Shown here: positions 1-64,000 of the stretch, piece by piece | Position numbering within the stretch: the first letter of the stretch is position 1 | Layout of the letters: the number at the start of each line of letters is the position of its first letter | Notes under the pieces: model-generated | What the model was told of the DNA's origin: nothing | Database searches by the model: none | Seen by the model: the letters and a program-made list of their open reading frames with translations, nothing else | Made by a program: the position numbers and the translations under genes | Source: Peribolospora baueri | Lineage: Eukaryota > Basidiomycota > Peribolosporomycetes > Peribolosporales > Peribolosporaceae | Assembly: GCA_029717555.1 (NCBI GenBank) | Contig: JAMDHS010000082.1 | Location: 26,314-90,313 of the forward strand | Length of the DNA stretch: 64,000 nucleotides | Direction: 5' to 3'

Positions 1-2
1 GG

Positions 3-1028
3 GCTACCGGCGTGGACGGAGACGCGTTCGGCGAGATGGAGCGCGAGCAAGCCAAGGGCAAAGCGCACCTGCCGCTCACGCCGCCGCCGAGTCAGCAACC
101 CACTCCTCCACAGTTGCAGCTATCGGCCTCGCGTTCGGATGCCCCGTCCGAGGCGAGCTTCGTCGCCACCGGCTCCTCCGACGGGCCCGAGCCACTTGCG
201 CGTCCACCGACAAAGCCGCGCGGGAGAGCTCCCCGGAGCCCGCGACCGGTGCCTCCAGATCTTCTGATCGTCGCGGGAACGACGTTGAAAGTGCCGGGGA
301 CGCGAAAGATGGTGCGCGATTTTGCAAAAGCGGTGCGAGGAGACTCGGGACCGGGTTGGACGAGCTCTTCGTCTTCGTCCTTCGATGAGAAGGTCCGGCG
401 GAAGGGCGGGGGACGGCCGCGGAAGATCCGCACCGTGCTCCTCAACCTCGACTTTCCGACTCCGGCGAGGGAGTGGGAGGGCGTGTTTGATGTGTGGGTG
501 CGGGGCGACGTGCAGACGTTTGTGAAGGATTGGGTCGAGGGCGAGCCTTCGACGCCGGTCGTCCGGAACTCTGGACGCAAGCCGTCATCGACTGGGCTGG
601 TGTTCGACTGCGTGGACATCCCCCCGCGCGTGGTTGCTCCGACAGCGGCCTCGAACGGTGCGGGATGGACGGCTGCGAAGGGGGGCAAGCCTTCCGGAGC
701 GCCGTCTGCGCCACAACCCACGCTCACCACCTTTTTCGCCTCGTCGAAGAACAAGGTTGCGACGGCCCACAAGCCCAAGGCCACGCTCAAGGCCACGCCC
801 AAGGCCACGCTCAAGGCCACGCCCAAGGCCACGCTCAAGGCCACGCCCAAGGCCACGCTCAAGGCCACGCCCAAGCCCAAGCCCAAGCTCAAGCGACGTC
901 CAGCGGCGGCGGGAGCGTCGGAGGGGGGAGGCGCGAGGAGCGGACGGAGCTCTTCCGAGTCGCTGTCGCCGCCGCCGTCTACGCCGCCTACGCCGCCTGC
1001 TTCGCTCTCGCCGGTCGGTTTGTTGTGA
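3..1028 (+). CDS. 3' part of an unrecognised basic protein with PIP-box-like motif
   Basis: The reading frame is open to the left edge, so the gene starts outside the window; the first in-frame ATG is at 36, but nothing shows it is the real start. I do not recognise the family. Visible: proline-rich low-complexity N-terminal part, a possible folded segment (TVLLNLDFPTPAREWEGVF, about 140-160 residues in), an AT-hook-like GGGRPRKIR, then QPTLTTFF, which fits the PCNA-interacting consensus Q-x-x-[ILM]-x-x-[FY]-[FY]. It is followed by a lysine-rich tandem repeat (KATLKATP units) and a Ser/Pro tail ending at TGA 1026-1028. Basic repeats plus a PIP-like motif would suit a nuclear DNA replication or repair factor, but that is inference from short motifs only. 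Confidence 0.6.
   Translation, partial: ATGVDGDAFGEMEREQAKGKAHLPLTPPPSQQPTPPQLQLSASRSDAPSEASFVATGSSDGPEPLARPPTKPRGRAPRSPRPVPPDLLIVAGTTLKVPGTRKMVRDFAKAVRGDSGPGWTSSSSSSFDEKVRRKGGGRPRKIRTVLLNLDFPTPAREWEGVFDVWVRGDVQTFVKDWVEGEPSTPVVRNSGRKPSSTGLVFDCVDIPPRVVAPTAASNGAGWTAAKGGKPSGAPSAPQPTLTTFFASSKNKVATAHKPKATLKATPKATLKATPKATLKATPKATLKATPKPKPKLKRRPAAAGASEGGGARSGRSSSESLSPPPSTPPTPPASLSPVGLL
777..888 (+). repeat. 24-bp tandem repeat inside coding region
   Basis: A 24-bp unit (AAGGCCACGCTCAAGGCCAC plus GCCC) is repeated a little over four times in phase with the frame, giving alternating KATL and KATP units. The copies are almost identical at DNA level, so the tract is young or being homogenised and is probably length-variable between strains. 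Confidence 0.9.
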
Positions 1029-2432
1029 TGCGGAGGGCCATGTGGGCTCCGAGCGCCTTTGGCCGGCGTGGTGGCTTCGAACTGAGATCGGCCTCTTTGT
1101 TTGTTTCTGGACGCCTCTTGTGTATTTATCGGATTGTCTTAGAACGAACAAGGTGTGGTCTCTGTCTACCTGTTTGTCTGTCTGTCTGTCTATCCGCGTC
1201 GCGGCTGGCGGTGAAAAGCACACACGCACGGACGAGGCACGTTGGCGACGTGCTAGATCCGCTGCGCTGCCCTGTCTTGTCTCATCTCACTTCGAGTGGC
1301 GGCGGAGGGAGAAGTGTCTCGTCTCGGGGTGGGGACACATGGGCATGGCGAGGAGATCAACCGTTGCCTTGGTTCTCCCTCCGTCGTCCGTCCTGTCCAT
1401 CCGTCGGCGTCGTGGGCGGGGGGGTCTGCGTCTTGCGTGCGTCTGCGTCTGCGTCTGCCCCAACCAAACCAACCAACAACACAACTGCACATACCCTAAC
1501 CTTTGACTGACCTGCTCCGCGACTGCGGCGCCCGATGCGATCGACCGCCAAGATCGGCGCGTGCGGGCCGTTTGCCGGCGAACGGGAGGAGGAGTTGGTG
1601 TGGGTCGAGGTTGGGTCTGGCTGGGTCGCCCGATTGCGTCGCAGTTGGTGCATTCTTTGAGAGCCGGCCGGCGGCATCGACAAACAGGCAGAAAGAAAAA
1701 AGACAGACGGCGTTCTTCGCGGGCCACACTCACCACCACCGACCCCGCCTTTCTCCGCCGCTCCTTTCTCTTTCCTTCTCACTCGCCCAACCGCCGTCCA
1801 TCTTCTTCCTTCCGCGCCCTGCGCTCTTCTTTTCACTCCGCTCTACCCCCGCCGTTCTACCCCCGCCGTCGACTTCGGTACCGCGACCTCGACCTCGTAC
1901 CGACCCGACCTTGCGACCCTTCCGCGACATCGACGTCTGTCTGGTGCACCCGCACGAGCCTCCGTCGATCAAGTCGCAGGGAGCAGACCCATTCATTCAT
2001 TAGTCGAGTCCGGTCGAGTCGAGTCGAGCTCGAGTCGTAGTCGTCGTCGTCGTCGTCGAGCTCGACATCCCTTTCGATCCCTCCCTGCGTCGCCCCCGTC
2101 GCCCCCGTCGCCCCCACCGCGCCGCCCATGTTCGCTGCCTTGGCACGTTATCCGACTCGCAGGCTCGACCTCCGACACGCACACGCCCACCGGCGTGCGT
2201 TACGACCTCGCTCTTGAAACTATCGAGCGCAGGTCCGACCCCCCACTCTCTGTCTGTTACATTCCTCGCAAACCCCGCCACTCACGCTCACGCCCACCGT
2301 CGAACCGGATCGACGACAAACGCCGCGCTCTATCCATCCCCTCCCCTCCGCCGTCCCTGTTCCCCCTGTCTCCCCACTTTGTCTGCGTCTGGCCGTCGGC
2401 CAGGCTGGCAGAGGCGCAGAAGAAGCGGGTCG
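1029..2432. other. Intergenic region / long leader before the GATA-factor gene
   Basis: No gene supported. It contains a TGTC microsatellite near 1168-1190, CT-rich promoter-like tracts at 1730-1860, GTCGA repeats around 2005-2036, a GTC trinucleotide run at about 2037-2059 and CCCCCGTCG repeats around 2090-2115. Overlapping frames on both strands look like shadows of these repeats. Confidence 0.6.
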
Positions 2433-5400
2433 ATGACGAACCCACAAAACAGCCAGGATGCGACCTTTGACGACGTTCGCTTGCCGCCCTTGCGCGACGT
2501 CGATGGTCTTTCCTCGGCCACCAACCCGGCTGCCGCCGCCGCCGCCACCGCCGGTGGCAAAGCGACGCAGGTCACAGCCACACCTGCATCTCGAGCAGGA
2601 CCAGGACCCTCCCTCACGCATCCGCCTGGCGTTATGCCGCTCTCCTCTCCGCCGAAACCGGGGCCACCCACCACCAACGTCCAGCCGGGCCCCTCCTTCC
2701 CGCCCGACATGTCCGCCTCCCCGATGCTGCCTCCTTCAGAGTGCCATTCCATGTCATCATGGGCTCGACCACCACCACCACTACAACAACAGCAACAACA
2801 GCAACATACGGCCAGGCTCGCCTTCCCCATCGGGGATCTCGTCAACGACGCTTCCTCCTCCTCCTCCCGCCTTCGTTCGCGTTCGTCCGCCGCCGAGCAT
2901 GCCCCCCTTCTGCGACGGCCTTGGAGGAGTGACGGCAGCTGGGCCGACGAGATCACGCCGCATCACTCACGATCTCCCGCCGGCGAACATGCTCCGCCAC
3001 GGCGGCCTTGGAGGAGCGACGGCAGTTGGGCCGACGAGGTGACAGGCCATCCTCCGCGGTCTCCGGCCCCCGCAGAAAAGCCCTGGTCGCTCCGCTATGG
3101 CGCTCATGGCCCCTTCCATCGAGATAGTATAGGGAATGCCAGGCCGTCTGTTTCCTACGTACAAGGCAAGCGTGGCCCGGGCCAAGTTGCGTCCACGCCT
3201 GAAGAGACCGCCGTGGTCGAAGGCCGCGCGGAAGAGCTGACAAGGGTTTGTATCGCCTCTCCGACGACGAATCGGACGTGAGCGGTTCGTGATGGGCCTG
3301 CACAGCGCTGATTCTAGCCGTCTTGGTTCCCCTGCTTCGCAGATCCTCCGACACACCCAAGCGCTCTCCGGCTTTGCACACCAGCACCTCGACGATTCCA
3401 GCCAACCCAACGCCAGGGAAGTGGAGGAGATGACTGGCCGAGCGTTCTCGCTCGTCAAGGCACTTGGCTCCTTGCTCGCGCCGCTGGGAGAGATTAAGGG
3501 CGACGAGTCGAGAGCGCCGAGCGTGAGCTGGGAGGGATTCCGTCGTGCGTAGTTTCTCCTTCTCTTGTCGTTCTCTGGTTCCTCAGCGGGCACATGGATT
3601 TCCGCTCCCTGTCCTCCGCACCTGGCCCGTTGCGAAGCAAGCCGGACTCATCGGGATCTTTTGTCACAATCGTTTTCCTATCCAGCAACAAACCTCCCTC
3701 CCCGAGGAGACTCGCTTCCCAACGCTTCCCCCACCCAATCTCCTATCCCCCATCGTGCTCTCTCCGCCGCCGCCCCGCGCCTTTCGTACACCGGAGCTGG
3801 ACGAGGTGCCGGTCCGCACTTGGGTCAGAGTCACAAAGAAGGACCCGCCGTCGCCGGCATCGGGCTCGCGGGACCTCCGCGTGGCCTGCCGTCGTACCTG
3901 CAGCACACCTATGCCAACCTTCCACCCGTCCGGAGGTCTTGGGAGATGTATACGCCCACCCCCGCGCCCGCGCCCGCTCCGATCCCACCGCCTCCTTCCT
4001 CTTCCTCTACCGGTCCTCCCACGGTCGAGCCGGATCCCGGTGGTGGGAGCATGTGGGAGAGGCCCACGGCTTCCAACGCCCATGCGGCTGCGGGGGCCAT
4101 CTGGGACAGGTCGAACGCCAACCCTCCTCCCATGGTCGAGCCCGACACCGCCGCCGCGTGGAGCAGTTGGGAGAAGGGCAAGGCCAACGCGCCTTCCGTG
4201 GCCGAGTCTGACGCCGCCACGGGGAGCATTTGGGATAGGTCGTCGTCGTCGGGCTCCTCCAGCGTCGGATATGTGTGGAAGGATGAAAAGATGGTCATGC
4301 TCGCTCGTGAGTGTTTCGGCCGGCCTTGTTGAACATTGCGTGGGGCGCCCGCGTGGTTGAGCCACGACATGCGCCTCATGAGCTGATTTCATCCCTTCGT
4401 CTCCGATCAGCCTCGCGGAAACACTCGAGAGCGCCCTCTCCAGAGTACCATCACCCGAGCAAGTCGCACCATCCCGTCCCGCGGGACGCACAGACCCAGT
4501 TTCCGACAACCATGGCCGTCACACCCATTCCAGCTTTATCGTCCTCCATACCCTACGGTCGTGCTGGCGACGTTGCCAAAGGTGCCGCGGAAGAAAGTTT
4601 CGCATCATCGTCCAACGTCACCACCGACGTAACGGTGCAAGGCGACCGCGACCGCGACCGCGACGGAGAGCGGAGGTACGCCTCGTCATCGTCGTCCGCC
4701 GCCGTTCCACCTCCTCCCTTGGGCATGATCGCTCTCGCCTCGTCGTCGGATAGCGCGCCCTCGTCCGCTTTTCGTCCCGACGTTCCTCCTTCTTCTGCGG
4801 CTAGTGGCGGTGGCGGTGGCGGTGGCGGTCAAGCTATGAGGGGTGCTTCGGTGAGGATCGAATGCGGCCACAGTCCCTGTTCGGATCTGTCCATCCGTCC
4901 GTCCGTCTTCGTCGATGGCCGATCAGGGCGAATGTTGACTTTTGGCGGTCCTCGTCTCGCCTTTTCTTCGTTTTGGCCAGCGACTCCGTGCAAAGGCTCT
5001 CTCCGATCAAGGTGCCACTCACCCGTCTTTTGCGGGCAGCGGCCAAGGGTCGGCTGAGGTGTTGTTGGGCGACGGAAGCGCTGGAGGGGATGCCGGTGGC
5101 GGTACCTCGTCATCTTCGGTCCTCGGAAGGGATGACGACGAGAGACGGCAAGAAATTTTTGAAAAAGTAAAGTACAAGAAGCGAAGTGTGAGTTGTCTCC
5201 TCTTTCATTCTCTTCTCTCTTCGCCGATCTGATACCACCTCACTCGTTCCCTTTTCCCAGCGGGCCGCCCCTCCCTCCCGATGCCAAGCTTGTGGGACGA
5301 GCGATACGCCGGAATGGAGGCGGGGTCCGGACGGGGCGAGGACGCTTTGCAATGCTTGCGGATTGCGTGAGTCGGTACTCCCGCCGGGTTTGATCTAGAT

Positions 5401-5749
5401 TCCCCCCCGCTTTTCTTGCCCTTCCAAGGCTCACGTCACTTGCATTTCCTCTTCTATCACCACACCACAAGAATACGCCAAGCTCACTCGACGGCGCTCC
5501 GCGAAAGCAGACTCGGACGGGACCGTGGAACGACCGGTCGACCTCGAGATGCTACGAGCATCGACACGCGCTGCCGCAGGAGTGCCGCCCGCTTCCGTCG
5601 CCATGTCGTCCGAGGATTCTCCTCTCCCCCCTCCGCGTTCCTGCTCGCCTTCCGCGCTCGTTGTGGATGCTGTCGGACCGGAGACGGTTGCTTTGGGCAC
5701 TGTGGCCCAACAGAGCCGTCCCTCGCCTGCGGGGATGGATGAGCAATAG
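2433..5749 (+). CDS. GATA-type zinc-finger transcription factor
   Basis: Seven exons: 2433-3245, 3343-3544, 3587-4306, 4411-4850, about 5059-5187 (left border least sure), 5261-5366, 5472-5749; phases close to about 895 residues. The C-terminal part holds one GATA finger, C-x2-C-x18-C-x2-C ([18 protein letters not shown] ... LCNACGL), with the basic tail [12 protein letters not shown]. The 18-residue loop is the class seen in fungal White-Collar-2-like and some other GATA factors; no PAS domain is visible, so I do not call it WC-2. The finger is split by the last intron right after CNACGL. The rest is low complexity: a Q7 run, two copies of [13 protein letters not shown], and several W-[ED]-[RK] repeats (MWERP, IWDRS, SWEKG, IWDRS). 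Start at ATG 2433 is chosen; the frame is open further upstream to 2214. DNA-binding nuclear regulator; target unknown. Confidence 0.85.
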
Positions 5750-6569
5750 CCCCTCGTTCCTCAGCTCGTTTGTTAGCATCCTAGCATTCCCCCACCGTCG
5801 TTTGCATTGCTTCTCTGTAATTAGTAAAGCTTCCCCTTCTTCATCCTTCCTTTCTTCCCCTCTACAGCAATGCCTTCCGGCGGCTCTTCGCTCCCTCGCA
5901 CCACACCCCCAAGCATCCTTCTTCTACGCACAATCCTCCCTCTCACTCCGTAAATGTAGCAACATCATCGTCCATCAGGCCGCCGTAGTCCCTTCGCAGC
6001 ATCTATCCCCTTCATTTTCTTACCTTTCCCCTTCTCTAACTATTCTTACTCGTGAGATCTCCTTCGCCGCATCTTACCCCTTCCGTGATTCTATCCGTCT
6101 GATCCCAAGTCTTCCATATACTCCGGACCGCGGTCCCCTTCTGCGCGTTTTACTACCCATACGGAATGTTCCGGTTGACCTGCACCGCCTGCTCTGCGTG
6201 TGTCGTTCCGGTCCCGGTACCCTGCTGACCCCGTCCTTTCCGCTCACCTACCTACACCTTGTTAACAACCGGCAATGACTGCGGTAAATCCATCGTCATC
6301 CTCTCACCCAAGCGTAACCCTTCGCCTGTGCTCCAGCAGCAGTGAATTCCCACGGTTAGATCGCCTCTCTCGTCCCTTTAAGCCACTGCCGGCCTTTCAT
6401 TAAGAATTTTAAACGGAATCAATCAACCAATATATAATCATACCTGTCCCGTCTCAGAATCAGCGTATGGATTATGCCTAGGACGATAGCGAACAGTGCG
6501 AAGTACAGTGCTCGTCTCTGGATCCCACGTCTGCGCGTTTCTCGTCCTGTGCCGAGGCCGTCTTCAGCT
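5750..6569. other. Intergenic region
   Basis: CT-rich stretches (5800-6100) and an AT-richer block at 6400-6450 (TATATAATCATA) that could be the core promoter of the downstream gene. No gene supported. Confidence 0.5.
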
Positions 6570-8250
6570 ATGACGACCCCGACGACGGCCGCTCCTTCCG
6601 CCGCCGTCTCCAGGCCGCCCGCAGCGTTCTATCGCTTCGACGACGTCACCCGTTTGTGGAAGAGTGGGCTCAAGGACGAGAAGCAGAAGCAGGCTCTGCA
6701 GGAGTTTCTGAGTCGAAAGTCTCTCACAGAAGGTCACCCTCTGAACAACGGAAAGCAGGGCATCGAGCTTTGGGTTGGTGAGTTGAACCGACGTTTTATT
6801 TGTCTGGGCGGATAGCGAAATTTGGTCGCGGTCTGTGCTCGTTCACCTCGCTCAAGATGTTTGTCCACTTCTTTATGACGGCCATCCAGGAACTAAGGCC
6901 TCCGGTGTGGAGGCCCTTCTGTTCTCGGCGCCGCAAGTGCAATATATCGCGGACCACCTTCACGTCCCGCTGCCTTCTTCTTCCCGTCATCTGCTCCCAT
7001 CCCACAAGTTCTCCACACCGCCAGTGCCCCGCTTCTTCCCTTCCTTAGAAGACCTCAAAGCCATGATCAAGGCCATCACTAGCCACAACAAGACGATCAA
7101 GAATGCGTCTTCCCAAGTCACCTGGGTGGCCGAGTTCGAGGCCACGCAAATGGCTTGGAGGCGGGGTGCCCAGTTCGGCGAGGGCGCTTGGCTGGCGATT
7201 GACTTTGAGCATTGGGAGAGGGACACTCATAGCATCATCGAGGTCGGATGGAGTGTCCTGGCGTGGGAGAAGTTTGAGGGCACCCAAGAGCAGCTGTCCG
7301 AGGCACACGTCGGATTCCTTGCAACGTCGGGCGGAGGAAACGCGACCACCTCGTCGTCGGATCAGGCCCCACCCGTACGATTTGTGCCTCGTCTCCGCGC
7401 ACATCACTTCTGCCCATCGGAGCACATGTCGAAAAGAAACGGCCGCTGGGTAGCCGACCATAAGGATCACTTTCTCTTCGGCGAAACGATTTACACCCCG
7501 CTCGAGGACATTTGCGGACGTCTGCAACAAGCAATCGACGAGCTCAGGAGGAGACCTGTTCCTTCAAATTCCCATGGACTGGCTGAGGAGAGTGGCGCGC
7601 GTGCCACTGGCGACCCTTCGCCCGTCTACGTTGTCTTCCACGACAAGAGGGGCGACCTCAAGTCGTTGGAGAGTATGGGGATCGACATCAACGACTGGGT
7701 ACACAACATCACTCTGGCGGCGAGGAACGAAGACGAGGAAAAGGCTACGGACCCAACGACGACCGCGAGGAAACGGACGTTGGGGAAGGTGCACATCCTC
7801 GACACGTCCAAACTCTTCGCAACGATAGAGGGACGGAGCGCCAATGGCAACACGGCCTCTCTCAAAAACATGTGCGCCTCTCTTCGAGTGGGCTCATTGG
7901 TCGACCCAGCCGATCCACCTCTTTGGACCGATGCGCCCGAGAAGCCGGAGGAGGTGGAAGCGCGCATGTGGAAAGGGAACGGCAATATGGTGGACGGGTT
8001 GGCGTCGTTACACAATGCGGGTGAGTGGATGCGAAATGGCTCGTGCTCGTATCGCGTGCCGCCGTTGTGATCTCGCTATATTGAGCCCTGCATTCGTTGA
8101 CTGGTTGTGTATCGTCCCGTCCTGGACTTGTCAGGCAATGACGCCCACCTCACTCTCCTGGCTCTTCATGCCATGGTCTCCGGACCACCGCTGCTGGTCC
8201 AGCGCCAGGAACGCTTCGGTGAGCCGGCGCCGCCGTCTCAGAGAGCGTAG
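6570..8250 (+). CDS. Gfd2/YDR514C-like protein with DEDDh exonuclease (RNase H) fold
   Basis: Exons 6570-6777, 6857-8030, 8135-8250 close in phase (about 499 residues). The domain shows the three exonuclease motifs: WLAIDFEHWERD (ExoI, D-x-E), VYVVFHDKRGDLKSL (ExoII region) and, across the last intron, LHNAGNDAHLTL, whose H-x4-D is the DEDDh ExoIII signature. The context (IIEVGWSVLAW, DHFLFGET) matches the C-terminal domain of yeast Gfd2/YDR514C, a family with a predicted but little-studied nuclease fold. All metal-binding acidic residues appear present, so activity is possible. Start: ATG 6570; an in-frame ATG at 6474 would add 32 Ser/Arg-rich residues. An alternative last splice (donor 8219, acceptor 8469) would replace the short tail by a basic one (KKPASRRRRRPRKSKPGL) ending at 8687; I cannot decide between them. 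Confidence 0.82.
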
Positions 8251-9333
8251 CGGGTGTCATGGCTGGATCGAGCAGGGAAAGCGATCACCGCGATGAGAGT
8301 GGCACGTCGTAAGTAGCACAGAGCGTCACGACCACATGGGCCGACATGGAAACCAAAGTTGTCGGCGAACCTGCCCAAGGCTGTGGGCCCCAACCAGGTG
8401 CGGGGTCGGACAATACCCGGTAGAACAGCACCGAAACCAACGCCGTCCAACGCAGCATGGCGGATTCAGGTTCAGGTCCGGGCTCCGGACAGACAAAGAC
8501 GCACAGCAGTGCGCCGCGTCCGCGGACTCGGGTCCCGCGAGCGTACGAGGGGATGGGAATGCTCGTCAATGTCGGAGGGAGGACTGCGCCTTTCGGTTCT
8601 TCGAATAACAAGAAGCCAGCCAGTAGACGCCGTCGCAGGCCCAGGAAATCTAAACCGGGATTGAATACGACAACTGCAGACGAGTGAAGACGACCGCCTC
8701 TAGACCTGGTTCGATGATCGCCCATCGGCCCTATAGCATTTGCCCTCATGGAACCGTATGTTATTGAACAGACAGGACGGATATGGCTACACCTATGCTC
8801 TCTGAAAACGATTTCCCAAGTGTCATCCCATGTACTACTATACAAGATTTGTCGGAAGAGCCAACACCCCCACGCGTGCTCCATCTGAGTGCAAACCTTC
8901 CGAAAATGTCGAAGGAGTCAAAAACGAGAGAAAGTAATAGTTAGCCGAGAGACCTCTCGCATCAAACTCCTCAATAACTTCGCACGGCCCGCCTTGGTCA
9001 CAACGGGATGGGTTCTCCGAGAGAGATCAGATAGGAGCGAAAGACAAAAATGATGCTAATCATCCTCATCGAGGTCCGAAGATCTCAGTAGGATTGAACT
9101 ATGCTTGATTTTGGATGTCATCGTTTCGGGGAGACCGCCATGACCGAGGCGAGAAACGAACGGCGCCCAGACTCGAGTTGCCTGAGACCCATAGATGAAA
9201 GTGGTGCTCACCATGACAAGAAAATATGTTTCGCTGTGGGTTGGCAATATGCATTTCTCGTTCGAAAGGCCACCACCGAAGGTAGCGATCGGGTGATTCG
9301 AAGGTACTGCTGCGGTTGCCGTGCGTAATTGAC
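8251..9333. other. Intergenic region
   Basis: 8457-8687 may be an alternative terminal exon of the upstream gene (basic tail). The rest, 8690-9333, has only short overlapping frames on both strands without family features; no RNA gene was recognised. Confidence 0.45.
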
Positions 9334-9346
9334 AACCCTAACCCTA
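9334..9346. promoter_or_regulatory. Telobox-like element upstream of RPL5
   Basis: AACCCTAACCCTA lies 127 bp before the RPL5 start codon. Teloboxes of this form (bound by Tbf1-type Myb proteins) are known in ribosomal-protein promoters of many fungi and plants, so regulatory use is likely; binding here is inference. Confidence 0.6.
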
Positions 9347-9472
9347 CTCATATGCGTGTGTATAGTTTTATCGTCCTGCGGAGGACTGCGAAGCTTCGCC
9401 CCAAGTCTGGTAGTCCAGTCCGTCTCGCTCGCCATCCATCAAGATCCTCTATAGGGCCGCCCATCACTCATC

Positions 9473-11169
9473 ATGGTAAGCAGCGCAAGGGGGCGGGGAG
9501 GGTTGGAAAGCGGGCGCGGGTTCGTCATGGTCAGCGTTGCGACGATGAGCGAGCTAACGTAGTGTCTGTCGCCTTCCCATCGCCGTCGGTCGAACAGCCG
9601 TTCGTCAAGCAGGTCAAGTCTTCCTCCTACTTCTCTCGGTACCAGACCAAGTACCGCCGTCGCCGCGAGGGTAGGACGGACTACTACGCCCGGCGCCGCC
9701 TTGTCAGCCAGGCGAAGAACAAGTTCAACGCGCCCAAGTACCGCCTCGTCGTGCGCTTCTCCAACAAGTACGTTACCGTCCAGATCATCTACGCTAAGCT
9801 CCAGGGCGACTTCGTCGTTGCGAGGGCCAGCTCGGCCGAGCTCCCTCGTTACGGCATCAAGCACGGTCTTGCCAACTGGACTGCTGGTGAGTGGCATGAA
9901 AGACGTGAGATGGTGGCTTGGGAGGCTTGGTCCGGAGCGACAGGAGAAAGAGATTGGAGGAAAGCACGAACGGAGTTGAGAGCAGGGCGGTGGTCCACGC
10001 GTGGTGATGTGCAGTGGATAAGGACGAGAGAAGGCGCATATTGGACAGAAATGTGTCATTGGCATTGGCCAACGATGGATTTGAAGGTCTCCTGGCTGAT
10101 GAGGAAAAGGAAGGTATGAACTAGCCCGCTCACTCCCCGTCTGCCCATTTTGTCTATCTCTCTAGCCTACGCTACTGGTCTCCTCTGCGCTCGCCGTGCC
10201 CTGACTCAGCTCGGCCTTGCGGACAAGTACGAGGGCGTGGTGGAGCCCGATGGCGAGTTCACTCTCACCGAGCCTCTCGGCGATGACGAGCCGCGACCCT
10301 TCAAGGCCTTCCTCGACGTCGGTCTCAAGCGTACGTCCACCGGTTCCCGTGTCTTTGGTGCCATGAAGGGCGCCAGCGACGGTGGTATCTTTGTTCCGCA
10401 CTCCGAGAAGCGGTAAGTTTTTGTCTAATTAGGATCAGTGGGATTATCCTTCCTTGAGCTAGTCAAACTCACACGTACCGTCCCGCACTTCCTAGCTTCC
10501 CCGGCTACGACCCTGAAGCTAAGGAGCTTGATGCTGAGACCCTCCAGAAGTACATGTGAGTGCGCGGGCAATTATCCGTCTATATCGAATAGGCGACGGG
10601 ACGCCGGATTGCGCATCATCGGCGAAAGGAAAGGCAGAATGGAGTGCAGACCTGGTCAACTAGGTTTGAGCCATGGAGGAGCGGGGTGGGACTTGAGCCT
10701 GCTCCAGAGAGCGGGCAAGGCTTAGCCTTGACAGGATTTTGATGCTGACTTCCATGAACGGACGTGCCCTTCCAGTGTCGGCGGCCACGTTGCGGAGTAC
10801 ATGGAGTCCCTTGAGGAGGAAGACGACGAGCGATTCAAGAAACAGTTCGCCTCGTACTTGGGTGAGTTCACTTCAGGTTCTTCTTATTGCCCCATTTTAC
10901 GTCTCTTCGGCCGCTCAAGTTTGCTGACGCTCCCATTGTTCATCGTTCATCGCTGTGCAGAGGATGACATTGGCTCGGACGACCTCGAGGAGATCTACAC
11001 CAACGCTTTCAACAAGATCCGTGAAGACCCGAGCTTCAAGCCCACCGAGAAGACCAAGGACTGGAAGGCCGAGTCGAAGAAGTACAAGCAGACCAAGCTG
11101 TCGTACCAGCAGCGCAAGCAGAAGATCGCCGACAAGATTGCGGCTTTCGAGGCGGGCAAGTCTGCGTGA
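9473..11169 (+). CDS. RPL5: 60S ribosomal protein L5 (uL18)
   Basis: Six exons, all phases closing: 9473-9475 (only the ATG), 9598-9886, 10166-10412, 10496-10555, 10776-10861, 10961-11169; about 297 residues, normal for the family. The product starts [17 protein letters not shown] and carries family blocks [63 protein letters not shown] and the lysine-rich C-terminus. L5 binds 5S rRNA and, with L11, delivers it to the large subunit. The start codon standing alone in exon 1 is common in ribosomal-protein genes. Introns 2 (279 nt) and 4 (220 nt) are long for this window. No close homologue elsewhere in the window. Confidence 0.98.
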
Positions 11170-11806
11170 TTTGGTCCTGTGCTTTCTTCTTTCTTTATCC
11201 CCCCACCCCCCTCCCTCGGCCTTTGCTTCTCTCCCCCTCTGTCACACTACCTCAAAAGCGATCATTCTCGCTGCCCCTACACGCGGCGAGCCCATGTACT
11301 TCTCCGTTTTTCGGACCCCAATGCCTCCGTTCACTAGGTCGCAGAGCTCCTGGCGTCGTGAGACAACGTCGGCATCAGCAATGCAATTATGCTTCACTGC
11401 TGTCTGACAATTGTCCGCCGTTTGCTGTAACGTTTCGTAGTCAGCTAGTTGGACCGCAGGTCACCTCGTTTGGCCTGTAGATGACCGATGTGGTCGTACT
11501 CGCGCTCGGGCGTCATTCTGCTTTCTCAAAATGTCCGAAGCTTACGAAACGGCAGCCTTGGGGCCGACACGGGTCGCCCGGAAAAGAAATGGCACGCGCA
11601 CATGAACGCCCTTGAGCACCTGCACTCCAAGTAACAACGACCCTTCTTGCCGACACAGAAGGCCCGGGGAAGAAATGGCGTACGGATGGGCTCGCGCAGA
11701 ACAACATTGAAGGACCTCAGTCCAAGCGGTGAGGACAGCGTGGACCGGAGCGCGAAATGAACGCAAAACCAGCCAACGTAGGACTAGGCTGCTGGTGCGT
11801 GTAGGT
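11170..11806. other. Convergent intergenic region
   Basis: Lies between the 3' ends of RPL5 and the Zn2Cys6 gene. CT-rich 3' UTR-like sequence after 11170; no gene or RNA recognised. Confidence 0.5.
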
Positions 11807-13228
11807 CTATCCACCTCTACCAAGGTAATAGTCCTCGACATAGTCGAGATCAGAATACAGGTACGAACATGGCTGTTCGTCAAACAACAGCAGATCAGAG
11901 TCTGGGCTAGAGACGTAGCCTGCCTCATCGGGCTGCCCTCGGTCTTGGAGCGAGTCTTGCAGCGAGTATGCGCAAAGCGTTTCTATCCGTTCGAAAGCAC
12001 TCGAAAGTGGCGGCGTCGGCGAGCGACAAGAGGGACTTGGGGAAAGGTAGGAGGACAGCGAAGGGAAGGATTCAACGTCCAGCGAGTTGAAACCATTCTC
12101 GCCTGCGCTTGTATAGTCATCGTAGGAGTCAGCAAACGCTTGCGCATCCTGCCGAGGCAGACCAGCGATGCCCTGGAGACTGTCGCCGACGCCTTTGCCG
12201 TAACTGGCGGCCGTGGCATCACGACTACTATCGCCTTTGATGGTGACCGTGCCGCTCGCGTCTTCAAAGACGTTGCTCTGAGGTGAGTTAGCATCCGCCG
12301 CCGATAGCACGGTGCCGGCGCGTTCCTCGACGACACTGTTGGGGTGCTCATGAGCCTGAGGCGCCTGCACAGCGAACTCGTTCATGAACTCGTCCATGGA
12401 CTCATCCGTAACGTCGTCATCATCCTCTTCATCACCACTGGTATCCCAAGCCTCACGGACAATGCGCTCGGCAATCCAGGACTCGGGAGCAGCGGTCTCC
12501 AACTTACGAGCCTTGGACGGAGGAGGAGTTAATTCGCTATCGCCATCGCCATCACTATCGTAGACAGGGCTGGGGGTTCTGCATTTGTGATCTTGTGGCC
12601 TGTGGCGTTTGTTCGAGATTACATTGGCCGGGATCGCCTGGAGCCGAGTTGATTCGCCATCGCCATCGCCATCGCCATCGCCGTCGCCGTCGCTGTCGCT
12701 GTCGCCGTCGCCGTCACTGTCGCTAACAGGGCTGGGAACTCTGCACTTGCGCTTCGGTAGTCTTCGGCTTTTGTTCGAGAGCACCGGGATCGCCTTGGCC
12801 CGGTTCGCCTGCGCTCTGACGACTTCGGCCCCTTCGACTGTCGGAAGAGCATTCTCGATCTCGTCTTCGGCAGGGGAGCCATCGACCTGCCTTATTCCAC
12901 CCTTCGGGCGGCGACCGACGGGAGCTCGCGGGCTGCAAACGCAGGTTCCCCCTAGGCGGTCGCATCGGACGCATTTCGCTGAAACACCCCGCCATTCACA
13001 CTTAGTTTTCCGTTGACGACTGTGGCGTAAGGGAGGGACGTGTTGTGCACATGGTGGACGCATTCAGAAAGGAACTAGTCAAGGTCTTTTTCTCGATCGA
13101 GGAATGCCCCGTCTATCCAAAGGAGCCTTGTCCTGTGCTCACCAGGTATCACACGTCCCCCGCAGTGGCAATTGGATCTCTCTCCCTGTCTTCGTAATCT
13201 GGATCGGCTCGTTAACCTTGCGTGGCAT
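11807..13228 (-). CDS. Zn2Cys6 binuclear-cluster transcription factor
   Basis: Two exons (13228-13143 and 13019-11807) give about 432 residues. The intron splits the codon of the second cluster cysteine; only after splicing does the full motif appear: Cys 26, 29, 36, 45, 48 and 55 (C-x2-C-x6-C-x8-C-x2-C-x6-C, core TCDTCRQRKTKCEW). This is the fungal Gal4-type DNA-binding domain. The rest has no fungal-specific middle-homology domain that I can see. It is acidic and repetitive: two related segments, each SNK...KCR.PSPV.DSDGDGDS, the first followed by a long Asp-Gly run, then an acidic stretch (GDEEDDDDVTDE) and a Ser/Asp-rich tail. Likely a small activator-type regulator of unknown target. A model that starts downstream and ignores exon 1 would lose two of six zinc ligands. 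Confidence 0.85.
12653..12725 (-). repeat. Asp-Gly coding microsatellite
   Basis: A 6-bp unit (GCCATC/GCCGTC/GCTGTC on the plus strand) repeated about 12 times encodes alternating Asp-Gly/Asp-Ser in the Zn2Cys6 protein. A shorter related tract lies at 12534-12560 in the second copy of the internal duplication. Confidence 0.85.
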
Positions 13229-15551
13229 TTTTGAACGCACAGGAGGACATGAACCTACGCGGTAGGTGGGCGGAAAAATGGGTGGGAACGAGGAGATGTG
13301 CTCGGTGGTGGACGAGACGGGCGAAAGCTGTCGCTTTTTTGACGCTTTTTTGATTTGTCGACACTTCAAGCAGAGCAGCCGCGAGCAGCGAGAGAGATAA
13401 AGAGAGCTTACGATAACCAGCCGGCCGCTCGCAAACATTGGAGAGTTGTACCACCAGGCAACCGTACCGTCGGGTCGTCTTCCACGTTAGTCGGCGACGC
13501 ACTCTGCGGAGATGCAACAACGGAGCGGCTCGTCCTTGTGGGAGCCCCGGGACGCCTGGGAACCCCGGGCCTGGGAACCCGGTCAGAGTGCTGCGTGTTC
13601 GAGGTTGCCCATTACCGCAAGCGCTTGTCTTCTCCTGAGGAAGGTCGAAGGCATTGCCTCCCAACCTTCTTGGCTAGGCTTGCCAAACATACTTCGTTCC
13701 GTCGACCATCTATACGCTGAGGTTGTGCCGTTCTTGGTCGCGTACCCTTCCATCGTCCTTGCGTTAGTGTTCAGCGTGTGAAACTACGGGGAGTCGCTTT
13801 CTCGACGGAAGCCCCGGGCGCGCAGGGCTTGACGTTCCCAACGGCTGCTTGTTCAACTCTGACACGCAGCGTACCCCAGCCGACGCCGAATCACGAGGGC
13901 GCCGTTCAGGATGAACTAAGCCCAGCTGTCCTGGCTTGTTACGTGAAACGAAGGGAGTTTCGGCGCTTGAAACGGAAACCGAGGCCTACATTGTCACTTC
14001 ACGGCTCAAAACCTGACGAGACAGATAAAGAGTTGAGAGTTGATCAGTTGGGAACGATCGTGCCCAGCCAAACCGGCGCAGCTCTCCCCCTCTCTTCGCA
14101 CGATGCTGAGGAAATTGGAAATCAGCGCTCACTCCCTCCCTCTGGTGAGTTCTGGGCGAGGCCGAAGCGACAACGAACGTCTGTCGGTTCAGAGTAAACA
14201 ACGGGCAAACAGACAGTTGTTAGCGGAGTTCAAGGATTGAGCCCGGAAAGACCGTTACAGCTACAAAGGCCTTACCCTTTGAAACCGCTCGTCAGATCCT
14301 CTATGTTCACGCCTCAAGCGAACGACGTGATGAAGACGACCTCCCCCGTCCGTATTTCATGATATCCTGCCTTGCCGACGAGTACTGTTTCCCATTCTTC
14401 TGAGCTCACAGAACAAAGGCCATCTCCCAACGTGTCTTAGTTCGGATCCCCAAATTAGAAGGTGGCCCAAAGGGGACGAAGGCATTTTTGCCGTCTAAAG
14501 CTCACCTCTCTTGTGAGCGGAAAACCTTGCAGAAGTTGACGGGTCGGAGCTGGGACGCCACGTGGGACCGAGCCAGGCCTCGCTTCTTGTCAGCCGTTGG
14601 ACAAGGCTGACAGATGGGAAGCACCTCTGTGGGAGCCTTTCCCTCCTTTCTTGCTCTCTGCTGCACGCTTCATAGGTCCTGCGCGTGGTGACGCGTACTA
14701 GAATGGGCGTTGCCGTCTGGCTTGAGCGATGGTTCTGGTACAAAGCGACAGTCAACGTTTCGGCTACAGTGGAAATTTACAGAAGGCCGGTTAGCGAGGG
14801 ACAAGCCTGGGCAAGGCTTTGCAAACAGTTGAGTTCACTCATTTGCGAGAGCTTCTCGAAGGATCATGGAGATGGTCCTCTACCGGTCACCTGGACGAAC
14901 GCGCTCTTCATCCCTAACTACGGTCTGTGCGCACTTTTGTTCGCGCTACCTGAACCTGACCTCGACCCGACTTCTCAGTCGCGAACAACTCACTTTGCTT
15001 CTGGCTTTGGTACTGACCAACGAATAATGTACGTCTGCCAACGTGAGCTGTGACGGACTTGGACGGGACCACCACGGGCCCCCCACGTGAGACCTCCCGC
15101 TGGACGACCGCCGCGGCATTGTGTCGTCCGGTCTCGATATAGCCAGATGCCGCCGCGTTCTCCCTGATTTAATTTTTTATTTTTTTTTCCTCTGACGCCG
15201 ATCGGCCATTGTTTATTGTTTTTACCTCGCTTTCTCCCCATCTTTTCGTCAAGCCATAGCAATCAGCTTCGATCGATGTGCCCGGGCTTCAGGCGCTGTT
15301 TCAGTACCTGGTCGATAACGGTGACCGAAATCATTACTGATCGGGCGGTGCAGAGAGAGAAGCTTACGAGATACATTGTCTTCAACTCGACGGAAGCAGA
15401 ACGGGTCTGTCTAAGCTTCAGACCACATATTATGAGGGTACGCATTCCCTGATTCCAATCTGAGAGTGACTGAATGAGCGAGTAAAACATACACTGGGAG
15501 CTACGCAACCGCGATCAAAGGCCTGCGGCCATAACGAGACGGGAAATACAT
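13229..15551. other. 2.3-kb region without a supported gene
   Basis: Holds the promoter of the Zn2Cys6 gene on the left and 3' flank of hapX on the right. Short frames exist (for example 13778-14197 +), but none shows a domain, good codon pattern or splice continuation. GC-rich palindromic segment near 13540-13580 (CCCCGGGACGCCTGGGAACC) and an AT-rich T-tract at 15170-15190. No tRNA or other RNA gene recognised. Confidence 0.5.
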
Positions 15552-18134
15552 CTAGAATCCACGATCTAGCAGAGCAAGCGCCTCCCTCACTGCGCCGTCA
15601 TCGACGGTCATGAGCCTTCTGCGTTTCGCCCCGTTTTCCTGTAGTGTGCGTACCGGCACCAACGTTGGCGGGCCACCGTCCATGTTCGTAACCGTCAACA
15701 ACGGCGACTGCGATGTGCGGCCCGTTGGTACCAAAGGGACGGACGACGACACCGAAGACGTCGACAAGGGTACCTCGGAGGTAGCCGGAGACTCAAGGTC
15801 CGTGTCGGCCTCGCGCTTGATGGGCACCGCAGAGCGCCTGAGATCCTCCTCGTCTCTCTCTTCAATCTCCTCCGGACCGATGCAGGTCGTCCTCCTCGCG
15901 ACGACGTCGGCCAGCAAACCGAGATTCCCTCTGTATCCAGCATACACATCGAAGTTGGGGTGTTGCTTTAGCTGGCGGTACGCCTCGGGAATCGACGTCC
16001 CACCTGGCGTTTGAGAGCGGATCCGGCGGGGTGCTTCGCTTGCGTGTTCAGAACGCCGAGCGTCTGCTGCTGATGCGCATGGCGGTATCGTCATCGGCAT
16101 CAGACAGTCAGCAACTGTAACGTTCAGAGAAGAGGCGTGCTCCGGCGATGCCGGTGGTATGCTGTCGTCGTGATGTTGACGACGGACAGACGTCACTGGG
16201 GTATTTTCGATCCTGCCCATTCGCGGCAGTTCCCCAAGGACGCTCTTAGCTCGCTCAGAATCCCCGGAAGCGGCCCCGTCGCATACGCTCCTCGACACCT
16301 TCCTGCAGAAGTCGGCAAGCGTCGGGTCGCTCCCGCAAGCTGCGCACGTAGATGGGTCGCCCGAGCAGGTCGGACCGCCAGGCGCGGAAGTTGGGGTGAA
16401 GGGAGGAGGTGGAGGTATGGAGGTGGTAGGATCAGAGCGGATTGGAGGTGTGGCTGGTGTAGCAAGTACCTGGCGGGACGAAGAGCCAGAGACTGCGTCG
16501 CAGAACTCGGCCAGAACCGGGTCGGTGGCACAAGCGGGGCATGTCTGTGGGTCGCCAGAACACATCAGAGGTGGTGAAGCTCCCAAAGACTCCGTCGCCT
16601 CTGTCGGAGGGGCGCTGACAGAAGCTGGTGCAGGTATGCCAGACCGAGTCAGAGTCTCGGAGGCCGGCACGGCCGCCCTCGTTTCCCACAGCTTCATTCG
16701 CTGTGCAGTCAGCTCCGAAGTTTTCCGTGTGCCGTTCCTCGTCAGCCGGAGCGGCATAGCAGGGCGGAAAGGAGGAGGGTTGTCGAGAATGCTTGAGCTT
16801 GCCCTTGTAGCCCTTGCTCCTGTCGTGCGGCCTTCTGAGGGCAGTCGGTCATACTCGTCTACATCCATGCGCGCTTCTGCTCGTTCTGCAATAGCCGCTG
16901 TTGGGAGATTGGATTTCGCGTGATCCTCGCCGCGTTCGGCTATCTGCTGAGCTCGAGCAAATTCCTTGCAAACGCACGCGTCGCTTGCGCTGGAGAAGCA
17001 GAATCCGCATGGATCGATGGATGCATCGGCATCCATCTGATCCGCGGTCGGATCGGTGCCCCGGAGAGATAGAGCCAGGGCTGAGGGGCGAGAGGAACGG
17101 TTCTTGTCCTGAGCAGAATTAGACAGATGGGGGCGAGGTGTCGAGCTGATGCTAGTGCGGCGTAGAGTTGAAGTCAGGGCCGGTGCATCCACTGCCATGG
17201 GTTCGACTGTGTTCGGTCTGGTAGGGACGGCGGTGTTGATGATAACTCCAGACCTGATTTGAACAGCTGCAGACGCCGACGTCGCGACGGCGCGCCTGAC
17301 TGTTGTTACTGACCTACCATCAGCCACCAAGTTGCGTCGAAGATGGGTGGCCTCTATTTCGACCTTGGCGCACGTGGCCTTCCACACGTCCCTCTCTCTC
17401 CCGACGATGCTAAGACGCTCTCTCAAGGCGGTCACTTGTTTCACGAGATCTCCCTTCTCCTTCTCCCACGATTGCCTCTCAGCCACCAAATTGTCATTCT
17501 GGGCCTTGAGCTTCTGAGCGATTCGCTGGAACTCGACGGATTTGTGTAGTTCGCCAGCCTCGTATGCGGATATCTTAGCCTCGAGTTCGGAAAGGTGAGC
17601 CTGTCGTCGCTCGCGAAAGGCACGTTGGGAAGCACGGTTCTGCGATTGACGTTTCTGAAAAACGATTCGCCAGTCGTCGATACAGACGTGAGATGCATGT
17701 TCGCCGCGACGATTGGCTACGGTAACACAGTTGTGCACTCACAGTGGGAGGCTCGTTCGTCGATGGCTTGCGCCCCGGCTTGGGACGCGCGGGTACGATC
17801 CATTCCTGTAAAAATCAGGTGCACAAAATAAAATAACAGTTGTTAGCGGGCGCACACTTGAATGCGACATGAGCGAGCCGGATGGACAAGAATCTGCGAG
17901 CACGCTAGCAGGGGCTGTCGAATGCGTCGGCTTGGCGGGTAGGACGACTGACGATGGAAGTGACCTCTGTCCGCGAATTGCTCCCCATTCCAAGGAGCAA
18001 CCCACCTTAGAGGGTTGAGCATAAGAAGTAGAGCCGCTAGACTGGTTCGACGGCGCCGATGAGGACGAGCCTGAGGAGGACCGCACTGCGACGGGCGTGC
18101 TCTTGGCGGGTGCTGCCGCCAGTAAGGCAGCCAT
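15552..18134 (-). CDS. hapX: HapX-type bZIP iron regulator
   Basis: Three exons, 18134-18006, 17805-17743 and 17654-15552, all phase 0, give 764 residues. Exon 2 is only 63 nt and encodes the diagnostic CCAAT-complex-binding (Hap4-like) motif EWIVPARPKPGRKPSTNEPP at residues 44-63. Exon 3 begins with the basic region KRQSQNRASQRAFRERR (65-81) and leucine zipper. Three cysteine-rich iron-sensing regions follow: CGFC...CVC (about 280-293), CSGDPQTCPACATDP...FC (about 429-449) and its near-copy CSGDPSTCAACGSDP...FC (about 494-514). In other fungi HapX works with the CCAAT-binding complex to repress iron-consuming genes under starvation and to activate iron detoxification in excess, with the cysteine regions sensing Fe-S status. 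All hallmark parts are intact here. The gene is divergent from the MARVEL gene and shares its 886-bp promoter. Confidence 0.95.
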
Positions 18135-19020
18135 GTTCCCGTTGTCGAGGAGGATAAAAGAGAAGGCGAAGCCGAAAGGAACGAACTTAAAGACCGTCCG
18201 AGAATGACGCGCGTTGACGATGCGAGGGAGGTGGAGGTACTAGGGCGAGCCTGCCGAACGCCCTCCGAGATCTAATCAGATGTAACCCTACTTCCTCTTT
18301 TTCGCACGGCCCGGACGTGTAAGATCGCAACAGGCAACTCGGAATATGCACGAGAGTCTGAGACATTGTTGCTCTCGATGGCTCACATGTGTACTGCTTG
18401 GTCAACGTTCGGATCGTCCTCTCCGTGGATCTGCACGCCGCTACCCTTGCGCGGCTTCCGTGCTCGTTATCTGCATACGTGCCTATCGTTCAGCGTCCCG
18501 GCTGCTTGAAGACAGCGCTTGAGCTGTGGCGAAGCGCCCAAGCTTGAGTGACACTTATTGAGGACGTTGGGAAATAACGCCAGAGTGGCGCTCCTCCAGA
18601 ACAGGCACAGCGGCGTGGCTCGAGCCAGCCAGCCACCTGCTTAGCGGGCTGGCTTGGCTGAGGAAGACTAGACAATGACGTAAACATAGTGATAACTGGA
18701 TATAATTGGTAATGAGAGACGCGGCTGCCGATCGATGAGCCGCCCGATCGCCACCGGGACCCGGCGATCCGACAAAATAAGCGGGTTGCGCGAGTCGACC
18801 ACCTCCCTTTCCTTTCTCCTCCACCACCATCATCCTTGTTCCTCTTCGTCTCTTCGACGTCTCGTCTCGCTTCAACTTGCTCTGTACTACCGCTTTGTCT
18901 GTTTGCCTTTCTCCTTATATAACGTCAGCCGCCGGCTCGCCCGTAGGCTCCGTCTAGTCTAGCTAAGGCCGCACAGTCCCGTCACCCTCACGAACGAGCG
19001 AACGATTCAACGCCGCCACA
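18135..19020. promoter_or_regulatory. Divergent promoter of hapX and the MARVEL gene
   Basis: Contains a CCAAT box on the minus strand (ATTGG 18704-18708), TTATCTG at 18467-18473 (reverse CAGATAA, close to the WGATAA core of fungal iron GATA repressors) and a GATAA at 18691-18695. TATA-like TATATAACG near 18916 faces the plus-strand gene. Use of these sites is inference from known hapX and iron-GATA circuits. Confidence 0.45.
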
Positions 19021-20076
19021 ATGGACACGGAGCGTGCCGTTCGCAGGGGACACCCCATCTTGTATGGCATGCTCGGTAAGTCGCGCCCGTACTCCTGCTT
19101 CGACATGCTGCGCTTCGCCATGGCGAGATGGGTCCGTTGGACTGACCGTCCGACCGTCCCTTGTCACACCGCTCCCCTCCCTTTCTGTCCGGATCCAATG
19201 TCCTCAATGATGGTCTTCGCAACGACGAAAAAATAGCCTTATTTTCCCTCATCGACGGGATTATGTCCTCCGTCATCGCAGCCTTCTACAACGAACACCA
19301 TAACTACCCTTCCATCACCATTCGAGATCGCGTGAGATTCGTTGTCGTGAGTACTCGGTTTTCATCCTTTTCGTTTTTCTTCTACTCTGCACAAAGGAGG
19401 AGGACCAGGAGGCGGAGCTCTTTGATCCCTTCTATTTGCGGAGTAATGTCAACCTCTTTTAACTCGTTTTGCCTGTACTGGTTACTCCTATCAGTTCGCG
19501 TCATGGTGGACCTTCCTTTTCGCCATCCTCTACGTGAGTCTCTCTTTTAACACGCTTGCCTGTGCGCCTGGCGCGAGAGAAGGGGAGCTGATTATATCAT
19601 CTTTCCGATACTGCGCTCGCTCTCGCTCGCAGTCCGTCTTCTTCCTTGGGGGTATTGGCGGAGCGTTCACTAGTATCGCTTCTCACGGCATCTGGATCTT
19701 CATCACGGTGAGTGCCGGTCTGCCGATGGCTCCGACCATCACGTTTAGGAGTCTAGCTGTGTAGTTGATTACCGTCTCGATCTTTCGCCCCCTGTTGTTC
19801 CCCCTCTTCCCCACCCGTCCCTTCGGTGATATTACCTTCTCCTTTTCCGATAGCTCGTCATCTGGGCAGCTGCAGCAGGCGCGATCACCAACGGCCTCAA
19901 GGGTGGCCTAGGCTCATGCTCATACAACGCACCGGCTTACTGCAAGACGCTCAATGCCATCATTGCCTTCTCGTGGATCAACTTCGCCATCGTCGCCTTG
20001 CTCACCATCTTCATCATTCTCATCGGCGGTGGTGCCTTCAGGAAGGGGAACGGGCTTAAGAGGGGGCTGGTATGAG
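19021..20076 (+). CDS. MARVEL-domain tetraspan membrane protein
   Basis: Five exons (19021-19075, 19237-19346, 19495-19533, 19633-19707, 19854-20076) close in phase to about 166 residues. Four hydrophobic segments are seen: HPILYGMLALFSLIDGIM, FASWWTFLFAILY with the start of the next exon, ASHGIWIFITLVIWAAAAGA, and FSWINFAIVALLTIFIILIG. Between TM3 and TM4 is a conserved extracellular loop with two cysteines (GSCSYNAPAYCKTL). This order and the W/F pattern fit fungal MARVEL proteins (Nce102/eisosome-type or related), which sit in the plasma membrane. C-terminus short and basic (RKGNGLKRGLV). Exact cellular role unknown. Confidence 0.88.
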
Positions 20077-20689
20077 GTTTAGTGGCGGCTTGCAAGACGG
20101 AGAGCGAAATGAGGGCAAACGGACACCGCCATGCGGACGGATGGGTGATTTGCTTCAGTCCATAAACCAAACACATGATCACCTGCTCCATCCGACGCGA
20201 TATGCCGTCTGCCCGGCTCACTATCCATCCCAAATTGTAGCACTTCCTTCCCCCCTCTTTGTCCTCTGCCCTCACTCAGTCTTCCCGTTTCGGTCCCTCC
20301 TGAGAAAGGGTTTCTCATGTTCCTCTCCGCCTAATTGGCACATTGTAAGAATGACCGTGTCTCTCTGAGCGTCCCGTTGTACTCGTGTCGTGTCGTAATG
20401 GGATAACAATGAATAAATTGTGACGTGACGTGGGGTATGCATGTGCATAGCCACGGCTTCGGGGACCTCACATCACCGCCCACCTGGGTTGGCTGTGCAA
20501 AGCTGTGGGCGGGCGGGGTTGTTGACAACGGAAAAAGGTGTAACAAGGCTCTTGACATGAGGAACAGGTATTCCGGTCTCATGCAGAAGAATCCGTTCCC
20601 GTCGTCTACCTCAGCTCCGCCTCTACCGTACGCAGTAGGTTCCTCATGAGAAGCGAGGCGAAGGTATACTTCCGAAAGTACGACCGACG
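20077..20689. other. Convergent intergenic region
   Basis: 3' flanks of the MARVEL gene and of the acyl-CoA carboxylase gene. An AT-richer stretch with AATAAATTG near 20411 may serve 3'-end formation. No gene recognised. Confidence 0.5.
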
Positions 20690-23600
20690 TCAAAATGTGT
20701 CTATCATGGGCCTTTTCTTTCCTATTCTGCCGCGCCAAGAAGGCCAAGCCCGCGCTGGACAGCTCTTGAGTCCGCGAACGATCCAGTGTCGCGTTTCGGC
20801 TGGGTCGATGACCTGTGAGGGAGAACGCACGGAAGGAGCGAAGGAAAGCAGTCGTCAATGGCTAGCTGCAACAGAAATACACACGACTCCGACACCGTCC
20901 TCCGGCATCATCAGAGGCTGGCATGATCGCACCTGATCGATCTCTAAGTGGCTGGCCATGTTCTCTGCTTTTCCGCGCTCGTACATCTGGCCGACGAGAC
21001 TCTCGAAGAGGTCCTCTCGTTCCTGTGGATCTTGGACCGCTTCGAGCTCGCGTCGAAAGGCTAGCCGTACGGCACCTTCCAGGCCTGCCAAATAGACAAA
21101 TAGACGAAGAGGACCGTGATGAGGAGACGAGGAGCGAGGAGTACAAAGAAGCGAGCGAGCCGTCCCCGGCCGGGCAGAAAGCGCAAGGTGGCCCGCGTCC
21201 CACGCGTAGAGGAACGGGTCTGTATGGTGTGCACTTACCCATCCCGCCAAAGATGCCGCCAGGCCAGCTGACGCAGTAGAAGTTGGCGTGAAATCCTCCC
21301 CCAGCCATAGCCATAGCTCCCAGACCGAAGCCTCGCCTGAGCATTACTGCGAACACCGGCACCGTGGCGCTGGCGGCGGCGACAAACATGCGACCGAACA
21401 CGCGCACCTGGGCACTCTTCTCCGCTTCTGGGCCCACTAAGAAACCGGGAGTGTCGATGAGAGAGATAATTGGGAGGTCGTATGCGTCGGCGAGTTGAAT
21501 GAAGCGAGCCGCTTTGGACGACGACGGGCTGTCGATTGCTCCAGAGAGGTGAAGAGGAGAGGAGGCCAGGAGGGCGAACGGGTGTCCCTAAGTACAGGCA
21601 GTGGCAACAGAGCGCGGATAGGAGTCAATCTCGTATTCCAAGAGCATTTTTAAATCGGATCGGGGACTACTCCAAGCTCACCTCGATCCTGATCAGGGCG
21701 GTCAAAATAGCTAGTCCGTACGTCGGTCTCAGCTCCAAGGCGCTCCCTTCGTCAGCCAAAGCTTCGATCACCTTGCGGACGTCGAAGCTCCGATTCCGCT
21801 CCTCCGGAACGAGGTGGCGCAGCAGTCGCTGGTCCGGACAAGACCACTCCTTCACTGGTCCTTGGAAGTAGGACAGGTACTTCTTGGCCACTGCTGTCGC
21901 TTCTGCTTCGTTTGATACGAGGACATCGATCACCCCGTTGGGTTCTTGTATTGAAGGAGGGCCAATCTGGTCGGGCTAGCGGGGATAAGGAGCAAAGGGG
22001 TGAGTTCACGGCGCCAGCAGGCGCGTGTCTGCGACCCAAATTTCTCTCGAGGCCCCGTTGGGCTCTTCCTTGCAGCCGGTGCACGCCTCACCTTAAATCG
22101 ACCCAGCCCGCCACCCTCAATCATCGCCGGTCCACCCATCCCGATCCTGCTGTCCTTCGTTGCAATTATCACATCACAACAGCCAAGCAAGGCAGCGTTT
22201 CCGGCAAAGCAGTATCCTGAGACGACACCGACGAGAGGCACGAGTCCTGACAACTTGGCGAAGAGATGGAAGGTCGGCCCGTGCAGGCCGCCGATGCTGA
22301 TCTGTCCATACGGTGTGGGAGTATGAGACGTTCGTTTTAGCTGGAAATCATTACAGCAGGACTTTCACAGACAAAGGACGCACATTGTTCGTGTCCACAT
22401 CTCCTGGTCGGCCGCCACCTCCTTCGGCGTACAGCACCACGGGGATGATGTACTGCTCCGCAAGACGCAGTATCCGGTCCTGTTTCGCATGGTTGAAGAA
22501 GCCCTGCGTGCCGGCCAGGACGGTGAAGTCATCTGAATGGACGAAATCCGTCCGTAAATGACCATCCGAGTAATGGGCGGGTACAAGTTGGGAAGTGTAC
22601 ACTCACATACCAATAGCGCCACCCGTGACGCATCGTCGTCGAACAAAGAACGATTGACGCTGCCTAATCCGGTGATGATCCCGTCGCGGGCGGTTTGCCC
22701 CAGCAGTTCGTCAACGGATCGTCTGCTCCGCTGAGCGGCGAGGGCTACGATGGGACAAGATCAAAAGGACCATATGAGCAGCTTGACAGTCACTCAGCCT
22801 GCCTGGCGAGCGAATGACCACCAGGGCGACTTCGGCGACTTCTTTATACCAAAATGCTTACCCATCTCCCCATACTCGACAAAGCTCCCTTTATCCACGA
22901 GGTCTCTGACGTTCTCCAGAGCCGTGCGCCGTCCCGTTCGTCTTCGACTCTCAACTGCCTTCCGACGACTTTCGTCAGAATTGAGCTGTCTGCGATGAAA
23001 GAGGTCTTGCAAATCCTTGCGGATGTGGTCTATGTCAACGTCGCCGATCGTCACGGGGGCCTGTGCTTCTGGAGAGTCGGAAGGGCGGAGGGTACTGCCG
23101 GCAATACAAGAGCGTGATCAGTTCAGAACGTCTCGAAGGGCACGGGTGCCATTCAACAGGAAGAGCTCACATGAAATACTTCTCCGCTTGCAGGATGTCG
23201 CCGGTAGAGGCGGTGATCTTGACAACCTGGCCACCTCTAGGTGAGCGAATGACGTGCTCCATCTTCAGCGCTTCCAGGACGGCAAGCTGCTGTTCAGGCC
23301 TGACCACATCACCCGGCTTGACGTCGATGGAACTGCGAAATTACCTCAAAGCTGATCAGCAGCGCTTTCCTCGGCGGACCCTACGGGGGGCGATGATGGC
23401 TTGCCCTTCTCCAACTCACACAATCGTCCCTGCCATGGGCGCTCTGATGCCGACGTGTCCATCAGGAAGCGGCTGGTCTTCGTTCGTAGGGATACGCGTT
23501 CGCTGAGATCGCTCGCCAACATCGCCCCAGAAACTCGCCGTCCTTAACTGAACCTGTTCAGCCTCTCCTCGACCAGCTTCGACAACCTCGTGCCAGTTCT

Positions 23601-25225
23601 CCTCTACCCAAGTCGTCCACACTTTGGACTCCCTCACCGCCTTCAAGCTCAAAATCCCTAGCAACGCGTCCTTGTTCGTCTGAATCCCCTCGATGACGAA
23701 GTGGTGCAGCGCTCGTCGAGATCGTTGGAGCACCTCGGGCCAGGTCGGAGCGGTGAGGATGAGTTTCGCGAGGAGGGAGTCGTACCGGCTCGTCACTTCG
23801 TATCCTGAGTATGCGACGGTATCGACGCGGACGCCTGGGCCCGTGGGTGGGACGAAGCAGCGAAGGATTCCTGAGGAGGGGTAGACGGTCAGGCGAGTGC
23901 TAGTGCCAGCGTCGGGAGCAATGTAGGTCTCTGCGTTGATGCGGAGTTGAAGAGCGTACCGGGTTGGCTGAGATCTGTCCTCCAGGGCGAGAGCGGAGAG
24001 GGGTACACCGAGGGCGAGACGGAGCTGAAGTTTTACGATGTCCATACCGTAAGCTTCTTCTGTTACCGTGTGCTCTACTTGAAGACGCGGGTTGGCCTCC
24101 ATGAAAAAGAACTGGCCGTCATCTTGGACAAGAAACTCGAATGTACCGAGGCTGCGATACCTCCCTGCGCGAGCCATTCGAAGCGCTGAAGAGACGAGTA
24201 ACGTCCTCAAGGCAGCGTTTATGGAGGGAGAAGGTGCGACCTGCAGAAGAAAAGCGGGGTTAGTTGAACGTTTACAGCTGGGTTGGACGGTAGGCAAGCG
24301 TGAGAAACGCACTTCTACTATCTTCTGATTTCTCCTCTGTAGAGTGCATTCTCTTTCGCCCAAGTCCCTGACCTCTCCCCTGCCGTCGCCAAGAACTTGC
24401 ACTTCTACGTGACGAGCCCGCTTTACCAGCTGCTCGACGTAGACTCTGTCGTCGCCGAACGCCTTGTGGACTTCTCCGCGGCACCTCCGGTACGCCTCTT
24501 CGAGGTCATTCCTCGCGAGCACGGAACGCATACCTCTCCCGCCGCCTCCACTGATGGCCTTGATCATCATTCCCGACCCGGGAGGCAACGAGTCGAAGAA
24601 CGCCAGCGCGTCCTCCAAACTCGTGTCTCCTTCGGTCCCACGCATGACGGGGACAGAGCAACGTCGCGCAAGCTCTTTCGCTCTCGTCTTATCCCCATAC
24701 ATCTCTAGCTGCTCGGGCGTAGGGCCAACCCAGACCATACCAGCCTCCTCGACAGTGCGTGCAAAAGCCGGGCTCTCGCTGAGAAAGCCGTAACCGGGAT
24801 GTAGAATCGTCGCTCCGGCCTGCTTGGCCGCTGCAATGATGGCCCGTCCGTCGAGGTACGCTGGCGCTCCGGCGCCCGGGATGAGGAGGCTGGAGTCGGA
24901 GGAAAGGATGTGGAGGGAGCGCACGTCGTCTCCGGTATGTATGGACAAGGTCCTCAAAGGCGGATCGAGCTGCGAGGCGGCCAGAGCGATGCGCGCGGCG
25001 ACCTCCCCGCGGTTGGCGATGAGCAGGACATGCTTCTTGTTTCCCAGGGCGGTATCTAGGTGAGAAGAGGAAAGGAGCGGAAACGAAGCGCCGAGTCGGT
25101 CAAAGAGGGTGATGAGCCGCCTCGTCTCCATGGGGGCCAACATCTCGTCGTCCGCCCTCACTTTTCAAGTGACCGGACACAGCGGCCAGGCGCTGGACGG
25201 CAGCGCTGCCTTTCTCCATGCCCAT
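20690..25225 (-). CDS. Single-chain biotin-dependent acyl-CoA carboxylase (BC-BCCP-CT fusion)
   Basis: Twelve exons (minus strand): 25225-25162, 25055-24313, 24240-23420, 23332-23171, 23094-22862, 22744-22607, 22532-22384, 22301-22092, 21966-21682, 21587-21239, 21084-20933, 20812-20690. They sum to 3429 nt, exactly 1142 codons plus stop. Order of domains: biotin carboxylase (LLIANRGEVAARI; HPGYGFLSE; glycine-rich ISGGGGRGM; EANPRLQVEHTVTE), biotin carrier with target lysine about 566 in EALKMEH, then carboxyltransferase (AEGGGGRPGDVD; SGYCFAGNAAL; LIDTPGFLVG; IFGGMGLEGAVRLAF). This layout and length match bacterial single-chain long-chain acyl-CoA carboxylases (LCC/YCC type), not the 2200-residue cytosolic acetyl-CoA carboxylase or two-subunit mitochondrial enzymes. 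Reaction: ATP- and bicarbonate-dependent carboxylation of an acyl-CoA; substrate not readable. The non-canonical EALKM (for EAMKM) is noted. Divergent from the alpha/beta-hydrolase gene. Confidence 0.93.
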
Positions 25226-25885
25226 GGTAAGACCCTCTAGGAGAAGGAGCTCGTCTTATTCTATCACCGACCCGAGTCGTATGAGGCGTCGGTGTTGGTG
25301 TCTCTGAGCAAGGACGAGGGGAAATGGGAGCGACCAGTCGACGAAGACGGCATAGCATCCCCCTGCAATTCTACGTTTACTACCGGCCGACGACCGGCAA
25401 CAGTCCACAGCCGAGTGGGGCGTGGTGGGCGGGGATGGGCCGCTGACTAAGCAGCCCTGCGCGAGAGCTTGCGTCTTGTCTTTCATCATGTTCGTGATCC
25501 TCCTCATCCTTCTGGGCGGAGCGAGTGCAAGCTGGATCCCCGCCGGGTAGAGTCGCTGCGTGCAGGTTGGGTAGCGTATCAGCACAATGTGTCATGAGCA
25601 GCGATGTAACATCACTAGGAACGAGCACGTCAGCTGGCCAAGCAATCACGCGCAAGAATCGTCGTACCTGGCTGCCGTCGTCGTGGAGCAGGCCAATGAG
25701 CCTCTCAGCCAGAGTTGTCGCCGCAGTCGATGCCGCTCACGTGTGGAGCCGTGATCGTGTCGCTGTAGCCGACGAAGTCAGTCCACGTACATGTAGTCAA
25801 CGCAAAGTTGCGCAACGCACAAACGTGTCAGCGATTCCTGAACACTCTCTCGTCTGCGTCTGCGTTCAGAGGCACGTCGCGCACG
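25226..25885. promoter_or_regulatory. Divergent promoter of carboxylase and hydrolase genes
   Basis: 660 bp between two divergent start codons. No clear TATA box or named site. Short overlapping frames here are not supported. Confidence 0.4.
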
Positions 25886-28353
25886 ATGACTTTGCCTTTA
25901 CTGCCCCGTCCGCGCACTGCTGGCGCAAGATGGGTCGCTGGTCTACTCGGCGGCCTCCTCGTCCCCGTCGTCGTACTCGGCTTTCCCGCGTGGGTCGTCC
26001 TCGGTGTTCTTTGTGCGAGTAGGTGCCCTCCTACGCTCTCAGGATACGCCCATGGCTCTTTCTGGAGTGGACCTCATGTTCCCTCGTAACCTTTTCTTTG
26101 TTGGCGGCAAACAGTGCCTTTTGTCGGCGTCGTCGCGATCCCCCTTCTCATCTCGCTTTCTTTCGGTAGGTGACCTAGCATCCTTCAGGAATCCTCCTCG
26201 TCCTGCTAGGCATTGACTACATTGCGCGGGGAACGCGTCTCGTTGACCTGGAAATGAGTTTTATATTTTTTCAGCTCTTCTCTATTCGACCGCTTGGCTC
26301 TCTTATCTTCTCCTCGCCCAGTCTGACCCTCCTCCCTCGAACGCAAGCGATGGCACACCTGCCAAACCGACCTTCTTCTCTCACCTCACTGCGCCGCTTC
26401 CTTTCCTTCCGCTCTCCCCATCCCGCTGTTTCAAGGTTGACTGGGCCGCCTTCCGCTATGTTGCGACCACCTGCCAAATCATTTTCCCTGCCGGTCTAGA
26501 TTGGAGCTATCGGAGGGTGATGATATTGGGAGGCAAGCAAGGCAAGGAGATCGTTAAGTGAGCAGCACGTCGTCTCCGTCCGTTCAGCCAATCCGGCGTG
26601 CTTCTCATATTTCTATTTCTTTCTCGTCCGTTAGAGAGAATCTGCCATATGGGCCTTCAGGCTGCAAAAAGTTCCTTGACGTCTATATCCCCCGGTCGCC
26701 CTCCACAGCAGCTAACACACCTTCGACCAAACCTCCCTTTCCCGCTCCGTCACGTTCGACCCGCCGCCACTCGACGACACTGCTCTTCTCCCCTCCTTCC
26801 TCTCCCCAGCTCGGCGCGCAGGACGGACTCCCTCTGCCGCCGACAACGCTTGCCCCTATCGTTGTCATCGTCCCTTCCGCGCTCCCGCCTCTTCCGACGA
26901 CTTCCCGCAAGGTGTATCTCCAGCTGGCGCTCCGATTTCGCAGAATGGGTTACGCTGTCGTCGTCCCCGACATCACCACCTGGCCCACCGGGAGGGTGAA
27001 GGAATCCGTGGAGGATCTGCGACGGGTCCTCGAGTGGGTGGGAAGGGAGGCAGGCAAGTTCGGTGGCGACGTGGAGAAGATTCATGTCTTTGTAAGTGTG
27101 ATTACGGTCTCCACACCCCTCATCGCTGCAAACCCTTCGCTGACGCAGTCCGTCCGCTTCCTGTACCCGCTCCAGGGCCACGGTCTATCCGCCCATCTCG
27201 TGCTCCTCACCTTGCTTCAAGAAGCTGTAGTTCGGAGTCGAGACGCCCATCTCGAAGGCGCTTACCGCCTCGCGCGGGAGCGAGAGCTCACCGAGATGCG
27301 CGATGTTCTTGCCTCCTCCTCCTTTTCCGCCGCTAACAATGACACGCCTGCTGGCGTCGATGCGGAGTCTGGCGGCGTTCGCTTCCCTAGCGGAACGTCA
27401 GCCGAAGTGGACGCCGAGAAGGAAGAGACCATCAAAGCTTGGCGGGCTGCCCACGTTAAGGGCCGCGGCGCTACCGGGCCTCCTTGGCTTTCAGGAGGAG
27501 GTGACGTCGTCGAGACCGCAGAGGGCGAGATCAGCAACGGACTGAGGAAGGTGGAGATTTATGACGCGGAGGCAGAGGTGCCAAGGGTCGCCGGCGTCAT
27601 TCTGTGAGTCCTGCGTTGCCGTCCTATCGCACATTGTAGTTCTACATGATGCACATATCCGTCGCTCTCTCGTTCATTTCTGATCATGGCATAATCTCCT
27701 GTCAGGCTCGCCCCCGTCACGGACGTCATCAAGGCCTTCCGGTTCGAGACGCAACGGGGCGTCGAACACCTCTCCATTTTGAGGAGGCTCATGGGTCCTT
27801 CACATACCGCATGTCTCGTGAGTGTTTTCCTGGGAGTTCCCCTTGTGCTGACCATCGCAACCACGCGATCTTCCGCAGCCTTTCGAAACTGATCTTCACT
27901 CCCCACCTTCGGTTGAAACCCCTTCGGCACCCGTGCGTCCCAGCTCCATTCTCCCGCCCACCTCCTTTATGCCTCAAAGAACATAATCGACCTCACGCTT
28001 CTCCCGCCCAAGTTCCTGTTCATTCATGGTGGCAGGGACGAGGTGGTGCCTATTGAGCAGAGCAACATGATGCGCACCCTGCTGCACGGCGTCGGCGTCG
28101 AATATGTCAAGCTTCGGGCCTACCGTGAACTGTTTCATACAGAGGCGCTCGCTTGTGCGTACTCCGTCCTCTTTTCCCGTCCAGCTCAGCTGTCCCTTCG
28201 TCCGTCCTTCCGAGTCTGCAAACTCGCATCGGCGGCGCTCACCATCGTTCCTCCCTCACCCCTTGGGCAGGCCTCTTCCTCGGTATGGGCAAGTCGCAAC
28301 AGAGGTACCAGAGTAAAATCCTATCCGACATCGCCAATTTCATCTCCATATGA
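25886..28353 (+). CDS. Membrane alpha/beta-hydrolase, isoprenylcysteine-methylesterase-like
   Basis: Well-fixed exons are 26635-27091, 27176-27603, 27706-27817, 27944-28154 and 28271-28353; the 5' part (about 25886-26018, 26115-26165, 26189-26236, 26275-26557) is less sure because some apparent introns would be very short. N-terminal hydrophobic segments (GLLGGLLVPVVVLGFPAWVV; VGVVAIPLLISLSF plus ILLVLLGIDYIA) suggest a membrane anchor, as in prenylcysteine methylesterases. The hydrolase part has FLDVYIP, LRFRRMGYAVVVPDITTWP, GGDVEKIHVF, and an Asp in FIHGGRDEVVP plus a His in ELFHTEAL. At the nucleophile elbow, where relatives have G-x-S-x-G, this protein reads GHGLSAH, so the usual serine position is glycine. 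It may be a pseudoenzyme or use a shifted serine. Start at ATG 25886 is tentative. Confidence 0.72.
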
Positions 28354-28775
28354 TCCCCAGCCCAACGCTTTCCCGGCTGTTTTTGCTTCCAACGGACAAC
28401 TTTAAGCTTGCCATTCTACCCGCCCCAATCTTGGCCGGTTCCCTCTCGAACCTGTATTATCTTTTCTTGACACTACCGCTCTCTTTGTACCTTAGCTGTT
28501 TCCTTCTCTTTTTCTCCGGATTCCTTCGGAAAACCCTTTCCATCCTGCGACACGACTCCTATTTTGCACTACGGTGCCGTGTCTTCGCGACGGGGTGCGC
28601 GAATGAAGGGTAAACGGAAAAGAAACGAACGGAGCCTTGCTAGTAGTACAGAAGGTCGAGGTCAAGCCGGGTATCGCATCTACATGACGGGAAGAGGTGG
28701 GGAGCTTGATAAAAAATAAGAGGGACCCCTATAATCCTCTCAACCCATGCAGACAGTGGGAAGAGGCAACGAGAT
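28354..28775. other. Convergent intergenic region
   Basis: 3' flanks of the hydrolase and DIM1 genes; CT-rich sequence at 28430-28550. No gene recognised. Confidence 0.5.
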
Positions 28776-30515
<1,740 letters not shown>

Positions 30516-30632
30516 CTTGCAAATGGTGGAAACGAGTGTAAGCGTTGGCGATAGTTTTTTTGCGCGCGCTCAAGAGCAAGAACACACTTCAAAAAGCTGC
30601 GGACGGGTGCTGCGGTAGATCAGACCCGCTTA
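30516..30632. promoter_or_regulatory. Short DIM1 upstream region
   Basis: Only about 117 bp separate the DIM1 start codon from the fold-back repeat, so the repeat probably sits within or at the edge of the DIM1 promoter. No site recognised. Confidence 0.35.
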
Positions 30633-30851
30633 CGACTTCACGCTGTCGGCTAGCGCCTGAACCCTCGGCGAAAGACAAGGGGAAGCGTCCAGTGTCTGGA
30701 AGGAAGTGCACTGTGAGTGGGAGTGCCTTCGTACACTGTGAGTGGGAGTGCCTTCGGGTGGAACAGGAGCGTGTGCACTTCCTTCCAGATACTGGACGCT
30801 TCCCCTTGTCTTTCGCCGAGGGTTCAGGCGCTAGCCGACAGCGTGAAGTCG
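30633..30851. repeat. 219-bp fold-back inverted repeat
   Basis: Two arms of 79 bp (30633-30711 and 30773-30851) are reverse complements with a single mismatch, separated by a 61-bp spacer. The spacer begins a 25-bp direct duplication (CACTGTGAGTGGGAGTGCCT unit at about 30709 and 30734). I see no clear target-site duplication and no gene inside. It could be a fold-back or MITE-like element, or a source of hairpin RNA. Confidence 0.92.
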
Positions 30852-31603
30852 CACGGCGGTCGTACTCGCCCGCGCCGATCGGACCCTTTTGCCCAGCGAC
30901 GCTACTCATCCAAGTAGGGAGGCTCGGTTGTTATATTAACATATCACGCTTCCTTATTTTCGTCTTTGCCTCCCTCGTCAGTTACCCAACGAACAGGTAT
31001 TTTCTCATCACTCTCCACAACCCATTCGTCGGAGATTTCCGTCAGCACAAAACGGAAACGTTAAGAGACGAAAGTGGGATGAGGGCATCCAAGAAAGCCT
31101 GGCGCAGGCAGAGGACCCCCCAGATCTCACTGAAGTCGAGACATTGTTTTGTCTTTGCAATCCTCACCCCGAGGTGGGACATGGTCTCATCCGCACTCAA
31201 CAAAAGTCCTCGTCATAGTCAAAGGGCACTCCAGTCCCTGGGAGAAAGTATAAGAAGGGCTCCGTTCCCCGCCTGTTCTTCCTCCATCTTCACTCCAATC
31301 CACTCCACTCTACTCCACAAGCTTTCAATCCCTCTACTCCATAAACATCGCTGACAAGCCTTCTCCTCTTTCATCCTGCTTTGGCATGACCCTTACTCCA
31401 TACCGCCCAACACCGGGCGCCTGCTGCCCCGACTCCCATGCCTGAGTCTCGGACAGTCAAGAGCGGATGATACTCTATCCCTGCTGCGCTACCAAGTGAG
31501 TCGGAGAGTCAGGCCTTGTGCTCTCGAGAATTGAACGAAGACTTACCAGAACGTCATCGATGTTTTCACGGCCGCCTTCGCGCGCACCATTACTACCGCT
31601 TTA
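30852..31603. other. Region without a supported gene
   Basis: Contains a promoter-like segment (AGTATAAGAAGGG near 31248 followed by CT-rich sequence 31265-31345), but no convincing reading frame follows it. Possibly the upstream part of a decayed gene or element. Confidence 0.4.
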
Positions 31604-31830
31604 GCTAGGTCGCCTGACGCCTATGTCGCACCCGCGCTTCGACCGCTTCCGCTAGGTCGCCTGACGCCTATGCCGCACCCGCGCATCACTACCGCTTCAA
31701 ACCGGTCGCTCGTTCTCACACAAACGCGACCTAGGCCGCCCTCGCACACCACTACCGCTTCAGCCACATCGCCTGTTCCCACACAGAGCATCTGGGCCGC
31801 GCACGCACACCACTACCGCTTCAGCCTGCT
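31604..31830. repeat. Degenerate 47-61-bp tandem repeats
   Basis: GCTAGGTCGCCTGACGCCTA recurs at 31604 and 31651 (47-bp period), followed by CACCACTACCGCTTCAGCC-type copies at about 31747 and 31808 (61-bp period). Copies share a core of ACTACCGCTTC plus a GCCGCACCCGCGC-like segment. Confidence 0.75.
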
Positions 31831-32104
31831 TCCCGCCGTCGCCTCGATATCGCTCCCGCACGTGCCCAACACCCTCGCCGATATGGCGGAGGCCTTCTTC
31901 ACTTTACCATCTGGCCCTGATCATCTTCATCAGCGACTTATCAAGAGGTCTTTCCCACCCTGCGGCTTGGACTCTCATACCTTGTTTCGCCGCACGACCT
32001 CGGTCGCAAACTCTACCCCAAAGTCGGGACAATACAAACCATTCAGCGGTAACGGCAGCACCAGCGGGCGGCCTGGGTGCACACAAGCGACGGTGAAGCG
32101 ACCA

Positions 32105-32735
32105 TGGTCTGACCTTATGTTTCCCCCAACGGATCGCAACGGGTACCAATTGGTGCCCCTGCGCTCTGGAGGTCCCATTGGAGCTCAGCCCCCTTGTGGG
32201 GAATGGGCGCCCTTGGGCTCCGTCTGGAATGAGGACACGAAGGATGACGACCACTCCTATAGATAGACACAAGCCCTCCCTCACCCTTGCGATGGTCCGA
32301 CCTAGTGTTTCCCCCAACAGGTCGCAATGGGTACCAATTGGTGCCCGAGGGATGACGACCACTGTATAGATAGACACAAGCCCTCCCCCACCCTTGCGAT
32401 GATCCGACCTAGTGTTTCCCCCAACAGATCGCAACGGGCACCCTTTGGTGTCCCTGCGCTCTGGAGGTCCCATTGGAGCTCAGCCCTCTTGTGGGGAATG
32501 GGCGCCCTTGGGTTAGGTCTAGAATGGGGACACGAGGGATGACGACCACTCCTATAGATAGACACACGCCCTCCCTCACCCTTGCGATGATCCGACCTAG
32601 TGTTTCCCCCAACAGGTCGCAGCGGGCACCCTTTGGTGTCCTTGCGCTCTGGAGGTCCCATTGGAGCTCAGCCCTCTTGTAGGGGATGGGCGCCCTTGGG
32701 TTACGTCTGGAATGAGGACACTAGGGACGACGATC
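32105..32735. repeat. 188-bp tandem repeat array with one internally deleted copy
   Basis: The anchor GTTTCCCCCAAC occurs at 32119, 32307, 32414 and 32602: spacings 188, 107 and 188 bp. The second copy lacks about 81 bp around the segment GCGCTCTGGAGGTCCCATTG. Copies differ by scattered point changes. Frames across it are open on both strands but only because the unit repeats; no protein family is recognised. Confidence 0.9.
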
Positions 32736-33796
32736 ATCGTTCTTCAACCCCTTAAGTGAAGCAGACCATTCCCTTCTCCAAGTAGAAGTGACGCAGACCA
32801 TTCCCTTCCCCCCTCCCCTCTTTAGTGGCGTGCGGACGGGCTGCAGGAGGGATTAAGAAAGCGACACAATCTGCCCTACCTTCAGTGTGATGCCCAACTT
32901 GTCGGCCACGCCGTTAAGGGCAAGGTTCGCATAGGAGGGAGTAAAACCATCGACACCGGTCCATGATGCCACTTGAAAGCACACGTCAAAAACGCGGCTG
33001 TTGCAGAGAGAAACCTTGACTAGAGACTCCATGTTCCGAATCAAGTCACCAAAACCTGCTTTTCCCAGGAACATATAAGCGCAAACATGGACTTCTATCT
33101 GCACCGAAGCGCAGAAACAGGACACCAAAATTCGCTCGGAGCAGGCAGACTTCTGGGCGAGAGGCTGGCTACGAAGTGCCTCATGACCCCGGTTATAAGA
33201 CGGCCACGGCGGCAAGTATAGGTGGCTAAGAGTCTGCACGTCAAACTGCTCGTCAAGAGTGTCGAGTCGGTCGGAACTTTGAGCACATCGATGGTTAAAC
33301 AGATTTCATCAGATCAAATCGTCCACATAGGGGGGCGCGCCGTTCTCAGCACCCAGCTATTTCGGCCTGGGTACGGAGGTGCGCCACGGCGCCAACGCTC
33401 CCGGGATGAGAAAGCGGCAACGCGTTCATCATTGCTTTGAGGCATGCGGGCAAAAGCAAGAGTTGGATTCATGAACGCTAAGGTCGCAAAGTGAAGGAAT
33501 GCTAACGACAGTCGCTCACTCGACCATCTCATCGTCCGTGGGAGGTGGTGTCTGACGCGGGGGTTGCGATGGCCCGCGTTATAAGGGCTTTGGATGTCAA
33601 AGGCGTTGCTGCGGCAAGCCTGGTCCACGAAGCAACTCCCCCCGCCAGCCGGCTCCAACGTCCACGGCGATGAACACGAGTCGGACCACGTCCTCTCTGC
33701 GCTCCTTCGTCAAGCTACATTTCACGGCTGTAGTTGCTGCCTAGCGTCTCTAACTGTGGCTTTTGAGAGCCGCCGCGCTCTGCCTCAGCGTCCAGC
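32736..33796. other. Region without a supported gene, including beta-adaptin promoter
   Basis: Frames at 32853-33239 (-) and 33314-33658 (-) have no recognised domain. A short direct repeat (GCAGACCATTCCCTTC at about 32761 and 32792) is seen at its left end. The last few hundred bases should hold the promoter of the plus-strand adaptin gene. Confidence 0.4.
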
Positions 33797-36700
33797 ATGA
33801 GCCGGCCTCGGTTCTTCACGCCGCCCAAGAAGGGTGAGTTGGCGATCCTTCCTGGCACTGGTGTCTGGACTCGACTTCAACGAGCGATCGCCGCCCATCT
33901 AGTCGTCTCACTTTCTCCTCTTCCTGCCCCTGTCTATTTCACCTTGCAGGCGAAAACTACGAGCTTCGCGCAGACCTCAACTCGGAGTACCGAGACCGAC
34001 GAAAGGATGCTATCAAGCGGGTCATCGCCAACATGACCGTCGGCAAGGACGTCAGCGGTCTCTTCCCGGACGTACTCAAGAACATGCAGACGGAGGATCT
34101 GGAGCAGAAGAAGTTGGTTTACCTTTACCTCATGAACTATGCCAAGACGCAGCCCGAGTTGGTCATCCTCGCCGTGAACACTTTCGTCAAGGTGAGCCTC
34201 TTTCGCAATCTACCTGACCTCTTGAGACGCCGGCCTGCATAAACCGCTGCAGTCTACGACTCGCGATGAATTTATTTACCGGGCGCTTTTATCTGACAAT
34301 CTCTCTCTTAGGACACCGATGACTCAAACCCGCTCGTCCGCGCATTAGCAATCCGGACGATGGGCTGCCTCCGGGCGGAGAAGATCATCGTCTACCTCTC
34401 CGATCCCCTCCAAAAGTGTCTTCGGGACGAGAATCCTTACGTGCGCAAGACAGCTGCGATCTGCGTTGCTAAGCTTTATGACTTGAACCCTCAGCTAGCG
34501 CTCGAGGGCGGTTTTGTTGAGCAACTGAAGGAGTTGGTTGGGGATCCGAACCCGATGGTGCGTTGTCAGTCCAATGGTGGCGATTTAGAAGAGAGATACC
34601 GCACAGTTGACTGTCGTGCTGCTGTGCTGAACACGTTGTCGTGCTGAACATGTTTGTACCTCTGCCTTTTTTTCTGTTTGTGCCGCTCAGGTCGTCGCCA
34701 ACGCGGTAACGGCTCTGACTGACATCCACGACTCCACCGTAGGGTCCACGTCCTCCGCTTCTCCCGACCCTTCTTCTCCTCAAGCGCTCTTCGTCATCGA
34801 CTCCCAGACGCTCAGCAAGCTCCTTGTTGCCCTTAACGAGTGTACCGAATGGGGAAGGATAGCTATCTTAAATAGCTTGGCTAGGTACAAGCCGACGGAC
34901 GAGAAGGAGGCGGAACATATCTGCGAGAGGGTTATGCCGCAGTTCCAGCACGCCAACGGCAGCGTCGTTCTGTCTGCCATCAAGGTGCGCACTAGTAACA
35001 GTTTGTGGCAAATGCCTAGCGTGCCTGGCAGGTCGGCTTTCGCTGCCTGTGCTTACACGTTGCTCTTTCTCCTACGCCATCCATTGTAGGTGATTATGAT
35101 CCACATGGAGAGGCTTCGCAGGGAGGACTTCATCAAACAGCTTGTTCGCAAGATGTCCCCACCATTGGGTGAGCTACGCAGTTGTGTCTCTTAGCACTAT
35201 TTTGTGAGCACCTGATTTAATTCAATTTGCGCCTATCGTCCCATCCACGCAGTCACCCTTGTCTCCTCCGCTCCCGAAGTGCAATGGGTAGCCTTGCGGA
35301 ACATCAATCTAATCCTCCAAAAACGCCCCGACATTCTCCAGAATGAGGTGAGGGTCTTTTTCTGCAAATACAACGATCCGCCGTACGTCAAGATGGAGAA
35401 GCTGGAGATCATGATCAAGTTGGCTAGGGAGGCTAACGTTGATGCCCTGTTGAGCGAGTTGAAGGAGTGAGTGCGCCAGTGTCTCGTGTGATAGGGTGGG
35501 ACGTTCCCGACAATCGCTTGATTACGTGGATGGGTGCAGCTGATTGTCCGGCTGATGGGTTGCTCACGCCAACATCGCATATTACCTTCTCCATCCTTCA
35601 GGTACGCTCAGGAGGTGGACGTAGACTTTGTCCGACGGGCCATCCGGGCCATCGGACAGTGCGCTATTAAGATCGACGAAGCGGCGGAGCGATGTGTGCA
35701 CGTTCTGCTCGACCTCATAGGAACGCGAGTTAGCTATGTCGTGCAGGAGGCCGTGGTGGTGATCAAGGTGAGGCAAGTTTGGTCCGCCTTGGAGCACCTT
35801 GTTCCTTCTGCGCGGACGTCAGGTACTCAACTCGTTTTGGCTCCCTCCCTCCTACCCTCCCCCCCAACCTGTTTAGGATATCTTCCGGAAGTATCCATCC
35901 GCGTACGAAGGCATCATCCCCACCCTCTGCGCTAACCTCGAGGATCTCGACGAGCCGGAGGCAAAGGCGAGCTTGATATGGATCTTGGGAGAGTACGCGG
36001 ATAAGATCGACAACTCTGTCGACTTGCTCGGCGGGTTTATGGAAAACTTCGTCGATGAGAGCTATCAGGTGGGGACGATCCTGCGAGGCCTTCGCCGATT
36101 AACCGCATCCTAACCGCGTGTTTCTCCGGTGACACAGGTACAGTTCCAAACCCTAACCGCCATCGTCAAGCTGTTCCTCAAGCGACCCGACGAATCGCAA
36201 GCTTTGGTCCAACGCGTCTTGACGACGGCCACAAAGGACTGCGATAACCCGGACATTCGCGATCGAGCTTTCATTTATTGGAGGCTGCTAAGCACCGACC
36301 CAGGCGCTGCAAAGGTGAGCAGGGTTTCCGCTCCGCTATGAGAACACATTCTGTGACAGGCATCACGAATGGACTTGAACTCTCATTGGCATTCCGCCCC
36401 TTGCATGCCACCAGTCTGTCGTTCTCGCCCCTCGGCCGCCCATCTCCATCCCTCTCACGACCGTTTCAGCGGCCTTGCTTAACGAGCTCGTCTCCGAGTT
36501 GTCTTCCATCGCGAGCGCGTATCACAAGCCTGCAGAGACCTTCCTTGGCAGGGGTCGATATGGCGCCGATGCGCTGCAGCGCAAGGCGAACGAGTAAGTC
36601 CGGGTATTTCGATGCGGCCTAGCTCGTGTCTGCCCCTCTTTCGAGTGCGAGGCAAATTTGCTGATTGGACCACAATCGATGGTGTTCCTACGCTCTTTCT

Positions 36701-37170
36701 TTTATTTCCTCAGACGCGAGGACGAGATTACGCGAGAAAGGGCGCTCCAAACGGTCGTAGCTGGCCAGAATGCGGAGAATCTGTTGGACTTTGACGACGA
36801 GCCCGCCGCCGTCTCTGGTCCGACGGGCATTGCCGCTGATCTCGATGGTTTGAGCCTTTCGGACAGCAGTGCCGGCGAAGGCCTGGGCGGAGGCATCGGT
36901 GCACTCTCTCCCACCTCTACCGGTTCAGGTGCCGCGCCGTCGTCGAAAGCTCCGCCGGCGAACCCGCTCGACGACCTACTGGGCTTGTTCGACGCTGCCC
37001 CTCCCACCGCAGGCGTTCCGCCCGGGCTGGGAGGCCTTGACGCGCTTAGCAGTCTGGGCGGACCTTCGGGAGGGCAGGAACAGGGTGGTAGCGCTCTGTC
37101 CAACGGTGCCCACGGTGCGCAGTCCAAGCCCGTCTCGGCCGAGCAGGACCTGTTGGGCGGACTCTTCTAG
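33797..37170 (+). CDS. AP-complex beta-adaptin (AP-1/AP-2 type large subunit)
   Basis: Eleven exons (33797-33833, 33950-34191, 34312-34557, 34691-34984, 35090-35168, 35253-35466, 35602-35767, 35877-36068, 36138-36314, 36415-36593, 36714-37170) close to 760 residues. The N-terminal alpha-solenoid trunk is highly typical: [103 protein letters not shown]. The hinge has a clathrin-box-like NLLDFDDE and two further DLLG[GL]-type motifs, DLLGLFD and the C-terminal DLLGGLF. No appendage (ear) domain follows, as is usual for fungal Apl2. It acts in clathrin adaptor complexes at the trans-Golgi/endosome or plasma membrane. The trunk looks AP-1-like (Apl2), but I cannot separate it from AP-2 beta with certainty, so no symbol is given. 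Confidence 0.95.
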
Positions 37171-37433
37171 TTTCTCTCTTTCGTCGCTCGCTCTCGGTCT
37201 TGGCCATGGTGACAATATGACAACGTGTGGAATTAGACGATCAGACGCGGATAGGGAGGAGAAAGAGATCGTTAACGGCGGCGAATGTGAAGGTCGGACG
37301 ACAGCGGGAGCGATGCCGACGGGAAGGGGAGAGGAGGTCGCGTCGAGGCGCGGAACATAGGCACATGGAGTGGGTCACATGCGGCGACATCGGAACCCAG
37401 TGGCGAGGCGCGAGGGACTGAGTGGCCGATTCG

Positions 37434-40043
37434 TTAAAGCCTGGCGGGGACGTAGGCGCTCCACTGCCGCTTGCTCTTCACCTTGTCCAGGTCTTGCGGC
37501 GTGATGGGCTTGCAGGTGTCTCCGGCGTTGTAGCCAAGCCTGACGGAGAAAGAGAGCGGTACGGACGACGATCCGAAGTCAACGTGAAGAATCACAAGGG
37601 ACGGAAAAAAGGGGCGGTTCTAAGAGGAATAAGCCAAGCCGGCCGGGTCAAAAAAAAAAAAAGAAAATACTCACCGATCCACGCCCGTCTCGCCGCCGTC
37701 CTTCCAAAAGGCGGGTTTGGCATATATGTTGACGGCACAGCTGCCTCCGAGGCCGATGTTATGGCTGAGGCCGTAGCGGACGTTTGGAGCTTGGAGGGCG
37801 CCGGCTACGCCGCGGACTTGGTCGACTATGTACTTTGCCATGCCGATGCTTTTTTTGGTGGTGGTTTGGTGGCGGAGAAAAGTGTCAGCGGTACGAGGAC
37901 GCGTCTCAAGCTCGGAGGGCACCTAAAAAGGCCTGAGCGCGAGCGATCGTGGCAGGGTGGCAGGTCGACTCACCCAGTTGCGCCGAGCTACACGTATGAA
38001 AGAAGGAGTGGGGTGAAAGGAAGAGGGAAAGGAAGAGAAGTTTATTGGCGGGGTATGACGGTCAGACCTCCGGACCACGAGGGCCGTTTCCTTGTGTATG
38101 GTTGAACTCAAAGAGAGAGAAGAGACAGGAAGGGGGGGACGTACGGGATGACCTTTCGACTCCAAACCGCCAGAGGGATTGATCACCCACTGTGAACGCA
38201 GAATCAAACAAAGTAGGTCAGAAGAGTCAAGAGGCGACGTCGTCGGCAACACCGTCCGTCCACACTGAGCAGTTGAGCTGAGCATGGGTCGGGTCCGGGG
38301 CCCTCCCTCACCTTGCCTCCATAAGTGTTATCACCAGCGTCGACGATCTTGTGCGCGTCGCCGTCGGCGCAGAGGCCCAACGCCGGGTAGGTGACGAGCT
38401 CGTTGGAAGCGAACTGTTGGGGGCAGGAGAAGATTTCGATGGGAGATTTACGGATCAGTCGCAAGGTTCCGTTTCCCCGCTCCGGTGAGAAAAACGGGAG
38501 AGATGAATTGATGGACGCACGCAATCGTGCAATTCGATGACCTGCACATCTTGAGGAGTCACGCCCGCCTCTTCAAAGGCATTCTGGGCGGCCTTGCGAG
38601 TCACTTGAAGGCGAAGATGAGAGTGGAGTGGGGGGGAAACGAGAAGGAAAGAAGGAAGTCCGCATGGCTCCTCTCAATCGTACTGACCGCGATATGCCCT
38701 CTTCCACTCACTATCAGCACCAGCCAACTCGATAGCGCTCCTATCCTCATACAACCTGGCGCTATCGGTAGCCATGCCCATGCCACACAACTCGACCGCC
38801 CAATTCTCCAATCCCTTGCTCCTCACAAACTCCTCACTCGCCACCACCGCTGCCGCTCCACCGTCCGAGGTGGGCGAGCACATGGGCAAGGTGAGCGAGC
38901 GGGTGATCTTGCGGGACTTGAGGACTTCTTGCGGGGAAGGGCTTACTCGAAACTGCGAGTAAGGGTTGGCGACGGAGTGGGCGTGGTTCTTGGCAGCTGG
39001 ATGAAGGGAAGGAAAAGAGAGGTGGCGAGGAAATAATGGGGATGGCCTTGTTAACGTCAAGCATCCCAAGTCACTTCAAGCGACGAGCGAAGGAGGGGCG
39101 ATACACATAACCGACGCACCGATCTTAGCGATATGCTCCGCCCTGGCGCCGTATTTGGCACAGTACTCGTCGCCGGCGGCGCCGAAAATCCTCGCAGCGA
39201 AGGGGCCAAAGTCGTCATCCACTCCGCCCTCCTCCTGGATTTCGCTGAGAAGGCTGAGCGTGCCCTCGAGTGGATTGCTGCGGTCCATCCAGGCCGAGGC
39301 GAGCGAGCCCGCGGCCATCTTCTCGAAGCCGAGGGCGAGCGCGCAAGAGGCCTGGCCGGAGCGGACGGCGTTGGCAGCAAGCCAGAGGGCCGATGAGCCC
39401 GTAGAGCAGTTGTTGTTACTGTGAAGCAGGGCATAGCGGAGTTGAGACGAATACGGAAACGGTGAGATTCGCCTGTGAACTAAAAGAAGCAGCTACGGGG
39501 AGTCTGACGAAGGCCTGGGCGGGGAGGAGGCTCACACGTTGAACACGGGGATGCCGGTGTTGCCGAGGAGGTAGAGTGCGCGCTGGCCACACTGTCAACG
39601 CGATGGCCGTCGGTCGCGATAGAGAGGCGAGCAGAAGTCAAGTTGCTTCGCTTAGCCTAGTTGACCTCGTTTCATTCGCTGACCCCATCGTCAAGGTCGG
39701 ACAACACAGCTCTGAGGCTCACAGTGCTGTCGCCGTAGCAATATCCCACGTAAGCTTGCTGCACGTCATCGTAGTTCACGCCGGCGTCCAAGAGCGCTTT
39801 CACGGTCGCCTCGGCTCCCAGCTCAGGATAGTCTACGCGGTTGCGAGGCTTCTCAAAGGCGGTCATGCCCACGCCGATGACTTGGGGAAGGTGGGATGGG
39901 ATGGCGAACGAACGAAATCAGGCGGAACGATCGGTCAGAACAGCGTTTGCTTCACGCCTGCTTGCGAGCCCGCCAGCAGCCAGACGGGAGGGAGCACTCC
40001 GCCGCTTCTTCCACCACTCACTGTACGCCTTTTTCGCCGACAT
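37434..40043 (-). CDS. Peroxisomal SCPx-type thiolase
   Basis: Eleven exons (40043-40022, 39880-39723, 39591-39536, 39418-39120, 38996-38712, 38603-38521, 38413-38312, 38189-38145, 37987-37974, 37848-37675, 37539-37434) sum to 1344 nt, 447 residues. It starts [19 protein letters not shown]; the nucleophilic Cys is in [13 protein letters not shown] (about residue 83); His motifs are ELHDC and [15 protein letters not shown], the last assembled from three exons including a 14-nt micro-exon. The C-terminus ARL is a peroxisomal targeting signal type 1 variant. The family (3-ketoacyl-CoA thiolase part of SCP-x) cleaves branched-chain and other 3-ketoacyl-CoAs in peroxisomal beta-oxidation. No SCP2 sterol-carrier domain is fused. 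Convergent with the beta-adaptin gene (263 bp between stops) and divergent from the trehalase gene. Confidence 0.94.
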
Positions 40044-42005
40044 TTTGTGGAACGATCGCTTGCAGGCTCGAGATGGTTGGAGAAAAGAAAGGGTGCCTGG
40101 GCGGGCTAAAGTATGGGGAGTCGTGGGTGGCTAGATTGGCCGTCCACTCTCAACGTCCTTTCAAATGTGAGCTGGCCTCGCAAGCGATGATCCGTCGACG
40201 AGGAGGAGGACAGATATGAATGACCATTGCACGAGCCAAACTCGCCCAGCGCCGTCGCTCGGCCCGCGGAGAATGCGGGGTTGAAAGCCGCCCGGCTCCG
40301 GCTAATCCGGGCCGTTGAACGCCGAGCGAGCGAGCGCGCCTACATGCGTCCCGCCTCCGATGCGCCTTTCTTAACGGATTAGATAGATCGTCTGGGGCTC
40401 CGAATCAGGCTCGAGGGTCTATGTGAGGGATAGGAATAGACTTGTGCGGTGCGGTGCAGACAAGGAACTTGACGCAACGCTGTGGACGATGTGACCAATG
40501 GATGGACGGAGGTACAGCGTGGGCCTGGAAGGTAATATCGGGAGGCCGGGTGAGGCTCGGAGACTATGTGGTCAGGTACCCGCTATCCTACACACACATG
40601 TCTACGCAGAGGGACAGTACATCAGCTGGAGTGGTCCGAGAGGGAGGGGGTTGCCTTTGCTGTGCGGCTATTATGACAAACGGAAGGGGCCCATAGACGA
40701 GAAGGGATATATTCTCGATGAGGGTAAAAGGGCTCTCGGGATATGTAGCCAGGCAAGACGATGGGCGCGGAGAGGACATTGGTCTAACCTCGGGGAGCGA
40801 GACTGCTCTCGAGTTTGATGACAGAGTCCGACCATCCAAGCTGAGATCAGTGGCTACGAATGGGACCCGTACTGTCTGTCCGCTTGACAGCCGTCTTCTG
40901 TAAATTGTAACATTGTGGACGTTCCAGACTGCTTTCGGGATGCGGTAGGTTTGGATGGATGACCCCCATCACCTGGCGAGAGAGACGCGGGCGTGAGCAG
41001 ACGGAGGCAGGATGGGAACAAGGTCGCTGTCGCCTGTCGCACGACTTCGTTGCCACTACACCGCACGCAGCGTGCCAACGCAGCAGGCAGACGGCGTCGA
41101 ACGACGGTCAGGGCGTACATGTCGTGTCCAAGGGCGGGTGGTCCAGCGGCGGCGAGTGGAGATGGGCACTGGCGCCTGGGGCGCACAAGTGGGTCTCCTT
41201 CCGTACTTACTTAAGCCGTTTTCCAGCGCCGTTTCGTCATTATCTTTTTCTTTTCTGATCGCATTGCTTGCGCCGCTTGCCGACATGATCCGTTCCTGGC
41301 AAGCGTCGGTCGGCCTTGCGCTTCCCGTCCTTCTCGTTCCATCAACGGCTTTGGTTCCTTTTTCCCCAATTTGTTCCTCCTTCCATCCCCATCCGCTGCC
41401 CGCTGCCAGGCCCCTCCTCGGCTGCCGATCCCCAATAGGGAGGGAGGGAGGGGCCCCTGCCACGCGGCGAGCAACGCATTCCACTCTGCTCCAGGCCCCG
41501 TCCATCTGCACCATGTACGGCTGTGTGAACACTGTGGGCGCTTGTACTTGCTTGCGCCTGTGTGGGGCGTACAGGTACCGAGCGTACGCGCAAACGGCGG
41601 TCGAGTGCCCTCTGCCAAGGCAATGGAAGAAATGACCCCGGGCCTTACGTAGCCCAGAAGGAGGAGAGAAACGTGGGGTGGACGGACGAGACGCCGCGGG
41701 GTGGAACATGAACGTCCCGCCGGTGATCGTCAGGAGATGGACACGGAGCCCGGCTACAAATATTTATACGGCGTCCGATCTTCAGACCTCTTCTCCCCTC
41801 TTCTTCATCCCGCACGCACCTCTCCCATCTTCCTCGCCCACTCCGACGGCCCCGCGGTTGACACTGACACTTGCGTCTCCTCCGGTCGCAGCTCCCTGCT
41901 CCACAGTCCATCTCGCCAGCAGGGCCTGACCTAGCTCGCGTTCCTCTTCTGCTCCGTTGCTCACAGCTGCAACTGGCACGGCGCTTGAGAAACAACACGA
42001 GCAAG
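40044..42005. promoter_or_regulatory. Shared divergent promoter region of thiolase and trehalase genes
   Basis: About 2 kb without a supported gene. Features: GC-rich imperfect palindrome near 40290-40330; palindromic stress element AGGGGCCCCT at 41449-41458; TATA-like TATTTATAC near 41760, about 240 bp before the trehalase ATG. Frames around 41050-41710 are open on both strands but lack domains and splice partners. Confidence 0.45.
41449..41458. promoter_or_regulatory. Palindromic STRE-like element
   Basis: AGGGGCCCCT fuses the fungal stress-response element AGGGG with its reverse complement. Another CCCCT is at 41411-41415. It lies about 550 bp before the trehalase start codon; STREs are known to drive stress-induced trehalose genes in yeast, so a role here is plausible but unproven. 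Confidence 0.4.
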
Positions 42006-45000
42006 ATGCGCCCCTCCCGTCGCACTTCGAGGTCAGGCGCAGTCCTGTCGCTTGCCCTCCTCGCCCTCTCCCCCGCCGTCCATGTCCTCGCCGCCCCGGC
42101 CCCCGGCTCCTCCGCTTCTGCCTCAACCTCTGCATCCCTTCCCACCGTCTCTTCGGCCCTCTCCTCCACGACTTCCGCCCCCTCCGCCGTATCCTCCTCC
42201 TCGGTTGGCACCACCTCAAGCACCTCCGTATCTACCGCCGTGCCCTCCCCCGCTCTGCCTTCCTCGGCCACTGTCAGCGAGGGTCCTCAGCCAACGCTGC
42301 AGCCTACTTGCGATAGTCCGCTTTACTGCCCAGGAGAGATGTAAGCGTTGCACAAAAGTGGCTAAGGACAGCTCCGGGACACGCCGGCTCACGTTCCTAT
42401 GCGCAGGAGGGAGGATGTTCTCGGACGCGCATCGCAAATTGACACCACCTCTTCTTCCTTCATCCTCGCTCTTCGCCCTGACCCGCGTAGTCTCCAGACC
42501 GTTCAACTGGCGCAGCTCTACTCGGACGCCAAGACCTTTGTGGACAAACCCACCGTCCGACCTCTGGACGAAGTCGTCGCCGCCTTCTATGCTTTGGGCA
42601 ACAACAACTCCTCTTCCTCCTCGACCAACAACACCAGCTCCAACTCGACCAACGTCTCTCCCACCGTCGCCGAGCTTGTGGCCTGGGTGGACACCTACTT
42701 TGGAGGAGAAGGACAGGAGCTCGTCCCAGCGACGCTGGACGACTTTGTCGACTCGCCCAAGTTCCTCGACAACGTCTCTGATCCTACCGTCAGGGGCTGG
42801 TTGAGCCAGGTGCATGGTTATTGGAAGGATTTGGCCAGGTCGGTGAACGGTGAGTGAGCCATGCGTTGGTGAAGCAGCGGACGGTGGGATGGCGACCCAG
42901 TTCACCGTCATAGTCACGCTCACACATCTCCGTTCTTTCCGGTCCTTGTTTCCTTTCGATCCGCGCTCCGTTCCGCCCACGTTCGCCCCCCCGCCCCCAC
43001 CCCCCCCGCGGATTAATCTAGACACGAGCGCGTGTGAAGGTTGCGTGTCGTCCTTCATCCCCTTGAACCACTCCTTCGTCATTCCTGGCGGTCGCTTCAG
43101 GGAACTCTACTACTGGGACACTGTAAGTCACTCTTTCCCTCATCCCTTCCCCTCTTGGAACGACTCCCTCAATTTTAGTTTGTTCACCTTTTGCTCTCGT
43201 CGCTCACTCTCCATACCGTCTTCTCTTGTCGTCACATCCTATACCACTTCTCGCACACGACAGTACTGGGTTCTTGAGGGTTTGCTCAAGTCCGAGCTCT
43301 ACTCCGTCGCTCGTAACGAGATGGAAAACTTCCTCGACTTGCTCGACAAGTTTGGCTTCATCCCCAACGGCAACAGGTGGGCTGTGTGCTCGAAGTTACG
43401 TGGCCAGGAAGAAATCCGCTGACAGTCGATGTCGACGTCGCATGGCCTCCAGGATCTACTACCTGAACCGCTCCCAGCCTCCTCTCTTCACCCAGATGCT
43501 CGACCTTTACCAGTCTGTCACCAAGGACCTCTCCCTCCTCCCTCGTGCTCTCCCTCTCCTTGAGAAGGAAATGTCTTTCTGGCGCAACAACCGCACCATC
43601 TCCCTCAGGAGTCCTTACTCTGGCAAGACGCACAACGTCACCCGTTATGCTGTGCACAACAGCGCCCCCAGGCCAGAGGGTTACACCGAGGACTATCAGA
43701 CGGTCGAGGGTGACCCGTCTCTGAGCAATGCGCAGATGGATAGCTTGTACGAGGATCTGGCCAGCGGTGCCGAGGTGGGTCTCGATTCCACGTCTAATAG
43801 GCGTTTAAAGGTTTAAAAAAGGCCAGGCCAAGCCAGGCCACTTTATTGCTCTTGCTCCCCTCACTCTGACCCTTTCTCGTACTTCGTCTTTCTGCAAAGT
43901 CCGGGGAGGATTACTCGGCGGCCCGATGGTCCACCTCTCCTTTCCCGCCCGACGGAAACATTTCCAACACCACGCCCGCTCTCCGCCACCTCAACACGGC
44001 CGCCCAGGTGCCCGTTGATCTCAACTCGGAGCTCTACCGAAATGAAGTGCTTCTGGCCGAGATGTACGGCATGCTCGACGCCGCGCTGAAGAACTCGAGC
44101 TCGAGCTTGTCCAACCTCACGGAGCGATCTCAGGACGACGATACGGCCTTTTTCGTCCGAGGTTTCGAGCCCCTGCTCGCCGAGCGTACCGCCAATCTCA
44201 CCCGCGCCAACGTCTCCATGGCCCCCCTCAGGGCACAATACTGGCGCGAGCAGGCCGCGGCCCGCAAGGCTGCCATCCTCGACCTCTTCTGGGACCCGGA
44301 GAGGATGTTCTTCTACGACTTCAACACGACCGCCTCCGCTCGTGCCACCACGTGGACCGCTTCCTCCCTCGTCCCCTACTGGGCGGGCATCGTGCCCTCG
44401 GAGGTGCTCGAGAGCGAGAAGAACGCCCAAGCCGCGTTCGCCGGCCTTCGATACATCATGGATCGGTACAACGGGAGCGTACCCAACACGCTCCTCCAAA
44501 CCGGTCAACAGTGGGATCTGCCGAACGCGTGGCCTCCGTCGACCTACATCGCCGTCAAGGCGCTCCAATCCCTCCCGTCCAACCTCACCAAGTCTTCTCT
44601 GCCCAAGCCCCCGGCTAGTAACTCCTCCTACGCCCTCGTGCCCTCCGGCCAGCTTGGCCTCGCCGAAGGCGCCATGGCCCTGCAGCCTTGGAGCGTCGGC
44701 AACGGGACCGTGAACCCCGCTCTTGCTGGTCACGCTACCTCCAATGTCACCTCCTCCAATGCCACCTCCTCCAATGCCAAAGGATGGACGCAGGAGCTCG
44801 TGGTCGAGATCGCTAACCGGTACATCACTTCTGCTCTTTGCAGCTGGTGCGTGCGGCATGGCGCCAACACTGTCTTCTTTCCTCCCCTTTCTTGCCCCTT
44901 TAGCGGGCCGGTATGAAACGCAACGTCTAACGAGTTCCATTCCCCGAACACCCTCCGTGTTTCCAGGCACTCCACCGGAGGCTCCGTACCCGGACTGCTT

Positions 45001-45498
45001 CCTCGTCTGCCCGATGATCAGCTCAACGCTACGCATGCCATCGGTCAGACGGGTATCATGTTTGAAAAGTAAGTCGTCCCTTCTGCGCGGCCGCCGTTCT
45101 GTTTCCTATTCCAACGATTCCTGCTCATTTCGTTCGCTTCGCCGGACCCCCTCACGCTACTACACTCGCTCAGGTTCTCCGCCTTCGATGTCGACGCTGC
45201 TGGTGGCGGTGGCGAGTATACCGTCCAGACCGGTTTCGGGTGAGCTGTCCAGGAAGAGCGAGCGTATTTTCTCTTCTGGTATGTCTGTCATCTCTGCTCA
45301 TCGTCGTACTTCGTTTCTCTCGCAAACCTTGCCCCCCTTCCCCCCGGTCCCAGTTGGACCAACGGCGTGGCCATCTGGCTTGGCGCCGAGCTCGGAGACG
45401 TCATCACCAAGCCTCAGTGCCCGCCCATCATTGTCGGTGGGACGAAAGGCTCGACGAGCTCGAGGAAGAAGAGGAGCCCTTCCGGCTACTTCGCCTGA
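42006..45498 (+). CDS. Secreted alpha,alpha-trehalase (GH37)
   Basis: Nine exons (42006-42340, 42407-42849, 43040-43122, 43264-43376, 43453-43774, 43900-44846, 44967-45068, 45174-45239, 45354-45498) close to 851 residues. An N-terminal signal peptide (SGAVLSLALLALSPAVHVLA) is followed by a Ser/Thr-rich stretch. Both trehalase signatures are intact: PGGRFRELYYWDTYW (about 275-289, across an intron) and QWDLPNAWPP. Also seen: AKTFVDKP, ESGEDYSARW-like SGEDYSARW, and the C-terminal GFGWTNGVAIWL. Many N-x-S/T sites (for example NVTSSNATSSNA, a small tandem repeat) point to a glycosylated extracellular or vacuolar enzyme that splits trehalose to two glucose. The C-terminus is short and basic (STSSRKKRSPSGYFA). 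The start of exon 2 is phase-consistent but encodes an unusual insertion before VQLAQLYSDAKTF. Confidence 0.95.
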
Positions 45499-45937
45499 GC
45501 TCCACGTCCCCCGACCATCTGAAGGGGTGCGCTTGAACGAAACGGCGCGCATGCGAAACTCCGAAACCCCCTCGCTGGTTCGTGCCTCTTCTTGGAAGGA
45601 CGCATCGTTCTCTCCCGCAATGCTGCTCTGCTCGCCTCGCTTGTGCCCTACTAATTACCCTGCCCTCCCACGAGCGCGGCCATGACCACGGAACAGTTCG
45701 CTCCCCGGAACGAAAGGAAGGAAGGAGTTGAACTCGGCGTTCATGGTCGAAATGTAATGAACTCACTAGCGAAATCGATGACGGCCGGTCAAGTGGGATC
45801 GGGTCGACCGACCCTGCGAAACCCTGCCTCCCGATTCGCCCAATTCCGTCTCTTCTTCCTTTTGTCCCTTTCGTCGTCTGATCACAAAAGTCCCCAACGG
45901 CGTGTGGAAAGAACGGGTGAAATCGGAGGGACCTCTT
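45499..45937. other. Convergent intergenic region
   Basis: 3' flanks of trehalase and the SDR gene; no gene recognised. Confidence 0.5.
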
Positions 45938-47513
45938 TCAAGCGGTCATCGCGCCGTCCACGGTGACCTCTCCTCCGCTCATGTACGAGCTGTCGTCGCT
46001 GGCGAGGAAGACCTGTGCGGTGGGTCCGACAAGGTGAAGAGAAAGACGAACGTCAGGTCAGGCAGAGTGTGGACGGGAAAGGGGAACGAATGGTGTGACT
46101 ACATGAACGGCATGCTCCTCCTTTCGAGAAGAGGGACCGTGCGACCGTTCACGGCGTGAGCCGAGCCGAGCCGAGACGAGACGTGACGACACTCACCACG
46201 ACCTTGGCGATCTCGGTCGGCAGCCCTACCCTCCCTAGCGGCGTCCTCGCGGCACCCAACTCGCGCTCGTCCGGACGGGCGATGTCGAGGAAGGGCGTCT
46301 CGATCGTGCCCGGGCAGATGGCGTTCACTTGGATTCCGATTCGAAACAAAGATAAGGGAGTGAGGGTGGGGTGAGCACGGGGGGAGAGAGGGGAAAGCGA
46401 CGACGACGGCGCACGTTTGTACGGGAATGTAGGCTGTGAGGACGCACCTCGGATGCCTCGCGGGCCCCATTCCTTAGCGAGGCAGCGCGACAAACCTCGG
46501 ATGGCCCATTTGCTTTGATTTGAAGGACAGCGCAATAACGAGGGACGCCCAGCGTGACATTTCGTTCGTGAAGATCAGACCGGACGCTCTCGATTGCCGG
46601 AGAACTACCGTCGGGAGTTGGAGAAGCAGATCGGAGACTCACGACATGCTGTACGGGGTGTTGTCCGGGTAACCGCCCAATGCGGAGATGGAAGAGGTGA
46701 TGATCTGTTTCGATCGAGGGCCGTAATGGGGTGAGAGAAGGCTCTTTCTTTGCGTTCACAATCGACCCGTGCCGAAGAAAAAAAAAAAAAAGAAAAAAGG
46801 AACGAGAGCCAGCGACGCACCACTGAGCCGCCTTTTTCGAGGTGCGGCGAGGCGTACTTGCAGCCGAGCCAGGCTGTGAGCCGGACAGAAATACAAGACG
46901 GGACGCGTGAATGGATGGTCCTGGGTCCTCCGCTTTGGTCCCTTCCCACTCATAGGTATTCGAACTCACTGCCCCGTCCGTTCACGCCCATGACAAAATC
47001 AAACTCGCTCTGCTCCCTTGCCTCGATGGGCCCAAACTTGCCGAGCACGCCGGCGTTGAGGAAGACGACGTCCAGCCGACCTCCCCAACGCATGGCCGCC
47101 TCCCGGGTGTAGCGCTCGACCTGTTCGGCGCTGGAGACGTCGGCAGCGATGGTGTGGACTCGTTCGAAGATGTCGCCTTCCGCGACGAGGTCCGGCATGG
47201 AGAGGAGGGATGTCCAGGCCTTGTCGAGCGCGGACTTCGAGATATCCACGAGGGTCACGCCGCGAGCGCCGGCTGCGAGGAGGGCGATGACGGAGGCGAA
47301 GCCGATGCCGCCGGTGGCGCCCTGTAGAGCGAGCCAAGAAAGGAGGGGTTGGGGAGGGGAAGAGGAAGACAAGAAGAAAGGAAAAGGTGAGGAGAGGGTG
47401 TCGGTCTAGCCGTTGGGCATTGTTCGCGCAGGCGTTGGAGAGCGGGCACGTTTGGGCATCTCGCTCACCGTCACGAGACACGCTTTACCCTCAAGCGATT
47501 GTTGGGAAGACAT
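45938..47513 (-). CDS. Short-chain dehydrogenase/reductase
   Basis: Seven exons (47513-47469, 47321-46970, 46873-46821, 46704-46643, 46512-46448, 46327-46197, 46012-45938) give 260 residues, the classical SDR length. Cofactor motif T-G-x3-G-x-G is TGATGGIG, split by the first intron; then VTLVDISKSALD, VVFLNAGVLG (NAG), catalytic Ser in SVIITSSISAL, catalytic YxxxK in YSMSKWA, and VNAICPGTIETPF. The C-terminus is the usual VFLASDDSSYMSGGEVTVDG. The Asp after the second beta strand (LVDIS) suggests NAD(H) preference. Substrate cannot be read from sequence. Minus-strand TATATAAG-like sequence lies at about 47682-47690 upstream. Confidence 0.92.
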
Positions 47514-48461
47514 GTTTCCGTTTGTGCGCCGCCGTGGAGCGAGTCAGGTATGTAGGAGCTGCCGGGAGACAAGTGAAGGGCGAGGAGGAGGAGGAAGAGA
47601 CGTGCAGGCGAGAGGAGAAGACGTTGGAGTACCGACCGAGCCCGCCGCCAGCTATGGACCCACGACCGCATCGTCCGGTGCGTATATAAGCTCACTGTCC
47701 TCCGCACCGGAAGTCGGTCCGGTGGGCGGTTCGTGACGGAGGAAATTCGCCGATGTGGGGAAGAACGTGGCAGATAACCGACGGACGGTAAAGTCGGTGG
47801 CATCGGAGAGACCATCGATGATTACGGGCTGGATTGCGAGGGTTCGGCAAGACACGGACCTCGATGGCAACGGCTGAGCATGATGAACATCGCCAACGTC
47901 GCGCAACCCCCTTTCGCTTTCGAGCGGTGTCATCGCGCTCAAGAGAGCCACACGTAGCTCAGTCTTTACGGAGCACCAGCCAAGCCAGCCTGACCTCCAC
48001 CTCGCAACTGACAGACACGAAGATGGGCATCTTGCGCTTGGCTCGCCGCCTTCGCCGATCGTACTGACGGATGCAGGAAGTGTTAGGAGAAGTCGGGAGG
48101 AATTTTGGGAATGTGGTCCCTCTTCTTGCCATCCCGACCAGAATCTGGCAGGGGAAGGAGGAAAGCATGGTAGATTCAGAGCGTAGAGGCATGAGTGGGC
48201 AAGGTAAGGCAAGGTAGGCTGTGACTGCCGCAACTCATGCTCCTTGATACGTTCTAATGGACATGGCACGTTGGTTGTCTGTCGTGCTCGACAGGACAGT
48301 CCTCGACGCGCGATCTTCGGTGGTATGTCCGCGCAGAACGCTGAATTCCTTCATCGAGCCATTGACGCTTCGAGGCCTCAGTGTTTCTTCTGGGCGGATG
48401 AACAGCGTCGTAGCACGCAGAACCCGTACTCGTACAAGGAGGGGACCATCCCCGGCTAGCC
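47514..48461. other. Intergenic region between SDR start and PRMT3-type stop
   Basis: Holds the SDR promoter (TATATAA at 47684-47690) and the 3' flank of the methyltransferase gene. No supported gene. Confidence 0.5.
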
Positions 48462-51198
48462 TTAACGGACTTTGTAGCACTGCACCTTCCTTCCAGCCTT
48501 GGGCCCCTCCCCTTCGCCACCCGCCCGCTCTATCTCCCAGTGAATCTCCACATCGAGCTCCCGCGAGTTGTTCTCGCTTTTGTTCACGTGCACCTCCCCA
48601 CTCACAATGTCTCCCTTCTTCAGCTCCGCCCACTCGGACGGTGGAAGGAGGAAGACGGTCTGCTTCCAATGAGTCGGCTTGCCCCGGGGCCCCGTGGTGA
48701 AAGAGATACGCTGTCCTTCTCCGCCGTTTTGGGCTTGAGGCGCATCGGACGCCGCCACGCCGTTCTTCTCAGAGTTGGCAGAACCCAGTCCGACAAGCAC
48801 GTCTTGCACCGGGGGCTCCACCATACAAACCGCGTCTGCGGGAATCGGCTCTCCCCTGGGATCGAACCACGTGTCGAACCACGACAAGAACCCATGCAAC
48901 TTTGCCGTCTCCCGCGTAGCGGTCAGGGCGAACTGGCTAACGAAGGAGAGCTGAGAAGTGCGGATAGTTTGGAGGGGAAGGTCCTGGGCGGAGCGGAAAG
49001 ATTGGGATGGGTAGGGCAGGAGGTTAATGCAGAGTTATTTGGAGATGTCGCCAAGATATAGCAAAATGCAAGGACAAGGCTGAGAATAGCATATGGGCGC
49101 AGCGGGGGGCAAGCGGGCGGCAACAGACGGTGGCTGGAAGCAGAGATGATTGATTCATGAAAATCTCGCTCACTTTGATAGTCGCCGTACTCGAGATGAT
49201 AGTTTCCGGCTCAACCACTTCCGTCATGGCGTCATCCACCACGCCGTCTTTCATGGCATTCATTTTGAATCCTGAGATTGTGTTGGCGATGGCCGCAAGC
49301 GTATTAGCCTCGTCCTTCCTCTCGAAGCAAGCTCAACTTGAATGAACGCGGGAACGCAAGCACGTATAAATCCTCCCGCTCACCGTGCACGTCCTCCCAA
49401 AACCCGAGCTTGTCGTCTACGAACTCATCCGACTCGAATGCGGATAGGAGCATCCTGCATTGGCTCGGAGCCATGAGGCCTCCTTTGCGCAGGTAGCGGT
49501 CGCGGGCCCAGAGGACAGAATCGAGCATGGACTCGTACAGGAGGAAGTAGCCCTATGAAGTATGAAATATGTTAGACAATACGATTGGGTCAGTCAACCG
49601 GGCAGACGCATAACAGATTGCCAAGGCGGGCTTATCATGTGGTACAATGGACCACGAACCGTCAGCTGCGCGAACGACTCACCATCCACTCGCTAACAAT
49701 GATATCAACTTTTTCCCCCTCTCCCAAACCCAGATCCACCTCCTCGATCTTCCCCCTCCTAACCTCTACCACCCCCTCCCACCCATTCTCCCTCACATTC
49801 CTCCTGGCTTTCTCCACAATATCGCTAGCATCCACCGCGATGACCTTCTTCGCTCCCGCGCGAGCGCAAAAGAGCGATAGGATACCGGTTCCGCAGCCTA
49901 CGTCGAGAACTGTCGCACCCTGCAAACGGTGCGCGTTGGAAGGGTGAAGGAGGAAGTGGCCATAGGAGAGCGTCCGCACCGAGTCTGTAGTAGGAACGTG
50001 GAGGTAGAGTTGAGGAGAGCGTCTGAGCGGCGAAAACCGTAATAAGGAAAACTTACCGCGGATCATCGTCTGGTGTATCTCGTTCTCCTCGTAACTGTGG
50101 AAATAGTGCGTATCGTCGTCCCTCGCCGGTTCATCCACCCTCCCTTTACCCTTGCCCTCGTTCCTGTCTTTGTCCTCACCAATCCAATCCCCTTGACGTC
50201 CAGAGCTCGAAGCACCGCCGGTGCCATCGGCCAATGAGGGGGCGGCTATATCGTCGACTTCGAGACCCATCGCGGACGCCCACCTTCGCCTCATCTCCGC
50301 CGCTTCGGCTCGAGAAAATGCGAGGGCGGACTCTAGCGCCTCGATGCGATTTACGAAACCCTTGTTCGTCGTACTCGATCCGTCCTTCGCTATTGACGAG
50401 TCTTTCCAGAACTCATTTCGAGTCTGTGAGACGGAGACGATGTCATCCTCATTTCCAAAGTCCTCGTCAAAGCTTACTTGCAGCATTCGATCGTCTTCAA
50501 TGACCGGCATCAGGTACGCGTCGTCCGTCAAAAAGGTCTCCGTGCCCGCAAGGTTGGCTATTACCGAGGTATCGGGTTTCTGTTCCGATGGAATGTACAT
50601 GAGACAGCACGGGTAAAAAAGACAGTTTCTTAAGCCAAATACTCCTGTTACTGGACATCAGAGAAGAGTTCTCTAGTTCCCATTAGCGCACGAACCTCTT
50701 TCCTGATGTAGTTGATGAGCCGGATCATCTGGAGAGCGTCGAGGTCTGCAAAAGCTCAATTGAAAAGCCCGACGGTTAACATCATAGGAGACGTTTACAC
50801 TGTGCACAAGGGGGCTTCCTCGGTGTCTGTTAGGGGTTTTGCGAAAACCCCCGCTCGCAGACGTCCAGAGCCAGGCCAGGGACACACTTACCGAGCTTCG
50901 CGCCGATGGCTTTCAGATCGACACCCTGCTTATTAGCTGCTTCGAGTGCCTCCTGAGGGTTCTTGAGTATACTCTCTCCAAACAATTCGAGCGTCGCCTG
51001 CGCTCCCTCATCCTCCACCCAGCCGTCACAGTTGTTGTCCTCTTCGGCAAATGCTTCGTCGCCGGACGAGGAGGTCTCGGAGCCTGATAGTGTGGAGGCA
51101 GAGTCTCCGTCGTCCACGCTCTCCCGCCGCCCGAGGTGGGCATTCGGGACGGCTGGGGAAGCATTTGACGACGTAGCGGGATCGAGACGGTAGCTCAT
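48462..51198 (-). CDS. PRMT3-type protein arginine methyltransferase with degenerate zinc finger
   Basis: Seven exons (51198-50892, 50745-50696, 50579-50057, 49984-49683, 49552-49384, 49271-49174, 48983-48462) give 656 residues. The catalytic core is complete: SAM motif VLDVGCGTGILSLFCARAG (about 319-337), IIVSEWMGYFLLYESMLDSV (double-E loop), and the C-terminal beta-barrel (LSWFDTWF; THWKQTVFLLP). N-terminal order of an acidic stretch, a finger-like segment, then MIRLINYIRKE and YLMPVIEDDRML is the PRMT3 layout; PRMT3/Rmt3 methylates ribosomal protein uS5 (Rps2). But where PRMT3 has C-L-F-C and two zinc-binding histidines, this protein has ELFG (71-74) and ALEAANKQG: all four ligands are lost. 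The insert between 120 and 270 is low-complexity with a coiled-coil-like ALESALAFSRAEAAEMRRR. Divergent from UBC1 with a 226-bp gap. Confidence 0.93.
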
Positions 51199-51424
51199 CT
51201 CCAGTCAGCTGAGTCTTGGAGGAAGATGAGAATCTCGTGCGAGCCGAGAATAATAAGATGTCAGATCGACTTTCTTCGTCACCGCAGTCTTTCGCTTACG
51301 TTGGCCACGTGGCTTCGATGCGATTCTGAACTGCGCTGAGCAACGGACGATGTAAACATACAGACGTGAACGGCTCCTCGACTTGCTTTGATCCCACAAC
51401 GCTTTTCTCTTCACCCATCGCACC
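51199..51424. promoter_or_regulatory. Compact bidirectional promoter (PRMT3-type gene / UBC1)
   Basis: Only 226 bp separate the two divergent start codons, so the two genes probably share regulatory sequence. No named site recognised. Confidence 0.5.
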
Positions 51425-53153
<1,729 letters not shown>

Positions 53154-53577
53154 CCACTTAAAACCTCTCCCACCCACCCTTTCTTCATTAACTCGACCCG
53201 ACTGCTCTCCCGCTCCTGATCCATATGTACCATCATCGTCATTATCATGATCCCCATTGGTCACCAACCGTATGCGCGCGTTTGACCTGAACTTGTAAAA
53301 GGAACGAAGGAGTCGTGTCTTCTACAACCTGACCTGGCCGCTTGCGGACTGGTTTGATGGGGTCGTGCGGAAGCCTGGCGTTCAACTTCTTGGCTTTTCT
53401 TACGAGAGGGTACCGTCGATGCGAGAAGGAGTGGTTGCGACTGAGCAGTTAACCAGGAGCTGCTACTAATGGCACGGGCCTCAGGCCGTCTGAGAAAGGG
53501 AGAGTTGTTCTCTTACTCATGTACAAGACAAAAGTCGCTGGATAGTTACTGTACATGTCCTCGCAATAGCGGCGCGG
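53154..53577. other. Convergent intergenic region
   Basis: 3' flanks of UBC1 and TRM112. Nothing recognised. Confidence 0.5.
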
Positions 53578-54602
53578 TCATTTGGAGACCTCGTGTTCGG
53601 CGAGTAGCTTTAGAGCAGCAAGGAAGGACAGACGAGCGCATTGATCAGTACCATCTGTAATGGTCAGACACCGGGTGTACAACCAGCCTCAATAAGAATG
53701 CTGTGCGGGACATACCATATTTGGAATGCCGCTTTTGATTTGGTATACGTGCTTGCAGTTGGGACACACCATCGAACCTTCTTGGACGTGGATCTGCAGC
53801 GTAGTCAGGAGGACGATTTGAAGAATAACCAGATAGATCAAAGCGCCAGATTAGATGAAGGGCTTCAGGATGGTTAATGGGGATGAGTAGAGAGAGCATT
53901 GCGATATATGCGACGACGCACTTCCAATAGAACATGATGCAGAGCCTCCAGGAGACCTTCGTCTATCATCGGATTTGATGGGTCCGGACCCATCTCAGGA
54001 AGAGACGTGTCGCCAAGCTAGAGGGAAAAGAGAGATAGAAGAGCAGACGAATACCATGGATAGAAAGTGCGCAGGAATGAGCACGATGTAACTCGAGCAA
54101 AAGGTTGGCGCTCAGTCCGAGTCGAGAGGGGCGCGCGCGTCCTGGTCAAATCTGACTCCGCCACAGTCCACCTAAATCAATGGCAGCGCTACCCAACGCC
54201 ACATACTCTATCTCCCACCCAGACTTCCAACTTCCAAAGCCTCAACACACCCGAACGCTCCTCCATGCCTTCACCTCTCTCGTCCTCTCTGCCAAACTCA
54301 CCTGCTTCGCCGCACCAACAAGAGCCGCCCAATCGATCTTTGGCAAAAAATTCCTCAGAAACTCCTCGTTCATCTCTGTCTCCACTATCTCCGTCTGGAC
54401 ATCGTCGGAGAAGACGAGGGGAAAGTTGTTGGAGGTGCAGCCTCGGGCGTGGCAGGCCAAGAGGTTGTGGGTTAGGAGTCGGACCTGTGAGGAAAAGAAG
54501 TTACATGAGCGCCGGTTCATCCTCCACATCTTAAGACAAGAAGTGCGCTTAAGTTTCGCTGCTTTGACTGAGTACTTCGCTACATGTCAAATCACCCACC
54601 AT
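53578..54602 (-). CDS. TRM112: Trm112, activator subunit of methyltransferases
   Basis: Five exons: 54602-54600 (ATG only), 54484-54302, 54017-53922, 53793-53716, 53607-53578; 129 residues, close to the usual 120-135. Product starts MVRLLTHNLLACHARGC and carries the zinc-binding cysteines (LACHARGC and VCPNCKHVY), the family block FPLVFSDDVQTEI, GDTSLPEMGPDP and the conserved end IKSGIPNMLLAEHEVSK. Trm112 binds and stabilises several SAM-dependent methyltransferases acting on rRNA, tRNA and eRF1. The last exon was chosen because CTACTCGCC... restores LLAEHEV in phase; a simpler acceptor at 53655 gives an unrelated tail. Confidence 0.94.
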
Positions 54603-54883
54603 GACGGGTGAGAGCCTGGCGTCGGTAGCCTGACTTGGTTCACTCGTACTCTTTGCCTCTTCGTCTGGAGACTGGAGAAGGTTGGGCTCGCTCATTTCGA
54701 ATAGACTGCGGCAACTTCGTATCCGACCGCCTATTCCCGTCGATTTGCGCCAAACAAATGGCCCTCTATCTGATATCTAACATGAGTTCTCGACTCACGC
54801 CATCTACGACCGGCCGTCTGTCCGTTCGTCTCGATCCCTTTTCCTCTTTGTCCTCCCCTGCCACGGAACGTCTAACTACCGAA
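54603..54883. promoter_or_regulatory. Compact divergent promoter (TRM112 / BolA2) or alternative 5' coding
   Basis: 281 bp between divergent start codons. The BolA2 frame stays open upstream to ATGs at 54758 and 54782, so part of this interval may encode an alternative N-terminal extension. Confidence 0.45.
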
Positions 54884-55703
54884 ATGCCGATCACATCAGA
54901 ACAGCTGGAGGCGGCGATCCGGAACAAGTTTGCGGATAAGGGAGAGCTGCAAAAGGTGCTCGTTTTCGACGTCAGCGGCGGGTGTGGACAGGTGAGTTTG
55001 AGCGGATTTGATCATTTGTATGGGCTGATTTATATGTGAAAGGAGAAGGGAGGGGGTAGGGGTGGTGGTGGTGAAAGAGACTGCTGGAAGGAGCATAGAT
55101 ATCAACAAGATCACATAGGAGGGATTAAATGTTTGCGCAGGCGAAACGCGATCTTTGACGGCTCTGCCCCTTCTGCATGCCCCTGCGCCTTCCTTATTTT
55201 GCCGACAAACATGCACAGGCATACGAGGTGGTGATTGTTTCTCCGGTATTTGAAGGCATGCCGACGTTGAAGCGACACAGGATGAGTGAGTCGGCATCGC
55301 CAGTCCCACTGGTTGACTTGGTTATCGCTCTGTCTCATTCCCCCCCTCCTGCCCATCATCTCCCCCGTTTCCACCCCTGCCTTCCCAGTCAACGAGATGC
55401 TGAAAGACGAGATCGCCGAACTGCACGCCTTTACTCAAGTGGGCTTTATTCTCTTCTCTTTGTCCTGTTATCGCCCATAGCGTTCGGGCGAAAATGATTG
55501 TTTAGCTGACCGCTCCTGGCCTTCCACAATTCAACCTGTTCGAGCAGAGATCTCTAACGCCTGCTCAAGCTGAGGTAGGTCCGGTTTCCGACGACGAGAC
55601 GCGCGAGCATGCTGGTTGATTTTAATCTCCTCATTCCATACTTTGTCGTCCGTATCGCGTCTCCTGGCTTCACCAGGGCAAGACGTGGACAGCACCTTCG
55701 TAG
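54884..55703 (+). CDS. BolA2/Fra2-family protein
   Basis: Exons 54884-54991, 55219-55285, 55389-55438, 55548-55574 and probably 55677-55703. The product MPITSEQLEAAIRNKF...VFDVSGGCGQAYEVVIVSPVFEG...LKRHRMINEMLKDEIAELHAFTQRSLTPAQAE matches the BolA2/Fra2 group: conserved Cys in GGCGQ, the R-H-R loop with the cluster-ligand His, and the HAF-Q-LTP end. Fra2 pairs with monothiol glutaredoxins (Grx3/4) to bind a [2Fe-2S] cluster and report iron status to regulators, in some fungi to HapX-type factors. Without the last splice the frame would stop at 55619 with a different short tail. Start MPITSEQ matches yeast Fra2; an in-frame extension to 54758 is possible. Confidence 0.88.
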
Positions 55704-56098
55704 CTCCCAACCTTTTTTTTTCTTTGCATATCTCCTCAAGTGCTGGAAAAAACCTTTGCTTTGGCCCCGGCATCATGATCCTAATCGCCGAGCAAGCGAC
55801 TGCGACCGACCGACGAGCTATGCCGCCACTCGGCGGACAAGACGTGAAAACAATTCCATGCATTATATAGGAATGATGCGGGGGATCGGATGGGAGATAT
55901 GAACGGACAGGCAAGGAGTACGATTCCGCGGTGTCCACGAAAACAGGAGATGACACAGAGTATCACTATCGACACATCGATGGATGACTCGCTTCTTGTC
56001 TCCTCTTCCTTCAATGGGAAATAGAAACCGGAAGGATTGAGGTATCTGCCACCTTTTCGTCCTTGTGGGACCTCACCACGTTGTCGGCCGTGACGGTG
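55704..56098. other. Convergent intergenic region
   Basis: 3' flanks of the BolA2 and AUR1 genes; T-tract near 55718-55726. No gene recognised. Confidence 0.5.
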
Positions 56099-57400
56099 TC
56101 ACGCCGCTTCGTCTCCGACCTTCGGGGTCGCGTCAGGCTCATCAGCCGACGACATCGTTGTGGCGGCCGAAAGTCGGACGGCGGAGGACTTGGCATTGGC
56201 GGATGGGTAGGCGAGTTCGACGGCGGTGCGCATCTCGTCGGTGAAAAACATGAAGAAGCACATCGTGGCCAGACACCCACCAGCGACGACGTCGATGAGG
56301 TAGTGGTGTGTGAGGTACATAGTACTCCAGTAGAGCCAGAAGACGTACGTCCAGTACGCATAGCGGATCTTTCCGTTCCAGAGAGGGAAAAAGTAGGAGA
56401 AGAAGAGCGCTTCAATCGTGGCGTGACCAGCGTGGAGGGAGGGGAAGGCACCGAAGACCATGGGAGCGGAGGAGAAGGTGGACGTATATGTCTTGTTGCC
56501 GAAGATGGCGTCAATTCTCGCTAGACCGCCCGGCGAGCCGGGCATGCCGTAGTGGGCCGGGGTCAGTCCTTCGCGAAGTTCGTACCCTAGTGACGAGTAA
56601 ATAAAGGGGGGGGGGCAAAGGCGGAGACAAAAATTGGACCATAAGTCAGAAGATGCTAAGGTCGGCAGTCCACGGCACGGGTGGCACGTCTACTCACACG
56701 GCGGAGCGCAGGGGAACAAGATCTGGGTCATGACACCGAACAGGTTCATGAACCCAAAAGCGTCCGCAAACACCTTGACGCTCTTTGGAGGGCCGAAGAC
56801 AAAGAGCAGGGCGGCAAGGACGAAGGGGCATCCGAAGTGAATGATGCCGTAGGGGAGCCAAGCGAGAATGTCGAGGATCGGGTTGGTGACGCGGGTGAGG
56901 ATGTCGCTGATGTTCTCACCGTACCACACTCGTTCCAGCGTGGGGAGAACGGAAACCCAGATGTGTGGCCGCCATGATTCGGGCACTGCCCGAGGGACGA
57001 AGCGAGAAGAATAGAAGAGGAGGAGCCAACAAAAGATGGGGCTCGCGGGGAGAAAAAACTGAGAGGTGAGCGGGACGAGGATGGTGACGGCGTAGAGGAG
57101 GGGGATGAGGAGTTTGTAAGGGAACGCGGGCGTTTCGATGACATAGAGGCTGAAGAGGGCCACGGACGCCATCCCTCCCCATCGAATGTAAGCCGGCGTC
57201 GTCCACTTGTACGCCCGAAGTCGTTCGATGGACAGCGACGGCGAGAGGTCGGTCTCTAATCGGCTGGCGGCGCGAAGGACGGCGTCGAAGAGGGCGGTCA
57301 ACGGAGAAGGTAACCGGCGGCGGAAGGAGCCATACCCGGAGGGGTACGACAAGGTGTCCATGGCCCGTGAGCGGGATGTTGATGTATTGAGAGGGCGCAT
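56099..57400 (-). CDS. AUR1: Inositol phosphorylceramide synthase catalytic subunit
   Basis: Two exons, 57400-56698 and 56586-56099, give 396 residues; the single intron falls at CAPPW|YELREG. Several membrane segments (GGMASVALFSLYVIE; LLIPLLYAVTILVPL; FCWLLLFYSS; FVLAALLFVFG; YAYWTYVFWLYWSTM) and the PAP2-type catalytic motifs FPSLHAGHA and THHYLIDVVAGG are present. Aur1 transfers phosphoinositol from phosphatidylinositol to ceramide in the Golgi, an essential fungal sphingolipid step and the target of aureobasidin A. Also typical: LGYG-like DILAWLPYGIIHFGCPF and GVMTQILFPCAPPWYE. Start ATG 57400; ATG 57361 is possible. Confidence 0.95.
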
Positions 57401-58491
57401 CCTTGGACGGCCGAGCTCAGGTCGGGCGAGAAGGAAGCTGACCTCGTTGGGTCGCGGGCGGCCCGAGCCGCAGTCAGTAAGGTGATGCTGCGGCGCGCAG
57501 TATCGCTCCCTTCAGTTTCGAGATCGATCGCGATGTCTCATATTCTAACGGTCACTGGTGGGTTGGCCTGGCCATCTATCTCTCTTTCATCCAACTCTTT
57601 CAGACAGACTTCTTCGTCCGTCGACATCGTGCTCATCGTCCCCGTCCGTCGTCCTAGGGACAGAGTAAGAAGGAGGGATATAGCTGTTTCTGAGGGGACC
57701 AACATTCGACGCCTTGTTTCGTTTCCAAGTTTGTGCCGCCATCCAGGAAGGGATCATAGCTCAGATACCTCCTGAGCCGTATGGATCTGGCGAAGCCAAT
57801 CTCCTCCTCAACAGCTCTCCTCTCCGCACAGTTCGCAATTTCGCCAATTCAAACCATATGAACAACTTCAAACTATGGGGCCGGTCCTTTTCCTCGCGGG
57901 GGCCCACAACCAGCCCAGCCGCGTTAGCCGTGGGGATGCTTTCATTCCGCGAGCGAGCCCCACATTCTTCAGTCCCCCATGACCATATCACCAGATCACC
58001 GGACTGGTGGACTGATGACGGCCAGAGGGCAGCCACGGCGGACCACCACGCCGCTCCGCGTCTTGGAATCGACACTCACACGAAAAGAAAAATTCGTCTT
58101 TCGTATCAAATCGGCGTCATTGGGTCGAGCGACGGCGTCCAAGACGAAGGGGAAATTGCAATTGGAATTGCAAAATCGAAATCCGACGAGAAAGAAAGAC
58201 CGCGCAAAGACAAAGAAAAAACCCGTGTAAAAGAACGGAGAAGAGAGGGGAAGCCCAAAAGGAGAAAGGAGAACGAAAAGGGTAAAGGGAGTTCGACGTG
58301 CGTACGAACGAAGGATGTGACGGAAAAGCCCAAAATAACGGAAGGAGGGAGAAGAGAGGAGAAGATCGTAGCTTGGAGAGCGAGGGGAGGAGGGATAAGA
58401 CGTCCAAATGGAGGCGTCCGCGGCCGGAATTCCAAGACGGAGCAAGAGCAAAATCGACGAGCTGAGCCGGGCCGGGCTGATGAGAAAAAGA
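57401..58491. other. Intergenic region upstream of AUR1
   Basis: AUR1 promoter on the left and 3' flank of the SDR on the right. The block 58080-58350 is strongly purine-rich on the plus strand (AAAGA/GAAAGG runs), a possible triplex- or R-loop-prone tract. The frames there are compositional. No gene supported. Confidence 0.45.
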
Positions 58492-59997
58492 TCACCAACT
58501 CTCGTGGCCTCCGCTGACGAAAACGTCCGAACCAGTGACAAAAGAGCTAGAATCGCTGGCGAGCCAGACGGCTGCGCCGCGGATCTCGGAGGTCCTGCCG
58601 ATCCGGCCAAGGGGGTTCATCGATGCCCACTTCTCTTCCATGCCCGGGACCTTGTCGAGGAGGACGTTGGTCATCCTAGCAAGATGGCGATGGCGTCAGA
58701 AAAGGGTGAGGAAGGACAGGCGGAAGGAAGTGGCTCGCTTACTTGGTGCGGATGTGACCGGGGGACAAACTGTTGCACCTGATCTTCTTCGGTCCCAACT
58801 CGCACGCCAGACTGCGTGCCATCTGTACGACAGCGGCTGGGCACAAGGGAAGACGGGGAACCGGATTCGTCAGACGAAGCGTTCAGCACAAAAACGCTCT
58901 CGAGGGGTTTGTTTGTCTGCTCACATTTGCTCGAGTTGTAAGGCACCCAGTGCATGTCCCGGTTGGCGATGCTGCCGGACATGGAGGCGACGAGGATGAT
59001 CGAGCCTCCTTCGTTCATCCTCCGAGCCGCCGCTTGAGCAGTGAAGAAAACTGGCAGGAGGGATGGGGAAAAGGTGAGAAAAGAACAACCGATGCGCAGG
59101 AAGGGAGGAGGAAGAAAGCAGCAACCCACCTCCGTTGGCATTGACGTCGAACACCTTCCTAAACTCCTCCGGGGGATAGTCGAGGGCGTCCCACTTGGTC
59201 TGCAGAATGCCAGCTGCGGCGACGCAGACGTCCAGCCTTCCGGCCTCGTTCTTGATGTGCTCCATCACCTCGTTGAGGTTGTCCGGTTTGGTGACGTCCG
59301 TCTGGCCTATGTAGTGGAGGGTGCGCTTGGGGTGGAAGTGGGAGACGTGGTTGGCGATGTGATTGAAGTCATCCGAAGGCGTGGGGGGCAGGCTAGAATC
59401 CCGGTGCAAAGGTCAGAGGACGCTGGGCACGGTGGAACGAACTTGGGTCGGCCAGCGAGACCGGAGGACTCACTCGAGCACGTACACGTCCGCCCCGGCC
59501 TCGGCAAAGGCGAGGCCCATTTCGAGACCCAATCCGCCGTTGCCACCGGTGATGACGGCGACCTTGCCTTCGAGACTAAACTCGCCAAAGATGGTCGGGT
59601 TGGTGAGCTCCTCGCCGATCATGCCTTTGCGAGCGGGCGTCTTGCGTTTACCACCGCCGCCGTCAGGGTCGACGTGTTCGAATCCGACGGGAGCGTCGTC
59701 GATGGAGCAAGAGCGGCCGGCGGCGACGCGCCTGAGCACCGCATCCATGCCCACGTCCTCCGTGTTCGGCTTGGAGGGGGGGGCGGTGGAGGAGAGCAGG
59801 TTGAGGCGGGGCGGCGTGGGCGTGGGCTTTGCGCGCGCGGACGTTGGCGTGGGCTTTGTGCGGGCTGAGGAGGTGGTGAAGTGGGCGGAGAGGGGAAGGG
59901 AGCATGAGCGAGAGAGGCCGGGAGGCGAGCGAAGAGCGGCTGCGACGGGGGAGATGAGGCGGCGAGCGGGCGCTCTTTGCAGGGCGATGTAGGCCAT
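58492..59997 (-). CDS. Short-chain dehydrogenase with long N-terminal extension
   Basis: Five exons (59997-59474, 59392-59130, 59050-58925, 58836-58743, 58675-58492) give 396 residues. The SDR part starts near residue 140: GKVAVITGGNGGLGLEMG (cofactor), YVLDLPP, VCVAAAGIL, catalytic Ser in ILVASMSGS, YNSSK (YxxxK), IRCNSLSPGHIRTK, and the end WLASDSSSFVTGSDVFVSGG. It resembles the fungal mannitol-dehydrogenase/L-xylulose-reductase-like SDR group; substrate unknown. The first about 50 residues (MAYIALQRAPARRLISPVAA and on) are rich in Arg, Ala and Ser and free of acidic residues, like a mitochondrial presequence, followed by a Pro/Thr/Lys repeat (TKPTPTSARAKPTPTPP). Mitochondrial location is inference. 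Confidence 0.9.
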
Positions 59998-61278
59998 GGT
60001 GGGGCTTGTCTAGGGGGCTCGGACGACGGTGGCGAGTCGGTGTCGCTGTGGGAGAGGTATAGAAGAGATGGTTGCCAAGAGGAGAGCGGAAGGAGCGTCC
60101 GGGGGTATGTGTGGCCTGGGGGAAGGTCCTGCTAGACATCGAGTGGGGGAGGGCTAGACATCCATCGAACCCGGTATTTATCCTTATCGCTGTCGTCTTG
60201 GCTGTCGTCTCCTCTCCTCTCCACCTCGCGGTGTCGGACTGATCGACGTGGCGAGTTCGATCTCGCGGGGAACGGTGCGGGGTAAGGACAGATGACTTGC
60301 AGAGGGGCCCCCGCGCCGCGGGCGATTATGCGCCACGCGCGGTCGCCGTGTCTTGATGGACGGTGGAGGCCGAGGAGGGCACGAGCGCCGATCGACATGC
60401 GCCCGTCCATACGTCCGCCGGCAAGTCTGTCCATCGTTCTTTGGAACATTCGTCGGTGGGCAGAAAGAAGGCCGCGACGGTGAATTGGTGAGTTGGCATG
60501 GAGGCCGATGCGATGCGAGTGGCGGGGCGAGCGAAGGACGGCGAGTAGGCAGGCACCACCGCCGGTGACAAACGGCGGCTGCGACGGCGACGACGACGGC
60601 GCTCGCTCTTGCTGTCGCCCCCCACGCTCAGCTCGGCGTCAAGACGATGGTCGTCGGCGATCATCGTCTGTCGCTTGCTCGCCGTCGCCGTCTCGGTCTC
60701 GGGGTCCAACGAGGACAGCATCGATCGATCGCGTGGCTTGCAAACAAGCGCGGCCAGACACGAACCGACACATATTCTGTTATGTGCCTTCCTCCTTGAC
60801 TCATTCATTTGTGCCAACGACGACCCGGCCGTCGGGTTGGAGAGCGAGAGCACGACCAGAGAAGGACCCGCCGCAGGGGTGAGGGACACACGGCTGGCTG
60901 GACGGCGTATATTTCTGCGCTGGGTGTGTGTCGCGTGCGCTCGACGCGAACCGGCCGCCCTCGCCGTCGGTCCCGTTCAAGCCGGCGGTGCGACGTGTCA
61001 AGTGACCATCGATCGATCGCTTCGTGGAATATGCACGCTTCGCATGTCGCTCTCGCCGATGTTAAAGTCCAGCACAAGTAGACAGACAGACACTCACTCA
61101 GACGGCCGCCGTGGACGTCGACATGACGTTGAACGTTGAACACACTCCCTCACCTCCTTCTGCATGGCGACTGCGCAAAACAAAGATAGGAGCCACAGCT
61201 CCCATGGCATCCCAGCTCGCCCCCAAGCACAACTTGCCTGGACTCGCCTCGATCAACTCGAGAGGCCTGCGTTGCATC
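59998..61278. promoter_or_regulatory. Divergent intergenic region (SDR / ABCC remnant)
   Basis: No supported gene. GC-rich with overlapping compositional frames; CGACGGCGACGACGAC-type trinucleotide tract near 60580-60600. An in-frame ATG at 61111 could extend the ABCC N-terminus by 56 residues, but the family start fits ATG 61279 better. Confidence 0.4.
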
Positions 61279-63428
61279 ATGGGCGCCCAGCTCTGCGAGA
61301 ACGACGTTGCCATTGGCCCCACTTCGGCGTGTAGGTTCGACTTTACGATCCGGTTCGAGAACAGCATTCTTCAAATCCTCCCCGACGCCCTCTTCCTCCT
61401 CACCGCCTCGCTATCCATCGTCCGCCTCTTCATCGTGCGCCACTCCCGAGCTAACCCTGGCAACCAAAGGGCGACGAAACGCGTCTTAGACTGGCTTAGC
61501 GCTCTTCCTTGGCGCCCTGCTCGCCGCCTCCCAGGCCGCCCTTCTGGCGACTTGGACAGACGGCTCGGTTCGAGGGACGATCGGCAAGGTCGCCGGCGCG
61601 GCGGCAGGTTTGAGCTTGAGTGCTTCGGTGAGCGTGAGCCGCTCTCACGACACGTTCATCGAATGCGCTCGCTATCGACGTGCGCATAGCCACTCCGACC
61701 AACCCTTCCTTTCTGTCGCCCTCTCCCTCAGCTCTTCCTTTTGCCCTTCTCTTACCTCTGCCTAAGTCCGCACCCTCGCCCTCCTCGGTTTCTTCCCTCA
61801 CGACACTGCCGTCGATCACCCGCGCAAGGCCTATGTGTCCGTGGCCGCCACCGGTCTCGTCGTACGCGTCCTGCTCGCCGCCGTCGAGATGGGCCAAAAC
61901 AGGCCTTTGTTTAAAGAAGGCGACAAGGTGCTTCCACGACCCACATGTTCTCTCTATCCGAACCAAAAGTCTGAAATGCCGTGTCCCTCTCTCCCCTTCC
62001 TCGCCCAGCCGCTCACGCCAGAAGGCTCCTCCTCCGTGTGGGCCCGTGCTACATCTGGCTCATCCCTTTCATGATTCTCGGCAGGAAAAAGATTATCACC
62101 ATGGCCGACCTCTATCCGTTGGAACGTGGGAGGGAATCTGGCCCCATCAAAGTTGCGCTTCAGCAGGGGATTGACAAGGTAAAAAGGAAGGAGCAAGAAA
62201 AGTACTGGCTGCTGAAATGTAGCCTCGCCGTCTTCGGGTGGACCTTTTTCATGTGCGTCGCTTTTTTTTTCTGTTCTACTAGTCCCCATTCTCGTTGACG
62301 AGGCGTGACCCTCGTTCGGACGCGTTTCGTTTCGTACGTCGGCAGGCCCATCCTTCCACGCATGGTCATGGTGCTCTGCAACTTTGTACAACCCTCCTTG
62401 TACACGATGCCACGGTGAGGATTCCCCTCTGGCTTTAATTCTCTCCGCGAAGCGCTGCCCGCACACGACGCACCTGATCCATTCGGCCATCTTGATTGTG
62501 TCTGTCTGTACCCGCAACAGGAGTGGATAACGTCGTATGAGGGCGATCAACCGAACAACGTCTCCGTCGGCTGGGGCCTGCTCGGCGCGTATACCTTGAT
62601 CTACTCGCTCCTGACTCTGTCCACAGGTACGACGCCGACGCCGCTGTCAGTTCGTTTGCGCAGTCCAAACGCGAGCCGGTCGGCGCCGTTAATGCATTTC
62701 GCGCTTCCCTGTGACCAAACAGCTTCGTTCGTATTGGGAAGCAGCATGGGGAATGTCCATCAAGTATCGCGCCGCCACCGTCGGCGTCCTATACAATAAG
62801 GCCCTTCGTTTTTCGGTGGCTTCTGCACGAGAGCAAGGTGCCGGCGCAGCCAACTCGTTGATGAGCGTGGACGTGCAGAGGATCATGGAGTCTCTCCACC
62901 TTGTTCACGAGTTGATCGCCGCCGTCATCAGCGTTGGCTTGTCCAGCTACTTGGTACGCCCCGCCTCCTCTTCCGACACTCTTAGTTTCTTTTTTTTTGC
63001 GCACGCTAAGCCTCCTCCATTCACTTTCAGCTGTACACACAAACCTCTTGGGCTTTCTTTGCACCCATCGTCGTCATCCTCATCGGTCTCGCCATCTGCA
63101 CCGTGGGCGGTCAGAAAATGCCGAAATACCGCACGGAGTGGTTCGAAGGGACGAGCAAACGGTCCAACCTGGTGGTGAGCCGACGAATGTCTTCGATGCG
63201 GTCGAGGGACCCGAATCGACCGTGTCTTCGATGCGCTCGCTCGACGGACCCCAATCGACCGCTTATCACGCGTCCTCCGAGCCCCAGTCATCGGTGTTCA
63301 ATAACATCGTTCCCGTCAAGCTTTCCTCGTACGAAGGATTTGCAGCAAGACGGATCGGCGCCCTTCGGGCCGTCGAGTTTGCCGCATACAAAAAGTTCCT
63401 ATACGTCATTTGCTGGACGTCCCATCCC
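61279..63428 (+). pseudogene. ABCC (MRP)-type transporter, frameshifted and truncated by a retroelement
   Basis: Exons can be traced at 61279-61434, 61490-about 61607, about 61767-61936, 62009-62269, 62346-62414, 62521-62629, 62723-62952, 63031-63174 and 63288-63428. Family marks: TMD0 start GAQLCENDVAIGPTSACRFD, FENSILQILP; TMD1 ITMADLYPL, YWEAAWGMSIKYRAATVGVL, YNKALRFSV, NSLMSVDVQRIMESLHLVHE, then NNIVPVKLSSYEGFAARRIG and LRAVEFAAYKKFLYVI. This is where ABCC proteins continue to the rest of TMD1 and two ATPase domains, but the sequence runs into retroelement DNA at about 63429. At about 62048-62056 the frame needed for TPEGSSSVWARA and that for YIWLIPFMILG differ by one base. Splice phases around 62414/62521 and 62629/62723 also do not match simply. 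Both nucleotide-binding domains are missing from the window. Confidence 0.82.
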
Positions 63429-64000
63429 TGTTGTACTGCCCCGGAACTCGGGCGTGCTAATCGACGGCGAAGGATAGAAAAAATCCTGGCTGCAGGCAGT
63501 ACGCGGGGAGAAACCGGCGAAGGCGGTGAACGCACGTGCAAATCGATCGAGATCAAGGTAACAAGGTATCGGGGCCAGGGAGCAAGGACAAAGAGTCAAG
63601 GGCAAGGAGCTAGGACTGGGGACAAGGACTCGGGAGGAGATGAGCGGGGCTAGGGTGAGCTTCAGGACGCGACGGCGCCGGGGTCCGTCCGGGGCGCAGG
63701 GTGGTCATGGTCGTAATCTTGGATGAATTCAGGAGAATTGGCGAGGTTCTTGAGAGGTTCCCAAGTGGCTTCCCAAAACGGGTAGCCACGCCACTTGACG
63801 AGTATTCGCGGCGGTTGCCTGAGCCGCGACGGTCTAGAAGAGCTTCAAGTTTATATTCCGGTTCTCCATCATCAAGGAGAACAGGATCGGGAGGCTGGGT
63901 CCTGTCGGGGGGGCCTAGGTAAGGCTTGAGCAAGGAAGTGAGAAAGACCGTGTGTAGACGAGACAAGGAAACTGGGAGGTCGAGCTCGAAGGCGATGGAG
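63429..64000 (-). mobile_element. 3' end of a Ty3/gypsy chromodomain retrotransposon (antisense to ABCC)
   Basis: On the minus strand the right edge of the window reads AFELDLPVSLSRLHTVFLTS, LLKPYLGPPDRTQPPDPVLL and EYKLEALLDRR, the C-terminal integrase part of chromoviruses, followed in a shifted frame by a chromodomain (KWRGYPFWEATWEPLKNL, then NSPEFIQDYDH) and stop at about 63662. The stretch 63429-63661 would be 3' non-coding sequence plus 3' LTR; TGTTGTACTGCC at 63429 has the TG start of an LTR and sits where the ABCC homology ends. I see no clear polypurine tract, so the exact LTR borders are uncertain. The element continues beyond the window. Confidence 0.8.
63662..64000 (-). pseudogene. 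C-terminal end of retrotransposon pol (integrase tail and chromodomain), frameshifted
   Basis: The frame for integrase tail (HTVFLTSLLKPYLG, DDGEPEYKLEALLDRRG) runs to NRREY at about 63804; the next chromodomain residues (KWRGYPFWEATWEP) are in another frame, consistent with loss of one base between 63798 and 63806. Chromodomains bind methylated histone H3 and guide integration into heterochromatin in fungal chromoviruses. The copy shown is therefore probably inactive. The 5' part lies outside the window. Confidence 0.8.

Follow-up and report, generated by a model that had tools for sequence, protein, structure and literature searches.

Near its right end, the DNA analysed here (the window, 64,000 nucleotides) probably carries what is left of the 5′ part of an ABCC (MRP/YCF1-type) transporter pseudogene. 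Its homology breaks off within TMD1, where the 3′ end of a dead chromovirus follows in the opposite orientation. The window covers bases 26314-90313 of contig C159, and the genome searched comprises 22.1 Mb in 178 contigs. Window position 64000 is the last base of the contig (its base 90313). Because the contig stops there, the right flank of the element, its second LTR, the target duplication and the rest of the ABCC gene lie outside the sequence. The first-pass annotation had overlooked this contig end, as well as the lack of a common reading frame among the ABCC exons and the damage to the element, which has two deletions and has changed frame.

The ABCC remnant

The plus strand carries the pieces of the ABCC gene, and a divergent gene precedes them on the minus strand:

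58492-59994, minus strand: SDR (short-chain dehydrogenase) gene, divergent to the ABCC remnant and about 1.3 kb away, apparently intact
61279-61434, 61490-61627 and 61732-61755, plus strand: ABCC exons 1-3 with TMD0-like membrane helices, joined in frame by GT-AG introns
61756-61771, plus strand: frame break 1, separating exon 3 from the remaining TMD0; a 16-base gap, too short for an intron with any donor
61766-61927 and 62009-62046, plus strand: last part of TMD0 and beginning of the linker, from the frame reading
62045-62049, plus strand: frame break 2; a 5-base gap, too short for an intron with any donor
62047-62252 and 62346-62414, plus strand: linker with the first helix of TMD1, joined in frame across a 93-base intron
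62404-62529, plus strand: probable frame break 3, with no GT-AG solution
62521-62626, plus strand: TMD1 piece (the EWITSYEG... reading), from the frame reading
62723-62953, 63031-63174 and 63288-63428, plus strand: three TMD1 exons, in frame with GT-AG introns

The TMD1 is of the ABC exporter type, and its closest relatives are in the ABCC (MRP) family. The best PDB match of the 172-residue product of the last three exons is MRP1 (8f4b; E 8.2e-12; query residues 3-166), over chain residues 179-342, which correspond to 383-546 in full-length chains, and 55 distinct PDB sequences were matched at E up to 0.1, those listed being named as ABCC members, CFTR, SUR or YCF1. The same product matched the Pfam family ABC_membrane (E 2.8e-9) over profile positions 80-218 of 274, and because the match stops at 218, the domain is incomplete. 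The earlier description of an MRP-type reading that stops in mid-domain at about 63429 is therefore borne out by these three in-frame exons. The first-pass annotation had also named a TMD0 in front of this partial TMD1; the TMD1 part stands, and the TMD0 part is weak, with a Pfam TMD0_ABC match at E 0.001-0.0017, under the curated cut-off, and no match of the TMD0 front in PDB. No Pfam match was found for the frame 61766-62074, and a search of PDB with the linker returned nothing significant (the top match was an unrelated photosystem protein, E 0.54, followed by an ABCC family member 2 chain, E 0.59).

Compared with ABCC/MRP-type transporters such as MRP1 and YCF1, the remnant is alike in the match of its TMD1 to MRP1, ABCC2, ABCC3 and YCF1 chains and in its weak TMD0-like front, whereas it has no nucleotide-binding domains, its TMD1 is incomplete, and the frames of its exons clash. 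No nucleotide-binding domain was found in the ABCC part up to 63428, and because none precedes the element, the gene of the window cannot make a working transporter.

Frame breaks within the ABCC reading

The ABCC reading was divided into 11 fixed pieces with 10 gaps between them, and each gap was tested for direct continuation or for one GT-AG intron without a stop. Seven of the 10 gaps were solvable and three had no GT-AG solution, so that the pieces do not form a single continuous reading frame after splicing. In the SDR gene, which served as a control for this intron test, in-frame joins were available for all three gaps tested, the third of which probably contains an additional exon that the test does not demand. 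All three of the SDR pieces scanned matched SDR models in Pfam, two of them above the cut-off, and the earlier remark that the locus lies next to functional genes is consistent with these results.

For break 3, a loose set of donors and acceptors (GC/AT and AG/AC) yielded five solutions, whereas strict GC-AG introns of at least 40 bases yielded none. Splices of the GT-AG type that skip a piece were available for all three breaks: three for break 1 with the omission of exon 3, seven for break 2 with the omission of the linker piece, and nine for break 3 with the omission of the piece 62347-62414. None of them is convincing, since either a membrane helix is lost or sequence that is not ABCC-like is included. 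Between the TMD1 piece at 62521-62626 and the next exon (gap 62614-62734) there is a single GT-AG solution, and it includes residues that otherwise read as intron.

A search of other species for homologues of the TMD1 exon gave 44 candidates, none of which reached E 0.01; the evidence for the frame breaks therefore consists of the intron test, the reading of frames and some weak matches. Elsewhere in the window, a bZIP-like ORF had four matches among 7995 scored candidates, three of them named and distant (Rickenella mellea, Schizopora paradoxa and Mycena indigotica). These three species are basidiomycetes, and the window probably comes from a basidiomycete too.

Sequencing errors close to the contig end would mimic such frame breaks and are a conceivable source of them. 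Our best reading is that the ABCC gene appears to have been a pseudogene already before the junction arose, its own frame being broken in two places or more. The transporter would then have lost, or have been losing, its reading frame.

The chromovirus fragment

From 63429 to the contig end, the sequence belongs to an LTR retrotransposon on the minus strand, preceded by a short flank:

63423-63428, no strand assigned: CATCCC, the 6 bases between the ABCC reading and the LTR end, which also flank the LTR end of the C166 copy
63429-63677, minus strand: remnant of the 3′ LTR, 249 of the 357 bp of the C166 LTR
63710-63802, minus strand: chromodomain of a Ty3/gypsy chromovirus (Pfam Chromo, E 6.5e-10, above the cut-off)
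63919-63996, minus strand: integrase SH3 (Tf2-1-like) end, cut by the contig end (Pfam SH3_Tf2-1, E 0.0014, under the curated cut-off)

Fungal clades have been described for chromoviruses, the chromodomain-bearing Ty3/gypsy LTR retrotransposons (PMC2864245). Our genome search found sequence related to this element on five contigs, C159, C166, C116 (76-77%), C67 and C53. The minus strand of 63429-64000 aligns with C166:2409-3124; over the 572 aligned bases there are 7 mismatches, and three gaps measure 1, 67 and 76 bases. The 3′ LTR of C166 is 357 bp long (TGTAG...AACA) and directly follows a purine-rich tract, AGGAGGAGGGCAA, an order that is the same in C116. In the window copy, this polypurine tract is deleted, and the LTR retains its outer TG/CA end at 63429 while lacking a 76-bp internal piece and the inner 32 bp. 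A related solo LTR of 335 bp (TG...CA), with its limits found by a scan of possible CA ends, lies at C53:22339-22673 (L024 5340-5674) and is flanked on either side by the same 5 bp, GCCTC, an exact duplication. TTAGGG telomere repeats are present in the genome; one of the contigs that end in them is C53, where this solo LTR sits about 2.2 kb from the telomere. Because the LTRs on C166, C116 and C53, the last solo and flanked by a duplication, are related to it, the reading of 63429-63677 as an LTR is supported.

The earlier description of an LTR-like TG start followed by the end of a minus-strand chromovirus was thus correct. Its naming of an integrase-chromodomain holds for the chromodomain, and the integrase SH3 end is weak; the C116 relative matches SH3_Tf2-1 at E 8.4e-21. 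The chromodomain and the integrase end are in different frames, and the same frame change occurs in C166. The element of the window is a dead, decayed 3′ fragment. It resembles chromoviruses in the chromodomain that follows a weakly matched SH3_Tf2-1 integrase end, in an LTR with TG...CA ends, of which the outer one is kept in the window, and in the 5-bp duplication, which was seen only at the related solo LTR. It differs from them in that the window contains neither a 5′ LTR nor a polypurine tract, and the integrase core and reverse transcriptase, absent as well, would lie past the contig end.

The junction and its copy on C166

The ABCC homology runs out at 63428 and the LTR begins at 63429. 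Past this point, reading by eye found no ABCC-like sequence in the open TMD1 frame, and the DNA matches the LTR; a continuation of ABCC across 63429 was therefore rejected. An in-frame continuation of ABCC domains through an intron was one of the findings that the first-pass annotation had named as speaking against its own reading. The ABCC alignment stops at residue 166 of the 172, and GT dinucleotides occur at 63405 and 63419; because of both, it is possible that the last ABCC exon ends before the junction and that the element is located inside an intron.

The flank of the LTR connects the window with C166. In a pattern search of the genome, the LTR end followed by GGGAT occurred exactly only on C159 and C166, and two further places with 3 mismatches are attributable to chance because a reversed control pattern gave 8. 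The C67 copy diverges from the C159 and C166 copies 4 bp before the LTR end, and C166 is the only other copy found with an intact LTR end. According to its homology with the C116 element, the C166 copy begins at base 2405; the end of contig C159 corresponds to C166 base 2409, which is 4 bp before the element homology ends on C166. A TPR array on C166 (TPR_10, 3e-44) ends approximately 30-60 bp before the element, at 2346 according to Tandem Repeats Finder and at 2372 according to self-comparison. The array (L021 183-2430) has a unit of 135 bp.

Because the 6-bp flank is common to both loci, independent integrations on C159 and C166 would have had to hit identical target bases by coincidence. 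The comparison suggests that the two copies are probably related by duplication of DNA and not by two integrations; duplication of one segment accounts for the common flank and would account for the common end. Either of the C159 and C166 loci may be the older, so the original insertion may still have been the one into ABCC.

A candidate for the missing 3′ half

Pfam searches of the genome for the missing part gave matches at other loci: 32 for PF00664, with all 38 candidates scored, and 21 for PF00005, with 19 of 78 candidates scored. The PF00664 search could miss a diverged TMD2 split by introns, because the split exons of the window itself went unreported. When the ABCC pieces of the window were compared with the frames of 17 fetched stretches, no close relative was found; the best match was on C91 (36% over 50 residues, E 8e-5), followed by one on C31 (E 0.001).

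A genome search with an NBD2 query, in which all 32 candidates were scored, gave 20 matches, with C129 in rows 17 and 20 (E 1.2e-5 and 4.6e-5). At C129:3716-5092 (L048 716-2092) there is an ABCC fragment that extends from the end of TMD1 to NBD1 and NBD2; TMD2 is absent. As read by eye, NBD1 runs almost straight into NBD2, and the fragment has frame changes of its own. Two of its pieces matched no Pfam family, and the others matched ABC_tran at 0.053, under the cut-off, and at 4.7e-7. Its best PDB match is YCF1 (E 0.0003), and MRP1 (E 0.0047) is aligned from residue 581. The fragment is another piece of an ABCC pseudogene.

By count, about 28 residues more precede the point aligned with MRP1 residue 581, and the ABCC reading of the window, when extrapolated, reaches about MRP1 residue 552. 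The two ABCC parts thus look complementary, with no overlap between them. The DNA at 63330-63428 did not align with the DNA upstream of the C129 fragment (L048:561-730): the score was 15 against a shuffle mean of 15.2, and 536 of 1000 shuffles were as good. A wider comparison of the window end with C129 yielded just a 19-base match, a figure without a shuffle control. How the two halves resemble the other ABC loci is compatible with one gene or with two. Upstream of the C129 fragment is what appears by eye to be the end of another gene, and no LTR of the family of the window element was found on C129. From these comparisons, the C129 fragment is possibly, and even likely, wreckage of the gene of the window.

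C129 shares one further segment with the window:

61296-61753, plus strand: 458-bp segment of the ABCC 5′ end, intron included, with a 99.8% copy at C129:30774-31231, minus strand

The sequence that flanks the two copies of this segment differs on each side, and the copy on C129 lies approximately 26 kb from the ABCC fragment. A 55-bp integrase SH3 piece, 94.5% identical to the C116 element, is also present on C129 (L047 1568-1685), 13 bp from TPR sequence.

Origin of the junction

The locus had been presented as a direct view of transposon disruption. This claim is only partly supported, in view of the apparent frame breaks of the ABCC gene itself, the decayed state of an element with no visible second LTR or target duplication, the 6-bp flank common to C166, and the candidate 3′ half on C129, a contig with no LTR of the family. 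A simple retrotransposition is nevertheless quite possible, though somewhat short of probable. A complete chromovirus would have been inserted antisense into an exon or intron of a then-working ABCC gene; the frame breaks would have arisen later; and the sequence directly past the contig end would contain the second LTR, the 5-bp duplication and the remaining half of the gene. The position of the junction exactly at an LTR end with a TG/CA terminus, the 5-bp duplication at a related LTR of this genome, and the stop of the contig within repeated sequence agree with such an insertion. However, the C166 copy has the same 6 bp past its LTR, for which the independent chance is approximately 1 in 4000 (4 to the power 6), and the contig stops 4 bp from the truncation point of that copy. 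Moreover, the polypurine tract and the inner LTR end are deleted, and no ABCC 3′ half flanked by this LTR was found in searches that, for PF00005, scored just 19 of 78 candidates.

A rearrangement associated with the transposable element is just as credible. Here, a segment that contained the end of a 5′-truncated chromovirus and 6 bp of its old flank would have been joined to a broken ABCC gene, with the 3′ half now on C129. The flank and, to the limit of the contig, the truncation point are common to C166, and the C129 fragment starts approximately where the ABCC reading of the window stops, with no LTR of the family nearby or elsewhere on that contig; C129 also has the 99.8% copy of 458 bp of the gene start and the 55-bp integrase piece beside TPR sequence. 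Against this, the C129 fragment does not overlap that of the window and could belong to a different paralogue, the common truncation is deduced from the contig end and not seen directly, and C159, C166 and C129 may be unlinked or lie in another order. The break probably arose through the element in one of two ways: by retrotransposition into ABCC, with the segment copied to C166 afterwards, or by a rearrangement that carried in a 5′-truncated element from a place like that on C166. These histories fit about equally well and cannot be told apart here.

We regard it as unlikely that the junction is an assembly chimera, with ABCC and the element at separate places in the genome. In favour of a chimera, only 572 bp separate the junction from the contig end, and this sequence is present elsewhere at about 98-99% identity, but the junction coincides with the LTR end plus 6 bp, and the 7 mismatches and three gaps relative to C166 indicate that the element part is not simply C166 sequence joined by mistake. 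Still less probable is a module of TPR repeats and the truncated chromovirus 3′ end that was copied round the genome as DNA and broke genes at its landing sites. The TPR array near the C166 element, the SH3 piece 13 bp from TPR sequence on C129 and the end of C159 4 bp before the C166 truncation would fit such a module; however, TPR repeats also occur on C21, C126, C119, C98 and C57 and elsewhere on C166, and among the contigs of the TPR search only C166 spans both TPR and the element. If true, it would mean that a fragment of a retroelement disperses TPR repeats without retrotransposition.

Meaning of the locus

We consider the 5′ remnant of an ABCC pseudogene beside the end of a dead chromovirus to be the probable identity of the feature. 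No such locus was mentioned in the titles and abstract openings of the papers found. The locus is chiefly a caution: where a gene breaks off at a transposon close to the end of a contig, this alone does not count as evidence for an insertion, since the gene could have died earlier and a rearrangement could have brought the transposon fragment. Pseudogene remnants next to fragments of dead elements at contig ends are a known kind of thing, and this one represents ordinary wear of the genome and not a clean new knock-out. Genes commonly decay in this way, with transporter paralogues being lost next to LTR elements that are themselves decayed.
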